DNA of 50,499 nt from Ruminococcus sp. (GTDB lineage Bacteria > Bacillota > Clostridia > Lachnospirales > Lachnospiraceae). The notes beneath the pieces were generated by a model that had not been told where the DNA came from, ran no database searches, and worked only from the letters and a program-made list of their open reading frames with translations. The position numbers were made by a program, and so were the translations under genes. Shown in pieces: positions 1 through 50,499 of this stretch. The DNA lies in NCBI GenBank assembly GCA_023663085.1, contig JAMPIB010000022.1, positions 1 to 50,499 on the forward strand, written 5' to 3'. Numbering within the stretch: the stretch's first letter is position 1; every line of letters starts with the position of its first letter.

Positions 1-55
1 CAGCACAGCACAGCACAGCACAGCACAGCACAGCACAGCACAGCACAGCACAGCA
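1..55. repeat. Pentanucleotide tandem repeat, 11 perfect CAGCA copies
   Basis: Eleven uninterrupted copies of CAGCA run from the first base of the window to base 55, so the true array may be longer. A 5-bp unit is not a multiple of three, so gain or loss of one unit would shift any reading frame through it. Read in frame 3 it encodes a pentapeptide repeat (Ala-Gln-His-Ser-Thr) that ends at a TAA at 57-59. An assembly or library artefact at a contig end cannot be excluded. Confidence 0.9.
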
Positions 56-59
56 TTAA
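3..59 (+). CDS. 3' end of an upstream gene with a pentapeptide-repeat tail (partial)
   Basis: Of the three forward frames through the CAGCA repeat, only the frame starting at base 3 stops (TAA 57-59) before the strong terminator-like hairpin at 82-126. The other two frames read through the hairpin and stop at 138 and 151. A stop about 23 bases before a terminator is what the end of a real gene looks like, so I infer that a coding sequence ends here with repeated AQHST units. The rest of the gene lies outside the window and its function cannot be stated. Confidence 0.35.
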   Translation, partial: AQHSTAQHSTAQHSTAQH

Positions 60-81
60 TCAATTTTTTTGGAATATCGGG

Positions 82-130
82 AAAGGACAGTGTTTTTTCG
101 TTACCGGCGAAGAGATACTGTCCTTTTGTT
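82..130 (+). terminator. Rho-independent terminator of the upstream gene
   Basis: Bases 82-91 (AAAGGACAGT) pair perfectly with 117-126 (ACTGTCCTTT). Inside the loop, TTCG (97-100) can pair with CGAA (108-111). The right arm runs directly into a T-rich tail. It separates the upstream repeat-tailed gene from the FHA gene at 220. Confidence 0.7.
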
Positions 131-219
131 GTGTCTGAATCCAGAGTCTGAGGGTATAACAGATGTTCGGAAAAGCATCTGAAAATTAATTAAAATAAAT
201 CCACGGAGGAAAACAGGAT

Positions 220-810
220 ATGAGAAAAGTGTATTTGATAGGAAGGTCAGGAACACATGCCAATGAAAAATTTCTTTTGGAGGGAGAACTGATCATCGGG
301 CGCGATCCGCAGATGTGTCAGCTGATCTATCCTAAAACAGAAAAAAATATCAGCGGGGTACATTGTAAGATACAGGAAATAGGAGATCGTGTCTGTCTGA
401 TCGATCTGAATTCGACAAACGGAACTTTTTTTCAGGATGGAACCAGACTGGAACCGGATATGCCCCGGACAATGACAAGCGGACAGGGATTTTATCTCGG
501 CAGCAGAGAAAATTTCTTTGATCTGGTGATCGAGGAAGAAGTTGAAGAAGGCAGAAGAGGAAGGTGGTCAAAGCCGCAGGGCGGCAGACCGGAGACGAAT
601 CAGGCGGCAGCATCTGCAGCCCCGGCCGCTGCAAGAAGGAATTCCCCCGCAACCGCAGTTGTGGCAGTCCTTCTGGTCGTAGTCATTGCGGTAGCCGGTG
701 TATTGGGATATTCCTATTATCAGGAATCACAGAAGAGTACTTTTGAAAGGATGGTTGATGACTTTTCAAATGGTACTACTCTGTGGGACAGCATTACGAA
801 TCTGTTTTAG
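220..810 (+). CDS. FHA-domain protein with C-terminal membrane anchor
   Basis: A 196-aa phosphothreonine reader. The FHA signature is intact: Gly27-Arg28 of the first loop, Ser45 and His48 in the S-x-x-H motif, and the STNGTF stretch around 65-70 with the conserved Asn-Gly. After the FHA domain (about 1-105) come a charged and Ala/Pro-rich linker and one hydrophobic segment at about 143-165, with a short tail beyond it. The FHA domain should therefore be cytoplasmic and tethered to the membrane. The start is supported by GGAGGA at 205-210. It is the first gene of a run of FHA, PP2C, vWA and Ser/Thr kinase genes, so its likely ligands are proteins phosphorylated by the kinases at 4779 and 6533. 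This is inference, since no partner is visible in the sequence. Confidence 0.85.
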   Translation: MRKVYLIGRSGTHANEKFLLEGELIIGRDPQMCQLIYPKTEKNISGVHCKIQEIGDRVCLIDLNSTNGTFFQDGTRLEPDMPRTMTSGQGFYLGSRENFFDLVIEEEVEEGRRGRWSKPQGGRPETNQAAASAAPAAARRNSPATAVVAVLLVVVIAVAGVLGYSYYQESQKSTFERMVDDFSNGTTLWDSITNLF

Positions 811-852
811 TATCTATTTTAACAGGCTGTAGGGAAAAAGGAGGATATGACA

Positions 853-1467
853 ATGGAAATGAGACGATGTGAGAGAGGACATTACTATGACGCTTCGATA
901 CATGGGAGCTGTCCATATTGTAAAAATGTAAGCGATACCGATAAGACTGTGGCAATGGGTGTAGGCGGCATGATGGAGGCGCCATCTGCTCCAGCAGCGG
1001 GTGCTGTGGAAAATGAGGCGCCCAATGTGACCCGCCCCCTTTTCGAGGCCGTGCAATCCGCCGGGGATGACGACGGAAGGACGGTAGCGCTGATCCAGAG
1101 CGACATGGGGATAGACCCCGTAGTCGGCTGGCTGGTATGCGTAAGCGGAAAAGAAAAGGGCAGAAGCTATATGATCCATTCGGATAATAATTATATCGGG
1201 CGGAGCGAGAAAATGGATATCTGTATCCGTGGTGATGAGACGATCTCCAGAGAAAATCAGGCGGTCATCACTTATGATACCAACGATAACTGTTATTACT
1301 TTTCTTCCGGGGATGGCCGGAGCATCGTCAGAGTCAACAATAAGGCGATTTTTCAGACCATGACGCTGCAGGCGTATGACAGACTGATGATCGGTAAGAC
1401 GGAACTTTTATTTATGCCTTTATGCGGGGAACAGTTTAAATGGGAAGACGAGACAGAAAATTCTTAA
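853..1467 (+). CDS. Zinc-ribbon plus FHA-domain protein
   Basis: A 204-aa soluble protein. The N-terminus has a Cys/His cluster (Cys6, His10, Cys20, Cys23, a CPYC knuckle) like the zinc ribbons at the front of the two kinases downstream. A low-complexity linker follows, then an FHA-like domain (about 105-190) starting at a YIGRSE motif with the ISREN serine loop. The canonical SxxH histidine is replaced here (SREN), so binding may be altered. Start choice: AGGAGG at 839-844 is only 2 bases from the ATG at 847 but 8 bases from the ATG at 853, so 853 is preferred. The gene overlaps the next one by 28 bases, which implies translational coupling. Confidence 0.75.
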   Translation: MEMRRCERGHYYDASIHGSCPYCKNVSDTDKTVAMGVGGMMEAPSAPAAGAVENEAPNVTRPLFEAVQSAGDDDGRTVALIQSDMGIDPVVGWLVCVSGKEKGRSYMIHSDNNYIGRSEKMDICIRGDETISRENQAVITYDTNDNCYYFSSGDGRSIVRVNNKAIFQTMTLQAYDRLMIGKTELLFMPLCGEQFKWEDETENS

Positions 1468-2294
1468 GAAAAAAGAAAGAGGTCACCGTTGATCTGGGAT
1501 ATGAAAAGACCTACCAGATAGAAACGCCGGCAGGATGCGGTCTGCTTCTCGGTAAAGTGCACGGGATCGGCAGAAGGAGTAAACAGCAGGATTCTTTTGG
1601 AGTTTCTGAACTTAAGGAAGAAAATATACGCAATAACGGTATTCTGGCAATCGTGGCGGATGGCATGGGCGGCCTCTCCGATGGGGAAAAGGCCAGCATG
1701 GCAGCCACTATTTCCTGCCTGAATTATTTTGAAACATATGTTGCAGAGAAAAAGGAAATCAATGCGGACGTTCTGGTCTCCATGGCGGAAAATGCCAATG
1801 TGGAGGTAAAGGAAGTCCTTGGAGAAAGTGACGGTTCCTGCGGTTCTACACTGATCGCGGCATATGTAAAAGATAAGAGATTATTCTGGTTATCAATCGG
1901 TGACAGCCATATTTATCTGTATCGGGATGGAGAACTGACACAGATCAACAAGGATCACAATTATGCGGCCGCCTTGCAGGAGAAGGTAGAAGCGGGAGAA
2001 CTGACGCAGGAAGAAGCGCTGTGCGATCCGCAGAGAAAAGCGCTGACAAGCTATATAGGTATCATACAGCTGGAAAAAATCGACTACAACGAGGAGGCGC
2101 TTACCTTGCTGGAAGGAGACAGGATCCTGCTGGTATCGGATGGCATCTACAATACGCTGACAGACGAAGAGATCATAGAATCCATGCAGATGCCTGCCGG
2201 GAGAAGTATGATGCACCTTGGGATGCAGGTCGAGGGGAAAAGAAAGAAAAATCAGGATAACTATACGGCTCTTTTGATAGAAATAGAAGAGTGA
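1440..2294 (+). CDS. PP2C-family protein serine/threonine phosphatase
   Basis: A 284-aa PPM/PP2C phosphatase that would remove phosphate from Ser/Thr residues using two metal ions. The metal ligands are visible: Asp51 in RRSKQQDSF, Asp74-Gly75 in the VADGMGG motif, the GDSHIYLYRDG motif in the middle, LVSDGIYN, and the terminal KKNQDN aspartate. There is no signal peptide or membrane segment, and the N-terminus is short and basic. It overlaps the FHA gene upstream by 28 bases, so the two are probably co-translated. It is the first of two different phosphatases in the cluster and is the natural counterpart of the two kinases downstream. Confidence 0.9.
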   Translation: MGRRDRKFLRKKKEVTVDLGYEKTYQIETPAGCGLLLGKVHGIGRRSKQQDSFGVSELKEENIRNNGILAIVADGMGGLSDGEKASMAATISCLNYFETYVAEKKEINADVLVSMAENANVEVKEVLGESDGSCGSTLIAAYVKDKRLFWLSIGDSHIYLYRDGELTQINKDHNYAAALQEKVEAGELTQEEALCDPQRKALTSYIGIIQLEKIDYNEEALTLLEGDRILLVSDGIYNTLTDEEIIESMQMPAGRSMMHLGMQVEGKRKKNQDNYTALLIEIEE

Positions 2295-2335
2295 ACATAG
2301 TAAAAACCAGCATTTGAGAACGGATAGAAGACAGG

Positions 2336-3076
2336 ATGATAACAGGAAAAGGATATACGAACAGGGGCGGACGGGAATACAATGAAGATTCCGGCATGTT
2401 GGGCATCGCGGATGACTGCTGCTATGCCGTTATAGCGGATGGGCTGGGCGGTCATGGCAATGGCGATATCGCCTCACAAACAGCGGTCAGTACGATAAAG
2501 GAATGTATGCAGAACCTGCCGGAGCAGAAAGAGCTTACCAAAGAAGAGATAGAAACATGGTTTCATAAGGCGAACCGGAAGATCGTGGAAATGCAGACGG
2601 CGGAGTGTAAGATGAAAACGACGCTTGCTTTTCTGTATGTTGATGAAAAAGCCGGGAAAGCGAATCTTGCGCATCTTGGTGACAGCCGTATTTATCATTT
2701 TGAAGGGGGCAGGTACGTATTTTGTACGTTTGACCACAGTGTATCCAGAATGGCGGTACTGGCTGGAGAAATAGCGTGGGATGATATCCGTTTTCATGTG
2801 GACAGGAATAAACTGCTCAAGGCATTGGGAAAAGCAGAGACGGTAGATGCCGAGTCGGAAGAGATCATTCTGGATAGAGAGAAAGATCACGCCTTTTTGT
2901 TATGTACAGACGGTTTCTGGGAATATGTCACAGAAGAAGAAATGGAAAAGACATTGCAAATGGCGGAATCACCGGCGGACTGGTTGAAAAGGATGCGCGG
3001 CTATATTGAGCAAAGAGCGGGGGAAAGCAATGATAATAACTCTGCGATCGCGATATGGGTCACGAAGCAGAGATAA
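2336..3076 (+). CDS. Second PP2C-family protein phosphatase
   Basis: A 246-aa minimal PP2C phosphatase. Metal-binding motifs are present: YNEDSG (Asp18), VIADGLGGHG (Asp35-Gly36), LGDSRIYHF, LLCTDGFWEYV (about 181-191) and the terminal SNDNNSAI. It has no membrane or extra domains. It is clearly diverged from the phosphatase at 1440, so the pair is not a recent duplication and may have different substrates. The ribosome-binding site is weak (AGAAGACAGG before the ATG), compared with the strong one of the next gene. Same direction and operon as its neighbours. Confidence 0.88.
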   Translation: MITGKGYTNRGGREYNEDSGMLGIADDCCYAVIADGLGGHGNGDIASQTAVSTIKECMQNLPEQKELTKEEIETWFHKANRKIVEMQTAECKMKTTLAFLYVDEKAGKANLAHLGDSRIYHFEGGRYVFCTFDHSVSRMAVLAGEIAWDDIRFHVDRNKLLKALGKAETVDAESEEIILDREKDHAFLLCTDGFWEYVTEEEMEKTLQMAESPADWLKRMRGYIEQRAGESNDNNSAIAIWVTKQR

Positions 3077-3104
3077 ACAGTATAAAGATACCTGGAGGAT
3101 GACA

Positions 3105-4760
3105 ATGAAAGAACGAAACAGACAGAAAAGCAAAATAAGGACGGCGGTATCTATAGTCCTGATGATCTTACTCTTATGCAGCGGCAGTATTCTGCCGGTA
3201 TTGGCGGAGAGTACTTTGCAGATTGGAATAGACCAGTATGAGGTCATGGAGGAAGAGGGCAGGATCCTCATTTATGTGAATCAGAACGGCGATGAGGCGT
3301 TTAGTCCTTCTATTGCGGACAGCACACTTTTTATTGGTAAAAATACTCTGACCATTGAGGATATCAAAAGTCTGGAAGAAGCGGGCGAACCGGTTACGTA
3401 TCTGTGTCTGATCGATATTTCCGGCTCCATGACAGAAGAAGGGATAGAACAGACGAAAGCGATATTGAGACAGTTTGCAGAGGCCAAAAAGGCGGACGAT
3501 AATTTCTGTATCACGACGATGGGAAACGATGTGACTTCTTCTGGTTTCCTGACAGGATCAGCAGAACTGTCAGAAGCGATAGACGGGATAGCGCGTATCA
3601 GTACGGAGGATACGAATCTCTATTACAGCGTTACGGAGGCTATCAATGTATTAAAGACAGATCAGAATGTGCATAAGAAGCGTTGCCTTTTAATTTTTTC
3701 GGATGGAGAAGACGATCAGAAGAAGGGAATTACCGAGAAAGAAGCGGAAGATGCCGTGAAGGAAAATCATATTCCTGTTTTTACGGTCGTGCTTTCGGGG
3801 AAAAATCTCAATGATGCGGAAGGCAGCGCCAAGATCCTTGGCAGTTTTGCCAGAAACTCTGCGGGGGGAGAACATTACGCACCGCCATTTGATACAGGAT
3901 GTAAATATGAAGATATCTGTGAAAAGGTAAATAAACGTTTAAAGAGCAGTCTGGTCATAACGGCCAATCTGGAAAATATCAAAGAAGTAGGAGACGACAC
4001 GGTATACATCGGCGTGGATTTATCTGATGGGACGCAGAAAGCGTCAGACGGTATCACTGTACCGGCGGGAAAGATCCTGGAGGCCATAGAAGCGCTGGAA
4101 GAGGCCAGAAAGAGCGCAGAAGTCACTGTGACGGTCATTGATAATACGGAACAGGCTCCGGCAGAAGAGCCGGAACCGGTGGAAGAGCCGGCTAAACTCA
4201 ATAAGCAGATCGTTATAGGAATAGCGCTTTTAGTTCTGGTACTTATCATTGTCATTATTCTGCTGTTGAGCCGGAGAAAGTCAGCCGATGAAGAAGAGGC
4301 GGAAGAGGAAGTATATCCCGTCGGGACGGGCAGCAGTCTGTCCGGCATGGGCGGTGGCGGCTGGAATGGTGAAAAGACGATAGCCTCTACAGATACCGGG
4401 GCGGCTGTTGTTCCTGAAACTGTCCAGAATGATACGAACAAAGGGAAAAACCGCAAAGATAAAGTAAAAGTAACGCTGCATCAGATCGGCCCCGGTAATG
4501 CGGAAGTTCACCAGCTTGTTATCAAGGATAAGGTGACGATCGGACGTAATAAGACCTGTCAGCTTGCTCTGGATAATGATACGGCGCTTTCGGGAAAACA
4601 TTGTTCTATTCTTTACAGGGATAATAATATTTATGTGAAGGATGAGGAATCTACGAACGGAACATTCATAAACGGTGTACCGATTGTAGGAGAGTACAAG
4701 GTGGAAATGGATGATATCCTGCTCATCGGTTCCTTTGAATATCGTATTACATGGGAATAA
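3105..4760 (+). CDS. Membrane vWA-domain protein with cytoplasmic FHA domain
   Basis: A 551-aa protein with four parts in order: a signal sequence/TM (about 12-34, ending LPVLAES), an extracytoplasmic von Willebrand A domain (about 95-285) with the metal-ion-dependent adhesion motif DISGS at 104-108 and a second acidic motif FSDGEDD, a TM helix at about 367-389 followed by SRRK, and a C-terminal FHA domain (about 455-548) with IGRNKTC, SGKHC and STNGTF. The FHA domain keeps its key Arg, Ser, His and Asn-Gly. It could carry an outside adhesion or assembly signal to phosphothreonine proteins inside. The start at 3105 is chosen because GGAGG at 3094-3098 lies 6 bases upstream; longer in-frame forms extend into the preceding phosphatase gene. 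Confidence 0.85.
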   Translation: MKERNRQKSKIRTAVSIVLMILLLCSGSILPVLAESTLQIGIDQYEVMEEEGRILIYVNQNGDEAFSPSIADSTLFIGKNTLTIEDIKSLEEAGEPVTYLCLIDISGSMTEEGIEQTKAILRQFAEAKKADDNFCITTMGNDVTSSGFLTGSAELSEAIDGIARISTEDTNLYYSVTEAINVLKTDQNVHKKRCLLIFSDGEDDQKKGITEKEAEDAVKENHIPVFTVVLSGKNLNDAEGSAKILGSFARNSAGGEHYAPPFDTGCKYEDICEKVNKRLKSSLVITANLENIKEVGDDTVYIGVDLSDGTQKASDGITVPAGKILEAIEALEEARKSAEVTVTVIDNTEQAPAEEPEPVEEPAKLNKQIVIGIALLVLVLIIVIILLLSRRKSADEEEAEEEVYPVGTGSSLSGMGGGGWNGEKTIASTDTGAAVVPETVQNDTNKGKNRKDKVKVTLHQIGPGNAEVHQLVIKDKVTIGRNKTCQLALDNDTALSGKHCSILYRDNNIYVKDEESTNGTFINGVPIVGEYKVEMDDILLIGSFEYRITWE

Positions 4761-4778
4761 AAAGGGCCTGACTGACAG

Positions 4779-6521
4779 ATGAACTATAATAATTTATGTC
4801 CGCACTGTATGCGGGAAGTGGAAGACAGACAAAAGACAACATGTCCATATTGTGGGTATCGGGCGGAAAAACAGATGCAGCTTACCCATCAGTTAAAGCC
4901 ATATACAATTCTTTGCGGGAAATATCTTGTTGGGGATGTGATCGGGGAAGGCGGTTTCGGTATCACATATGTCGGCTTTGATCTGAATCTGGAGATGAAG
5001 ATTGCGATCAAAGAATTTTATCCGAATGGATTTTGCAGCAGAGAGATCGCCACAACGGATAAAGTGACTTCTTATGGCGGTATGCAGGCGGAGGCATTTG
5101 ATAAATGGCGGCAGAATTTTGTGAAAGAAGCCAAAAGCCTTGCCAAGTGTGCAAATCTGCCGGGAATTGTCGGTGTGAAAGATTTTTTTCAGGAAAATAA
5201 TACCGCTTATATCGTCATGGAGTATCTGGAAGGCATAACGCTGAAGGACTATATAGCGCGGCAGGGCGGCAGGATTCCGGCAGAACAGGCGCTTGCCTTG
5301 CTGGAACCGGTCATTTCTTCACTATCGCAGGTACATAAGGCAGGACTGATCCATCGGGATATCAGTCCGGATAATATCATGCTGACCAATAGCGGCGGGA
5401 TGAAACTGCTGGATTTTGGTGCGGCAAGAGATTTTACAAAAGAGGAAGAGAAAAGTATCTCCGTGTTATTAAAACCCGGATATGCGCCGGAAGAACAATA
5501 CCGTACAAAGGGAAAGCAGGGGCCGTGGTCGGATGTTTATGCCATGGCGGCGACTATTTATAAATGTATCACCGGAACAACGCCGCCGGAATCCATGGAG
5601 CGCATACGGCAGGATACTTTGAAAAGACCGGGAGAATTCGGGATCGCGATGCCGCAGAACGCGGAAAATGCGTTATTAAAGGCAATGAGCGTGTATGCAG
5701 AAAACCGCTATCAGTCCATGGAAGAGTTTTACTGCGGATTATATCAGGGACAGCAGCAGGTGGCACATACACTGTCATCTGCGGAAGTTTCCCCAAAGCA
5801 GAACAAAACGGCGGCGAAACCGGCTCCGCACAAGAAAACGGCGCCACATAAGAAACTGTACGCTGTGGCGGCCGCATTGGGAGCGGTTTTTTTGCTGGCG
5901 ATCGTCCTGATCATCCGTGGAAATGCCGGCGAAGGAATAAAAGAAGGAACGAAAGAAGAAACAAAAGAAGAAACGAAAGAAGAAACGGTGGCCGGAACCT
6001 CTGATACGGTTGCGATAGCACAGCCGGAACAGGATGTGCCGGAACCCGTAACAGAAACAGAAGTAAACACTTATCAGTATGAATTCTTTTTTGATGACGC
6101 CACCTGGCATGAAGCGTATGAAGACTGTGTCCGCAGGGGAGGTCATTTACTGACGATAGAATCGCAGGAAGAATATGAGATTCTGACAACACAGCTTACG
6201 GAACAGGGATATACGGATAAAATATTCTGGATCGGCGGGACGCGCCTTTCCAGCGGCCGGGATTATTACTGGATTGATGAGAGCGGTACGATAAGCGGCA
6301 CGATATTGAATGAAGACGAAATGTATGCGGATTACTGGCTGCCCGGAGAACCGAGTTACGGCAGCGAAGGAATGGAAGAGCAGTTTCTGATGCTTTTTTA
6401 CAGAAAGGAACTGGAGAAGTGGGTCTGGAACGATGCGCCGGCCGATCTGCTCGCTGTTTCGGATTATTATGCAGACAGGATAGGATATATCTGTGAATAT
6501 CAGGAGAAGTCTGGAAAGTGA
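4779..6521 (+). CDS. Membrane Ser/Thr protein kinase with zinc ribbon and C-type-lectin-like outer domain
   Basis: A 580-aa receptor kinase. Order: zinc ribbon (Cys7, Cys10, Cys22, Cys25), kinase domain about 43-320 (glycine loop GEGGFG at 56-61, Lys78, HRD at 192-194, DFG at 212-214, APEEQY), a variable linker, TM helix about 360-382, a Lys/Glu/Thr-rich repeat (ETKEETKEET), and an extracytoplasmic C-type-lectin-like domain about 430-577 with WIGG, an EPS motif in place of EPN, and WND. The catalytic loop is HRDISPDN: the usual HRDxKPxN lysine is replaced by Ser, and the same change occurs in the neighbour kinase. Known CLECT folds bind glycans or proteins; the ligand here is unknown. Paralogue of the next gene, sharing the intracellular half only. 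Confidence 0.9.
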   Translation: MNYNNLCPHCMREVEDRQKTTCPYCGYRAEKQMQLTHQLKPYTILCGKYLVGDVIGEGGFGITYVGFDLNLEMKIAIKEFYPNGFCSREIATTDKVTSYGGMQAEAFDKWRQNFVKEAKSLAKCANLPGIVGVKDFFQENNTAYIVMEYLEGITLKDYIARQGGRIPAEQALALLEPVISSLSQVHKAGLIHRDISPDNIMLTNSGGMKLLDFGAARDFTKEEEKSISVLLKPGYAPEEQYRTKGKQGPWSDVYAMAATIYKCITGTTPPESMERIRQDTLKRPGEFGIAMPQNAENALLKAMSVYAENRYQSMEEFYCGLYQGQQQVAHTLSSAEVSPKQNKTAAKPAPHKKTAPHKKLYAVAAALGAVFLLAIVLIIRGNAGEGIKEGTKEETKEETKEETVAGTSDTVAIAQPEQDVPEPVTETEVNTYQYEFFFDDATWHEAYEDCVRRGGHLLTIESQEEYEILTTQLTEQGYTDKIFWIGGTRLSSGRDYYWIDESGTISGTILNEDEMYADYWLPGEPSYGSEGMEEQFLMLFYRKELEKWVWNDAPADLLAVSDYYADRIGYICEYQEKSGK

Positions 6522-6532
6522 GGCTATAGAGG

Positions 6533-8869
6533 ATGGATGTTGAAAAATTATGTATGGGTTGTATGAAGGAATTAAAACAGCCGGGAGTCTGCCCGCATTG
6601 CGGATATCGCGCGGATAGCGCAAGTGCGGAAGGACATTATTTAAGGCCATATACGATATTGAACGGAAAATATCTTGTAGGCAGGGTGCTTGGAGAGGGC
6701 GGTTTCGGTATCACCTATATCGGATATGATCTGAATCTGGAAATGCCGGTTGCCATCAAGGAATTTTATCCCAATGGTTATGTGACGAGGGAGAGCGGTG
6801 TCACCAGTATGGTCAGCGCTTATCAGGGGGCCAATCTCGAAGCAGTCTCCAAGTGGAAGAATAATTTCATCCGTGAGGCCAGAACGCTGGCCAAATGTTC
6901 TCATTTATCGGGAATCGTAGGCGTAAAGGATTTTTTTGAAGAAAACGGAACCGCTTATATTGTCATGGAATATCTGGATGGCATGAACTTAAAATCCTAT
7001 GTGAAAGCTAACGGCGGAAAGGTGGAGATCACCTCGCTGCTCAGATCTTTGGAGCCGGTCATGGCATCTTTATCCAAAGTACATGAGTACGGGCTGATCC
7101 ATCGGGATATCAGTCCGGATAATATCATGCTTTTGCCGGGCGGGGCCATGAAACTCCTTGATTTTGGTGCGGCGAGGGATTATGCTTCTGAGGATGAAAA
7201 AAGTCTTTCCGTCATGTTAAAACCCGGATATGCGCCGGAAGAACAGTACAGAACGAAGGGAAAACAAGGGCCGTGGTCGGACGTTTACGCTTTTGCGGCC
7301 ACAATTTATAAATGTGTTACGGGCGTCACACCGCCGGAGTCCATGGAGAGAATGCGGCAGGATGAGTTAAAGCGTCCCAGCGAATTAGGAGTACCCATGA
7401 ATCCGCAGATGGAAAATGCGTTATTAAAAGGTATGGAAGTCTATGCGGAGAAACGCTATCAGTCCATGGCCGAGTTTATGAACGCCATCTATGCGGGGAT
7501 GCAGTATACGGCGGCACCGATGCAGCCGGTGCCGGAACAGACCGCGCTTACTTCTGCGGGAATGCCCGCGGATACGACTTCACAGGCACCTGTATCACAG
7601 CCGCAGCAGACGATGACAGGGAATATGCCGCAGACCGGTTTCCCGACGGGGACAGGCGCGGCAGGTGCGGCCATGGATCAGACGAAGCCGGCAGCAAAGA
7701 TCTGGGAACTGTGCCAAAAATATTGGATTGCCTTGGCAGCGGCGGCAGGCGTGCTCATTGCCTTTATCATTATTCTGCTGATAAATGCTGCAAGTGATAG
7801 CAACGATATCGGGGAAATGCGTGAAGAAGTGGCGGAAGTAGTTCCCGAAAAGGCCGAAGAGCCGGAAACGGTGGAAGAAGACCCGGAGGATAAAGCGGAA
7901 GAAGCGCTGGAGAACGGTAAGACAAAGTATGCCGAAGGCGATTATGAAGAAGCATTTTATTATTATGAAGAGGCAAGACAACTGAATCCGGATAATGAGG
8001 AAATCTATCTTCTGGAATCGGAGTATTATTTGCAGACAGACGACTTGATGAACGCTGTCGGCATATTGGATGAGGGTATCGTACAGACCGGCAAGATCAC
8101 GCTGGATACAAGAAGGACTTATCTGATAGAACATACCATTCTGGTGAAACAGGAAAAATATTATAATGGTGTACTGAACGAAGTGCAGGAGTATAATCCG
8201 GATGGGACACTAGCGGCCCAGTATCAGTATGATGGAAATGGAAGGGTATCCGAATGGGGCGAGTATACTTATATCAATGGCGTTATCCGCTCGCAGGTGC
8301 ATTATTATGAGAACGGCGTGCAGAAATGGGGAATTGCCTATCATGATGATGGCACGGAGGATGTGTATGCGGCCTATGATAAGGCCAGCCAGATGACGGA
8401 TGTTTATGTTGCGGAATATAATGGTGATGGCACGATGTATCGGAAAGTATATTATGAAACAAGGGGCCTGACGATCAATTCCAGTATGGACAGGGTTTTG
8501 AGAAACGGCGTAAAATGGTGGAAGGTATACGACTATGATCAGAATGGCAATCAGATCAGGGATACCAGTTATAATCCGGATGGCAGCGTGAGCAGCTGGC
8601 AGGAATACTATTATGATATGGATGGAAATCCTACCGGAACGGCAGCTTTTTACTCAGATGGCACAATAAATGGTTACAATGAGGTTGAATATGATGACAA
8701 GGGTTGTCGGATTGCCTATAAGGAATATGATGGTTACGGCAATCTGAACCGACAGGCTGTATATGAAAATGACGCCCTGGGGAATTATGTGAAAGAGCAG
8801 TATTATGATAATGCCGGGGAAGTAATGGAAGAAATATCATATGTCAATACGTATCAGTTCAACGGGTAA
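6533..8869 (+). CDS. Membrane Ser/Thr protein kinase with zinc ribbon, TPR and YD/MORN-like repeats
   Basis: A 778-aa receptor kinase. The zinc ribbon (Cys7, Cys10, Cys20, Cys23) and kinase domain (about 40-315; GEGGFG, AIKEF lysine, HRDISPDN, DFGAAR, APEEQY) closely match the preceding gene. After a Pro/Gln/Thr-rich linker and TM helix (about 397-418) the outer half differs completely: an acidic spacer, a TPR-like segment (about 460-530, with YAEGDYEEAFYYYEEA), then about 200 residues of Tyr/Asp/Gly-rich repeats of the type YN-DG-----YYD-DGN, resembling YD or MORN-2 repeats. As in the neighbour, the catalytic-loop lysine is Ser. Last gene of the signalling cluster, followed by a strong terminator. 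Confidence 0.88.
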   Translation: MDVEKLCMGCMKELKQPGVCPHCGYRADSASAEGHYLRPYTILNGKYLVGRVLGEGGFGITYIGYDLNLEMPVAIKEFYPNGYVTRESGVTSMVSAYQGANLEAVSKWKNNFIREARTLAKCSHLSGIVGVKDFFEENGTAYIVMEYLDGMNLKSYVKANGGKVEITSLLRSLEPVMASLSKVHEYGLIHRDISPDNIMLLPGGAMKLLDFGAARDYASEDEKSLSVMLKPGYAPEEQYRTKGKQGPWSDVYAFAATIYKCVTGVTPPESMERMRQDELKRPSELGVPMNPQMENALLKGMEVYAEKRYQSMAEFMNAIYAGMQYTAAPMQPVPEQTALTSAGMPADTTSQAPVSQPQQTMTGNMPQTGFPTGTGAAGAAMDQTKPAAKIWELCQKYWIALAAAAGVLIAFIIILLINAASDSNDIGEMREEVAEVVPEKAEEPETVEEDPEDKAEEALENGKTKYAEGDYEEAFYYYEEARQLNPDNEEIYLLESEYYLQTDDLMNAVGILDEGIVQTGKITLDTRRTYLIEHTILVKQEKYYNGVLNEVQEYNPDGTLAAQYQYDGNGRVSEWGEYTYINGVIRSQVHYYENGVQKWGIAYHDDGTEDVYAAYDKASQMTDVYVAEYNGDGTMYRKVYYETRGLTINSSMDRVLRNGVKWWKVYDYDQNGNQIRDTSYNPDGSVSSWQEYYYDMDGNPTGTAAFYSDGTINGYNEVEYDDKGCRIAYKEYDGYGNLNRQAVYENDALGNYVKEQYYDNAGEVMEEISYVNTYQFNG

Positions 8870-8906
8870 AGGTTGAAAGAATGTTGCGGTAAAGAAAGTT
8901 TCAAAG

Positions 8907-8945
8907 AAGGTGTCAAGAAAAAATACTTGACACCTTTGTTTTATT
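8907..8945 (+). terminator. Terminator of the kinase/FHA cluster
   Basis: An 11-bp perfect stem: AAGGTGTCAAG (8907-8917) with CTTGACACCTT (8926-8936), an 8-base loop, then TTGTTTTATTA. It sits 37 bases after the stop of the second kinase. Its right arm also contains the -35 hexamer of the next operon. Confidence 0.85.
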
Positions 8946-8955
8946 ATAGTAAAAT
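8927..8955 (+). promoter_or_regulatory. Sigma-A type promoter of ylxM-ffh operon
   Basis: TTGACA (8927-8932), a 17-base spacer and TAAAAT (8950-8955): a near-consensus housekeeping promoter. The -35 lies inside the right arm of the preceding terminator, so termination and initiation signals overlap. Predicted start is around 8962, about 37 bases before the ylxM ATG. Confidence 0.75.
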
Positions 8956-8998
8956 GGCAAAGGTCAGAATAAAAAGACAGTCTGACGGGAGAAAGATC

Positions 8999-9352
8999 AT
9001 GGAAAAAATTGTAGAACAGGGTTTGTTGTATGATTTTTACGGAGAACTGCTGACAGAGCATCAAAAACAGATTTATGAAGGTATCGTATACGAGAATCTT
9101 TCTCTCGGTGAGATCGCCACAGAACAGGGAATCAGCAGACAGGGCGTGCATGATATCGTGAAGCGCTGTGATAAGGCGCTGTCAGCTTACGAAGAAAAAC
9201 TGCAGCTGGTCGCCCGTTTCATGAAGATCAGGGAGCGCATCAGGGAGATTGATGCGCTGACTGAGGATTATGAGCAGGATAAAGCAGGAGACAAAGCGGC
9301 CTATTGCCGGAAACTCAGGCGCCTGTCGGCGGAGATCCTGAAAGAATTGTGA
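8999..9352 (+). CDS. ylxM: YlxM-family SRP-associated HTH protein
   Basis: A 117-aa protein of the YlxM/p13 family. The N-terminal half is a sigma-70 region-4-like helix-turn-helix (EIATEQGISRQGVHDIVKR, about 40-60) and the C-terminal half is a charged helix. In known Gram-positive bacteria YlxM is encoded beside ffh and modulates SRP function. The start is the ATG at 8999; an open frame continues upstream to 8873 but crosses the terminator and promoter, so it is not used. There is no strong Shine-Dalgarno beyond GGGAGAAAG at 8987-8995. It forms an operon with ffh 40 bases downstream. Confidence 0.88.
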   Translation: MEKIVEQGLLYDFYGELLTEHQKQIYEGIVYENLSLGEIATEQGISRQGVHDIVKRCDKALSAYEEKLQLVARFMKIRERIREIDALTEDYEQDKAGDKAAYCRKLRRLSAEILKEL

Positions 9353-9392
9353 TCAAAAAAGCGTTATCAGATTGATAGAATGAGGGTTTTCT

Positions 9393-10751
9393 ATGGCGTT
9401 TGAAAGCTTGACAGATAAATTGCAGAATGTTTTCAAAAATTTAAGAAGCAAGGGCCGTCTGACAGAAGCCGATGTGAAGACTGCTTTAAAAGAAGTAAAA
9501 ATGGCGCTATTAGAGGCCGACGTTAATTTTAAAGTCGTTAAGCAGTTTGTCAAATCCGTGGAAGAGCGGGCCATCGGTCAGGATGTTTTAAACGGTCTGA
9601 ATCCCGGTCAGATGGTCATCAAAATTGTAAACGAAGAGATGGTCTCTTTGATGGGCTCTGATACAACGGAGATCCAGATGCAGCCGGGCAAGGCGATCAC
9701 AGTCATCATGATGTGCGGTCTACAGGGCGCAGGTAAAACGACCACTACGGCGAAAATTGCCGGGAAACTGAAATTAAAAGGGAAAAAGCCGCTGCTCGCA
9801 GCCTGCGACGTATACAGGCCCGCAGCCATTAAGCAATTACAGGTAAACGGTGAGAAACAGCAGGTGGACGTCTTTTCCATGGGCGAGAACCATAAACCTG
9901 TGGATATTGCCAAAGCAGCGTTGGAACATGCAGTAAAAAACGGCCACAATGTGGTCATTCTGGATACGGCAGGCCGTCTTCATATAGACGAAGAAATGAT
10001 GGCGGAACTGCAGGAGATCAAAGAAAATGTAGAAGTACACCAGACACTTCTGGTCGTGGATGCCATGACCGGGCAGGATGCGGTCAACGTAGCCAAAGAT
10101 TTTGATGAAAAAGTCGGCATAGATGGCGTGGTCTTATCCAAAATGGATGGCGATTCCAGAGGCGGTGCGGCATTGTCTATCAAGGCCGTAACAGGCAAGC
10201 CGATCCTCTATGTCGGCATGGGTGAGAAACTTTCGGATCTGGAGCAGTTTTATCCAGACCGTATGGCCAACCGCATACTCGGTATGGGCGATGTGCTTAC
10301 CCTGATCGAAAAGGCCCAGCAGAATATCGACATCGACGAAGAGAAAGAAAAGCAGATGGCGGCCCGTATGAAAAAGGGCAAGTTTGATTTTGAAGATTAT
10401 CTCGAAAGCATGAAACAGATGCGCAATATGGGCGGTATCTCCAGTATACTGGGAATGTTGGGTATGGGTAAACAGATGGGCGATCTCGAAAGCATGGTGG
10501 ATGAGAAACAGTTAGCCAGAATGGAGGCTATCGTGCTCAGTATGACGCCGCAGGAACGCCAGAACCCCAAGTTATTAAATCCCAGCAGAAAACACCGTAT
10601 CGCCAATGGTTCGGGCGTCGATATCAGCGTAGTGAATAAATTTATCAAACAGTTTGAACAGTCGCAGAAAATGATGAAACAGTTCCCCGGCATGATGGGC
10701 GGCAAAAAAGGACGCGGCATGTTCGGCGGCATGGGTAAACTCCCGTTTTAA
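9393..10751 (+). CDS. ffh: Signal recognition particle protein Ffh (SRP54)
   Basis: A 452-aa GTPase of the signal recognition particle, which binds 4.5S/scRNA and signal peptides and delivers ribosomes to FtsY at the membrane. N domain at about 1-90; the GTPase domain has the P-loop GLQGAGKTTTT, DVYRPAA, LDTAGRLH and SKMDGDSRGG; the methionine-rich M domain closes the protein with many Met/Gly residues, including a GMMGGKKGRGMFGGMG tail. The length is typical. It is second in an operon after ylxM and ahead of rpsP, the usual Firmicute arrangement. Confidence 0.98.
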   Translation: MAFESLTDKLQNVFKNLRSKGRLTEADVKTALKEVKMALLEADVNFKVVKQFVKSVEERAIGQDVLNGLNPGQMVIKIVNEEMVSLMGSDTTEIQMQPGKAITVIMMCGLQGAGKTTTTAKIAGKLKLKGKKPLLAACDVYRPAAIKQLQVNGEKQQVDVFSMGENHKPVDIAKAALEHAVKNGHNVVILDTAGRLHIDEEMMAELQEIKENVEVHQTLLVVDAMTGQDAVNVAKDFDEKVGIDGVVLSKMDGDSRGGAALSIKAVTGKPILYVGMGEKLSDLEQFYPDRMANRILGMGDVLTLIEKAQQNIDIDEEKEKQMAARMKKGKFDFEDYLESMKQMRNMGGISSILGMLGMGKQMGDLESMVDEKQLARMEAIVLSMTPQERQNPKLLNPSRKHRIANGSGVDISVVNKFIKQFEQSQKMMKQFPGMMGGKKGRGMFGGMGKLPF

Positions 10752-10802
10752 CGGGATTCCAAATAAAACAAAAAATAATATTTTTACAATGGAGGCAGAA
10801 AA

Positions 10803-11051
10803 ATGGCAGTAAAGATCAGATTAAGAAGAATGGGAAAGAAGAAAACACCTTTTTACAGGATTGTAGTTGCAGATTCCAGATCACCCAGAGATGGAAGATG
10901 TATCGCGGAGATCGGAACTTATGATCCGAACACAGATCCGAGTACTTACAAGGTGGATGAAGAAGCGGCTAAGAAATGGCTTGCAAACGGTGCGCAGCCT
11001 ACGGAAATCGTATACAAGATCTTCAAAAACACAGGCATCATTGAGAAATAA
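10803..11051 (+). CDS. rpsP: 30S ribosomal protein S16
   Basis: An 82-aa protein with the S16 signature at the N-terminus ([20 protein letters not shown]) followed by DSRSPRDGR and the GTYDP motif. It binds 16S rRNA in the body of the small subunit. Normal length. AATGGAGGCAGAAAAATG gives a clear GGAGG ribosome-binding site. The gap of 51 bases after ffh and 38 before khpA fits a single transcript. Confidence 0.98.
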
Positions 11052-11089
11052 GATCAGCAACTTGTTCATTACGTTTTTGGAGGTGTATT

Positions 11090-11317
11090 ATGAAAGAATT
11101 GGTAGAGATAATTGCAAAAGCACTTGTTGATAACCCGGACGAGGTTGTGGTAACGGAGAAAGAAGATGGTAAAAATGTCGTAGTCGAACTCCATGTGGCA
11201 TCCTCCGATATGGGTAAAGTGATCGGAAAGCAGGGCCGTATCGCCAAAGCGATCCGTTCTGTAGTCAAAGCAGCATCATCCAAAGAAAATAAGAGAGTGG
11301 ATGTGGAAATTATTTAA
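11090..11317 (+). CDS. khpA: KH-domain RNA-binding protein KhpA
   Basis: A 75-aa single KH domain with the GxxG loop as IGKQGR (about 46-51) within [16 protein letters not shown]. KhpA (YlqC) of Gram-positive bacteria dimerises with KhpB/Jag and binds RNA, affecting cell division and envelope growth. GGAGG sits before the ATG. Position between rpsP and rimM is conserved in Firmicutes. A hairpin follows the stop codon. Confidence 0.93.
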
Positions 11318-11321
11318 CCTT

Positions 11322-11356
11322 ACGGCCTCATGGAATGATTCATGAGGCTGTTTTGG
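11322..11356 (+). terminator. Hairpin between khpA and rimM (partial terminator/attenuator)
   Basis: ACGGCCTCATG (11322-11332) pairs with CATGAGGCTGT (11341-11351), 11 bp with one G-T pair and an 8-base loop. The tail is only TTTT then GGCTG, so termination is probably partial and rimM-trmD can still be read through. Confidence 0.55.
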
Positions 11357-11388
11357 CTGTTGCAGCAGCCATGGGGAAGAGAGGAAAT

Positions 11389-11910
11389 ATGTTATCAGAA
11401 TTACAGGTCGGCGTTATCACACAGACGCACGGGATCCGCGGGGAAGTGAAGGTTTTTCCGACGACGGATGATGTAAATCGTTTCAAAAAATTAAAAGAAG
11501 TTATCCTGGATAACGGGAAAGAAAGACTGGCCATGAAGATAACCGGCGTCAAATTTTTTAAGCAGTATGCGATCTTAAAATTTGACGGCTATGATTCGAT
11601 CAACGATATCGAGAAATATAAAGGGGCGAAGCTGTTCGTTTCCAGAGAAAATGCGGTGAAACTGCAAAAGGGAGAGTATTTTGTCGCCGATCTGATCGGT
11701 ATGCGTGTGGTGACGGAAGATGGAGAGCCTTTCGGCATCCTCAAAGATGTGCTGGAGACGGGGGCCAATGATGTATATGTCGTGGAGACGCAGGAGAAGG
11801 AGAGCGGAGAAAAAAAAGAAGTACTCCTCCCCGCCATCAAAGAATGTGTTCTGGCAATTGACCAGAAGACGGCCGTGATCACGGTCCATATCATGGAAGG
11901 ACTGCTATAA
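11389..11910 (+). CDS. rimM: 16S rRNA processing protein RimM
   Basis: A 173-aa ribosome maturation factor that assists 30S head assembly through S19. The N-terminal RimM beta-barrel starts [20 protein letters not shown], and the C-terminal PRC-barrel has the YFVADLIGM start and LLPAIKECV near the end. The start at 11389 follows GAGAGGAAAT and gives the family-typical N-terminus; an upstream in-frame ATG at 11335 lies inside the preceding hairpin and would add an unrelated Ala-rich stretch. Next to trmD, 24 bases apart, as in most bacteria. Confidence 0.95.
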
Positions 11911-11934
11911 CGCCAGCGAATTGGAGAACGAACG

Positions 11935-12702
11935 ATGAATTTTCACATTATGACGCTTTTCCCGGAAATGGTCATGCAGGGACTGCATACCAGCATACTG
12001 GGCAGGGCCATTGAAAAACATTATATTTCCATACAGGCTGTCAATATCAGGGACTATACGACTGATAAACACGGGAAAGTAGACGATTACACATATGGCG
12101 GCGGCGCTGGTATGCTGATGCAGGCACAGCCGGTTTATGATGCGTATCTGGCCGTGGTAAATGCTATCAGAAGAAGAAAGATGGAAGAGATCGCCTTATC
12201 GGGTCATGCCATAACTTCCGGGCAGGGGAGTCTGTATGACAAACCGTCGAGAGTGATATATCTTACCCCCCAGGGCAGGACTTTCCACCAGCAGATGGCC
12301 AGAGAGTTCGCGAAAGAAGAGGATCTTATCTTTCTCTGCGGGCATTATGAGGGAATCGACGAAAGAGTTATAGAGGAGATCGTGACAGATCCTGTTTCCA
12401 TTGGGGATTATGTGCTGACAGGCGGCGAACTGCCGGCTATGGTGATGATAGACGCCATTGCCAGACTCATTCCCGGCGTGCTGCACAATGACGAGTCCGC
12501 ACTGGCGGAGTCCTTCGATAACGATCTGTTGGAATATCCTCAGTATTCGAGACCGGAGATCTGGCATGAAAAACGGGTGCCGGAAGTTTTACTTTCGGGA
12601 GATCATGCCAGAGTAGACGAGTGGAGACTGGCACAGTCCATAGAACGGACGAAGAGACTGCGTCCGGATCTGTATGAAAAATGGGAACGGGAACAAAAAT
12701 AA
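11935..12702 (+). CDS. trmD: tRNA (guanine-N1)-methyltransferase TrmD
   Basis: A 255-aa SPOUT methyltransferase making m1G37 in tRNAs, which prevents frameshifting. Visible family features are MNFHIMTLFPEM at the start, the AdoMet knot region LCGHYEGIDERV and IGDYVLTGGELPA, and the C-terminal RPDLYEKW. Normal length. In the operon after rimM and before rplS; the rplS promoter begins just after its stop, so rplS can also be made independently. Confidence 0.97.
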   Translation: MNFHIMTLFPEMVMQGLHTSILGRAIEKHYISIQAVNIRDYTTDKHGKVDDYTYGGGAGMLMQAQPVYDAYLAVVNAIRRRKMEEIALSGHAITSGQGSLYDKPSRVIYLTPQGRTFHQQMAREFAKEEDLIFLCGHYEGIDERVIEEIVTDPVSIGDYVLTGGELPAMVMIDAIARLIPGVLHNDESALAESFDNDLLEYPQYSRPEIWHEKRVPEVLLSGDHARVDEWRLAQSIERTKRLRPDLYEKWEREQK

Positions 12703-12705
12703 AAC

Positions 12706-12808
12706 TTGCATTTCCCGTCTTAATATGATAAATTATTAATGTTGTGAAAATAGATGGTCCTCTGTTACAGTATGTATTAAGAACATCCATACCATATAGG
12801 AGGTAGAT
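12706..12808 (+). promoter_or_regulatory. rplS promoter and leader
   Basis: TTGCAT (12706-12711), 17-base spacer, TAAATT (12729-12734) forms a plausible promoter directly after trmD. The remaining 70-odd bases to the rplS ATG hold an ATGGT/ACCAT pairing and end in AGGAGG. Firmicutes often carry an autoregulatory L19 leader at this place; I cannot confirm that fold by eye. Confidence 0.5.
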
Positions 12809-13156
12809 ATGAACGAGATTATCAGAGAAATTGAAGCGGCTCAGGTAAAAGAGCAGACAGCGGATTTCAGAGTCGGCGATACCGTTAAAGTATACGGCAA
12901 GATCAAAGAGGGTAACCGTGAAAGAATCCAGATTTTTGAAGGCACTGTTTTAAAGAGACAGGGCGGAAGCAACAGAGAGACTTTTACAGTCAGAAAACTC
13001 TCCAACGGCATCGGTGTTGAGAAGACATGGCCGCTGCATTCCCCGAACGTTGAAAAGATCGAAGTAGTAAGAAGAGGTAAAGTAAGACGTGCGAAACTGA
13101 ACTACTTAAGAGGACGCGTCGGTAAGAAGGCGAAAGTAAAAGAGCTGGTAAAGTAA
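12809..13156 (+). CDS. rplS: 50S ribosomal protein L19
   Basis: A 115-aa protein located at the 30S-50S interface. The L19 signature appears as [20 protein letters not shown], then [21 protein letters not shown] and [20 protein letters not shown]. Normal length. Strong AGGAGG before the ATG. Its own promoter and leader precede it, and a GC-rich hairpin follows. Confidence 0.98.
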
Positions 13157-13181
13157 GAGTAATTTCCTGGGTAACGAGAAG

Positions 13182-13222
13182 GTGCGCTGCGGAGTAGTAT
13201 ACGCAGCGCACTGTTGTATATT
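13182..13222 (+). terminator. GC-rich hairpin after rplS
   Basis: GTGCGCTGCG (13182-13191) pairs perfectly with CGCAGCGCAC (13202-13211). The tail (TGTTGTATATT) is a weak T-tract, so this is a probable but imperfect terminator between rplS and the first lepB. Confidence 0.6.
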
Positions 13223-13271
13223 AAGATTATAAGAAACAGAGTACTTTCCGTAACAGAAGAGAGGTGCCCCT

Positions 13272-13856
13272 GTGGCAAGAAAAAAAGGACTGCATTTTTA
13301 TCAGAAAGAAAAAAAAATTAATTCGGCGCTTGTTAAGGATATTTTCGAGATGATAGCCGGGACTTTTATCGTACTGTTCGTAGCAATGGCCCTGACATAT
13401 TTTGCCGGTATGCGCACGAGCGTTGTCGGGGATTCCATGGAGCCAGCTTTATACAATGGACAGGAAATACTGATAAACCGTTTTATCTACAGACTTTCTT
13501 CCCCGAAAAGAGGAGATGTGGTCGTTTTCTTACCAAACGGCAATCAGAATACGCATTATTACGTCAAGCGTATCGTGGGACTGCCCGGTGAAACGCTGCA
13601 GATCACAAACGGAAGACTCTACATAAACGGAGAGATGCTTGAAGAGGACGATCTGTATGATAAGATCAGCGATCCGGGCATAGCCGAAAATGAGATCACG
13701 TTAGGAAACGACGAATATTTTGTGCTTGGAGATAACCGTAACAGCAGCGAGGACAGCCGTTCCGGCAATATTGGTGCGGTGGCGAAAAGTACGATCATCG
13801 GCAAGGCATGGTTCCATTTAAAGAGCGAAGAAGGGCAAATGGGATTTATCGAGTAG
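13272..13856 (+). CDS. lepB: Type I signal peptidase (first copy)
   Basis: A 194-aa signal peptidase I that removes signal peptides at the outer face of the membrane. One TM helix (about 25-46), then the catalytic serine in GDSMEP (Ser55) and the general-base lysine in YYVKRIVGLPGE (Lys99), plus the GDNRNSSEDSR box. The start is GTG at 13272 with GAGGTG 5 bases upstream. A second, different signal peptidase lies at 14765 on the other side of rbgA. Confidence 0.95.
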   Translation: MARKKGLHFYQKEKKINSALVKDIFEMIAGTFIVLFVAMALTYFAGMRTSVVGDSMEPALYNGQEILINRFIYRLSSPKRGDVVVFLPNGNQNTHYYVKRIVGLPGETLQITNGRLYINGEMLEEDDLYDKISDPGIAENEITLGNDEYFVLGDNRNSSEDSRSGNIGAVAKSTIIGKAWFHLKSEEGQMGFIE

Positions 13857-13881
13857 ACAAAGAGAAAGGCATGGTATTGGC

Positions 13882-14751
13882 ATGAACTATCAGTGGTATC
13901 CGGGTCATATGATGAAAGCGAAGCGTATGATGCAGGAGAATATGAAACTGATCGATCTGGTCATAGAACTTGTGGATGCAAGGATTCCCTTAAGCAGCCG
14001 CAATCCGGATATTGATGAATTAGGGAAGAATAAATCCCGTCTGATCCTGTTAAATAAAGCGGATCTGGCCGAGGATGCCTGCAATAAAGAATGGATGGCA
14101 TATTTTAAGCAAAAAGGTTTTCAGGTGCTGGAAATGAATGCCAGAACCGGAGCCGGCATCAAAAATGTGAATGCGGCGGTCAAAGAAGCCTGCCGCGAGA
14201 AGATTGAGAGAGACCGCAAAAGAGGTATTGTAAACAGGCCGGTACGGGCGATCGTCGTGGGGATTCCCAATGTGGGAAAATCCACGTTCATCAATTCTTT
14301 TGCCGGGAAAGCCTGTACAAAGACAGGAAATAAACCCGGCGTTACCAAAGGAAAACAATGGATACGGCTGAATAAGGAACTGGAACTTTTAGATACGCCC
14401 GGTATTTTATGGCCTAAGTTCGCCGATCAGGAAGTGGGCAGAAATCTGGCCTATATCGGTTCCATGAATGATGAAATTTTGCAAAAGACGGAACTTGCGA
14501 TAGACTTACTCACCTGTTTAATGGTACACTATAAAAAGGAACTTGGGGAGCGTTACGCCATCCCGGAAGAAACGGATACGCCGCTGCGGATTCTGGAGCA
14601 TATCTGTGAGGAACGGAAATGTTATAAAAAGGGCGGAGAGACTGACTATGAGAAAGGCGCGTCTCTTTTTCTGGACGATTTCAGGAGCGGCAGGATAGGC
14701 AGGATCTCCCTGGAAAGACCTGAAAATACAACTTGCGAGGAACAGAATTGA
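13882..14751 (+). CDS. rbgA: Ribosome biogenesis GTPase RbgA (YlqF)
   Basis: A 289-aa circularly permuted GTPase needed for late 50S assembly in Firmicutes. The motif order is permuted as expected: the G4 motif NKAD (about 56-60) comes before the P-loop GIPNVGKST (about 130-138) and the DTPGILWP G3 motif. The N-terminus YQWYPGHMMKAKRMM is the family hallmark. Located between two signal peptidase genes and upstream of rnhB, the usual ylqF-rnhB neighbourhood. Confidence 0.96.
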   Translation: MNYQWYPGHMMKAKRMMQENMKLIDLVIELVDARIPLSSRNPDIDELGKNKSRLILLNKADLAEDACNKEWMAYFKQKGFQVLEMNARTGAGIKNVNAAVKEACREKIERDRKRGIVNRPVRAIVVGIPNVGKSTFINSFAGKACTKTGNKPGVTKGKQWIRLNKELELLDTPGILWPKFADQEVGRNLAYIGSMNDEILQKTELAIDLLTCLMVHYKKELGERYAIPEETDTPLRILEHICEERKCYKKGGETDYEKGASLFLDDFRSGRIGRISLERPENTTCEEQN

Positions 14752-14764
14752 GGCTATAGATGCG

Positions 14765-15304
14765 ATGAAAAAAGTATTACGGGAAATATTAAGTACGAGT
14801 TTATACCTTTTGGTGGTACTGTGCATAATATATCTGGTCATTCATTTTGTGGGGCAGAGGACACAGGTGAGCGGCTCTTCGATGGAACCGAAACTGAGTG
14901 ATGAAGATAACCTGATCGTGGATAAGATCACCTATCAGTTCAAAGATCCGGAGCGTTATGATATCATAGTTTTTCCTTTTCAATATGAGGAGAATACCTA
15001 TTATATCAAGCGGATCATCGGACTGCCGGGAGAGACCATATACATCGACAGGGAAGGTAATATCTATATCAATGACGAACTTCTGGAAGACGGGTACGGA
15101 CGGGAGATCATCAAGGAACCCGGCAGGGCCTATGAGCCGATCACATTGGGAGAGGATGAGTATTTTGTCATGGGGGATAACAGGAATAACAGTTCTGACA
15201 GCAGAGACCCTTCCGTCGGCAATGTGAAAAGGGACAGTATCATCGGCAGGGCCTGGCTGCGGATCTGGCCTCTGGAGAAATTCGGCTTTATCAAGCACAG
15301 GTAG
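14765..15304 (+). CDS. lepB: Type I signal peptidase (second copy)
   Basis: A 179-aa signal peptidase I with an N-terminal TM helix (about 8-29), catalytic Ser39 in VSGSSMEP and Lys82 in YYIKRIIGLPGE, and the GDNRNNSSDSRD box. It is only moderately similar to the copy at 13272, so it is not a fresh duplication; two enzymes with partly different substrate preference are common in Firmicutes. It follows rbgA by 13 bases and precedes rnhB by 14, which indicates one operon. Confidence 0.95.
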   Translation: MKKVLREILSTSLYLLVVLCIIYLVIHFVGQRTQVSGSSMEPKLSDEDNLIVDKITYQFKDPERYDIIVFPFQYEENTYYIKRIIGLPGETIYIDREGNIYINDELLEDGYGREIIKEPGRAYEPITLGEDEYFVMGDNRNNSSDSRDPSVGNVKRDSIIGRAWLRIWPLEKFGFIKHR

Positions 15305-15318
15305 AAAGGCGGCTGTAT

Positions 15319-16092
15319 ATGGCGGAGTCAATACAGGAGATAAAAAAGAAATTACAGGCAGCTGATATAAAAAGGCTGCCTGAATTATTTCAGTTATATG
15401 AAACGGATACGCGAAACGGCGTTATCAATGAAATTGAGAAGGCCAGGAAACGTCTGGCGGCTTATGAAAAAGAAGTGGAGCGGACTGAAAATCTCAAGAT
15501 GTATGAGAAAAAGTACGCTTCTTATGCGGCGATATGCGGTATCGACGAAGTGGGAAGAGGACCTTTAGCCGGGCCGGTAGTGGCCGGGGCGGTCATTTTA
15601 CCCCAAAATTGTGATATTTTGTATATCAATGATTCCAAGAAACTATCCGAAAAAAAGAGAGAAGAGCTTTATGATATCATCATGGAAAAAGCTGTAGCGG
15701 TCGGGCTGGGATACAGTACGCCGGAACGTATCGACGAGATCAATATCTTGCAGGCGACCTATGAGGCGATGCGTGAAGCGGTCGCTAAATTAACGGTCGT
15801 ACCCGATCTGTTATTAAATGATGCCGTGACCATACCGGAACTGCCGATGAGGCAGGTGCCGATCATCAAAGGCGACGCCAAGAGCATTTCTATCGGTGCG
15901 GCCAGTATCGTAGCCAAAGTGACAAGAGACCGGCTGATGGTAGAATATGACAGTGTCTTTCCGGAATATCATTTTGCTTCTAATAAAGGATATGGCGCGC
16001 AGACGCATATCGAGGCGCTGAAAAAATACGGGCCGTGTCCGATCCATAGAAAATCCTTTATCACGCACTTTGTTGATCCATTGGAGGAATAA
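15319..16092 (+). CDS. rnhB: Ribonuclease HII
   Basis: A 257-aa enzyme cutting RNA in RNA-DNA hybrids, including single misincorporated ribonucleotides. An N-terminal helical extension of about 70 residues, typical of Firmicute RNase HII, precedes the catalytic GIDEVGRGPLAGP motif (Asp76, Glu77). Further motifs are NDSKKLSEKKRE and DAKSISIGAASIVAKVTRD. It ends in GGAGG that serves the next gene two bases on, so the two are translationally linked. Confidence 0.97.
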   Translation: MAESIQEIKKKLQAADIKRLPELFQLYETDTRNGVINEIEKARKRLAAYEKEVERTENLKMYEKKYASYAAICGIDEVGRGPLAGPVVAGAVILPQNCDILYINDSKKLSEKKREELYDIIMEKAVAVGLGYSTPERIDEINILQATYEAMREAVAKLTVVPDLLLNDAVTIPELPMRQVPIIKGDAKSISIGAASIVAKVTRDRLMVEYDSVFPEYHFASNKGYGAQTHIEALKKYGPCPIHRKSFITHFVDPLEE

Positions 16093-16094
16093 CA

Positions 16095-17858
16095 TTGAAT
16101 TTAAGAAATATTTTTCAGCCGCAAACGAATCAGGTCAAGCAGGCAGAAAGTCCCCAGACAAACGGGGCGGTCTCTGTAGGAGAAAGAAACTACCGGATCT
16201 TAAGTGAAATGAAGAATCTGGCGCTGGGGCAGACCGTGCAGGGAGAAGTGGTCGGTAAAGACGGCAATACCGTGCAGATTGCGCTGGATGCAGATACCAT
16301 TCTGACGGCCAGATTAGAGAAAGAGTTAAATATAGCGCTCGGACAGAGCATGAGTTTTGAAGTGAAGGCCAATAACGGTTCTTTTCTTTCCCTGACGCCG
16401 TTATATGCCAATATGGCCGGTGAGGCTACTATTTTAAAGGCCCTGTCTGCGGCGGGCCTTCCCGAAACACTGGATAATATGAAGATGGTGGCGGCCATGA
16501 TGAAAGAAGGGATGCCTATAGACAGGGATTCCATCGCCTATGTGAACAGACAGCTGGTCGATTTTCCGGGCGCCGATCCATCGTCTATCATGCAGATGAT
16601 CCGTCTGGGGCTGCCGGTCACGGAAAGCAATATAGAACAGTTTGCATTATATAAAAATTATGAGCATCAGATCATAGAGAGCGCTGCGCAGATCATGGAA
16701 GAAATTCCCCAGACCTATCAGGAACTGCTGGCGGAAGGCCGCGATATGGACGCCGTGTCTTTCTATGAGAATATTTTAAAGGCGCTGTTGGAAGGAGAGT
16801 CCGCGGAAGGCATAAAAGAAACCGCAACAGAGGCGGCCGGGGAAAACGGCCTGCCGGAGGAGCCGGCGGATATAACAGGTAAAGAAAATATAACCGGAGG
16901 TAGGCTGCCTTCTGATATGGCGGCGTCCGCGCAGAACGAGGTTACTAAGAGCGGTGCGGGAGACGCCGCAGCTGCTGCGCCCGCGGAAGAGATTGTAAAG
17001 AAAGAAGCGGCGGAGACGGAGAGACCGCTCCTTTCCAAAGAAGCATGGTCAAAACTCGGCGATGTACTGCAAAAAATGGGAGCGGATGCGGAAACTGCCG
17101 CCGAGATCAGTAAGGGAAATCTTTCACCCAGAGCCGTGTTGTCGCAGGTTAACGAACTGCTTGCGGAACATTCCCATGTGATACGGGAAGGGTTTCAGGA
17201 ATCCGTGAAGGAACTTTTCGGCAGCCGGACGTTCCAGACGCTGTTACGCAACGAAATGAGCGGACAGTGGCTGATAAAACCCGAAGAGGTGGCGGATAAA
17301 GAGAACGTAGAACGCCTTTATGAGCGCATCCGGGAACAGACGACGAAAATAAGCGAGGCATTCCAGATGGTGGATAAGGGGGACGCCGCCGGAGCAAAGA
17401 GCGTGCAGAACCTGCAAAACAACGTGGATTTTATGAATCAGATGAACCACCTGTTCACTTATGTGCAGTTACCGTTAAAAATGGCGGGTAATCAGGCGCA
17501 TGGCGATCTGTATGTCTATACGAATAAAAAGAGTCTGGCAAATAAAGACGGCAATGTTAGCGCCCTGTTACATCTGGATATGGAGCATCTGGGGCCGCTG
17601 GATGTCTATGTGGCCATGCAGAAGAGCCAGAACAAAGTCAGTACGAATTTTACCTTAAAAGATGAAGAAGCGCTTGATCTGGTCGCCAGCCATATCCATA
17701 TTCTGGATGAGCGTCTGGAAAAGCGCGGCTATTCCATGAACGCCAATTTTCAGTTAAAAGACGAGAATGAGCCTGAAACGAATATGATGCAAAAGATCCT
17801 GGAGCAGAATAAGAATATCTCCGTGTTGAGCAGGACTTCGTTTGATATGCGTGCATAA
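16095..17858 (+). CDS. FliK-like protein with C-terminal Flg_hook domain (YlqG position)
   Basis: A 587-aa protein starting at TTG with GGAGGA 6 bases upstream, directly behind rnhB. The N-terminus (about 20-110) looks like a small beta domain (GQTVQGEVVGKDGNTVQIAL). The middle is low-complexity, rich in Ala/Glu/Gly. The C-terminus (about 465-575) fits the hook-length-control Flg_hook fold: LLHLDMEHLGPLDVYVAM, then FTLKDEEALDLVASHIHILDERLEKRGY. No flagellar gene is nearby. In B. subtilis the same slot between rnhB and an FlhB-C homologue holds ylqG. The function in a non-flagellar setting is unknown; it may be a relative of secretion-substrate-length regulators. Confidence 0.75.
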   Translation: MNLRNIFQPQTNQVKQAESPQTNGAVSVGERNYRILSEMKNLALGQTVQGEVVGKDGNTVQIALDADTILTARLEKELNIALGQSMSFEVKANNGSFLSLTPLYANMAGEATILKALSAAGLPETLDNMKMVAAMMKEGMPIDRDSIAYVNRQLVDFPGADPSSIMQMIRLGLPVTESNIEQFALYKNYEHQIIESAAQIMEEIPQTYQELLAEGRDMDAVSFYENILKALLEGESAEGIKETATEAAGENGLPEEPADITGKENITGGRLPSDMAASAQNEVTKSGAGDAAAAAPAEEIVKKEAAETERPLLSKEAWSKLGDVLQKMGADAETAAEISKGNLSPRAVLSQVNELLAEHSHVIREGFQESVKELFGSRTFQTLLRNEMSGQWLIKPEEVADKENVERLYERIREQTTKISEAFQMVDKGDAAGAKSVQNLQNNVDFMNQMNHLFTYVQLPLKMAGNQAHGDLYVYTNKKSLANKDGNVSALLHLDMEHLGPLDVYVAMQKSQNKVSTNFTLKDEEALDLVASHIHILDERLEKRGYSMNANFQLKDENEPETNMMQKILEQNKNISVLSRTSFDMRA

Positions 17859-17923
17859 GTTGAAAATCGTAGATTTTCAACTGCGAGTTTGTAAAGGCGT
17901 AGGCACGCCTTGGCTAAACTCGC
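17859..17923. repeat. Two adjacent perfect hairpins in the FliK-like/FlhB-like gap
   Basis: First hairpin: GTTGAAAATC (17859-17868), loop GTA, GATTTTCAAC (17872-17881). Second: GCGAGTTT (17883-17890) with AAACTCGC (17916-17923), enclosing AAGGCGT (17894-17900) with ACGCCTT (17905-17911). They start at the base after the upstream stop codon and lack a T-tract, so they look like a REP-type or mRNA-stability element rather than a terminator. Confidence 0.75.
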
Positions 17924-17944
17924 GGGAGATCAGGAGGGATTAAG

Positions 17945-18232
17945 ATGGGGAAAGATGATGAGAAGAAGGTCAAGCAGGCCATTGCGTTGGAGTATGATCC
18001 GGATGATGAGGCTCCTATTGTCATTGCGACCGGAAAGGGTGCTCTGGCGGAGCGGATCATAGAGCGGGCAAAAGAGGCGGATGTGCCGGTTCATCGGGAT
18101 GATAAACTGGCGGAGACCTTATCGAGACTGGATATCGGCGAAGCCATCCCGCCGGAGTTATATGAGGTGGTGGCGGAGATCCTTGTGTTTGTGGATGCCA
18201 TGGATAAAATTAAGGCAAAACTGTATAAATAG
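17945..18232 (+). CDS. FlhB C-terminal-domain-like protein (YlqH/EscU-type)
   Basis: A 95-aa stand-alone version of the cytoplasmic domain of FlhB/YscU, the export-apparatus switch. It aligns by eye with the part after the NPTH autocleavage site: KQAIALEYDPDDEAPIVIATGKG, then IIERAKEADVPVHRDDKLAETL and the IPPELYEVVAEILVFV ending. The membrane half and the NPTH motif are missing, so self-cleavage is not possible. It pairs with the FliK-like gene 86 bases upstream, matching ylqG-ylqH of Bacillus. AGGAGGG precedes the ATG. Function outside flagella is not established. Confidence 0.85.
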   Translation: MGKDDEKKVKQAIALEYDPDDEAPIVIATGKGALAERIIERAKEADVPVHRDDKLAETLSRLDIGEAIPPELYEVVAEILVFVDAMDKIKAKLYK

Positions 18233-18280
18233 GCATAGGAGGCCGACGGATAAAGACAGATGCAGCAGACAGGAAAGAGG

Positions 18281-18640
18281 ATGAATACAAGAAGTATCGG
18301 CACGGAGCAGGAAGAAAGTGCCTGCCGGTATCTGGAGGAATGCGGCGTCCGCATAAAAGAACGGAATTTCCGGTGCAGGCAGGGCGAGATTGACTTAATT
18401 GGTCAAGATGACGGATATCTTGTCTTTTTTGAGGTAAAATACAGAAAAGATATGGCCAGAGGAAGTGCCGCGGAGGCGGTGGGCCTTCCGAAACAGCGAA
18501 AGATATGTAAAGTGGCCGATTATTACCGGATGGTGCATAAGTGTCCGGCGGATACGGCCATACGTTTTGACGTGGTAGCCATTGACGATAAGCATATCGA
18601 ATGGATCAGAAATGCGTTTGCCTACTGCGGCAGACAGTGA
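18281..18640 (+). CDS. yraN: YraN/UPF0102 family nuclease-like protein
   Basis: A 119-aa protein of the YraN (UPF0102) family, a small restriction-endonuclease-like fold related to Holliday junction nucleases. Conserved motifs: ERNFRCRQGEIDLI and VFFEVKYRK, giving the D/ExK-type catalytic pattern. The ATG at 18281 gives the family-typical MNTRSIGTEQEE start behind AGGAAAGAGG; an upstream ATG at 18260 adds seven residues and cannot be excluded. Its position near rnhB is common in bacteria. Confidence 0.9.
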   Translation: MNTRSIGTEQEESACRYLEECGVRIKERNFRCRQGEIDLIGQDDGYLVFFEVKYRKDMARGSAAEAVGLPKQRKICKVADYYRMVHKCPADTAIRFDVVAIDDKHIEWIRNAFAYCGRQ

Positions 18641-18715
18641 TGCGGGCGGTATGATAAGCCTGACGGGGCTTGCACATAGTGGGCGGTATAATTTTAAGAA
18701 AGGTCAGATACGCGG

Positions 18716-19573
18716 ATGGATATAAAAAGAAAAGAAAACGGCATGAAGATGCGGGTAAATAAAAGCGGAAAGGTCGAATATCTTACCTTTCCGCTTTTGG
18801 AAGAAACGGGGATTGTCAGGCATCTTTTTTCAACCAGAATGGGCGGTGTGAGCGAAGGGATATTTTCGTCCATGAACTTAAGTTATACGAGAGGCGATGT
18901 AAAAGAAGCGGTGGATGAAAACTACCGCAGGATTGCGGAGGCGCTGGCCTGTGAGGTGTCGGACATCGTCTGTTCCGATCAGACGCATACGATCAATATC
19001 CGGATCGTGAAAGAAACCGACCGGGGCAAAGGGATTCTGTTTCCCAGAGATTATACGGATATCGACGGACTGGTCACCGATGTGGAAGGAATCGTGTTAG
19101 CAACTTTTTATGCGGATTGTGTGCCGCTTTTTTTCGTGGATGGTAAAAGGCGGGCCATCGGCCTGTCGCATTCCGGCTGGCGGGGAACGGTCGGCCGGAT
19201 GGGAGCGCGCACGATAGAGGCCATGACCAGAGCATACGGAACCAGGCCGGAGGATGTGAAGGCGGCTATCGGCCCCTCTATCTGCCGTGCCTGCTATGAG
19301 GTGGACGAAGATGTGGCGCAGGCTTTCAGGCGGGAGTTTTCGGGGCCGGGACAGGATAAGGAGATTCTGGATGAAAAAGGAGGAGGCAAATATCAGCTGG
19401 ATCTGTGGAAGGCCAACGAAATTGTTTTAAAAGAAGCTGGGGTGCGGCCGGAAAATATAGAGGTAACAGATATCTGCACCGGCTGTAATCCGCAGTATCT
19501 TTTTTCCCACAGGGCGAGTCAGGGAAAACGTGGCAATTTAGGTGCGTTTCTGGGACTTTTGTCGGCAAATTAA
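18716..19573 (+). CDS. pgeF: PgeF/YlmD-type multicopper-oxidase-fold purine nucleoside phosphorylase
   Basis: A 285-aa protein of the YfiH/YlmD (laccase-domain) family. Family members act as purine nucleoside phosphorylase/adenosine deaminase, and as peptidoglycan editing factor in some bacteria. The zinc-site motifs are visible: QTHT (His91), ADCVP (Cys135) and LSHSGWRGTV (His152), plus the PSICRACYEV box. The first residues (to about 18) are variable, so the ATG at 18743 or 18749 is an alternative start. There is no clear promoter in the 75-base gap after yraN. Confidence 0.9.
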   Translation: MDIKRKENGMKMRVNKSGKVEYLTFPLLEETGIVRHLFSTRMGGVSEGIFSSMNLSYTRGDVKEAVDENYRRIAEALACEVSDIVCSDQTHTINIRIVKETDRGKGILFPRDYTDIDGLVTDVEGIVLATFYADCVPLFFVDGKRRAIGLSHSGWRGTVGRMGARTIEAMTRAYGTRPEDVKAAIGPSICRACYEVDEDVAQAFRREFSGPGQDKEILDEKGGGKYQLDLWKANEIVLKEAGVRPENIEVTDICTGCNPQYLFSHRASQGKRGNLGAFLGLLSAN

Positions 19574-19653
19574 GAAAAACTTAAATAATTTCCCATATAT
19601 TCCTTTCATTTTATATGTTTCAATAAGATTAAGTAAAAGAGGAGGTGGAGCGG

Positions 19654-20346
19654 ATGGCGAACATTCTTGTATGCGATGATGATAAGGAGATCGTGGATGC
19701 GATCGAGATCTATCTGTTACAGGAAGGCTATGAGGTTTATAAGGCATATGACGGCGAGCAGGCGATCAGAGTCCTGAAAGAGACGACGATCCATTTGCTG
19801 ATCCTGGATGTCATGATGCCGAAGCTGGATGGCATCCATGCAACTTTGAAGATCCGGGAATATTCCAGTATCCCCATCATTATTCTTTCCGCTAAGTCGG
19901 AAGACAGCGATAAGATACTGGGCCTTAATATCGGTGCGGATGATTATGTGACCAAGCCTTTTAATCCGCTGGAACTGGTGGCGAGGGTGAAATCCAATCT
20001 CAGACGCTATACGATGTTAGGGAATCTGAATACGGAAAATAACGCGCTGTTCCAGGTAGGCGGCCTATGTATCGACGACGATACGAAGGAAGTCACGGTA
20101 GACGGGGAGAGCGTCAAGCTGACGCCGATTGAGTATAACATCCTGCTTTTGCTTGTAAAAAACTGCGGCAGGGTCTTCTCCATCGATCAGATCTATGAAA
20201 GTATCTGGAATGAAGAGGCGATCGGGGCCGATAATACGGTAGCCGTACATATCAGACATATCCGGGAAAAGATTGAGATAAATCCCAAAGACCCCCGGTA
20301 TCTGAAAGTAGTGTGGGGCGTAGGATATAAGATCGAGAAACAATAA
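19654..20346 (+). CDS. OmpR/PhoB-family response regulator
   Basis: A 230-aa two-component regulator. The receiver domain has the acidic pair Asp8-Asp9 in LVCDDDKE, phospho-acceptor Asp52 in LILDVMMPKLDG, and the conserved lysine in VTKPF. The C-terminal winged helix (about 135-230) has TPIEYNILLLL and VAVHIRHIREKIE, ending in VWGVGYKIE. It resembles VanR-type regulators. The ATG at 19654 is preferred, with GGAGGTGG ending about 5 bases upstream; a GTG at 19645 lies inside that site. Its cognate kinase begins 20 bases after its stop. Confidence 0.95.
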   Translation: MANILVCDDDKEIVDAIEIYLLQEGYEVYKAYDGEQAIRVLKETTIHLLILDVMMPKLDGIHATLKIREYSSIPIIILSAKSEDSDKILGLNIGADDYVTKPFNPLELVARVKSNLRRYTMLGNLNTENNALFQVGGLCIDDDTKEVTVDGESVKLTPIEYNILLLLVKNCGRVFSIDQIYESIWNEEAIGADNTVAVHIRHIREKIEINPKDPRYLKVVWGVGYKIEKQ

Positions 20347-20366
20347 AGGAAACGGAAAGGGAATGA

Positions 20367-23042
20367 ATGAGGATGGGAAATAAGAAGAAAGGTAAAGGCG
20401 GCAGGGGTATCAGAGGTTTATTGCAGATATTACAGCATGTTCTGATCGGGGCGGCGGTAGTAGCGGTTCTTGTCATCACAACAGGCTCTACAGTGGTGAT
20501 ACACGGATTGAACGGGACGCAGAGCTATAGTCTGCATGCGTCCGATCAGGAGAAGATATACGAGGAATCGGAACTTTTTCAGACAATCTATGGCAGGGCG
20601 GTAGCGGATATCATAAGGGTTGGCGTTATCAGGAGCCAGTTGGAGACGGATGGAAAATTTGACGGCCGTAAGATCATTGATGTGACGGCTTATAATTATC
20701 GTGACCAGGGTATACCGGAACAGTATGTGACGGCCAGATATTATCTGGAAGATCTGTTGAAATGGCAGAAATACGGCGTGGAATATTCTGTAGATTATAT
20801 GACTACCGAAGAACTGAAAGATTTTCTGGCTGATAAGACCATGCTGACCGTAGTAGACCCGGACAGCAAATATTATAATACGTCGGACGCCAATTATATG
20901 AAATCGGATATCGGCAGTTATACATTTGTCGATGACGTATCTTCCAATATGCTGCCCAGTGATGAAGACGGCTGGTGGTATGAGGACGGGGAGAAAATCC
21001 AGCTTGACGTTCTGGTGAACCGCTACAAAACGGTCGAGGGTAAGAATATCGAAGAATATACGGCGGATGTGGAGTCATACAGCGGGCTCTGCGCCAGTGT
21101 GGAAAGGGCCATGCATAGCCTCGCTTATAATTATGAAGAATATCTGGACTTTCAGGAATACTATGACAGTACGAATACAAATATACGATATTGCATTGAA
21201 AAAACAGTGGGAGACCATACGGAATATTTCACCAATATGGAAGATATGATCTCCGCCCAAAAACTGGAAGAAGGCTTGCAGACTGCCGATATGGCCGACT
21301 TTTTCAATGAACTGTTTGCAGGAAAGTTCACGGGAGACAAAGGCGGAAAGTATTTATATTACAGTCCTTCTGAAATGATATATGAAAGTAATTCCGTGAT
21401 CCGGGAAAGCACGATACGCGATATCGTAAATGATTATGACTATGCGTATCCGGAAAATATCAGGATCTGGATCGGGGTAGACCCCTCATATCCGGTCAAT
21501 GATGCCTTTGCCCAGGGAAAAGCCGGTTTTCAGAATTATCTGCCTTATTTCTGGCAATGGGTGGCGTTAGCCGTAGTTTCCGCTATCCTGTATCTGATAC
21601 TGCTTATTTATCTGACTTATACGGCCGGCAGAGACGTTGATGAAGAAGGCAACAGGTATATCAGATTGAACGGATTTGATAAAGTACCGACGGAAGGAGC
21701 GCTTATCGCAGGGCTATTCTGCGCGTTGGTGATAGCGACCGTAATAGTGGGGAGCGGTGTCATTGACGGCGTCGGTCTGGTGTGGGGTTCCGTTTTCTGG
21801 GAACTGGAAGATCTGTATACTCCATGGTTTAAGATAGCAGCAGGCGTTATCGTACTGCTCAGCGACGTTGTCTTTTGCTTCTTTTACTATAGTCTGGTCA
21901 GAAGGATCAAGGCCAGGACGCTCTGGAAGAACAGTTATTTAAAGCGTCTTGTGCAAAAATGCTCCAGACTGCTCATAGAGGTATATGATAACGGCAATAT
22001 TGTTGTCAGGACATGGGTGCCTTATCTGATCTTTCTGGCGTTTAATATGCTGATGCTCATGTTCGGGCTTTATACCGGATTTCCGGCTATTGTCAGCGCC
22101 CTTATCGCGCTTGTCATAGATCTGATAGTTGGCGGGATGCTGTATCTGGATGTGAGAGAGAGACAGAATATTGTAAAGGGGATTGAGAAGATTGCGGAAG
22201 GCGACTTTTCCTATCAGATCAGTCAGGATAATCTGCATGGGGATAATCTCGTGCTGGCCAGATCTGTCAACAGTATCGGCAACGGTATCAAGAATGCAGT
22301 AGAAGTCAGCATGAAAGATGAGCGGATGAAAGCCGATCTGATAACGAATGTCTCCCATGATATCAAGACGCCGCTTACTTCCATCATCAATTACGTGGAT
22401 CTTATCAAGCGGGAGCAGGTGGATAATGAGCGTGTGCGCAGTTATATCAGAGTACTGGATGAAAAATCCCAGCGTCTGAAACAACTGACAGACGATCTGG
22501 TAGAAGCGAGCAAGATATCTTCCGGCAATATCAATCTGCATTTTGAGAAGATAAATCTGGTGGAACTGATCAATCAGACGATCGGGGAATTTTCCGAAAG
22601 GTTTGAGAAAAAATGTCTGACGAGCGTGGTCAATGTCAATACGTCTAACGCCATGATCGAGGCGGACAGCAGAAGTACCTGGCGCATCATGGAGAATCTG
22701 TTTAATAACGTTTATAAATATGCGTTGGAAGGTACAAGAGTTTATATTGCCATCTGCGGACGGAGCAAAGAAGAAATTGGGAAAAAGGAGACTGGACAGA
22801 AGGAGGTCGTTGAAATATCCATTAAGAATATTTCGGCGAAGGAACTTAATTGTAGTCCGGAGGAATTGACGGAACGTTTTATCCGGGGAGATGAATCCCG
22901 GACGACGGAAGGCAGCGGGCTGGGTCTTTCCATAGCCAAGAACCTGACAGAAGCACAGAACGGTACGTTTGAAATTGTTTTAGACGGCGACCTGTTTAAA
23001 GTGATCTTGACGTTTCCGGTCATGCAGATAAGCGGGGAATAA
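20367..23042 (+). CDS. Sensor histidine kinase with large extracytoplasmic domain and multi-TM core
   Basis: An 891-aa kinase, unusually large. One TM helix at about 20-42 is followed by about 340 extracytoplasmic residues rich in Tyr/Asp with no family I recognise. Then come five or more TM segments (about 390-620), a HAMP-like linker (IAEGDFSYQIS), the HisKA box SHDIKTPLTSIINY (His near 662), the N-box (ENLFNNVYKYA) and the G-box EGSGLGLSIAKNL. It should autophosphorylate and pass phosphate to the response regulator just upstream. The big outer domain suggests sensing of an envelope or extracellular signal. A hairpin follows its stop codon. Confidence 0.92.
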   Translation: MRMGNKKKGKGGRGIRGLLQILQHVLIGAAVVAVLVITTGSTVVIHGLNGTQSYSLHASDQEKIYEESELFQTIYGRAVADIIRVGVIRSQLETDGKFDGRKIIDVTAYNYRDQGIPEQYVTARYYLEDLLKWQKYGVEYSVDYMTTEELKDFLADKTMLTVVDPDSKYYNTSDANYMKSDIGSYTFVDDVSSNMLPSDEDGWWYEDGEKIQLDVLVNRYKTVEGKNIEEYTADVESYSGLCASVERAMHSLAYNYEEYLDFQEYYDSTNTNIRYCIEKTVGDHTEYFTNMEDMISAQKLEEGLQTADMADFFNELFAGKFTGDKGGKYLYYSPSEMIYESNSVIRESTIRDIVNDYDYAYPENIRIWIGVDPSYPVNDAFAQGKAGFQNYLPYFWQWVALAVVSAILYLILLIYLTYTAGRDVDEEGNRYIRLNGFDKVPTEGALIAGLFCALVIATVIVGSGVIDGVGLVWGSVFWELEDLYTPWFKIAAGVIVLLSDVVFCFFYYSLVRRIKARTLWKNSYLKRLVQKCSRLLIEVYDNGNIVVRTWVPYLIFLAFNMLMLMFGLYTGFPAIVSALIALVIDLIVGGMLYLDVRERQNIVKGIEKIAEGDFSYQISQDNLHGDNLVLARSVNSIGNGIKNAVEVSMKDERMKADLITNVSHDIKTPLTSIINYVDLIKREQVDNERVRSYIRVLDEKSQRLKQLTDDLVEASKISSGNINLHFEKINLVELINQTIGEFSERFEKKCLTSVVNVNTSNAMIEADSRSTWRIMENLFNNVYKYALEGTRVYIAICGRSKEEIGKKETGQKEVVEISIKNISAKELNCSPEELTERFIRGDESRTTEGSGLGLSIAKNLTEAQNGTFEIVLDGDLFKVILTFPVMQISGE

Positions 23043-23049
23043 AGGATTC

Positions 23050-23094
23050 AACCAGCGGTAGAGTCCCTGAAAATCAGTGATTCAACCGCTGGTT
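23050..23094 (+). terminator. Hairpin after the histidine kinase gene
   Basis: AACCAGCGGT (23050-23059) pairs with ACCGCTGGTT (23085-23094). The segment just before each arm is the same (GATTCAACC), giving a mixed direct and inverted structure. There is no T-run, so terminator strength is doubtful. Confidence 0.45.
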
Positions 23095-23149
23095 CGTGTA
23101 AAATTGTTTTGTCTTCGGATATGCTGATGTCTGAAAGGAGGAGCCCGAT

Positions 23150-23773
23150 ATGGATCAGATCAAAACAGGAAGATTTATAGCATCCTGCAGAAAGGAACAG
23201 GGCATGACTCAGGCAGCGCTTGCCGAAAAACTTGGGATCAGCGACCGGGCGGTATCTAAATGGGAGACCGGAAAGTCCATGCCGGATTCAGGGATTATGC
23301 TGGAGCTGTGCGAACTTTTGCAGATCAATGTCAATGAACTCCTGTCGGGCGAAAGAATTATGACAGAAGCGTATGACAAGAGAGCGGAAGAAAATCTGCT
23401 CGCCATGAGAAAAGAAGTGGAAGAAAAGAACAGGCAGATGCTCCGGACAGAATACTGGATTGGAGCGCCGGCGACGATTGCCGGGCTGGCTATGTGCGTA
23501 CTGGCGGCATATGTCGATATGCCGGTGTGGATCCGGACTTTTGTGATCGTATTTGCGATAACGATGATATTTGCTGTCGCATTTATAGCAGTAGGTATCG
23601 AGCAGAAGGCCGGGTATTATGAGTGTCAGAACTGTCAACACAGGCAGGTTCCCACATACTGGCAGGCCAATCTCGCCATGCATGTAGGCAGGACCAGATA
23701 TATGAAATGTCCTGCATGCGGAAAATACAGCTGGCAGAAAAAAGTCCTCACAAAAGATAAGGAGGACAAATAA
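23150..23773 (+). CDS. XRE-family regulator with two TM helices and C-terminal zinc ribbon
   Basis: A 207-aa membrane-bound regulator. An N-terminal HTH_3 domain (about 5-62: MTQAALAEKLGISDRAVSKWE) is followed by a short coiled segment, two TM helices (about 100-120 and 126-148), and a zinc-ribbon-like tail with CQNC near 160 and CPAC near 185. AAAGGAGG lies 9 bases upstream. The next gene starts one base after its stop and its ribosome-binding site lies inside this gene's last codons, so the pair is co-translated. A role in sensing membrane or metal state is inference only. Confidence 0.85.
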   Translation: MDQIKTGRFIASCRKEQGMTQAALAEKLGISDRAVSKWETGKSMPDSGIMLELCELLQINVNELLSGERIMTEAYDKRAEENLLAMRKEVEEKNRQMLRTEYWIGAPATIAGLAMCVLAAYVDMPVWIRTFVIVFAITMIFAVAFIAVGIEQKAGYYECQNCQHRQVPTYWQANLAMHVGRTRYMKCPACGKYSWQKKVLTKDKEDK

Positions 23774-23774
23774 T

Positions 23775-24671
23775 ATGAATACGACAAAGAAGCAGTTTAC
23801 GATTTATATGATATCAGCATTTGCCATTGCCTGGATCTTACAGATCATTGCAGGTATTTTTGCCAGACAGGGCAATTTGATGGTGCTTCGGATAGTGCTG
23901 GTTGTGACAATGTTTGTTCCGGCGGCTGCAACGCTGATCGCAGGTATCCCGTTAAAAGGTATGGGGTGGAGGCCGAAACTCAAGGGAAAAATAAGGTATA
24001 TATTTGTCGCGCTGTGGCTTAATTCTGCGCTGATGGTAGTGGGCGCCATCCTTTTCTTCTGTGTGTTTCCGAAAGCCTTTGATGCGGATTTGGCCTATTT
24101 TACGAATATATTGATCTCACAGGGAGGAGAGCAGGTACTGGAACAGTTAGAAGCGCAGGGATTGACTGTGCAGATGTATCTGGTCGTCAGTGCCCTGCAG
24201 GCGCTTACATTTGCGCCGTTTTTGAATATGTTTGCGGCTTTGGGTGAAGAAGTGGGCTGGAGAGGCGTGATGACGCCGTACCTGAAAGAAAAACTCGGTG
24301 TGGTAAGAGGCCGCCTTTTGAGCGGGCTGATCTGGGGAGCATGGCACTGGCCGGCCATGATCTTATTCGGTTACGAGTACGGAACGGAATATATCGGTGC
24401 ACCGGTACTTGGCCCGATTGTTTTCTGCCTGTGTACGACTGCAATGGGAATCTTGCTGGATGATATCTATGAGAAAGCAGACTGCATCTGGTTTCCGGCA
24501 TTGATGCATGGTTCCGTGAATGCGTTTGCTACGATTTTCCCGTATCTGGTAAAGGAAGAATACAGTAAATACGCAATCCTCGGCCCTGCCTATATCGGAC
24601 TGATCGCCATGATTCCGTTATGGATCGCGGCAGGGATCATTTTGATGAAGGGGCGAAAACAGACCGTTTAG
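23775..24671 (+). CDS. CPBP-family (CAAX protease-like) intramembrane protein
   Basis: A 298-aa polytopic membrane protein of the CPBP (Abi/CAAX prenyl protease 2) family. Motif 1 is GEEVGWRGVM with the glutamate pair and arginine, motif 2 is WGAWHWPAM with the active-site His, and motif 3 is the LMHGSVNAF helix with His and Asn. About eight hydrophobic segments. Bacterial members act in bacteriocin self-immunity or membrane protein processing. It is probably co-expressed with the XRE regulator directly upstream. A strong terminator follows. Confidence 0.88.
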   Translation: MNTTKKQFTIYMISAFAIAWILQIIAGIFARQGNLMVLRIVLVVTMFVPAAATLIAGIPLKGMGWRPKLKGKIRYIFVALWLNSALMVVGAILFFCVFPKAFDADLAYFTNILISQGGEQVLEQLEAQGLTVQMYLVVSALQALTFAPFLNMFAALGEEVGWRGVMTPYLKEKLGVVRGRLLSGLIWGAWHWPAMILFGYEYGTEYIGAPVLGPIVFCLCTTAMGILLDDIYEKADCIWFPALMHGSVNAFATIFPYLVKEEYSKYAILGPAYIGLIAMIPLWIAAGIILMKGRKQTV

Positions 24672-24710
24672 TTTGAAGTGTGTAATTGTGGAACATGGAA
24701 AATATGTAAA

Positions 24711-24758
24711 AAAGAGACTGCCGCTTAGCGATAATCGTTAAGAGGGCGGTCTTTTTCC
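24711..24758 (+). terminator. Strong terminator after the CPBP gene
   Basis: GACTGCC (24716-24722) pairs with GGCGGTC (24745-24751), and within it CTTAGCGAT (24724-24732) pairs with ATCGTTAAG (24734-24742), each with one G-T pair. TTTTT follows directly and AAAGA precedes. Confidence 0.88.
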
Positions 24759-24780
24759 GCTTATATGGCGGAATCGACCG

Positions 24781-24841
24781 ACTGTCGCCAATTGATTGAA
24801 AGCATATGATATTTTTTATATCATTAGGAAGTGGCGACAGT
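24781..24841. repeat. 10-bp inverted repeat upstream of the LytTR gene (candidate operator)
   Basis: ACTGTCGCCA (24781-24790) and TGGCGACAGT (24832-24841) are perfect inverted copies 51 bases apart, close to five helical turns. Between them ATGATAT (24806-24812) and ATATCAT (24818-24824) form an A/T hairpin. Its position about 100 bases before an autonomous LytTR gene suggests an autoregulatory site, but LytTR proteins usually bind direct repeats, so a small mobile element is also possible. Confidence 0.55.
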
Positions 24842-24850
24842 GTAAAACAT

Positions 24851-24906
24851 TTCAGAGAGAATGCGAAGCATTCTCTGAATCGTCGCTGCCGAGCGACGAT
24901 TTTTTA
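24851..24906 (+). terminator. Double hairpin with terminator just before the LytTR gene
   Basis: AGAGAATGC (24856-24864) pairs with GCATTCTCT, then ATCGTCGC (24879-24886) pairs with GCGACGAT (24893-24900) and runs into TTTTTT. The terminator ends only about 33 bases before the LytTR start codon, so it either insulates the gene or acts as an attenuator in its leader. The GAATGC/GCATTC core recurs at 37422-37442. Confidence 0.8.
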
Positions 24907-24938
24907 TAATGGGGGCACAAGGAAAGAGAGGTGAGGAT

Positions 24939-25379
24939 ATGCAGATTGAAATTAAGGTCGATGATTCTTACGTCGAACCGAAAATCATCATTATGACGGC
25001 GGCGGTGACGGAAGAAATCCGGCATATTATGAAAAAATTATCAGAAGATGCACCGCAGATCATTTCCGGGATAAAAGATGATAAAGTCGAGGTACTCGAA
25101 TTGACCGACTTGGTCAGAATATATGCAAACACCGGAAAAGTTTATGCAGTTACCACAAAAGGGGAGTATACCTTAAGACGCAGATTATATGAGCTGGAAG
25201 AACGGCTGGATGTAAAATCTTTCGTCCGTATCTCCAATTCGGAGATCATTAATCTGAAAAAGGTAGATCATTTTGATCTGAGTTTTACGGGGACAATTTG
25301 TGTAAAAATGACAAATGGGGACGTGACTTATGTATCCAGACGTTACGTTTCCAGGATCAAAAAAATATTAGGAATATAG
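24939..25379 (+). CDS. LytTR-family DNA-binding regulator
   Basis: A 146-aa regulator without a receiver domain. The C-terminal LytTR domain (about 45-146) is recognised by IYANTGKVYAVTTKGEYTLRRRLYELE, then FVRISNSEIINLKKVDHF and the final TYVSRRYVSRIKKIL. Stand-alone LytTR genes followed by a DUF3021 membrane gene form autoregulated pairs in Firmicutes, where the membrane protein restrains the regulator. The ATG at 24939 is chosen for the AGAGGTGAGG before it; the open frame extends to 24909 without a site. A palindrome and terminator lie upstream. Confidence 0.92.
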   Translation: MQIEIKVDDSYVEPKIIIMTAAVTEEIRHIMKKLSEDAPQIISGIKDDKVEVLELTDLVRIYANTGKVYAVTTKGEYTLRRRLYELEERLDVKSFVRISNSEIINLKKVDHFDLSFTGTICVKMTNGDVTYVSRRYVSRIKKILGI

Positions 25380-25385
25380 TTAAAA

Positions 25386-25413
25386 AAATATGGTTAAAGA
25401 AATATGGTTAAAG
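25386..25413. repeat. 14-bp tandem duplication between LytTR and DUF3021 genes
   Basis: AAATATGGTTAAAG occurs twice in direct succession (25386-25399 and 25400-25413) just before the ribosome-binding region of the DUF3021 gene. It lengthens the intergenic spacing and creates upstream ATGs, and looks like a slippage product. Confidence 0.8.
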
Positions 25414-25430
25414 AAAGGCAGGTTTTGATT

Positions 25431-25907
25431 ATGAAAAAGAAAATTATCATGCGCGGCGTATTAGGCTTACCGATCGGCATTACAATAGGGTATCTGATCA
25501 CGATCATTATTTCTCTGGTCTGGGCGGAAGGCTATTATGCGCCCTGTGTTCCCGAACTGGTCACAGTCATGGGAAGTGAGATCAAAGCGGTTGTGGTACA
25601 GGCGCTGCTCTGCGGTCTGCTGGGTGTCGGTTTCGGCATCAGCGGCATCATATGGGAGATGGAAGAGTGGAGCATTGTAAAACAGACAGGAATCTATTTT
25701 CTCATCGTTTCCGTTATCATGATGCCAATCGCGTATCTTACGTACTGGATGGAACACAGTATAGCGGGATTTTTAAGTTATTTCGGTATTTTTGCGGTTA
25801 TTTTTGTGATCGTGTGGGTCATTATGTTCGTGAGCGGCAGGCGGAATGTCAGGAAATTGAATGATGGCCTGTATCGGAATAAAGAAGAGGGCGGAGGATG
25901 TTTTTAA
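25431..25907 (+). CDS. DUF3021 family membrane protein, partner of LytTR regulator
   Basis: A 158-aa membrane protein with four predicted helices: about 7-30, 45-65, 80-102 and 112-133. The short ends are charged, and the C-terminus is Lys/Glu rich and ends GGGCF. Size, topology and the position 51 bases after a LytTR gene match DUF3021. The start at 25431 follows AAAGGCAGG; an in-frame ATG at 25404 lies in the tandem duplication and is less likely. It probably controls the activity of the adjacent regulator at the membrane (known for related systems, inferred here). Confidence 0.85.
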   Translation: MKKKIIMRGVLGLPIGITIGYLITIIISLVWAEGYYAPCVPELVTVMGSEIKAVVVQALLCGLLGVGFGISGIIWEMEEWSIVKQTGIYFLIVSVIMMPIAYLTYWMEHSIAGFLSYFGIFAVIFVIVWVIMFVSGRRNVRKLNDGLYRNKEEGGGCF

Positions 25908-25940
25908 AGGAAGTTGTGCTGGCAGAAGCGAAAAGAGACA

Positions 25941-25972
25941 CTGGATAAACTAAGTGATACTTAGCTATCCAG
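25941..25972. terminator. Convergent hairpin at the end of prs and DUF3021
   Basis: CTGGATA (25941-25947) pairs with TATCCAG (25966-25972), with CTAAGT/ACTTAG nested inside. It covers the last codons of prs on the minus strand and lies after the DUF3021 gene on the plus strand. There is no long T-run on either side, so it is a modest bidirectional terminator. Confidence 0.5.
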
Positions 25973-27154
25973 CGCGTCCTCTTCCCTGTTATTATATTTT
26001 TCAAGAATATGCCGTATTTTTTCCGTAGGCGTATAGATATTGGACATGGAGGCGTCATGGTTCATGAAATTGATGATAGAAGCAATGAATTTGCTCATAT
26101 CCGCTTCCTGATAATAGGGCTTGTCTTTTAATTCCGGCGGCTGATAACACAGGTTCGTAGTAATGATACGGTCGAAGTAACAGTGTTCATAAGCCTCGTC
26201 AAAAGCATCCAGACCATCTGTGAACAGGCCGAACGTACAGCAGATAAAAACACGCTTGGCGTTCATTTTTTTCAATTGTTTGGCGGTATCGATCATACTG
26301 CCGCCCGAAGAGATCATATCGTCGATGACGATAACATCCTTGCCATCGACATTATCCCCCAGAAATTCATGAGCCACGATAGGGTTCTTGCCATTTACAA
26401 TTGTGGAATAATCGCGTCTTTTATAGAACATACCGGTATCCACGCCGAGTACGTTGGCGAAGTATACGGCTCTGTCGAGAGCGCCTTCATCCGGGCTGAT
26501 GACGATGGTGTGATCCTTGTCGATCAGCAGGTCGCCTGCGGTATGTAAAAGCGCACGCATAAACTGATAATGCGGCGTATAGTTATCAAATCCCTTTAAG
26601 GGAACGGAGTTTTGTACACGCGGATCGTGAGCGTCAAAGGTGATGAAGTTGGCAACGCCCATATTCATCAGTTCTTCTACCGCATAGGCGCAGTCTAAAG
26701 ATTCGCGTCCGTTTCTTTTATGTTGTCTTCCCTCGTATAAAAAAGGCATGATGACGTTGATACGGTGCGCCTTGCCGTTGATCGCGGAAATAATCCTCTT
26801 TAAGTCCTGATAATGATCGTCCGGCGACATATGATTCGTAAAACCGTTCATCTGATAGGTGATGCTGTGGTTGCAGACGTCCGTTAAGATAAAGATATCT
26901 TTTCCCCGGACGGAAGTATTTAAAACGGCTTTGCCCTCACCGCTCCCGAAGCGCGGACAATCCATCTTGATCAGATAGTCGTCTTCCATATAGCCGTAAA
27001 AGGCGGGGTCTTTTTTAAAACTGTTGTTCAGATTCTGGCGAAATTCCACCAGATAGCTGTTGATTCTATGGGCCAGAGGTAACGCGGCGTCCGTGGTGAT
27101 GATCTTGATCGGGGCGACCGGCATTGCTGTCTTTAGTTGTTCAATATTAGGCAT
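25961..27154 (-). CDS. prs: Ribose-phosphate pyrophosphokinase (long variant)
   Basis: A 397-aa PRPP synthetase, clearly longer than the usual 315 residues because of an N-terminal insertion region (about 1-110). It makes PRPP from ribose-5-phosphate and ATP for nucleotide, His and Trp synthesis. The PRPP-binding loop DVIVIDDMISSGGSM is intact, as are FDAHDPR and ISPDEGALDRA, a variant of the SPDxGG motif with Glu-Gly. Such long forms are common in Clostridia. The ATG at 27154 is preferred because GGAG lies 7 bases upstream; a TTG at 27166 overlaps that site. Transcribed divergently from the DUF512 gene. Confidence 0.93.
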   Translation of the reverse strand: MPNIEQLKTAMPVAPIKIITTDAALPLAHRINSYLVEFRQNLNNSFKKDPAFYGYMEDDYLIKMDCPRFGSGEGKAVLNTSVRGKDIFILTDVCNHSITYQMNGFTNHMSPDDHYQDLKRIISAINGKAHRINVIMPFLYEGRQHKRNGRESLDCAYAVEELMNMGVANFITFDAHDPRVQNSVPLKGFDNYTPHYQFMRALLHTAGDLLIDKDHTIVISPDEGALDRAVYFANVLGVDTGMFYKRRDYSTIVNGKNPIVAHEFLGDNVDGKDVIVIDDMISSGGSMIDTAKQLKKMNAKRVFICCTFGLFTDGLDAFDEAYEHCYFDRIITTNLCYQPPELKDKPYYQEADMSKFIASIINFMNHDASMSNIYTPTEKIRHILEKYNNREEDALDS

Positions 27155-27189
27155 AATGATCTCCAATCTGTAAAAAATCCGTCTCTTAT

Positions 27190-27218
27190 TTTATATCATT
27201 ATGCTAGTGACACGTCAA
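27190..27218 (-). promoter_or_regulatory. prs promoter
   Basis: On the minus strand: TTGACG (27218-27213), a 17-base spacer with TGA just before the -10, and TATAAA (27195-27190). Near-consensus sigma-A promoter; the predicted start lies about 30 bases upstream of the prs ATG. Confidence 0.75.
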
Positions 27219-27270
27219 GGGATTTATACTATGATTATGGTATGGCATAGACAAAGGAGACTGAAAAAAC

Positions 27271-28644
27271 ATGAAGCACGCTGCTCATATCATCAAGACT
27301 GTACAGGCCGCGTCAATTGCCGAAGAACTTGGCATTACGCCCAGAGATATCTTATTGCAGATAAACGGTATGGATATCACCGATATTTTTGATTATCAAT
27401 ATCTGGTACAGGACGAATATATAGAAGTTTTAATCCGTAAGCCGGATGGGGAAGAGTGGCTTTTGGAGATTGATAAAGAATATGAAGAAGATTTAGGTGT
27501 GGAATTTGAGAATGGTCTTATGGACGATTATCGTTCCTGTCATAATAAGTGTATTTTCTGTTTTATCGACCAGATGCCGAAGGGGATGCGTGATACGTTA
27601 TATTTTAAGGATGACGATTCCCGATTGTCTTTTTTACAGGGAAATTATGTGACGCTGACCAATATGTCCGACGAGGATATCGAAAGGGTCATACGCTATC
27701 ACTTATCGCCCATTAATATTTCCTTTCAGACGACCAATCCCGAACTGCGCTGCAAGATGTTGAATAACCGTTTTGCGGGAGAGGCGCTTGGGCAGGTGCA
27801 GAAACTTTATGACGCGGGCATCACCATGAACGGGCAGATCGTTCTGTGTAAAGGTATAAACGACGGGGAAGAGTTAGAAAGGAGTATTTCCGATCTGACG
27901 GCCTATCTGCCGCATTTAGAGAGCGTGTCGGTCGTGCCGGTCGGCCTGTCTAAACATCGGGACGGCCTTTTTCCGCTGGAACCGTTTGCAAAAGAAGACG
28001 CCATCGAGGTACTTGCGTGTATCCATAAATGGCAGCAAAAAATCTTCCCGCGCTATGGCACGCATTTTGTACATGCTTCTGACGAGTGGTATATTCTGGC
28101 AAAGCAGGAACTGCCGGAGGCGGAGCGTTATGATGGATATTTACAGCTGGAAAACGGCGTAGGGATGCTGCGTCTTTTGCTGGATGAATTTGAGGACGCC
28201 ATGCGCAGACTGCCGGCGGATGCGGGCGGCAGTCTGGAAAACAGCGAAGAGGCAGCGCAGTCCGGAAGTGCAGAGGAACTCTCGATTGTGACAGGGAAAC
28301 TGGCGTATCCGTATCTGGAGCGGATGGCCGGGCGCCTGATGGAGCGTTTTCCTCATCTTATGATACATGTTTACGCCATTACCAACGACTTTTTCGGCGA
28401 GCGCATCACGGTCTCCGGCCTTTTGACAGGACAGGATATCATCAGGCAGCTGCAGGGCAGAGAATTAGGAGAACGCATCCTTTTACCGCAGAATGTATTG
28501 CGCAGCGGAGAAGATTATTTTCTGGATGATATTACAATTTCTGAATTGGAAAAGACTTTACAAGTGAAGGCAGATATTGTAAAATCAAGCGGATATGATC
28601 TGGTTGATACAATATTAAAAAGGAAACGTGAAACGGAAGTTTAA
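27271..28644 (+). CDS. DUF512 protein with PDZ and radical-SAM-like Fe-S domain
   Basis: A 457-aa protein of the DUF512 family found in most Clostridia next to der. An N-terminal PDZ-like domain (about 1-75: IAEELGITPRDILLQINGMDI) is followed by a CX3CX2C cluster (Cys90, Cys94, Cys97 in CHNKCIFCFIDQMPKGMR) of radical SAM type, a barrel region and the C-terminal DUF512 part (LPQNVLRSGEDYFLDDI). The function is not established. Conserved linkage to the ribosome-assembly GTPase gene der suggests a housekeeping role. AAAGGAG precedes the ATG by 11 bases. Confidence 0.88.
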   Translation: MKHAAHIIKTVQAASIAEELGITPRDILLQINGMDITDIFDYQYLVQDEYIEVLIRKPDGEEWLLEIDKEYEEDLGVEFENGLMDDYRSCHNKCIFCFIDQMPKGMRDTLYFKDDDSRLSFLQGNYVTLTNMSDEDIERVIRYHLSPINISFQTTNPELRCKMLNNRFAGEALGQVQKLYDAGITMNGQIVLCKGINDGEELERSISDLTAYLPHLESVSVVPVGLSKHRDGLFPLEPFAKEDAIEVLACIHKWQQKIFPRYGTHFVHASDEWYILAKQELPEAERYDGYLQLENGVGMLRLLLDEFEDAMRRLPADAGGSLENSEEAAQSGSAEELSIVTGKLAYPYLERMAGRLMERFPHLMIHVYAITNDFFGERITVSGLLTGQDIIRQLQGRELGERILLPQNVLRSGEDYFLDDITISELEKTLQVKADIVKSSGYDLVDTILKRKRETEV

Positions 28645-28689
28645 AAAGAGCGCAGGCTTGCAGGCCAGACAGGAATAGGAGGATTGCAA

Positions 28690-30027
28690 GTGGGAAAGAA
28701 AAGATCCATGCCGATCGTGGCGGTGGTAGGCAGACCGAATGTAGGGAAATCGACGCTGTTCAACGCCTTGGCGGGAGAGAAGATATCTATTGTCAAAGAT
28801 ACGCCGGGAATTACCAGAGACAGAATTTATGCGGATGTTTCCTGGCTGAATATGAATTTTACATTGATTGATACGGGCGGTATCGAGCCGGAGAGCAAGG
28901 ATGTTATTTTGAGGCAGATGCGTGAGCAGGCGCAGATCGCCATTGATACCGCGGACGTCATTATTTTTATGACGGATGTCAAACAGGGCCTTGTGGATAC
29001 GGATTTCAAGGTGGCGGATATGCTGCGACGTTCCGGAAAGCCTGTTGTACTGGCGGTCAATAAAGTGGATGATTTTCATAAATATATGGCGGATGTGTAT
29101 GAGTTTTATAATCTGGGGATCGGTGAACCGTTCGCCATTTCTTCGGTCAATAAACTCGGTTTCGGCGAACTGCTCGACGAAGTGGCTTCATATTTTGATA
29201 AAAAGACGGCTGTGGAGGAAGAGGATGATCGCATCAAGATCGCGGTAGTCGGTAAACCGAATGTCGGCAAATCTTCTATCATTAATAAACTGATCGGGGA
29301 AAATCGGGTAATTGTCTCCGACATTGCCGGAACGACGCGCGACGCCGTAGATACGGAAGTTACTTATCACGGAAAAGAATATGTCTTTATCGACACGGCA
29401 GGACTGCGGCGTAAGAATAAAATTAAGGAAGAACTGGAGCGTTATATGATAATCCGCACCGTCACGGCGGTAGAGCGGGCCGATATCGTGGTACTGGTGA
29501 TCGACGCGGTGGAGGGCGTGACCGAGCAGGACGCCAAAATAGCTGGGATTGCCCACGACAGAGGAAAGGCGACCATTATTGCCGTTAATAAATGGGATGC
29601 CATAGAAAAAAATGACAAGAGTGTCAATCAGTTCACACAGAAAGTCAGACAGATCTTATCGTTTATGACATATGCGGAGGTTACTTTTATCTCGGCGCTG
29701 ACCGGACAGCGGCTTTTTAAATTGTACGAACTGATCGACGCGGTATATGAGAACCATGCGATGCGTGTGGCGACGGGCGTTTTAAACGAGATCATGGCGG
29801 AAGCGGTGGCCATGCAGCAGCCGCCTTCCGATAAAGGAAAGAGACTGCGTCTGTATTATATTACGCAGGTGGCTGTGAAACCGCCGACATTCGTCATTTT
29901 TGTCAACGATAAGGAACTGATGCATTTTTCCTATACAAGGTATATAGAGAATCAGATTCGGGAAACCTTCGGCTTCAAGGGGACGCCGCTTAAATTTTTT
30001 ATCAGGGAAAGAAAGGAAAGGAAGTAA
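28690..30027 (+). CDS. der: Ribosome biogenesis GTPase Der (EngA)
   Basis: A 445-aa tandem GTPase essential for 50S assembly. Two G domains are visible: the first P-loop GRPNVGKST near 15-23, and the second GKPNVGKSS near residue 186, each with DTGGIE or DTAGLRRK switch II and NKVD/NKWD motifs. The C-terminal KH-like domain contains PPTFVIFVNDKELMHFSYTRYIENQIRE. The GTG at 28690 lies 7 bases after AGGAGG (28677-28682), whereas the TTG at 28684 is one base away, so GTG is chosen. plsY starts two bases downstream. Confidence 0.97.
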   Translation: MGKKRSMPIVAVVGRPNVGKSTLFNALAGEKISIVKDTPGITRDRIYADVSWLNMNFTLIDTGGIEPESKDVILRQMREQAQIAIDTADVIIFMTDVKQGLVDTDFKVADMLRRSGKPVVLAVNKVDDFHKYMADVYEFYNLGIGEPFAISSVNKLGFGELLDEVASYFDKKTAVEEEDDRIKIAVVGKPNVGKSSIINKLIGENRVIVSDIAGTTRDAVDTEVTYHGKEYVFIDTAGLRRKNKIKEELERYMIIRTVTAVERADIVVLVIDAVEGVTEQDAKIAGIAHDRGKATIIAVNKWDAIEKNDKSVNQFTQKVRQILSFMTYAEVTFISALTGQRLFKLYELIDAVYENHAMRVATGVLNEIMAEAVAMQQPPSDKGKRLRLYYITQVAVKPPTFVIFVNDKELMHFSYTRYIENQIRETFGFKGTPLKFFIRERKERK

Positions 30028-30028
30028 A

Positions 30029-30703
30029 GTGGAACGGCTTATTTGTTTAGCGATCGGTTATGTTTTCGGTCTTTTTCAGACCGCTTATATTTATGGAAAA
30101 CTTCACGGGATTGATATCCGCAATTACGGCAGCGGAAATGCGGGCACCACGAATACGCTGCGGGTGCTCGGTACGAAAGCGGGCCTTATCGTCTTATTCG
30201 GGGATATCGCCAAATGTATTTTAGCCATTGTCATCACAGGTCTTTTATTTGGGAAAAATCATGCGGATATCATTTATCTGCTAAAGATCTATGCGGCGGC
30301 AGGCGCCATACTCGGACACAATTTTCCCTTTTATCTGCATTTTAAGGGAGGAAAGGGAATCGCGGCCACGGCGGGACTGATCCTTTCGTTTCATCCGTAT
30401 TTTATCCCCATGGGCGTGATACTGTTCTTCGGGGCATTTTTTACCACGCATTATGTATCGCTCGGTTCGCTGCTCGTCTATGCGGGATTTATGATCGAGA
30501 TGGTGATACTCGGACAAAAAGGGATATTCGGCCTCATGGATCAGGCGCATCTGAATGAGATGTATGTGGTCGCCGCGCTGTTGACCATTATGGCCTACTA
30601 TAAGCACAGGGAGAATATTGGCCGCCTGATAAGGGGAGAAGAGCGCAAGACTTATCTGACACATAAAAATAAAGAGGAACATACGGAAGGGGAAACAAAA
30701 TGA
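30029..30703 (+). CDS. plsY: Glycerol-3-phosphate acyltransferase PlsY
   Basis: A 224-aa membrane enzyme transferring acyl groups from acyl-phosphate to glycerol-3-phosphate, the first step of phospholipid synthesis. The three PlsY motifs are present: the N-terminal SGNAGTTNTLR motif, GHNFPFYLHFKGGKGIA in the middle, and the glycine/asparagine region after it. About five TM helices. The start is GTG. It follows der by two bases and overlaps the next gene by four (ATGA), so the three are translationally coupled. Confidence 0.96.
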   Translation: MERLICLAIGYVFGLFQTAYIYGKLHGIDIRNYGSGNAGTTNTLRVLGTKAGLIVLFGDIAKCILAIVITGLLFGKNHADIIYLLKIYAAAGAILGHNFPFYLHFKGGKGIAATAGLILSFHPYFIPMGVILFFGAFFTTHYVSLGSLLVYAGFMIEMVILGQKGIFGLMDQAHLNEMYVVAALLTIMAYYKHRENIGRLIRGEERKTYLTHKNKEEHTEGETK

Positions 30704-31038
30704 ACGATACGATTGATATTTTATGTATGTTGTGCGGGGCCTATCTGCTCTATACGGGATTGGTCATGAAGGTACAGGGGAAGATCGTCGGATATGTTGT
30801 CCTGCGGAAAAACACGGATGAAAATTCTATCCGTGATAAAGAAGGCTTTGTCAGGTATCTGTATCTGAAACTGATATTGATCGGAGTGATCATTATGATA
30901 ACGGCAATCATCAGTCTGTTTGACAGTTATATGGGACTGCCGAAGATCACCTCCGCGCTCACCGGCATTGTATTCCTGGCGGCGATCATCGCCTACGCCG
31001 TTTTCGTCAATAAGGCGCTGAAGAAGTATTGTAACTAA
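30700..31038 (+). CDS. Small three-helix membrane protein of unknown function
   Basis: A 112-aa protein I do not recognise with confidence. It has three hydrophobic segments, about 5-24, 52-72 and 82-103, separated by a charged loop (RKNTDENSIRDKEGF), and a basic C-terminus. It overlaps plsY by ATGA, so it is made together with it. The size and layout resemble DUF3784-like membrane proteins, but this is only a guess. A large inverted repeat follows the stop codon. Confidence 0.7.
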   Translation: MNDTIDILCMLCGAYLLYTGLVMKVQGKIVGYVVLRKNTDENSIRDKEGFVRYLYLKLILIGVIIMITAIISLFDSYMGLPKITSALTGIVFLAAIIAYAVFVNKALKKYCN

Positions 31039-31048
31039 GTAAGGAAAG

Positions 31049-31195
31049 CAGGGGAACAGAGAAAAAAGTTTCTGCCTCAAGGCACGCTCTCGCTCCGTGA
31101 AAAATCGCAACAGTGCTAAGCTCGTGAAGAACCTTGCTAACCACTGGCGTTTTTCAAGGGCCTTTCAGCAGAATCTTTTTTTCTCTGTTCCCCTG
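31049..31195. repeat. 147-bp imperfect fold-back element / bidirectional terminator
   Basis: The outer arm CAGGGGAACAGAGAAAAAAG (31049-31068) is complementary to 31175-31195 with one extra T, and the pairing continues with TTCTGC (31070-31075) to GCAGAA (31168-31173). Inside, TGAAAAATCGC (31098-31108) pairs with GCGTTTTTCA (31147-31156) and CAGTG (31111-31115) with CACTG (31142-31146). A/T runs on both outer arms suit termination from either side of this convergent gene pair. The size also fits a MITE-like element. Confidence 0.75.
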
Positions 31196-31210
31196 TTTTG
31201 CGGTGTATTT

Positions 31211-32584
31211 CTAACGTTCCTCCATCGGAACATAAGTACGGTCTTGACAGATCGGCTTATAGGCCGGACGGATGATCTTACCGTTGTTGGCAAGTTCTTC
31301 CATTCTGTGTGCGCTCCATCCGGCGATCCTGGCGATGGCAAAGATCGGCGTATAGAGTTCTTTCGGCAGATTCAGCATACTGTAAACGAAACCGGAGTAA
31401 AAGTCTACGTTGATGCTGACGCCCTTATAAATCTGACGCTCTTTGGAAATGACTTCGGGAGCCAGACGTTCTACGAGAGAGTAGAGCGCAAACTCTTCCT
31501 GTAATCCTTTTTCTTCCGACAATTTTTCCACGAAAGATTTAAAGATGACAGCCCTCGGATCGGATTTGGAATATACGGCATGGCCGACACCGTAGATCAG
31601 TCCGGCGTGGTCGAAGGCGTCTTTATGCAGCAGTTTGGCCAGATAGTCGGCAACCATGCCTTCATTCGTCCAGTCGGAGACCTGCTGTTTCATATCGTCA
31701 AACATCTGTACGACTTTGATGTTGGCGCCGCCGTGCCTCGGCCCTTTCAGGGAACCGATCGCCGCCGCGATAACGGAATAGGTATCCGTCAGAGAGGAAG
31801 TGACAACATGGGTCGTAAAGGTAGAGTTGTTACCGCCGCCGTGCTCCATATGCAGGACAAGGGCAATATCCAGGATCTTGGCTTCTAACGGCGTATAGGC
31901 GCTGTCGGGGCGTAAGATATGTAAGATATTTTCCGCAGTGGACAGTTCCTGTTTCGGCTGGTGGATGAACAGACTCTTGCCATCATGATAGTGGCTGTAT
32001 GCCTGATAACCATAGATAGAAAGCAGAGGGAACAGACTGATGAGCTGTAAACACTGTCTGAGGACGTTGGGCAGAGAAGTATCATCCGCCCTGTCATCAT
32101 AGGAATACAGGGTCAGCACGCTCCTTGCCAGAGTGTTCATCATATCGTTACTGGGCGCTTTCATAATAATATCGCGCACGAAGCTGGTAGGAAGGGAACG
32201 ATAACCGGCTAAAAGCGATTTAAACATTTCCAGTTCCTTTGCATCCGGCAGTTTATCAAAAAGTAACAGGTAAGTAATTTCTTCATAGCCGAAGTTAGAG
32301 TCTTTGTCAAAACCATTAACGAGGTCCTTTACATCATATCCCCTGTAAAAAAGTCGTCCGTGGGTAGGTACCTGAACGCCGTCTACTATTTTATTCGCGC
32401 GCACATCGGAGATGTTCGTCAGTCCTGCCAGCACACCTTTGCCGTTTAAGTCGCGCAGTCCGCGCTTTACATCATATTTGGTGAACAATTCCGTATCAAT
32501 AACGCCTGCCTGTTTACTCATATTAGCAAGACGAAAAATTTCTGGTGTAATTTCCGAATAGCTGTTATGATCCATCATATACAT
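31211..32584 (-). CDS. gltA: Citrate synthase
   Basis: A 457-aa citrate synthase condensing oxaloacetate and acetyl-CoA. Catalytic histidines lie in HMEHGGGNNSTFT and GVGHAVYSKSDPR, with GSLKGPRHGGAN between and the aspartate in NVDFYSGFVY. It is somewhat longer than the usual 370-430 residues through an N-terminal extension, the form common in Lachnospiraceae. On the minus strand GGAGG lies 8 bases before the ATG. Transcribed divergently from deoC, with a hairpin near the 5' end of its leader. Confidence 0.96.
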   Translation of the reverse strand: MYMMDHNSYSEITPEIFRLANMSKQAGVIDTELFTKYDVKRGLRDLNGKGVLAGLTNISDVRANKIVDGVQVPTHGRLFYRGYDVKDLVNGFDKDSNFGYEEITYLLLFDKLPDAKELEMFKSLLAGYRSLPTSFVRDIIMKAPSNDMMNTLARSVLTLYSYDDRADDTSLPNVLRQCLQLISLFPLLSIYGYQAYSHYHDGKSLFIHQPKQELSTAENILHILRPDSAYTPLEAKILDIALVLHMEHGGGNNSTFTTHVVTSSLTDTYSVIAAAIGSLKGPRHGGANIKVVQMFDDMKQQVSDWTNEGMVADYLAKLLHKDAFDHAGLIYGVGHAVYSKSDPRAVIFKSFVEKLSEEKGLQEEFALYSLVERLAPEVISKERQIYKGVSINVDFYSGFVYSMLNLPKELYTPIFAIARIAGWSAHRMEELANNGKIIRPAYKPICQDRTYVPMEER

Positions 32585-32676
32585 GATATCGGCCTCCTTT
32601 CAAGTAGTTTACGAGTTACGATTACAGAAGCAACTGCGTAAATCATTGCAATTAAGAGTTGCATAGTAATTCTTAT

Positions 32677-32700
32677 AACGCAGACTGCCAAGTCTGCGTT
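32677..32700 (-). promoter_or_regulatory. Stem-loop at the 5' end of the gltA leader
   Basis: AACGCAGACT (32677-32686) and AGTCTGCGTT (32691-32700) form a 10-bp perfect stem with a four-base loop. It starts about where the gltA transcript should start, so it would cap the 5' end of an mRNA leader of roughly 110 bases. This could protect the message or mark an operator. Confidence 0.6.
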
Positions 32701-32701
32701 T

Positions 32702-32711
32702 ATTATAGCAT
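32702..32711 (-). promoter_or_regulatory. gltA promoter (extended -10)
   Basis: On the minus strand TATAAT lies at 32707-32702, preceded by TG and one base, an extended -10. I see no good -35 at 16-18 bases, so recognition probably depends on the extended -10 or an activator. Confidence 0.6.
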
Positions 32712-32839
32712 GAAAATCGTCTCAAAAGATAAAAATGAATAAAAATTTTAGAAAGTTTTAACATATTGGACAATTCTATTGTATATTGCGAATGCGGGAA
32801 AAAGGTATTAAAATAAGAAACAGAGAGTAAGAAACAGAG

Positions 32840-32861
32840 TGTGAAAAATAAATTTTTCACA
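32840..32861. promoter_or_regulatory. 22-bp palindrome ahead of deoC (candidate operator)
   Basis: TGTGAAAAAT (32840-32849) and ATTTTTCACA (32852-32861) are perfect inverted copies with AA between. It lies 15 bases before the first deoC ATG. A pair of AAGAAACAGAG direct repeats (32815-32825, 32829-32839) adjoins it. It could be a repressor site or an mRNA hairpin. The spacing differs from the CRP consensus. Confidence 0.6.
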
Positions 32862-32876
32862 GGCTGAGAGAAAGGC

Positions 32877-33542
32877 ATGGTTAATAAAATGAACAGACAG
32901 GAAATCTTAAAACATGTGGATCATACACAGTTAAAGGCTTTTGCGACGTGGGAGGATATCGTGACTTTATGCGATGACGCTATTTTATACCAGACAGCGT
33001 CTGTCTGCGTGCCGCCTTCCTATGTAAAAAGGATACACGATACTTACGGCAGCGAACTGAAGATCTGTACAGTGATCGGTTTTCCGCTGGGCTATCATGT
33101 GACGAAGGTCAAAGTGCAGGAAACGTTACAGGCGATAGAAGACGGTGCCGATGAGATCGACATGGTCATCAATATCAATGATGTAAAAAACGGACTTTAT
33201 GATAAAGTGGAGGAAGAGATACGGCAGGTAAAAGAGGCGTGCGGCTTTCACGTCCTCAAAGTCATTATCGAGACTTGTTATCTGAATGAAGAAGAAAAAA
33301 TTGCCATGTGCCGCGCGGTCACAAAGGCAGGAGCGGATTATATCAAGACTTCTACAGGATTCGGTACGGCCGGGGCCAGCCTGGAAGATATCAGACTTTT
33401 TAAAGAACACATCGGGCCGGAGGTGAAGATCAAAGCGGCCGGCGGTATTTCCACATGGGAGGAAATGGAGGCGTATCTGGCGGAAGGCTGTGAGAGGATC
33501 GGCACTTCGAGGGCAGTCGGATTGTTGAAAGAACAGGAATAA
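32877..33542 (+). CDS. deoC: Deoxyribose-phosphate aldolase
   Basis: A 221-aa class I aldolase cleaving 2-deoxyribose-5-phosphate to acetaldehyde and glyceraldehyde-3-phosphate. The Schiff-base lysine is Lys157 in YIKTSTGFG, with Lys186 in VKIKAAGGI and Asp95 in ADEIDMVINI. Normal length. AGAAAGG is one base from the ATG at 32877 and 13 from an in-frame ATG at 32889 that gives the more usual MNRQEI start, so the true start is uncertain. No other deo genes are nearby, so it is a stand-alone salvage gene. Confidence 0.95.
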   Translation: MVNKMNRQEILKHVDHTQLKAFATWEDIVTLCDDAILYQTASVCVPPSYVKRIHDTYGSELKICTVIGFPLGYHVTKVKVQETLQAIEDGADEIDMVININDVKNGLYDKVEEEIRQVKEACGFHVLKVIIETCYLNEEEKIAMCRAVTKAGADYIKTSTGFGTAGASLEDIRLFKEHIGPEVKIKAAGGISTWEEMEAYLAEGCERIGTSRAVGLLKEQE

Positions 33543-33547
33543 AGCGC

Positions 33548-33580
33548 AGGAATAGAAATTAGGAATAGAAATTAGGAATA
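33548..33580. repeat. 13-bp tandem repeat after deoC
   Basis: AGGAATAGAAATT occurs at 33548-33560 and 33561-33573, followed by a partial third copy to 33580. It fills most of the gap between deoC and the aminopeptidase gene. Confidence 0.85.
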
Positions 33581-33625
33581 GCGATCAGACATGGAAACAG
33601 AGACAGGAAAAGGAGCATGAAAGTC

Positions 33626-35419
33626 ATGGAGATAAAAGACAGGATCAGGGCGCTGCAGGAGCGGATGAAAGAAGAACAGATCGACTATTATCTGATTCCC
33701 ACCGCCGATTATCACAATTCAGAGTATGTGAACGATTATTTTAAGGTCAGAGAATATTTTTCCGGGTTTACGGGTTCTAACGGTACGTTGGTGGTAAGCC
33801 GGGACGAGGCAGGCTTATGGACGGATGGCCGCTATTTTATCCAGGCGGAAAAAGAACTGGCCGGGACGGGCATCACGCTTTTCCGTATGCAGGAAGAGGG
33901 TGTGCCGACGATCAAAGAATATCTGACCGGGAAGATGCAGGATAAGGAAACGCTCGGTTTCGACGGCAGAGTTGTGACCGCTTCTTATGGAAAGGAACTG
34001 GAAAAGGCATTAAACGGTAAAAATATTTCTTTCCGCTATGAAAAAGATCTGGCGGGGAGTCTCTGGAGGGAACGCCCGGCGCTGCCCTGTGAATCGGTCA
34101 TTATTTTACCGGAGGAGATCTGCGGGGAGAGTGCGGCGCAGAAACTTGCCAGAATAAGAGCGAAGATGCAGGAAAAAAACGCGGACGCACACTTGCTTGG
34201 CAAACTGGATGATCTGATGTGGCTGCTAAATGTCAGAGGCGGCGACGTAGAATGCAACCCCGTGGCTTTATCTTACGGTTATGTGACGATGACGGACTGC
34301 TTTTTTTTCCTGCAAAAAGAAGCGGTGAGCGAGGAACTGAAAACCTATGCGGATACATGGAACATTACGCTCAAAGACTACGGTGAAATAGAAGCGTTCT
34401 TAAAAAATGCGCCGGAGAGTAAAGTCCTGTTAGACAATAAGAATATCAATTATACGCTGTACAGGATATTGCAGGAAAAAGTGGAGATCATAGCGGATAT
34501 GAATCCGAGCGAGTTGTTAAAAGCCGTCAAGAACCCGACGGAATTAGCCTGCATGGAGAAAGTATATTTAAAAGACAGCGCCGCTTTGTGTAAATTTATC
34601 TATTGGTTAAAGACCAATGTCGGCAGGATACCGCTCAACGAATATTCGGCGGCCATGTATCTGGACGGATTAAGACGAAAGCTGGACGGTTTTCTCGACC
34701 TGTCTTTCCCGACGATCTGCGGTTATAAGGAAAATGCGGCGATGATGCACTATGAGGCGACGGAAAATGACCATAAGGAACTGTCGGCGGAAGGAATGCT
34801 GCTTGTTGACTCCGGCGGTCAATATATGGGCGGCACGACGGATGTGACCCGAACTATCGTGCTTGGCCCCATCAGTGAAGCGATTAAGAAACATTTTACG
34901 GCGGTGGCCGTGGGGATGCTGCGGCTGACGAACGCTTCTTTCCTGTATGGATGCAGCGGCAGGAATCTGGATATCCTGGCAAGGGAGGCGCTGTGGAGTC
35001 AGGGGATTGATTATAAATGCGGCACGGGTCACGGCGTCGGTTATATCTTAAATGTCCACGAAGGGCCGCAGAGTATCCGCTGGCGTTACAGCGAGGGGAT
35101 GAGAGAGGCTGTGATCGAGGCGGGCATGGTGATCTCCAACGAGCCGGGCGTCTATATCGAGGGCAGCCACGGCATCCGCACGGAAAATATCATCGTGGCC
35201 AGAAACGGGGAAAAGAACGGAGATGGGCAGTTCATGTATTTTGACACGCTGACTTATGTGCCTGTCGATCTGGAGGCCATTGATATTTCTTACATGCAGC
35301 CTGTGGACATTGAGCGCCTGAACGTTTATCATGAAAAGGTATATGAAAAAATAAGTCCTTATCTGGAAGAGGACGAACGCGCATGGCTGCGGGAGGCAAC
35401 AAGGCCCATCGGCAGATGA
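33626..35419 (+). CDS. pepP: M24B Xaa-Pro aminopeptidase (long form)
   Basis: A 597-aa metallopeptidase removing N-terminal residues ahead of proline. It has two creatinase-type N-terminal domains (about 1-300) and a C-terminal pita-bread domain. Metal ligands are seen in LLVDSGGQYMGGTTDVTRT (two Asp), HGVGYILNVHEGP (His) and NEPGVYIEGSHGIRTEN (two Glu), and the protein ends in the eukaryote-like APP extension. The ATG at 33626 gives the family start MEIKDRIRAL and lies 10 bases from AGGAG; the ATG at 33617 is one base from it and less likely. Role: peptide recycling in the cytoplasm. Confidence 0.93.
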   Translation: MEIKDRIRALQERMKEEQIDYYLIPTADYHNSEYVNDYFKVREYFSGFTGSNGTLVVSRDEAGLWTDGRYFIQAEKELAGTGITLFRMQEEGVPTIKEYLTGKMQDKETLGFDGRVVTASYGKELEKALNGKNISFRYEKDLAGSLWRERPALPCESVIILPEEICGESAAQKLARIRAKMQEKNADAHLLGKLDDLMWLLNVRGGDVECNPVALSYGYVTMTDCFFFLQKEAVSEELKTYADTWNITLKDYGEIEAFLKNAPESKVLLDNKNINYTLYRILQEKVEIIADMNPSELLKAVKNPTELACMEKVYLKDSAALCKFIYWLKTNVGRIPLNEYSAAMYLDGLRRKLDGFLDLSFPTICGYKENAAMMHYEATENDHKELSAEGMLLVDSGGQYMGGTTDVTRTIVLGPISEAIKKHFTAVAVGMLRLTNASFLYGCSGRNLDILAREALWSQGIDYKCGTGHGVGYILNVHEGPQSIRWRYSEGMREAVIEAGMVISNEPGVYIEGSHGIRTENIIVARNGEKNGDGQFMYFDTLTYVPVDLEAIDISYMQPVDIERLNVYHEKVYEKISPYLEEDERAWLREATRPIGR

Positions 35420-35447
35420 ACGGATAAAAAAAGCGATAGAGGGATCT

Positions 35448-35777
35448 ATGAAATTTTATAAAAATCTATATATCGGCGAAACGATTAAAAAGCCGGATAA
35501 AGTAAAGAGAAAATTGAAACGTCATGCCAGAGCGTTGAAAGTATTCGTCATCACACTGGCAGCAGGAGACGGGCAGCTTGAGATATACCACAATATGATA
35601 CTTGGGCAGCCTTATTATAGAAAAAAGGAAAACGCGCCCTATGTCATCGGTATCGCGGGCAGTTATGACGAAGCGGTGGCCCTGGTCTGCCGTATTACCG
35701 AAGAAGCGCTTGCGCAAAACGGCAGCGCCGATCTGAAAAAATATCTGTTTCCGGAAACCGGAGCGGCAGAAAGGTAA
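35448..35777 (+). CDS. Conserved hypothetical protein, about 109 aa
   Basis: A 109-aa soluble protein I do not recognise. The first 35 residues are strongly basic (KKPDKVKRKLKRHARALK), then come a beta-rich middle (VFVITLAAGDGQLEIYH) and an alternating hydrophobic stretch (YVIGIAGSYDEAVALVCRITEEAL). There is no signal peptide or membrane helix. It lies between the aminopeptidase and the DUF2953 gene in the same direction, six bases before the latter, so it may be part of the DUF2953-gerW transcript. Confidence 0.7.
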   Translation: MKFYKNLYIGETIKKPDKVKRKLKRHARALKVFVITLAAGDGQLEIYHNMILGQPYYRKKENAPYVIGIAGSYDEAVALVCRITEEALAQNGSADLKKYLFPETGAAER

Positions 35778-35783
35778 AAAACA

Positions 35784-36803
35784 ATGATACATATATTGTT
35801 GTTGATCTTAAAAATCATAGGAATCATACTCGGTGTGCTGTTTGGGATCGTGCTTCTGGGTATCATACTGGTGCTTTTCGTGCCCGTGCGCTATACTATA
35901 AACGCCTCCCGGACGGAAGGCGAGGGCAATCCGCCCGCACAGGTAACGGCGAAGATCAGCTGGCTGCTCCATATCATCAATATCAAAGCCGCTTATCCTG
36001 CCGAAGTGTGGCTGCGGGCGCGGGTACTGTTCATCACTGTATTCCGACTGCCGAAAAAAGAAAAGGCACGGCCGGAGCAGGAAAACGCCGGAGCGGAGAA
36101 AGAAAAAGCGCCGCCGGAGTTGGAAAACGCCGGAGCGGAGAAAGAAAAAGCGCCGCCGGAGCAGGAAAACGCCGGAGCGGAGGAAAGAAAAGCGGAGAAT
36201 GTAGGAACGGCTGCTGGCGAGGAGAACGCGTCAGCTGTGATGGCAGAGACAGGGACGGCAGCAGACGCGGCGGAACAGCCCGCAGAGTCCGAACTTCCCG
36301 CACCGTCAGTGGAAAAAAAGAAAAAACGCAGGTCCCCGAAATTTTCCCTGAAAGGACTGTGGAAAAAAATATCTGCGTTCTTTCAAAATATCTGGTACAC
36401 AATAAGAAAAATATGTGATAGAATAAAATCTATATGGGAGAATATAGAATATTATCTTGATATTTTGCGCAGCGATACGTTCAAAAGTTCTTACGAACTG
36501 TGTAAAGACGAACTGCATACGGTCTTTTCCTATATCAGGCCGCGGAAGATACAGGCGGATCTGGCGATCGGACTGGACGACCCGGCTTCGACGGCGAAAA
36601 TTCTTTCTTATTATGGAATACTATATCCGCTTATCGGAAACCATGTTACTATTGTTCCCGATTTTGATAAGAAACGAATCGAGGGCACTGTTTTTATCAA
36701 AGGAAAGATCAGGATGTTTACTTTTATAAAAGCGGCGGTCCGTATTTACTTTAATAAAGATATCAAGCGGCTGATCAGATTATTTATGAAGGAGGATGTA
36801 TAA
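35784..36803 (+). CDS. ytfI: DUF2953 membrane protein, YtfI-like, with internal repeat
   Basis: A 339-aa protein with an N-terminal TM helix (about 5-32), a short conserved segment (VRYTINASR, then AKISWLLHIINIKAAYP), a long low-complexity Glu/Ala/Lys-rich insert and a basic KKKKRR stretch, and then the conserved C-terminal DUF2953 part (SYELCKDELHTVFSYIRPRKIQAD). The partner of gerW (ytfJ) in Bacillus is the DUF2953 gene ytfI. The insert holds three 14-residue repeats and is the variable part. It is one codon from gerW, so co-translated. Confidence 0.8.
   Translation: MIHILLLILKIIGIILGVLFGIVLLGIILVLFVPVRYTINASRTEGEGNPPAQVTAKISWLLHIINIKAAYPAEVWLRARVLFITVFRLPKKEKARPEQENAGAEKEKAPPELENAGAEKEKAPPEQENAGAEERKAENVGTAAGEENASAVMAETGTAADAAEQPAESELPAPSVEKKKKRRSPKFSLKGLWKKISAFFQNIWYTIRKICDRIKSIWENIEYYLDILRSDTFKSSYELCKDELHTVFSYIRPRKIQADLAIGLDDPASTAKILSYYGILYPLIGNHVTIVPDFDKKRIEGTVFIKGKIRMFTFIKAAVRIYFNKDIKRLIRLFMKEDV
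36072..36194. repeat. 42-bp in-frame tandem repeat in the DUF2953 gene, about 3 copies
   Basis: Units at 36072-36113, 36114-36155 and 36156-36194 encode PE(Q/L)ENAGAEKEKAP. The unit is a multiple of three, so copy-number change would alter linker length without breaking the frame. The copies are almost identical, indicating recent expansion. Confidence 0.92.
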
Positions 36804-37214
36804 ATGGCGGACAATAATTTTACTGGTGTGATCGAATCTTTGATGAAAGGAATGAATGCTGTTTTATCGACAAAGACGGTAGTAGGAGACGCAACGCAGA
36901 TCGGGGATACCATTATCCTTCCTCTGGTAGACGTGACTTTCGGCGTTGGCGCCGGAGCCAGTTCGGCGGAGAAGAAAAACGGCGGCGCAGGCGGATTTTC
37001 GGCCAAGATGAGTCCGAGCGCGGTGCTGGTGATCAAAAATGGTTCGACCAGACTGGTCAATATCAAGAACCAGGATACCATTACCAAGGTGATCGACATG
37101 ATCCCCGATATCGTGGATAAGTTTACGGCGCCCAAGGAAGATATGATAGCGGACGACGCGGCGGTGGATATTGCTTTTCCGGACGAGAATAAGCAGGCGG
37201 ATCAGAACGCGTAA
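36804..37214 (+). CDS. gerW: GerW/YtfJ-family spore protein
   Basis: A 136-aa protein of the GerW (YtfJ) family, a spore protein needed for proper germination in Bacillus. The core motif is GDTIILPLVDVTFGVGAGA, followed by a Gly-rich loop and a SPSAVLVIKNGSTRLVNI segment; the C-terminus is acidic. GGAGG sits 6 bases upstream at the end of the DUF2953 gene. Its presence supports an endospore-forming host. Confidence 0.93.
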   Translation: MADNNFTGVIESLMKGMNAVLSTKTVVGDATQIGDTIILPLVDVTFGVGAGASSAEKKNGGAGGFSAKMSPSAVLVIKNGSTRLVNIKNQDTITKVIDMIPDIVDKFTAPKEDMIADDAAVDIAFPDENKQADQNA

Positions 37215-37281
37215 ACAAATGGATGATAATTGCATATGATGGAGAGAGAGCATAAGCGGGTTCTAAGAAAGGCAGTTTTTT

Positions 37282-37422
37282 ATGAAAAAAATGATCGGCC
37301 TTGTGGCACTCTGTGTCGGAGCGGGGATGCTGTTTATGCTTTTTATGACGAACCGTTTTATCGGTTTGATACTGATCATTTTATTATTATTGATCGGTTA
37401 TAATTTTTTCTGTTGTGATTAG
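37282..37422 (+). CDS. 46-aa two-helix membrane peptide
   Basis: A 46-aa open frame, ATG 37282 to TAG 37420-37422, with AAGAAAGG about 9 bases upstream. The peptide begins MKKMIGLVALCVGAG, has two hydrophobic segments (about 4-21 and 25-42) and ends NFFCCD. The ribosome-binding site, full-length hydrophobic design and hairpin right after the stop argue that it is real. Its position behind gerW suggests a link with sporulation, but that is inference. Function unknown. Confidence 0.6.
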   Translation: MKKMIGLVALCVGAGMLFMLFMTNRFIGLILIILLLLIGYNFFCCD

Positions 37423-37442
37423 AAGAATGCTCTGCATTCTTC
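37422..37442. repeat. Short perfect hairpin after the 46-aa gene
   Basis: GAAGAATGC (37422-37430) pairs with GCATTCTTC (37434-37442) across a TCT loop. The same GAATGC-NNN-GCATTC core occurs in the LytTR leader at 24856-24875, so it may be a dispersed REP-type sequence. No T-tract. Confidence 0.7.
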
Positions 37443-37484
37443 CGTTGTTGAAAATAGGATTAAGTTAAGTAGTGGTAGGAGATT

Positions 37485-38042
37485 ATGGAAAATTTTGAAG
37501 AAATACTGATGCAGGGTTCCGACGAGGAACTGAATAAACTGAAATCTTGGCTGTTTCGTGAAAATATACGTATCATGACGGCGCAAAAAGAACTGGATGA
37601 GCAGACGGAGCAGTTTGAGGAACAGAAAGCGCAGTTCGGACAGGAGAAAGAACAGTTCCAGGAGGAGATGAAATCCTGGAATCGTAAGATATCTGTGGAG
37701 AGAGAGCGTCTGAAGGACGATAACGCTTTTTTTGAGAAAAAAATGGATATCTTAAAAGATGGCTTCACCCAGCTTGATATGGATCGCAGACGTCTGGATA
37801 AGGAATGGGCGAAGTTTGAGGCGCGCAAGGAGGTCATGCAGGAGCCTTCTTACGGGTTAAGCCGCGATGTGTCCGCTTTTTTCAGCGGGGTCAAGAATCC
37901 GTTAGCCTTAAAAAAGCGCTATAAGGATCTGATCAAGATCTTTCATCCGGACAATGTGGCGGGAGATAAAGAGATCATCCAGATGATAAATAAGGAATAT
38001 GAGATTCTCAAACGGGATTATGATACCGGGAAATGGGCATAA
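37485..38042 (+). CDS. Coiled-coil protein with C-terminal J-domain-like region
   Basis: A 185-aa protein. The first 120 residues are a long charged coiled coil (EQTEQFEEQKAQFGQEKEQF and onward). The C-terminal 50 residues look like a short J domain: LKKRYKDLIKIFHPDNVAGDKE, with the HPD tripeptide intact, then INKEYEILKRDY. J domains stimulate the ATPase of Hsp70/DnaK, so this may recruit DnaK to a coiled-coil partner. There is no zinc-finger region as in DnaJ itself. A terminator follows three bases after the stop. Confidence 0.82.
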   Translation: MENFEEILMQGSDEELNKLKSWLFRENIRIMTAQKELDEQTEQFEEQKAQFGQEKEQFQEEMKSWNRKISVERERLKDDNAFFEKKMDILKDGFTQLDMDRRRLDKEWAKFEARKEVMQEPSYGLSRDVSAFFSGVKNPLALKKRYKDLIKIFHPDNVAGDKEIIQMINKEYEILKRDYDTGKWA

Positions 38043-38044
38043 AG

Positions 38045-38086
38045 AAAAGACCAGTCACCGCATATGGTAATTGGTCTTTTGTTTTT
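38045..38086. terminator. Bidirectional terminator between the J-domain gene and rpmB
   Basis: AAAAGACCA (38045-38053) pairs with TGGTCTTTT (38072-38080), and TTTTTC follows shortly after. The A-rich left flank gives a T-run on the minus strand too, so it can end transcripts of the forward J-domain gene and of rpmB. Confidence 0.78.
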
Positions 38087-38137
38087 CGTCTGTCTGCATC
38101 CGGTCTGTTTGCAGATACTTCCAGCAAAAGGGTTAGA

Positions 38138-38323
38138 CTATGCTCTTTCTACTTTGCCGGATTTCAAACACTGTGTGCAGACATGCAGTCTCTTGGATGC
38201 TCCATTTACTTTACATTTTACATTCTTAACATTAGAATGCCAAATCCTGTTTGATCTTCTATGAGAATGGCTGACGTTGTTACCAAAATGAGCGCCCTTA
38301 CCACAAATATCACATTTAGCCAT
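38138..38323 (-). CDS. rpmB: 50S ribosomal protein L28
   Basis: A 61-aa L28 of the zinc-binding (C+) type: CDIC at the N-terminus and CTQC near the C-terminus, with SHSHRRSNRIW between. On the minus strand AGGAGG lies 7 bases before the ATG; the frame stays open further upstream but without a start signal. Own promoter upstream at 38379-38407. Monocistronic, divergent from pckA. Confidence 0.97.
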   Translation of the reverse strand: MAKCDICGKGAHFGNNVSHSHRRSNRIWHSNVKNVKCKVNGASKRLHVCTQCLKSGKVERA

Positions 38324-38378
38324 CTTCGCACCTCCTGACAATAGATCGATTCTTTTTCTGTACTTACACAACATTTGT

Positions 38379-38407
38379 ATAATAGCAGAAATGGAAAAAG
38401 ATTGCAA
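38379..38407 (-). promoter_or_regulatory. rpmB promoter
   Basis: Minus strand: TTGCAA (38407-38402), a 17-base spacer ending TGC, and TATTAT (38384-38379). Good -35 and extended -10. Predicted leader is about 50 bases. Confidence 0.75.
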
Positions 38408-38451
38408 GTATAAATTTCATATAAATTATCAATAAATTATTTTTCTGAATA

Positions 38452-38480
38452 TTGACTTTTCACAGTGGTTTTGAGATAAT
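38452..38480 (+). promoter_or_regulatory. pckA promoter
   Basis: TTGACT (38452-38457), 17-base spacer, GATAAT (38475-38480). Strong sigma-A promoter. The leader to the pckA ATG is about 78 bases and ends in AAGGAGG. Confidence 0.78.
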
Positions 38481-38564
38481 ATTAAAGATATGTTGGAACA
38501 AGTAGGAAGTTTTTCAGGAAGGCTTTCTATTGTCATAAATTATAACTTTCAAGGAGGATATGTC

Positions 38565-40280
38565 ATGTCAACAAAAGCGAATTACAAGATTGACGAAATC
38601 GGTAAGGGCAAAGTCGGTTTTTCCAAGACACGTTCTATTATCGAAGCTGCTTTCTACGGTAACAACGTAGTGAAAGTAAACACATTGAAAGAGGCTTATA
38701 ACTTAGCGAAAAATTCACCGGGAACGATCGTTACCGATATGCCGATCAAAGATGGCGAGACATTTGGTCTGGATGCAGATGCCAAAGTGCTGTTGTTCAA
38801 CGATGGCGCCGTAACAGGCCGTTACGCTGCTGCTCGTCGTATCAAGGGCGAACCGGGCGTTGATGAGACCAAACTGGACAAAGTAGTTATGGATGCTATT
38901 TATGAGACACGCTGGAAAACAATGTATCATGCAGAGTGTTTCGTAGGTCTTGATCCCGAATTCATGGCAAAAGCGCATCTTTTGATCCCGGAAGGTGAAG
39001 AGAACCTTCTGTACAACTGGATGATCAACTTCCAGTATATGTCTGACGAATATGTAAAGATGTATAAGAAATCACAGCCGATCGGAGACGGCAAGGAGCC
39101 GGATATCTATATCTTCTCCGATCCTCAGTGGGCACCTCACGAGGCTCCCGATGTAGATTACAGTTGCTTAAGCGATCCGCTTACACTCTGCTATTTCGAT
39201 ACCAATGAGAACTGTGCGGCGATCCTTGGTATGAAATACTTCGGCGAGCATAAGAAAGGCACGCTGACAATGGCATGGGCGTTAGCCAACAGAAACGGTT
39301 ACGCATCCTGCCACGGCGGACAGAAAGAGTATACTTTAGCTGACGGTTCCAAGTTCGTTGCATCCGTATACGGTCTGTCAGGCTCCGGTAAATCTACGCT
39401 GACACATGCAAAACACGGCGGGAAATATGAGATCAAAGTTCTTCATGACGATGCTTTCATCATCAACTCCGACACCTGTGCATCTATCGCGTTAGAGCCT
39501 ACTTATTTCGATAAAACAGCAGATTATCCGACAGGATGTCCCGATAACGAATATCTGTTATCTGCTCAGAACTGCTCCTGTACAATGGACAGCGAAGGCA
39601 AGATCCAGCTGGTAACGGAGGATATCAGAAACGGTAACGGCCGTGCGATCAAATCCAAACTGTGGTCACCTAATCGTGTGGACAAGATTGACGCTCCGGT
39701 TAATGCAATCTTCTGGATCATGAAAGATCCTACAATCCCGCCGGTAGTAAAACTGAAAGGTGCCGCTTTAGCATCCGTTATGGGCGCTACACTGGCAACC
39801 AAGACATCTACGGCAGAACGTGTTGCGGCAGGTACAGACCTGAATGCAATCCGTATCGTTCCTTACGCTAATCCGTTCAGAACTTATCCGTTAGTAAACG
39901 ACTACGAGAAGTTCAAGAAACTGGTTGAAGAGAAGAACGTAGCATGCTATATCGTAAATACAGGCGATTTCATGGGCGAAAAGGTTAAACCGGCTGATAC
40001 ACTTGGCATTCTGGAGACGATCGTAGAAGGCAAGGCAAACTTTGAACAGTGGGGACCTTTTGACGATATCGAGATCATGAACACATGGGATGGCCAGACA
40101 GAAGGCTTCAAGAACTTCAAGGCTGACCTTGGCGATTCCGATTACAAGGCACAGTTAAAGGCTGCTATGGAAACCCGTGTGAATGCTGTAAAAGACTTCG
40201 CATCCAAGAAAGAAGGATATGATAAACTTCCCGATGAAGCACTGGCAGCACTTGAGAAACTGGTCAATGTATTGAGTTAG
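38565..40280 (+). CDS. pckA: Phosphoenolpyruvate carboxykinase (ATP)
   Basis: A 571-aa ATP-dependent PEP carboxykinase interconverting oxaloacetate and PEP, used in anaerobic gut Firmicutes for gluconeogenesis or PEP-driven CO2 fixation. The kinase P-loop is GLSGSGKSTLTHAKHGG and the metal site is LHDDAFII. Also seen are CHGGQKEY and FRTYPLVNDYEKF. A little longer than the 530-540 residues of model enzymes. The ATG at 38565 lies 7 bases after AAGGAGG; the frame extends to 38490 without a site. Codon usage looks strongly biased, as for a highly expressed gene. Confidence 0.97.
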   Translation: MSTKANYKIDEIGKGKVGFSKTRSIIEAAFYGNNVVKVNTLKEAYNLAKNSPGTIVTDMPIKDGETFGLDADAKVLLFNDGAVTGRYAAARRIKGEPGVDETKLDKVVMDAIYETRWKTMYHAECFVGLDPEFMAKAHLLIPEGEENLLYNWMINFQYMSDEYVKMYKKSQPIGDGKEPDIYIFSDPQWAPHEAPDVDYSCLSDPLTLCYFDTNENCAAILGMKYFGEHKKGTLTMAWALANRNGYASCHGGQKEYTLADGSKFVASVYGLSGSGKSTLTHAKHGGKYEIKVLHDDAFIINSDTCASIALEPTYFDKTADYPTGCPDNEYLLSAQNCSCTMDSEGKIQLVTEDIRNGNGRAIKSKLWSPNRVDKIDAPVNAIFWIMKDPTIPPVVKLKGAALASVMGATLATKTSTAERVAAGTDLNAIRIVPYANPFRTYPLVNDYEKFKKLVEEKNVACYIVNTGDFMGEKVKPADTLGILETIVEGKANFEQWGPFDDIEIMNTWDGQTEGFKNFKADLGDSDYKAQLKAAMETRVNAVKDFASKKEGYDKLPDEALAALEKLVNVLS

Positions 40281-40342
40281 TCCAGAGTCATATGCGGATA
40301 GGTGGTGTTCCTCCATGGGAGTTACATCCATTTAATTAATTG

Positions 40343-40376
40343 AAAGCGGCAGGGAGTTCTCCTTGCCGCTTTTGTA
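40343..40376 (+). terminator. pckA terminator
   Basis: AAAGCGGCAGGGAG (40343-40356) pairs with CTCCTTGCCGCTTT (40359-40372), allowing one G-T pair, and ends TTTTG. A classic strong intrinsic terminator about 60 bases after the pckA stop. Confidence 0.88.
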
Positions 40377-40462
40377 ATGGACAGGATTATTGTTTGTCTT
40401 GTGAATATTGGGCCAGGACGCTGTCAGCGTTGGCAGCAGATGTCGCAGGCTGAGAGAAAGGT

Positions 40463-41146
40463 ATGGTTTTTATGGCGGCTTTTTTTCCGGATTTACTGGA
40501 GGAATTTTTGACACCTTCTTTTCTGGATAAGGTGCGTGACAAATTTCATTATGGAGAGACGCAGGAAAAAGAGTTTCGGGAAGTAGCACGAAAGATGTAT
40601 CCCCTGATGCAAAAAGAAGCCTTCTGGGAAAGCGCAGAGTCAACGAATGTCTCCTGTACAGACTCCTATGCGGATGTCGTTATATCACTGGGGGCGGGTC
40701 TGGATTCTTTGCAGGAACAGTACAGCCGGCAGGGAATGTTATCGAAAAGCTATATGCTGGAAGTTCTGGCCGGAGAATTACTGATGCAGGCTTATGGCAC
40801 ATACAACCGCTATATCGGGCAGAATACGGATTGGCATGTGGCCCGATACCATTTTCCCGGCAGCGAGGATTCTTATCCGCTTCAGATGCTGCCGCATCTG
40901 CTGGAAAAGACAAACGGCCGTGTCACCTGCAACGAGGCTTTCTGTATGATTCCCAAAAAGAGCGTCGCTTTTGTGGCGGAATTGACGCAGGATAAAAATG
41001 TCCGTTGTGAAGGGATCTGCATCGGTTGCGGAAACGTACATTGCAGTAACCGGACGGCCGATGATTTTTCTACGAAGAAGCAGCTGGCGAAGATGACCGA
41101 TCTGCCGTTGACATATGGATACAGCCGGATCTTTGGGAAACTGTAG
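40463..41146 (+). CDS. Vitamin B12-dependent methionine synthase activation-domain-like protein
   Basis: A 227-aa protein. The second half resembles the MetH activation (AdoMet-binding) domain: RYHFPGSEDSYPLQMLPHLL, then FCMIPKKSVAFVAEL, ending with a Cys-rich motif CEGICIGCGNVHCSNR typical of stand-alone clostridial versions. Such proteins are thought to serve reactivation of corrinoid methyltransferases. No met or corrinoid gene is next to it here. The start is uncertain: AGAAAGG is one base from ATG 40463 and 10 from an in-frame ATG at 40472. It shares its immediate 16-base upstream sequence with deoC. Confidence 0.6.
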   Translation: MVFMAAFFPDLLEEFLTPSFLDKVRDKFHYGETQEKEFREVARKMYPLMQKEAFWESAESTNVSCTDSYADVVISLGAGLDSLQEQYSRQGMLSKSYMLEVLAGELLMQAYGTYNRYIGQNTDWHVARYHFPGSEDSYPLQMLPHLLEKTNGRVTCNEAFCMIPKKSVAFVAELTQDKNVRCEGICIGCGNVHCSNRTADDFSTKKQLAKMTDLPLTYGYSRIFGKL

Positions 41147-41153
41147 GGAAGAA

Positions 41154-41221
41154 AGTATTCTTTTTGAGGATGCATATTCCAAAGATGAGGGGAACAAATT
41201 CCCCATTGCATCAAGAATGCT
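41154..41221 (+). other. Three-tier stem-loop after the activation-domain gene
   Basis: AGTATTCTT (41154-41162) pairs with AAGAATGCT (41213-41221), GATGCA (41169-41174) with TGCATC (41207-41212), and GGGGAA (41189-41194) with TTCCCC (41199-41204). All three tiers are collinear in one long hairpin. No T-tract follows, so it may be a structured RNA end or the edge of an inserted element. Confidence 0.65.
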
Positions 41222-41245
41222 AATAGGGGGATTTTGAAAAAATGG

Positions 41246-41274
41246 TTGACGGAAATGCTGGTAAATGCTAAGAT
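41246..41274 (+). promoter_or_regulatory. Promoter of the antitoxin RNA
   Basis: TTGACG (41246-41251), 17-base spacer ending TGC, TAAGAT (41269-41274). Good -35 with extended -10. The predicted start is near 41281, leading to a short RNA that ends in the terminator at 41331-41374. Confidence 0.7.
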
Positions 41275-41280
41275 ATTTTA

Positions 41281-41374
41281 TAGGAAAAGGTGCTACCGTA
41301 AAGCAACGGTTCGCCTCCGTTAAGTGTAAATCAAAAAAGCAACCTAACTTTGGTCGGAGCGGTTGCTTTTTTGA
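41281..41374 (+). ncRNA. Antisense antitoxin RNA of a type I toxin-antitoxin locus
   Basis: A predicted RNA of about 92 bases runs from the promoter at 41246-41274 to the bidirectional terminator. It contains the hairpin AACGG/CCGTT (41305-41319). Its 5' end repeats, in the same orientation on the plus strand, a segment of the toxin leader: AAAAGG then GCTACC-GT at 41285-41299, compared with AAAAGG (41559-41564) and GCTACCCGT (41571-41579). Since the toxin mRNA is read from the other strand, these direct repeats make the two RNAs complementary. Convergent transcription into one terminator plus separated direct repeats is the layout known from the Fst/par family. The 3' ends also overlap through the terminator. 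No coding potential is seen. Confidence 0.7.
41331..41374. terminator. Bidirectional terminator shared by toxin mRNA and antitoxin RNA
   Basis: TCAAAAAAGCAACC (41331-41344) is perfectly complementary to GGTTGCTTTTTTGA (41361-41374), with a 16-base loop. Runs of six A and six T on the two flanks make it work in both directions. It contains the 3' codons of the toxin. Confidence 0.9.
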
Positions 41375-41475
41375 TGTCTTTCATTTTTTTTGGCCTGCCG
41401 GATACTGATCACCGTTACGATGATGCTGATAATCGTCACTACAATACCAGCAAACTCCAAAATTATTCCGAACAT
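41344..41475 (-). CDS. Type I toxin, 43-aa holin-like membrane peptide
   Basis: ATG at 41475-41473, TAG at 41346-41344 on the minus strand. The peptide begins MFGIILEFAGIVV, has one long Ile/Val-rich transmembrane helix (about 3-25) and a polar, basic tail (RQAKKNERHQKS and onward). The tail is encoded by the left part and loop of the bidirectional terminator, a hallmark of Fst/TxpA-type toxins. It has no good Shine-Dalgarno of its own; instead a ten-codon leader ORF with AAGGAGGGG overlaps its start by one base (TGATG). The family assignment rests on architecture, not on a sequence match. Overproduction of such peptides normally damages the membrane. Confidence 0.75.
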   Translation of the reverse strand: MFGIILEFAGIVVTIISIIVTVISIRQAKKNERHQKSNRSDQS

Positions 41476-41507
41476 CAATAGTGCCTGCCTTTCCCTTTAT
41501 TTTCCAT
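41475..41507 (-). CDS. Ten-codon leader ORF coupled to the toxin
   Basis: Minus-strand ATG at 41507-41505, coding MENKGKGRHY, stop TGA at 41477-41475. AAGGAGGGG lies at 41522-41514, 6 bases before the ATG. The last base of its stop codon is the first base of the toxin ATG, so ribosomes finishing the leader can restart on the toxin. The arrangement is similar in logic to mok-hok coupling. Confidence 0.55.
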   Translation of the reverse strand: MENKGKGRHY

Positions 41508-41598
41508 ATGTATCCCCTCCTTCGGTACTGGAAGCTCTCAAAATGTACTCATTCTGGCAAAAGGCGAACCGCTACCCGTTTTGGTAACACCCATCTAT

Positions 41599-41626
41599 AT
41601 TGTATCATAGTAACAAAGTTTTACAA
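41599..41626 (-). promoter_or_regulatory. Promoter of the toxin mRNA
   Basis: Minus strand: TTGTAA (41626-41621), 16-base spacer ending TGA, TACAAT (41604-41599). Extended -10. Predicted start near 41592 gives a leader of about 85 bases before the leader ORF, containing the segment complementary to the antitoxin RNA. Confidence 0.68.
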
Positions 41627-41666
41627 GATGTGGAAACAAATAATCTGCCATAAAGACTTACCCGAC

Positions 41667-41967
41667 TTACCTACTTCCTTTCTTTTTCCTTGATTTGTAG
41701 ACATTAAACTGGTTCTTACACCTCTGACGGCAAAATTCCTTTTTATAGTGCAATCTGGTAAGCTGGGGAGATGCCATCGAAAGCAGAAATGCCTCGCCGG
41801 TACAGATCGTGGGTATCTTTATCAATCAAATCATAATGAATAAAATATATATCCCATTTGAAATGAGGATTAGTAATTAGACCCTGACAAAAAAGGAATT
41901 GTCTGAATGTACAGGTATTTTTAAGAACAGCAGATGTAAGGAGATGCGGTAGGAGATTGAGGAACAA
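41667..41967 (-). pseudogene. Frameshifted remnant with a zinc-finger-like end
   Basis: On the minus strand one frame runs from about 41967 to a stop at 41743 (ending ISPAYQIAL). In the next frame the reading continues as KKEFCRQRCKNQFNVYKSRKKK and stops at 41667. The CxxxC plus basic stretch looks like the C-terminal zinc finger of a phage or conjugative-element protein. The two pieces together suggest one gene broken by a frameshift. The family is unknown, and the call is tentative. Confidence 0.3.
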
Positions 41968-41983
41968 TGTCTAGATTTTCCAT

Positions 41984-42205
41984 ATGAAAAGGAGGGTGCC
42001 CTATATCGTGAAGAAATACGGATTTGATTCTGTACAGGCATTCTACAAGGTATTTAATACTGTCAGAAGAGAATATCTCAATTATAAAGCGACTTGTGCG
42101 ATATATGAAAAAACTTATGGTGGCAGGGTAGCGGATATCACGAGCATTAGGGAAAGGCTACAGCAGAAAGGACAGGAAGTGAAAGAAAGAGAGGCGTGCA
42201 GCTAG
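41984..42205 (+). pseudogene. Short mobilisation-protein-like fragment
   Basis: A 73-residue frame reading VKKYGFDSVQAFYKVFNTVRREYLNYK, then EKTYGGRVADITSIRERLQQKG. The composition and the KKYGF-SVQ-FYK pattern recall the C-terminal part of MobA/MobL-type relaxases from Lachnospiraceae elements. It is far too short for a relaxase, and the AAGGAGG near its ATG (41989-41995) lies inside the frame, so this is probably the remaining 3' end of a deleted gene. A real small gene starting at GTG 42008 cannot be excluded. Confidence 0.35.
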
Positions 42206-42245
42206 CAATTGCTATCTATTTTTAGAAGTTGTTAATGTAAAAAAC

Positions 42246-42291
42246 ACAAGATGCAACAGACATTCTGTTATTGTTTCTTATCGTATCTTGT
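42246..42291. repeat. Nested inverted repeats before the recombinase gene (candidate site)
   Basis: ACAAGAT (42246-42252) with ATCTTGT (42285-42291), and inside it AACAGA (42255-42260) with TCTGTT (42264-42269). Located 32 bases before the recombinase start, a place where resolvases often bind. There is no T-run. It may be a recombinase-binding or control site. Confidence 0.35.
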
Positions 42292-42322
42292 ATCTAGTTA
42301 AAAAATGGAGGTTGAAAAGGTT

Positions 42323-42940
42323 ATGGCAAATGAAACAATTATTCTCGGATATATGAGAGTCTCTTCTCGAGATCAGAATGAGGATAGACAAAGGATTGCA
42401 TTGAATGAAATGGGAGTGCCGGAAAGCAATATTTATGTTGATAAGAAATCTGGCAAGGACTTTGAAAGAAAACAGTATAAACGAATGTTAAGAAGACTTA
42501 AGCCGGGTATGGTTCTTTATATCAAATCTATTGACAGACTTGGTAGGAATTATCAGGAACTCATGGAGCAGTGGCGAGTTATCACGAAGGAAAAAGGTGC
42601 AGACATTGTTGTGATTGACATGCCGATTCTGGATACGAGGAGAGAAAAAAATCTGCTCGGTACATTTATTTCGGATTTGGTATTAACATTATTAAGCTAT
42701 GTCAGTGAAAATGAAAGAATGTGCATCAAACAACGACAGGCTGAAGGGATTGCGGCGGCAAAGGCAAAAGGCGTGAAGTTCGGAAGACCTGAAAAACCCC
42801 TCCCAGATAATTTCAATGAGCATTGTCAGATGTGCAAGGAAGGAAAAATATCTGTGTTAAAAGCTTCAAAAGAATGTGGAATGCCAGAAAGCACGTTTAG
42901 ACAGAAGATGAAGAAAACACTGGAAACAAACGAATGGTAA
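42323..42940 (+). CDS. Serine site-specific recombinase (resolvase/invertase family)
   Basis: A 205-aa small serine recombinase. The catalytic N-terminal domain (about 1-145) has the nucleophile in GYMRVSSRDQNEDRQ, the conserved SIDRLGRNY motif, and the E helix (SENERMCIKQRQAEGIAAAKAKG). The C-terminal helix-turn-helix (about 160-200) ends in MPESTFRQKM. Size and order match DNA invertases and resolvases, not large integrases. The ATG at 42323 is favoured (GGAGGT 10 bases upstream); an ATG at 42305 overlaps that site. A perfect inverted repeat begins 19 bases after its stop, a typical layout for an invertase next to its switch. Confidence 0.93.
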   Translation: MANETIILGYMRVSSRDQNEDRQRIALNEMGVPESNIYVDKKSGKDFERKQYKRMLRRLKPGMVLYIKSIDRLGRNYQELMEQWRVITKEKGADIVVIDMPILDTRREKNLLGTFISDLVLTLLSYVSENERMCIKQRQAEGIAAAKAKGVKFGRPEKPLPDNFNEHCQMCKEGKISVLKASKECGMPESTFRQKMKKTLETNEW

Positions 42941-42958
42941 GCGAAGAAATTAGATTGG

Positions 42959-43099
42959 CAAAGTATACTTTTATGCGGCATGATTTAGCTACATTTCATA
43001 CAATAATAATATATACAAAAAACAATGTAAAATCAAGAGTTTTTGTATGGATTCATGAAACTTTTTGCAATAATGCAGTACTCGCATAAAAGTATACTT
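42959..43099. repeat. Candidate invertible segment: 18-bp perfect inverted repeats flanking 105 bp
   Basis: AAAGTATACTTTTATGCG (42959-42976) and its exact reverse complement (43082-43099) flank 105 bases. Each copy contains the dyad AAAGTATACTTT, as expected for a serine-recombinase crossover site with two half-sites around a central two-base core. The segment starts 19 bases after the recombinase gene, carries an outward promoter (43007-43035, minus strand) and lies just upstream of the fucosyltransferase cluster. Alternatives are a MITE or a mere hairpin; no target-site duplication is visible. Confidence 0.7.
43007..43035 (-). promoter_or_regulatory. Promoter inside the candidate invertible segment
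   Basis: Minus strand: TTGATT (43035-43030), 17-base spacer, TATATT (43012-43007). In the present orientation it fires leftward, toward the 3' end of the recombinase gene. Inverted, it would point at the fucosyltransferase gene at 43371. Confidence 0.6.
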
Positions 43100-43370
43100 T
43101 TTGACAGTAAAATCATAAACTCGGTATTGGATTTGAGCAACGGGTACATCAGATAGAGTATTGGCTTCAAGAAAGGATATTCCTGTTAATAATTGACGTA
43201 TTAATTTGTATACATGTATTTGTGTTGATAGGCATTTATGTAAAAGTCTGACATATTTTTTCAAAATTGGGAGGAAAGAAAAAATAGCGGTATGGACAGA
43301 AATCGGAAAGTAGAGTGTTAGAGAGTTTCTGAAGCCGTTTGTTATAGTAGATGGAGGATAAACCGAGGTA
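43100..43370 (+). other. Non-coding stretch before the fucosyltransferase, with a weak promoter
   Basis: About 270 AT-rich bases without a convincing gene. The only forward promoter candidate is TTGACG (43193-43198), 16 bases, TGTATT (43215-43220): good -35, poor -10. Two purine-rich stretches resemble ribosome-binding sites, and a six-codon frame at 43351 (MEDKPR) ends in TAATG overlapping the next start codon. Confidence 0.4.
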
Positions 43371-44222
43371 ATGATATATGTTTGTATAACACATGGACTT
43401 GGAAATCAATTTTTTCAATTTGCGATGGGATATTCACTTTCAAAGAGAGAAGGTCAATCTCTCGTATTGGATACTTCTTGGTTCAAGTATAATTTGGACA
43501 GAAATTTTATGTTGAATGGAACATATGCTACAGATATTTGTATGGTTGATGAGGATACAAGTTTATTTAATACGAAAGACAAGCAGGCGTTTTATTCTAC
43601 AGACAACCAGAGAAATGGGAATGGATTTATAACGGATATGAGTAATAATATATCGAAAGATGAGTTTCATGGGCATTATGACAATTATTATTTAAGGGGA
43701 TATTTTCAGTCACCTGTATTTTTTGATAATTATCGTACAGAATTGCTTTCTTTGTTTAAGGTAAAACATATTAAGCATCCTAAATTTAGCGCTTATATGA
43801 GAAGTATTAATGAAAAAAATAGTGTGGCAGTGCATATTAGGAGAGGAGATTATGTTGCAGAATCAGTTTTACATCCATTTGGGAATCACTATTTACTTGG
43901 TATGGAATATTACAGAGTGGCATTAGATTATATGAGTCATATGATTGAGAATCCATATTATTTTGTGTTTACAGACAGTAAGGAGTGGGTTGAAAGAAGT
44001 ATTGAGTTACCGTGTAATAGTGAAGTGGTTGCTATATCTGATGAGAATGCGGATTTATTGGAGTTTGAGTTGATGAAAAATTGTAAAAATGCTATCACAG
44101 CCAATAGCACTTTTAGTTGGTGGGCTGCTTGGCTTAATGATAATAAAAAAAAGATAATAATTACTCCTCAAAAAAGATATGGTCCTGAGAATATGATTCC
44201 TTTAGAATGGGTGAAACTTTAA
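43371..44222 (+). CDS. GT11-family alpha-1,2-fucosyltransferase
   Basis: A 283-aa glycosyltransferase of family GT11. The hallmark donor-binding motif VAVHIRRGDYVAES lies at about 152-165 (HIRRGDYV 155-162), and the N-terminal GLGNQFFQFAMGYSLS and C-terminal NSTFSWWAAWLN and PEKRYGP-like boxes match bacterial enzymes that transfer fucose from GDP-fucose to galactose. No GDP-fucose synthesis genes are in the window. It is the first gene of the AT-rich cluster and probably decorates a surface glycan. The Shine-Dalgarno is poor (GAGG two bases from ATG), which may reflect coupling to the short leader frame. Confidence 0.92.
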   Translation: MIYVCITHGLGNQFFQFAMGYSLSKREGQSLVLDTSWFKYNLDRNFMLNGTYATDICMVDEDTSLFNTKDKQAFYSTDNQRNGNGFITDMSNNISKDEFHGHYDNYYLRGYFQSPVFFDNYRTELLSLFKVKHIKHPKFSAYMRSINEKNSVAVHIRRGDYVAESVLHPFGNHYLLGMEYYRVALDYMSHMIENPYYFVFTDSKEWVERSIELPCNSEVVAISDENADLLEFELMKNCKNAITANSTFSWWAAWLNDNKKKIIITPQKRYGPENMIPLEWVKL

Positions 44223-44331
44223 ATGATTATATTTTTGTGTTTTGCTAAGTAGATAATTTCTTGTTTTTATAGCAAATTTTGATGGTGTGCAGTATCAGTA
44301 GTGACAAAATTTTGAAAGGCTGGAAATTAAA

Positions 44332-45492
44332 ATGATAGTTTATTCATGGTTCAAAAATGCTTTGGCTGGCTTAGAAAGCGAGTTAAATACGCTTGTTATG
44401 GATTTTGGTGTGGATGAAGAAAATGGGTTAATTAAGATAGGGGGAGAAACGATAAAAGGCGGAATTGGAAAAACTGTATGGTATATTCCAGTATACAATA
44501 AGAAGATAAGTTCCGTTACAGGATTGCAGATGGGTAAAGGATTAAAAATTGTAAAACTTCCTGTATACAATGATTTTAGGGATGAATATTTCAGATTGAT
44601 AGAAGAAATGAATATCCAAAAGATCATGTTTGTGAATGGATTAGCTAAGGATATTTATGATATTGTGCTTGTTAAAAATCTAGCAGAGAATCAAACACAG
44701 TGGCTTGGTGAGGAATATTTTCATCCACAAGGTAGCGTATATCTAGCTACAGTTGTAGACAACGTAGTAAATGATGGATGGGACGACTTTTATGCAACGA
44801 TAGACAGTGATGGTAATATTTTTGGAGAACAAATTGCAGATTATATAAATAAGTGCCATAAACTTAAGATTGAGCCATATGATTTTACACATAATAATTT
44901 TTTTAATGTGCATGGCAATATATTTGTAATTGATTTTCATAAGTGGAAAAGAACCTGCTTAATAAAAGAACCTATGTATCCTGAATATATTGAAATTGAG
45001 ATTAACGTTAATATAGGAGATCAACAATCAATTATTCCAGATGAATTGTTTTATAATATTCTCTTAGAAGCATCACAGTTAGGTATTAAGTACATTGTTC
45101 CTATTATGCATGGTGATACATTAAGAATTGAGAATTATTCCAAAAGTTTAAAAATTATTAAAAAAGTCGCTCCGAAAATTAAGATTGTGGAAAGAATACA
45201 AGATATATATATTAGTCAAGAAAATATTTTTGATTTATCTCGATGTTATGATTATGAACTATGTGATATTGCAGTACGAGGTATGACAGTATTATCAGAT
45301 GGAAAGTGTTACCCTTGTAGAGCATATTTAGATGAAGATAATAATATGGGAAATATTAAAGATGGTGGTATTTTAGCAGTTTGGAATTCTAATGAATATA
45401 AATGGTTTAGATATTTGCACAAAAAAAGCAAATTACTTAATAAGAGTTGTAGGAGATGTCGGAATTGTATTCCAGTGAGGGAGTATCTATGA
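44332..45492 (+). CDS. Radical-SAM-like protein with SPASM domain but no CX3CX2C motif
   Basis: A 386-aa protein of two parts. Residues 1-205 match nothing I know. From about 215 it follows the barrel of SPASM-type radical SAM enzymes: YIEIEINVN, where an intact family member (for example the one at 47718) has IETTNRCNAACIMCP, then ELFYNILLEASQLGIKYIVPIMHGD. The three cluster cysteines are absent, replaced by NVNIGDQQSIIP. The C-terminal SPASM region (about 310-386) keeps its cysteines: LCDIAVRGM, DGKCYPCRAYLD, NMGNIKDGG and CRRCRNC. It may bind an auxiliary Fe-S cluster without classical radical chemistry. Its last four bases overlap the next start. Confidence 0.75.
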   Translation: MIVYSWFKNALAGLESELNTLVMDFGVDEENGLIKIGGETIKGGIGKTVWYIPVYNKKISSVTGLQMGKGLKIVKLPVYNDFRDEYFRLIEEMNIQKIMFVNGLAKDIYDIVLVKNLAENQTQWLGEEYFHPQGSVYLATVVDNVVNDGWDDFYATIDSDGNIFGEQIADYINKCHKLKIEPYDFTHNNFFNVHGNIFVIDFHKWKRTCLIKEPMYPEYIEIEINVNIGDQQSIIPDELFYNILLEASQLGIKYIVPIMHGDTLRIENYSKSLKIIKKVAPKIKIVERIQDIYISQENIFDLSRCYDYELCDIAVRGMTVLSDGKCYPCRAYLDEDNNMGNIKDGGILAVWNSNEYKWFRYLHKKSKLLNKSCRRCRNCIPVREYL

Positions 45493-46769
45493 TATATATA
45501 TGTTACATTTTAGTGGCACTTTCCATAATTAAAATGATAGGTTATGTGAGAAACTTTTATGTTGTTGGAGTTTTTTTACGCAAAGCAAAAAAGAAAAAAT
45601 ATACAATGCCAAACAATAGGAAAATCTTATTATTAATTCCGGTTTTAAGAGAGCAAAATGTTATCTCTCAGACATTGAATCATTTTATGAATATGAATAC
45701 AGGTGGATTAGAACTATTTATTGTTGTTGCAGGAACAGTTCGAGAGAGTAGAACTAAGGGGATAAGTACAAAAGAGGTCGTAAATACATGGATTAAAGAA
45801 AGAAAATTTCCCGAGAATATCAAAGTTATCTATTCTGAGGCTGATGAAGTAAATGGTGACAGGGCTACACAGCTTAATTATGCTGTTAATTTGCATTTTG
45901 AGCATCATCCAAATAGTAAATTAGATTATATAGGAGTTTATGACGCGGATTCATTGCCATCTTCAGAGACATTGATGGAAGTAGTGCAAATATTCAATGA
46001 TAATCCACAAATTTCAGCCTGCCAGCAACCTGTAGAGTTTATTACTGCGGCAAACAGGATGGCATCTCAAAATAAGAATCCACTGCTGATTGGTAATGCG
46101 ATATATCAAACGATGTGGACAGTTATCAGAGAACTGCCCTCATGGATTGGATTAGGGCATAGTAAAAAAGATAAACAATATAAGAAAAATGTGTATCTTA
46201 TAGGACATGGTGAATTTCTAAGATACAAAACATACACAGATTTTCAATTTCCAGAATTTGAAATAACCGATGGAATACAGCTCGGTTATAGGATGGGAAT
46301 GTCTAATCGTAAAATTATGGCTTTATCCGAATTTTGCCAAGATGATGTTCCACAAAATATAAAATCTTTAATACAACAGCATAAACGATGGTACGGTGGA
46401 TGTATGAAATTATATAGTGCATATAAATGGACACAAAATAATATGGGTATAAAATCTAAGTGGCAGATGATAGATGGATACTGGAGTCAAGCCTGTTGGG
46501 CATGGACAACCCCTTTATATATACTTGCACTTATAATAAGTATGTGTGAATGTAGTGTGGTATTTTATGTATTATTGGTTCTCATTATTATATATTCATA
46601 TATATTCCCAATGCTTTCGATTTACCTAATAGGAAAAAATGCTAAGATACGATTGAGAGACTGGCTTATGATACCATTTGCAATAGCTATAAAATCAATA
46701 GGACCGAATTTATATTTCTTAGAAAAAATATTTAGTGGAGATGTAAAGTATGCAAAAGTTGAACGATAG
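45489..46769 (+). CDS. Membrane GT2-family glycosyltransferase
   Basis: A 426-aa processive-type family 2 glycosyltransferase. An N-terminal TM helix (about 1-20) is followed by the cytoplasmic catalytic domain with LLLIPVLREQ, the DAD metal motif in GVYDADSLP, the acceptor-side acidic EITDGIQLG, and the QQHKRWYGG form of the Q/RxxRW motif. The C-terminal third has about three to four TM helices. The layout resembles enzymes that build and export polysaccharides or add sugars to lipid carriers. The start at 45489 overlaps the previous stop (ATGA); the frame extends to 45456 inside the upstream gene. Confidence 0.88.
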   Translation: MIYICYILVALSIIKMIGYVRNFYVVGVFLRKAKKKKYTMPNNRKILLLIPVLREQNVISQTLNHFMNMNTGGLELFIVVAGTVRESRTKGISTKEVVNTWIKERKFPENIKVIYSEADEVNGDRATQLNYAVNLHFEHHPNSKLDYIGVYDADSLPSSETLMEVVQIFNDNPQISACQQPVEFITAANRMASQNKNPLLIGNAIYQTMWTVIRELPSWIGLGHSKKDKQYKKNVYLIGHGEFLRYKTYTDFQFPEFEITDGIQLGYRMGMSNRKIMALSEFCQDDVPQNIKSLIQQHKRWYGGCMKLYSAYKWTQNNMGIKSKWQMIDGYWSQACWAWTTPLYILALIISMCECSVVFYVLLVLIIIYSYIFPMLSIYLIGKNAKIRLRDWLMIPFAIAIKSIGPNLYFLEKIFSGDVKYAKVER

Positions 46770-47703
46770 GTTTGAAAATGCAAATTCGAAAATTGATTAT
46801 TTACGTGTTATATTGACTCATGCCTGTAATCTGAATTGCCAAGGGTGTCATGGAGAGGGACAGAGTGAACATGAATTAAAATCTAATGAAGATGTGATTG
46901 AAGCTATAAAATTATGCATCAATGCTGGTACAAAAAAAGTTAAATTTATGGGTGGTGAACCGACATTACGTCTTGGAATTGACCTGATTGTATCCGCAGT
47001 TAAAGATGTGGAGCCCAATGTTGAGTTATCTATGATAAGTAATGGATTAGGAGCATTTGATTTGTATAAATTATTATTTGAAAAGGGACTAAGCAGATTA
47101 AATATTTCTGTACATGGCTGGAATGAAGAGTACTTTATTAAAAATACCGGATCAAACAAACAAATTTCAAATAAGTTTAAAAAAAACTTACTGATGCTCC
47201 TTGAACATAATATGGTTACTAAGCTGAATTATGTTATAAAGCGAGGGATTAATGAAAATGACCTTTTTGATATGATTGATGGTATGGGAAAGTATAAGAA
47301 TACAGTAAAAATTGATATTCTTAATTACTTATATGGACCGGATAATACAAATGAAAAAACGGTACAGTATAGTATGGATGAAATCAAAGCTCTTTTGGAT
47401 TGCAAATATGGAATAAAAGAACAAAATACAATTCATAATAATTATAGTCTTGATTCGACACAGTTAATTTTAAATAATGAGGTTAAAGTAAATTTAAAGA
47501 CCTCACAATTAAGGAAACAAAACTTCTTAAATGCATGTAAAGAATGTAATTGTAGAGATTATTGTATCGAAGGAATAAGTGCTATTCGGCTGAGAACAGA
47601 TTTGGCAATACAACCCTGTTTGTTAAGAGATGATAATTTATTCTATATTACAAAAAAGGGATATATTTTAGAAGAGTTAAAGGAATATATAAATACACTA
47701 TAA
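46750..47703 (+). CDS. MoaA-like radical SAM protein
   Basis: A 317-aa radical SAM enzyme. The AdoMet-cluster motif is CNLNCQGC (Cys26, Cys30, Cys33), followed by the GGEPTLR glycine motif and ISVHGWNEEYF. The C-terminal part has a second cysteine group (CKECNCRDYCIEG) and an IRLRTDLAIQPCLL stretch like the end of MoaA, which binds a second 4Fe-4S cluster. There are no other molybdopterin genes, so the substrate is probably not GTP. It overlaps the GT2 gene by 20 bases, with GGAG 9-10 bases before its ATG. A role in modifying a sugar or peptide in this cluster is inference. Confidence 0.88.
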   Translation: MQKLNDRFENANSKIDYLRVILTHACNLNCQGCHGEGQSEHELKSNEDVIEAIKLCINAGTKKVKFMGGEPTLRLGIDLIVSAVKDVEPNVELSMISNGLGAFDLYKLLFEKGLSRLNISVHGWNEEYFIKNTGSNKQISNKFKKNLLMLLEHNMVTKLNYVIKRGINENDLFDMIDGMGKYKNTVKIDILNYLYGPDNTNEKTVQYSMDEIKALLDCKYGIKEQNTIHNNYSLDSTQLILNNEVKVNLKTSQLRKQNFLNACKECNCRDYCIEGISAIRLRTDLAIQPCLLRDDNLFYITKKGYILEELKEYINTL

Positions 47704-47717
47704 TGGAGGTGGTTAAA

Positions 47718-48593
47718 GTGAAAATACCGGAAGTTATATACATAGAAACAACCAACAGATGTAATGCAGCATGCATAATGTGCCCTCATAAATTGTTAAA
47801 AAGACCCATTACAGATATGACGGAGAATATTTATTCAAAAGTTATTAATGATCTTAGTAAAGTGAATTTAAAAAATACACAACTTTTTATTCATAAAGAA
47901 GGTGAACCTCTATGTGATAAAAATATTATAAGAAGAATATTGTTTGCTAAAGAGAATACCAATGCTAAGATTGGAATGAGTACAAATGCGATGTTATTAG
48001 ATGAAAATATGGCACAGAATATTTTAAATAGCGGACTTGATACCATTTATTTTAGTATAGATGGTGTATCTGCAGAAACGTATAATAGAATAAGAGTTAA
48101 TTGTAATTATTATGTTGTAAAAAAAAATATTACCTATTTTTTAAAATTGCGAGAAAGATTATCCAGCAAGATCAGAGTTATTATGCAGATGATTATTGAT
48201 GCAGATAATATACATGAAAAAGAGAATTTTATAAAATTATGGGATAAATATGATGTTGAATTTTATTTAAAAAAAATGCACTGTTATCTTGATGGGGGAA
48301 AGTCAAGCTTTGATAAAATAGATACATCTATACAAAAGAGTGTATGTAATGACCCCTTTCGTTTAATTACAGTTTTGTGCGATGGTAATGTTGGATGCTG
48401 TTGTTGGGATTATAATAATGAATATTGTCTTGGAAATGTAATGGAGAATGATTTAATTGAATTATATAATGGTGAAAAAATAAATTATATGAGACAGTTG
48501 CAGCGGGAAAAGGAGTGTTACAATTTAGCACCATGTAATAGATGTGGACGAATTTTTTCAAATGACCGTATTTCAGATCCAGAAGCGAATTGA
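47718..48593 (+). CDS. SPASM-type radical SAM protein
   Basis: A 291-aa radical SAM enzyme with an intact CX3CX2C motif at Cys15, Cys19 and Cys22 (CNAACIMCP). It also has KEGEPLCDKN, STNAMLL and FSIDGVSAETYNRIR, and a SPASM region toward the end (CDGNVGCCCWDYNNE, then CLGNVMENDLIELYN and APCNRCGR). GGAGGTG (47705-47711) lies 6 bases before GTG 47718, so GTG is the preferred start; the ATG at 47703 overlaps that site. It is the closest intact relative in the window of the degenerate protein at 44332. Related enzymes modify peptides, sugars or aminoglycosides. Confidence 0.88.
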   Translation: MKIPEVIYIETTNRCNAACIMCPHKLLKRPITDMTENIYSKVINDLSKVNLKNTQLFIHKEGEPLCDKNIIRRILFAKENTNAKIGMSTNAMLLDENMAQNILNSGLDTIYFSIDGVSAETYNRIRVNCNYYVVKKNITYFLKLRERLSSKIRVIMQMIIDADNIHEKENFIKLWDKYDVEFYLKKMHCYLDGGKSSFDKIDTSIQKSVCNDPFRLITVLCDGNVGCCCWDYNNEYCLGNVMENDLIELYNGEKINYMRQLQREKECYNLAPCNRCGRIFSNDRISDPEAN

Positions 48594-48629
48594 TTTATAA
48601 TAGAAGAACCGAAAATATGAGGTGTTAAT

Positions 48630-49199
48630 GTGATTATTAACCTTACAGGAGCAAAAGGTGTTGGAAAAACATTTCTTGCACATAGATTGAAATCAGAGAG
48701 AAATAAAATTTCTATTATTGAGGAATTTGTATACAGAGACACGGGATTTGACGTTAGGACAAAATATGGTTTTTTGCAAAATGAAAAAATATATTGCGAA
48801 GAGAAAATGAATTATTTTAATGAAGCAAATAATAAATCAGAAGTGTCAGTATTTGTTCGCGGAATGGAAGATTTGCTCTTCTATATATCCAGTTATCCAT
48901 CTATAAATAATTTTAATTGGAAAATTGATTCTGATTTTCAGGATATTTTAAAACAGATAGATAATTGCAAAAGTGATTTGATTATTTATCTTGATGCATG
49001 TAAAGAAGTACTTGAAGCACGATGGGAAAGTGATTCAGTAAAAAAGAGAGTAATAGAAGATACATGGTATGAAAAATGGTATATGCCACATAAAAAATTT
49101 ATACAGAATTATAAAAATACAATAGTTCTTGATACTTCTTATTTAACTAAGCAAGATGTATTTGAAAGAGTAAATGAAATAATAGATAATAGCATTTAA
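48630..49199 (+). CDS. P-loop nucleotide/sugar kinase-like protein
   Basis: A 189-aa P-loop protein starting at GTG. Walker A is GAKGVGKT (7-14). There is an Arg-containing loop VRGMEDLL near 75, a hydrophobic strand ending in LIIYLDACKEVLEARW (Walker-B-like), and a lid-like SVKKRVIEDTWYEKWY. Size and motifs fit deoxynucleoside or monophosphate kinase-type folds. The substrate is unknown. Same direction and 36 bases after the radical SAM gene, so part of the cluster. Confidence 0.75.
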   Translation: MIINLTGAKGVGKTFLAHRLKSERNKISIIEEFVYRDTGFDVRTKYGFLQNEKIYCEEKMNYFNEANNKSEVSVFVRGMEDLLFYISSYPSINNFNWKIDSDFQDILKQIDNCKSDLIIYLDACKEVLEARWESDSVKKRVIEDTWYEKWYMPHKKFIQNYKNTIVLDTSYLTKQDVFERVNEIIDNSI

Positions 49200-49244
49200 G
49201 AAAAATTTTTCTATATTTGTTAAAGAAAATAAAGTAAAAGGTTT

Positions 49245-50201
49245 ATGATTATGAAGAAAATAATTGTATATGATTCGGGACTGTTATATGGAAAATCAAA
49301 AGAAGAGATAGGAAGAAAATTTGAAGTTATAGCAGTAACAAGCGATAATAAAGATGATAGAAAAAACTATGATAATTATATATTAAAGACAGAGATAAAA
49401 AATGTTGTGTGGGACAATATTCTCATTTGTGATAGTCAAGATGTGGAAAAGGTAAATTTTCTTATTAACGTTTTAGAGATTCCAAAAGATAAAATATTAC
49501 TGAGACATGTCGAATTTAGTAAAAGAGGATTTTTCTATTCTCAAAAAAATGAAGATGCTATTATGTTTTTGATTCTTAAATTGATAGGAATAGATATTAA
49601 TAATTTTAAGGAGCTATTTTATTTAGATTTAGGTACAAATCATCCAATCAAATTAAATAACACATACGGTTTATACAGAGCAGGTGCAAGAGGGGTTTTA
49701 GTTGAACCTAATCGTGATTTATGGAATATTATTCAAGTGGCTAGACCGCAGGATACTTTGATACGAAAAGCTGTTTCATCAAAACATGGAAAAACCACTT
49801 TCTATTCTATGAAAGCATCCACATTATCTACATTGTCTATAGATAAATTAGACAATGATTTTTGTAAGCAGTATGATTATTTTACGATTACTGAAACCTA
49901 TGACGTAGATACAATTACGATGAATGAATTACTGAAAGGAATTGGAAAGGTGCCAGATATACTTTCCATTGATATTGAAGGATATGATTTGGAAGTTCTT
50001 AGTGACATTGATTATTGTACAGTACGTCCAAAGATAATAATTTCTGAACTGGGAGCTTGGGGTTTAAAACAACAAGAACGAGAAAATATTATAGAATTAT
50101 TGTCATCAAACAATTATATGCTTATAACTGATAATCATACTAACGGGATATTTGTAGATGGAAAGTATGAAAAGTATATTTCAGCATATAAAATATTCTA
50201 A
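49245..50201 (+). CDS. FkbM-family methyltransferase
   Basis: A 318-aa protein. Residues 1-85 form a separate Rossmann-like or unknown domain (IIVYDSGLLYGKSKEE). From about 93 the FkbM methyltransferase pattern begins: YSQKNEDAIMFLIL, FYLDLGTNHPIKLNNTYG (AdoMet loop), GARGVLVEPNRDL, then RPQDTLIRKAVSS and PDILSIDIEGYDLEVL. FkbM enzymes O-methylate sugars or hydroxy groups in glycans and natural products. It is the last clear gene of the AT-rich cluster, 45 bases after the kinase gene. Probable role: methylating the product of the glycosyltransferases (inferred). Confidence 0.9.
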   Translation: MIMKKIIVYDSGLLYGKSKEEIGRKFEVIAVTSDNKDDRKNYDNYILKTEIKNVVWDNILICDSQDVEKVNFLINVLEIPKDKILLRHVEFSKRGFFYSQKNEDAIMFLILKLIGIDINNFKELFYLDLGTNHPIKLNNTYGLYRAGARGVLVEPNRDLWNIIQVARPQDTLIRKAVSSKHGKTTFYSMKASTLSTLSIDKLDNDFCKQYDYFTITETYDVDTITMNELLKGIGKVPDILSIDIEGYDLEVLSDIDYCTVRPKIIISELGAWGLKQQERENIIELLSSNNYMLITDNHTNGIFVDGKYEKYISAYKIF

Positions 50202-50248
50202 TTAGCATAGAGCCAAAAGGTATATGGAATTATATTTTACAAACACAC

Positions 50249-50280
50249 TTGACATTACTTCTCTGAGGCTGTATACAGCC
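50249..50280 (+). promoter_or_regulatory. Promoter overlapped by a 14-bp perfect palindrome
   Basis: TTGACA (50249-50254), 17-base spacer, TATACA (50272-50277). GGCTGTATACAGCC (50267-50280) is an exact palindrome lying over the -10, the typical place of a repressor operator. There is no gene directly downstream before 50468, so it may drive a long-leader transcript into the antitoxin gene or an unannotated RNA. Confidence 0.6.
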
Positions 50281-50377
50281 ATAACACCAATATAAGACCT
50301 GCAATAAATGATGAACACACACTTATAGGATTAAATAGTATATATGATTTTTTTGTAAATATGGAATAAACCAAGGC

Positions 50378-50406
50378 TTTACGTTTGCATACAGAGTTTT
50401 TATAAG
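50378..50406 (+). promoter_or_regulatory. Second promoter candidate before the antitoxin gene
   Basis: TTTACG (50378-50383), 17 bases, TATAAG (50401-50406). It would start transcription about 55 bases before the ATG at 50468. Confidence 0.45.
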
Positions 50407-50467
50407 TTTTGTGATAAAGTAAAGCAGCCAAAGTGTACGGAGAGATTTTGATAAGGAGTGAATGTAT

Positions 50468-50499
50468 ATGTTACAGATCAGACCTGTTTCAGATTTAAG
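50468..50499 (+). CDS. Start of a Phd/YefM-type antitoxin gene (partial)
   Basis: Only the first ten codons are inside the window: MLQIRPVSDL, followed by an incomplete codon. This opening is typical of Phd/YefM-family type II antitoxins (usually IRPxSDLRN). AAGGAGTG (50453-50460) lies 7 bases before the ATG. A RelE- or Doc-type toxin would be expected downstream, outside the window. Confidence 0.6.
   Translation, partial: MLQIRPVSDL

Follow-up and report, generated by a model that had tools for sequence, protein, structure and literature searches.

The 50,499-nucleotide contig of Ruminococcus sp. analyzed here, which we call the window, is highly likely to carry a self-contained invertible-promoter switch, with a downstream fucosyltransferase/radical-SAM cluster as its presumed target; this reading is built on comparison of sequences. 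In the sequenced state the switch is very probably OFF for the cluster. In the mechanism that we propose, a small serine recombinase would bind two sites in opposite orientation (the AAAGTATACTTT dyads), which lie directly beyond the stop codon of its own gene, and would invert the segment between them. In the OFF form the promoter would be directed leftward, at the 3' end of the recombinase gene. An inversion would move it to about 43024-43052 and turn it rightward, and transcription would then cross a 270-bp leader into the fucosyltransferase/radical-SAM/FkbM cluster. We place the module in a large Lachnospiraceae/Clostridia family whose recombinases are each paired with a single adjacent promoter and with exchangeable cargo. 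We infer that the recombinase is the acting enzyme, that the segment flips in the window strain, that the promoter is active and that the cluster is its target. The features of the locus are as follows.

41890..42196, plus strand: relaxase-like gene remnant, from the C-terminal part (54-63% identical in tblastn to residues 459-561 in the protein from genome G039)
42305..42940, plus strand: small serine recombinase of the DNA invertase/resolvase type, 211 aa (PF00239, 99.2 bits)
42960..42977, plus strand: left arm (recombination site), AAAGTATACTTTTATGCG, matching the right arm perfectly
42978..43082, no strand assigned: candidate invertible segment, 105 bp (homologous segment lies the opposite way in loci L110 and L111)
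43008..43036, minus strand: promoter match TTGATT-17-TATATT, pointing left, away from the cluster (sequence match)
43083..43100, minus strand: right recombination site arm, perfect 18-nt inverted repeat of the left arm
43101..43370, plus strand: leader between switch and first cluster gene, 270 bp, without terminator or Rfam match
43319-43348, in the leader: weak static promoter-like site TAGAGA-18-TATAGT with TG (sequence match)
43371..44222, plus strand: GT11 gene, presumed first target (PF01531, 91.8 bits)
44332..50201, plus strand: remaining genes of the presumed operon, AT-rich (end of contig at 50499)

The recombinase and its adjacent sites

An earlier reading made from the letters alone (the sequence-only reading) had named a small serine recombinase gene. 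For the frame at 42305-42940 the profile search bore this out, with a score for the Resolvase N-terminal catalytic domain far above the PF00239 cut-off of 23.3. The best solved relatives by sequence were Tn552 bin3/Sin and gamma-delta resolvase. In pairwise alignment with the Tn552 bin3 (Sin-type) chain the stretches RVSS and SIDRLGRN were identical; these are presumably where the catalytic serine and arginine residues sit. The draft genome (3.44 Mb in 95 contigs, 90.7% complete, the window being the whole of contig C14) holds four PF00239 matches, of which the window recombinase alone lies in a short frame (212 codons; the others have 368-608). Its frame is unbroken, and the four closest homologues (L110, L111, L112 and L113) share 90-93% identity with it. 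A viral or plasmid source was rejected because the one relative found in the viral_contigs search had 58% identity, all plasmid matches among the 5000 best-scoring records stayed below 60% and the best match in a phage collection, in an unannotated faecal record, reached 72%. A search of viral_contigs for the pattern of paired arms also found no match.

The stop codon is followed, after the 19 bp that the sequence-only reading had counted, by the left arm of a perfect 18-bp inverted repeat enclosing 105 nt. The repeat is real, and only its coordinates had been placed one base too low. Inside each arm, as read directly, lies the perfect 12-nt palindrome AAAGTATACTTT with GTATAC at its centre, just where a dyad had been claimed. 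Dinucleotide shuffling of 42700-43400 reached a perfect inverted repeat of at least 18 nt in 0/1000 rounds, the longest being 16 nt. The draft genome contains two exact copies of the arm, both at the window locus. When up to three mismatches were allowed, a search that would overlook more diverged targets, the arm matched at 3 forward and 5 reverse places genome-wide, compared with 8 and 9 for a control pattern; these eight places comprise the two exact arms and six sites with exactly three mismatches. A repeat scattered as a MITE had been named as one finding that would speak against a switch. We rejected the MITE reading, as exact copies are confined to the window locus and near-matches fall below the control count.

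It is most improbable that the repeats serve as a site of the resolvase type or as a transposon end, or form an RNA hairpin, and play no part in inversion. Such an origin would suit the Sin/bin3 and gamma-delta resolvase type of the closest solved relatives, but the sites are inverted rather than direct, homologous segments occur in both orientations (see below), the arms do not recur elsewhere in the genome and no terminator-like site was found in 42300-43500. A search of Rfam over 41100-43500 likewise gave no match.

The leftward promoter TTGATT-17-TATATT proposed for the flanked DNA is indeed present on the minus strand, running from 43036 to 43008. It overlaps a second match, TTTACA-17-TATTAT (10/12, 43003-43031), which points left too. 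Promoter matches by themselves are weak evidence: in 1.2 kb, counting both strands, there were 9 against 4.8 +/- 1.9 in shuffles, a modest excess. The block TTGATTTTACA is unchanged in the window, L110, L111 and L113 when the segments are oriented alike, and 17 bp past TTGATT these four copies carry TATATT, TATACT or TAAACT.

The only other perfectly complementary pair of 14-mers spaced 20-300 bp apart in the window is unrelated and lies at 31045/31177. It falls in a 155-bp unit (31045-31199) whose ends are 23-nt inverted repeats (96%) enclosing 109 bp, adjoining the end of gene 31211-32584 (citrate synthase by eye). The unit looks MITE- or REP-like because a second pair of equal spacing is found at G000:C70:1519-1665.

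Both orientations occur among close homologues

A DNA search of 98 genomes returned, in the same-genus genome G039, a match to the recombinase end on one strand and a match to the segment on the other. Four homologues have 90-93% recombinase identity: L110 (the same place as in G039, and also identical with L048), L111 (Lachnospiraceae bacterium 10-1), L112 (the same place as in G017) and L113. In G017/L112 other DNA begins right past the stop codon and the downstream site is lost. The recombinase part was matched at DNA level in 69 of 397 family genomes (own included), and no further homologue of the segment besides the window's own was found in these 397 genomes.

Inner segments were aligned directly and after inversion. 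Window and L113 scored 53.0 directly and 10.5 inverted, whereas the window gave 9.0 and 39.0 with L110 and 14.0 and 39.0 with L111; the corresponding values were 11.5 and 47.5 for L113 with L110, 14.0 and 50.0 for L113 with L111, and 99.0 and 19.0 for L110 with L111. Maxima of 500 shuffles per pair ranged from 10.5 to 17.0, those for the window against L110 and L111 being 17.0 and 16.5. Window and L113 therefore agree in the orientation of the segment, which is reversed in L110 and L111; the promoter faces the recombinase in the first two and the next gene in the last two. Segment identity is 70-74% across the two orientation or host groups and 95% between L110 and L111, so that the four homologues amount to about three independent copies. 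The sequence-only reading had proposed looking for both orientations in reads or related genomes; run on related genomes, this check found two of the four comparable homologues each way. Both orientations, as expected of an inverton in nature, are thus seen between related genomes, here and in the pair L066/L075 described below.

The surroundings of these copies may in part derive from a mobile element. A relaxase-like gene stands at full length directly before the recombinase in L110 and L111. It is reduced to fragments in L113 and the window, to 57 residues in the more distant L078, and is absent from L112; among the five closest copies (window included), two thus have the full gene directly upstream and two a fragment. 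Upstream of the L111 switch are also a large serine recombinase and a ParM-like gene (ParM by eye), and the relaxase-like gene of L111 has a weak NCBIfam assignment (MobQ, 26.1 bits against a cut-off of 200). According to PMC11892184, one inverton group is enriched near relaxase genes, there with tyrosine-type recombinases. The window stretch 41189-41742, which follows the gene at 40463 and precedes the relaxase remnant, is repeated DNA; parts of it are found again in relatives and, within the same genome, at C88 and C66.

The decay of the neighbouring relaxase-like gene, together with the loss of the downstream site in G017/L112, would agree with a frozen switch, whose sites and promoter are relics of a once-invertible module and whose window copy no longer flips. 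We regard this as very unlikely: the recombinase frame is intact and as close to its homologues as given above, and the arms are perfect 18-mers, a perfection that a relic would be expected to lose.

A family of recombinase-linked segments

A match to the recombinase at E <= 1e-20 was found in 40 of 98 genomes (own included), and from GTDB genomes the best 80 of 210 relatives were kept, as 79 loci. After tblastn hits spanning less than about 150 residues and frames running off their contig were dropped, 146 hits remained, representing 137 distinct genes, 128 of them with at least 300 bp downstream. Just past the stop codon, an inverted repeat with a score of at least 12 was detected for 63 of these 128 genes compared with 7 of 2105 stretches taken at random from the same loci, and with a score of at least 15 for 48 of 128 compared with 1 of 2105. 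The remaining 65 genes had no inverted repeat at score 12, and at least two of the 63 repeats (L070 and L098) are close-set hairpins, unlike switch pairs. Judged by such repeats, the switch architecture is present in about half of the related genes, and related recombinase genes with their own adjacent repeat are common in Lachnospiraceae and other Clostridia.

Orientation was scored on a set of 63 segments that differs from the one just described, being defined by a score of at least 12 and an inner part of 60-230 bp at any downstream length; L114 (score 9) was included manually, and L115 entered twice (two gene copies on one contig). The left arm, searched for in the first 70 bp only, started at most 30 bp from the stop codon in 61 of the 63 (median 15 bp). 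By a promoter score that is coarse, and in assemblies that each display one form only, the best promoter was OFF (facing the recombinase) in 45 segments, ON (facing the cargo) in 14 and ambiguous in 4. Random same-strand segments gave 349 OFF, 359 ON and 386 ambiguous, and shuffled segments 364, 394 and 502. The mean best promoter score was 7.70 in family segments and 6.86 in shuffles. When recombinases were grouped at 85% identity, 23 of 36 groups were all OFF, 4 all ON, 6 mixed and 3 ambiguous; at 75% identity, 13 of 17 groups were all OFF, 1 was all ON, 2 were mixed and 1 was ambiguous.

A segment of this kind could also be two-faced, serving as promoter one way and, the other way, as an intrinsic terminator against read-through from the recombinase. 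The example that fits is L113, where the strand opposite the promoter carries a hairpin of 10.7 kcal/mol with a T run behind it; weaker hairpins occur in L048 (L110) and L111, and over 59 oriented segments the opposite strand scores 3.44 against 2.17 in shuffles. The promoter strand scores higher still, however, at 5.14, and the window reaches just 1.9. The reading of a terminator in one orientation was therefore rejected, and the chance that the two-faced design holds is slight in the extreme.

Loci L050, L066, L075, L093, L136 and others repeat the window's plan of recombinase, arm (usually within 30 bp), promoter match and second arm. They share with it an arm that in many is centred on GTRTAC, an inner part of 87-213 bp and usually cargo on the same strand, whereas their cargo is unlike that of the window (GT2, MBOAT, flagellin, MmeI- and EcoRI-type methylases, dynamin and others) and the window leader is unusually long by comparison. 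We scanned with Pfam 30 first same-strand genes, chosen by hand from the 63 segments with near-duplicates mostly omitted. Eighteen were above the cut-off, 3 below it and 9 without match. Six encode envelope or glycan enzymes (two GT2, an MBOAT, an acyltransferase, a sugar transferase and a LicD) and four a DNA methylase or restriction-methylase (two MmeI-type, two EcoRI-type), the others being a flagellin, a helicase, a dynamin, a radical SAM protein, two TnpB, an M48 peptidase and a zinc-ribbon protein. In L053, L136, L157 and L171 the recombinase-promoter switch stands directly before an EcoRI- or MmeI-type DNA methylase gene, which makes these loci candidates for phase-variable restriction-modification through promoter inversion.

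Further cases of inversion were found in this wider family. In two same-genus genomes, the inner segments of L066 (G031:C7) and L075 (G009:C49) are identical at 150 of 153 positions when inverted and at 89 of 185 when aligned directly. Their recombinase genes are 80% identical, the 150 bp past the right arm 72.5%, and the first 120 residues of the next genes alike by eye (GT2 in L066), whereas upstream of the recombinase the agreement over 300 bp drops to 51%, near chance. The segment is thus 98% identical though recombinase and right flank are far less so, as if related switches had swapped segments. L050 and L122 show an inverted match of 71% over 146 bp. On the contig of L115, a different family member, each end of one and the same segment adjoins a copy of the left flank. 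This flank shares 95% identity with that of L114, and its two copies are 94% identical to each other. As the shared site is only 9 bp, this arrangement is hard to obtain unless both orientations were in the sample. L115 therefore suggests mixed orientations in one sample, though a chimera of two strains is probably involved.

The downstream cluster and comparison with known switches

The cluster start at 43371 stands as proposed and belongs to the GT11 gene, a family label that we take to denote an alpha-1,2-fucosyltransferase. The genes of 44332..50201 encode a SPASM protein, a GT2, a radical SAM protein, a radical SAM/SPASM protein, a P-loop protein (AAA_28 just below the cut-off) and an FkbM methyltransferase. 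Their G+C content (28-31% at 44-50 kb, compared with 43-49% in the first 42 kb) suggests acquisition. For the radical-SAM protein at 47703, relatives in 5 of 97 other genomes (E <= 1e-30) have just 28-30% identity, and for the SPASM protein at 44332 a sample of 392 genomes of the order contained no match at E <= 1e-20 outside its own genome. The latter (44332-45492) has a SPASM domain without a radical SAM domain detectable in Pfam.

We infer control of the cluster by the switch from their common direction, their adjacency and the lack of a terminator between them. As no terminator was found between recombinase and cluster, read-through could also keep the cluster partly on in the OFF state. 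The distance to the first same-strand gene is 270 bp in the window against a family median of 32 bp over 59 loci (59 of 61 rows, the two L115 rows having no same-strand gene), and is at least 270 bp in 6 of the 59, window included. The cargo of the three close homologues with downstream sequence (L110, L111 and L113) differs from that of the window. The promoter switch of the sequence-only reading was accordingly upheld as a recombinase-linked invertible promoter with homologous segments both ways, and weakened, by this gap and the other cargo of homologues, as a controller of the cluster.

The same observations lend weight to a view that we consider somewhat unlikely, namely that the switch is real and the cluster not its target, the original cargo having been lost with the decay of a relaxase-bearing element and the AT-rich cluster having ended up downstream of the switch with a fixed promoter of its own. 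The relaxase-like gene is cut to a remnant, a weak site of the extended -10 type lies at 43319-43348 in the long leader, and the SPASM gene lacks relatives as stated. Conversely, the cluster genes run in the same direction with no called gene and no terminator found in between, and envelope and glycan genes are frequent as first cargo in the family.

Among gut bacteria, Bacteroides provides the best-known cases of phase variation through promoter inversion. In Bacteroides fragilis the serine recombinase Mpi inverts promoter segments between inverted repeats in front of surface glycan genes and acts in trans on many promoters. The window resembles these capsule promoters in its serine-type recombinase, short inverted repeats, small promoter segment and glycan-related presumed targets, and differs in that its exact arms occur at one locus only. 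The likeness to Mpi drawn by the sequence-only reading holds for the logic; membership in the Mpi family (NF009949, master DNA invertase) was rejected on a score of 49.3 bits against an equivalog cut-off of 272. The Hin/hix flagellar switch of Salmonella likewise has a serine recombinase and a promoter between inverted sites. However, Hin is encoded within the DNA that it inverts and depends on a Fis-bound enhancer, whereas the window recombinase gene lies outside a segment of 105 bp. RecV is a tyrosine recombinase; the serine recombinase of the window appears to serve a single site pair, the one next to it. In PMC5903667, RecV serves some, not all, of the Cdi invertible regions of Clostridioides difficile, which control adjacent genes (cwpV and flagellar); these share with the window short invertible regions next to their genes and a clostridial genome.

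A literature search, conducted largely outside subscription journals and on partly visible texts, found no account of this serine-recombinase family and no switch before a fucosyltransferase/radical-SAM cluster. Novelty of kind had nevertheless been overstated, since such genes with repeats are common in Clostridia, which account for 14 of 15 inversion-positive Firmicutes samples (PMC5903667), and Clostridia-like strains have a median of 3 invertons per genome (PMC11892184). The switch is very probably real and is ordinary in kind, its chief use being as one member of a large, testable family. That family offers a small enzyme-plus-site pair with an apparent directional bias in assemblies (45 OFF, 14 ON, 4 ambiguous), and if a compact switch of one enzyme and one promoter is common in Lachnospiraceae before glycan, flagellar and restriction-modification genes, surface and defence traits may differ between cells of one clone in many Clostridia.

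A broader picture, speculative and in our judgement distinctly unlikely, would be a modular and horizontally moving Lachnospiraceae 'cargo switch'. It would consist of a small serine invertase and a private 3' promoter joined to unrelated gene sets, with one subclade on relaxase-bearing elements, and would be OFF at rest. As the OFF promoter would fire into the 3' end of the invertase gene, antisense transcription could dampen the invertase and set the switching bias. The gene sets, if this were true, would be surface glycans, flagellin, restriction-modification and possible defence.

The cargo of L111 (8879-16609) and L113 (1886-9365) includes HerA/FtsK-like ATPases and, in L111, DnaK-like proteins (DnaK by eye). 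PADLOC gave weak matches to HerA and SspH in the cargo of these two loci, for which a defence role is possible.
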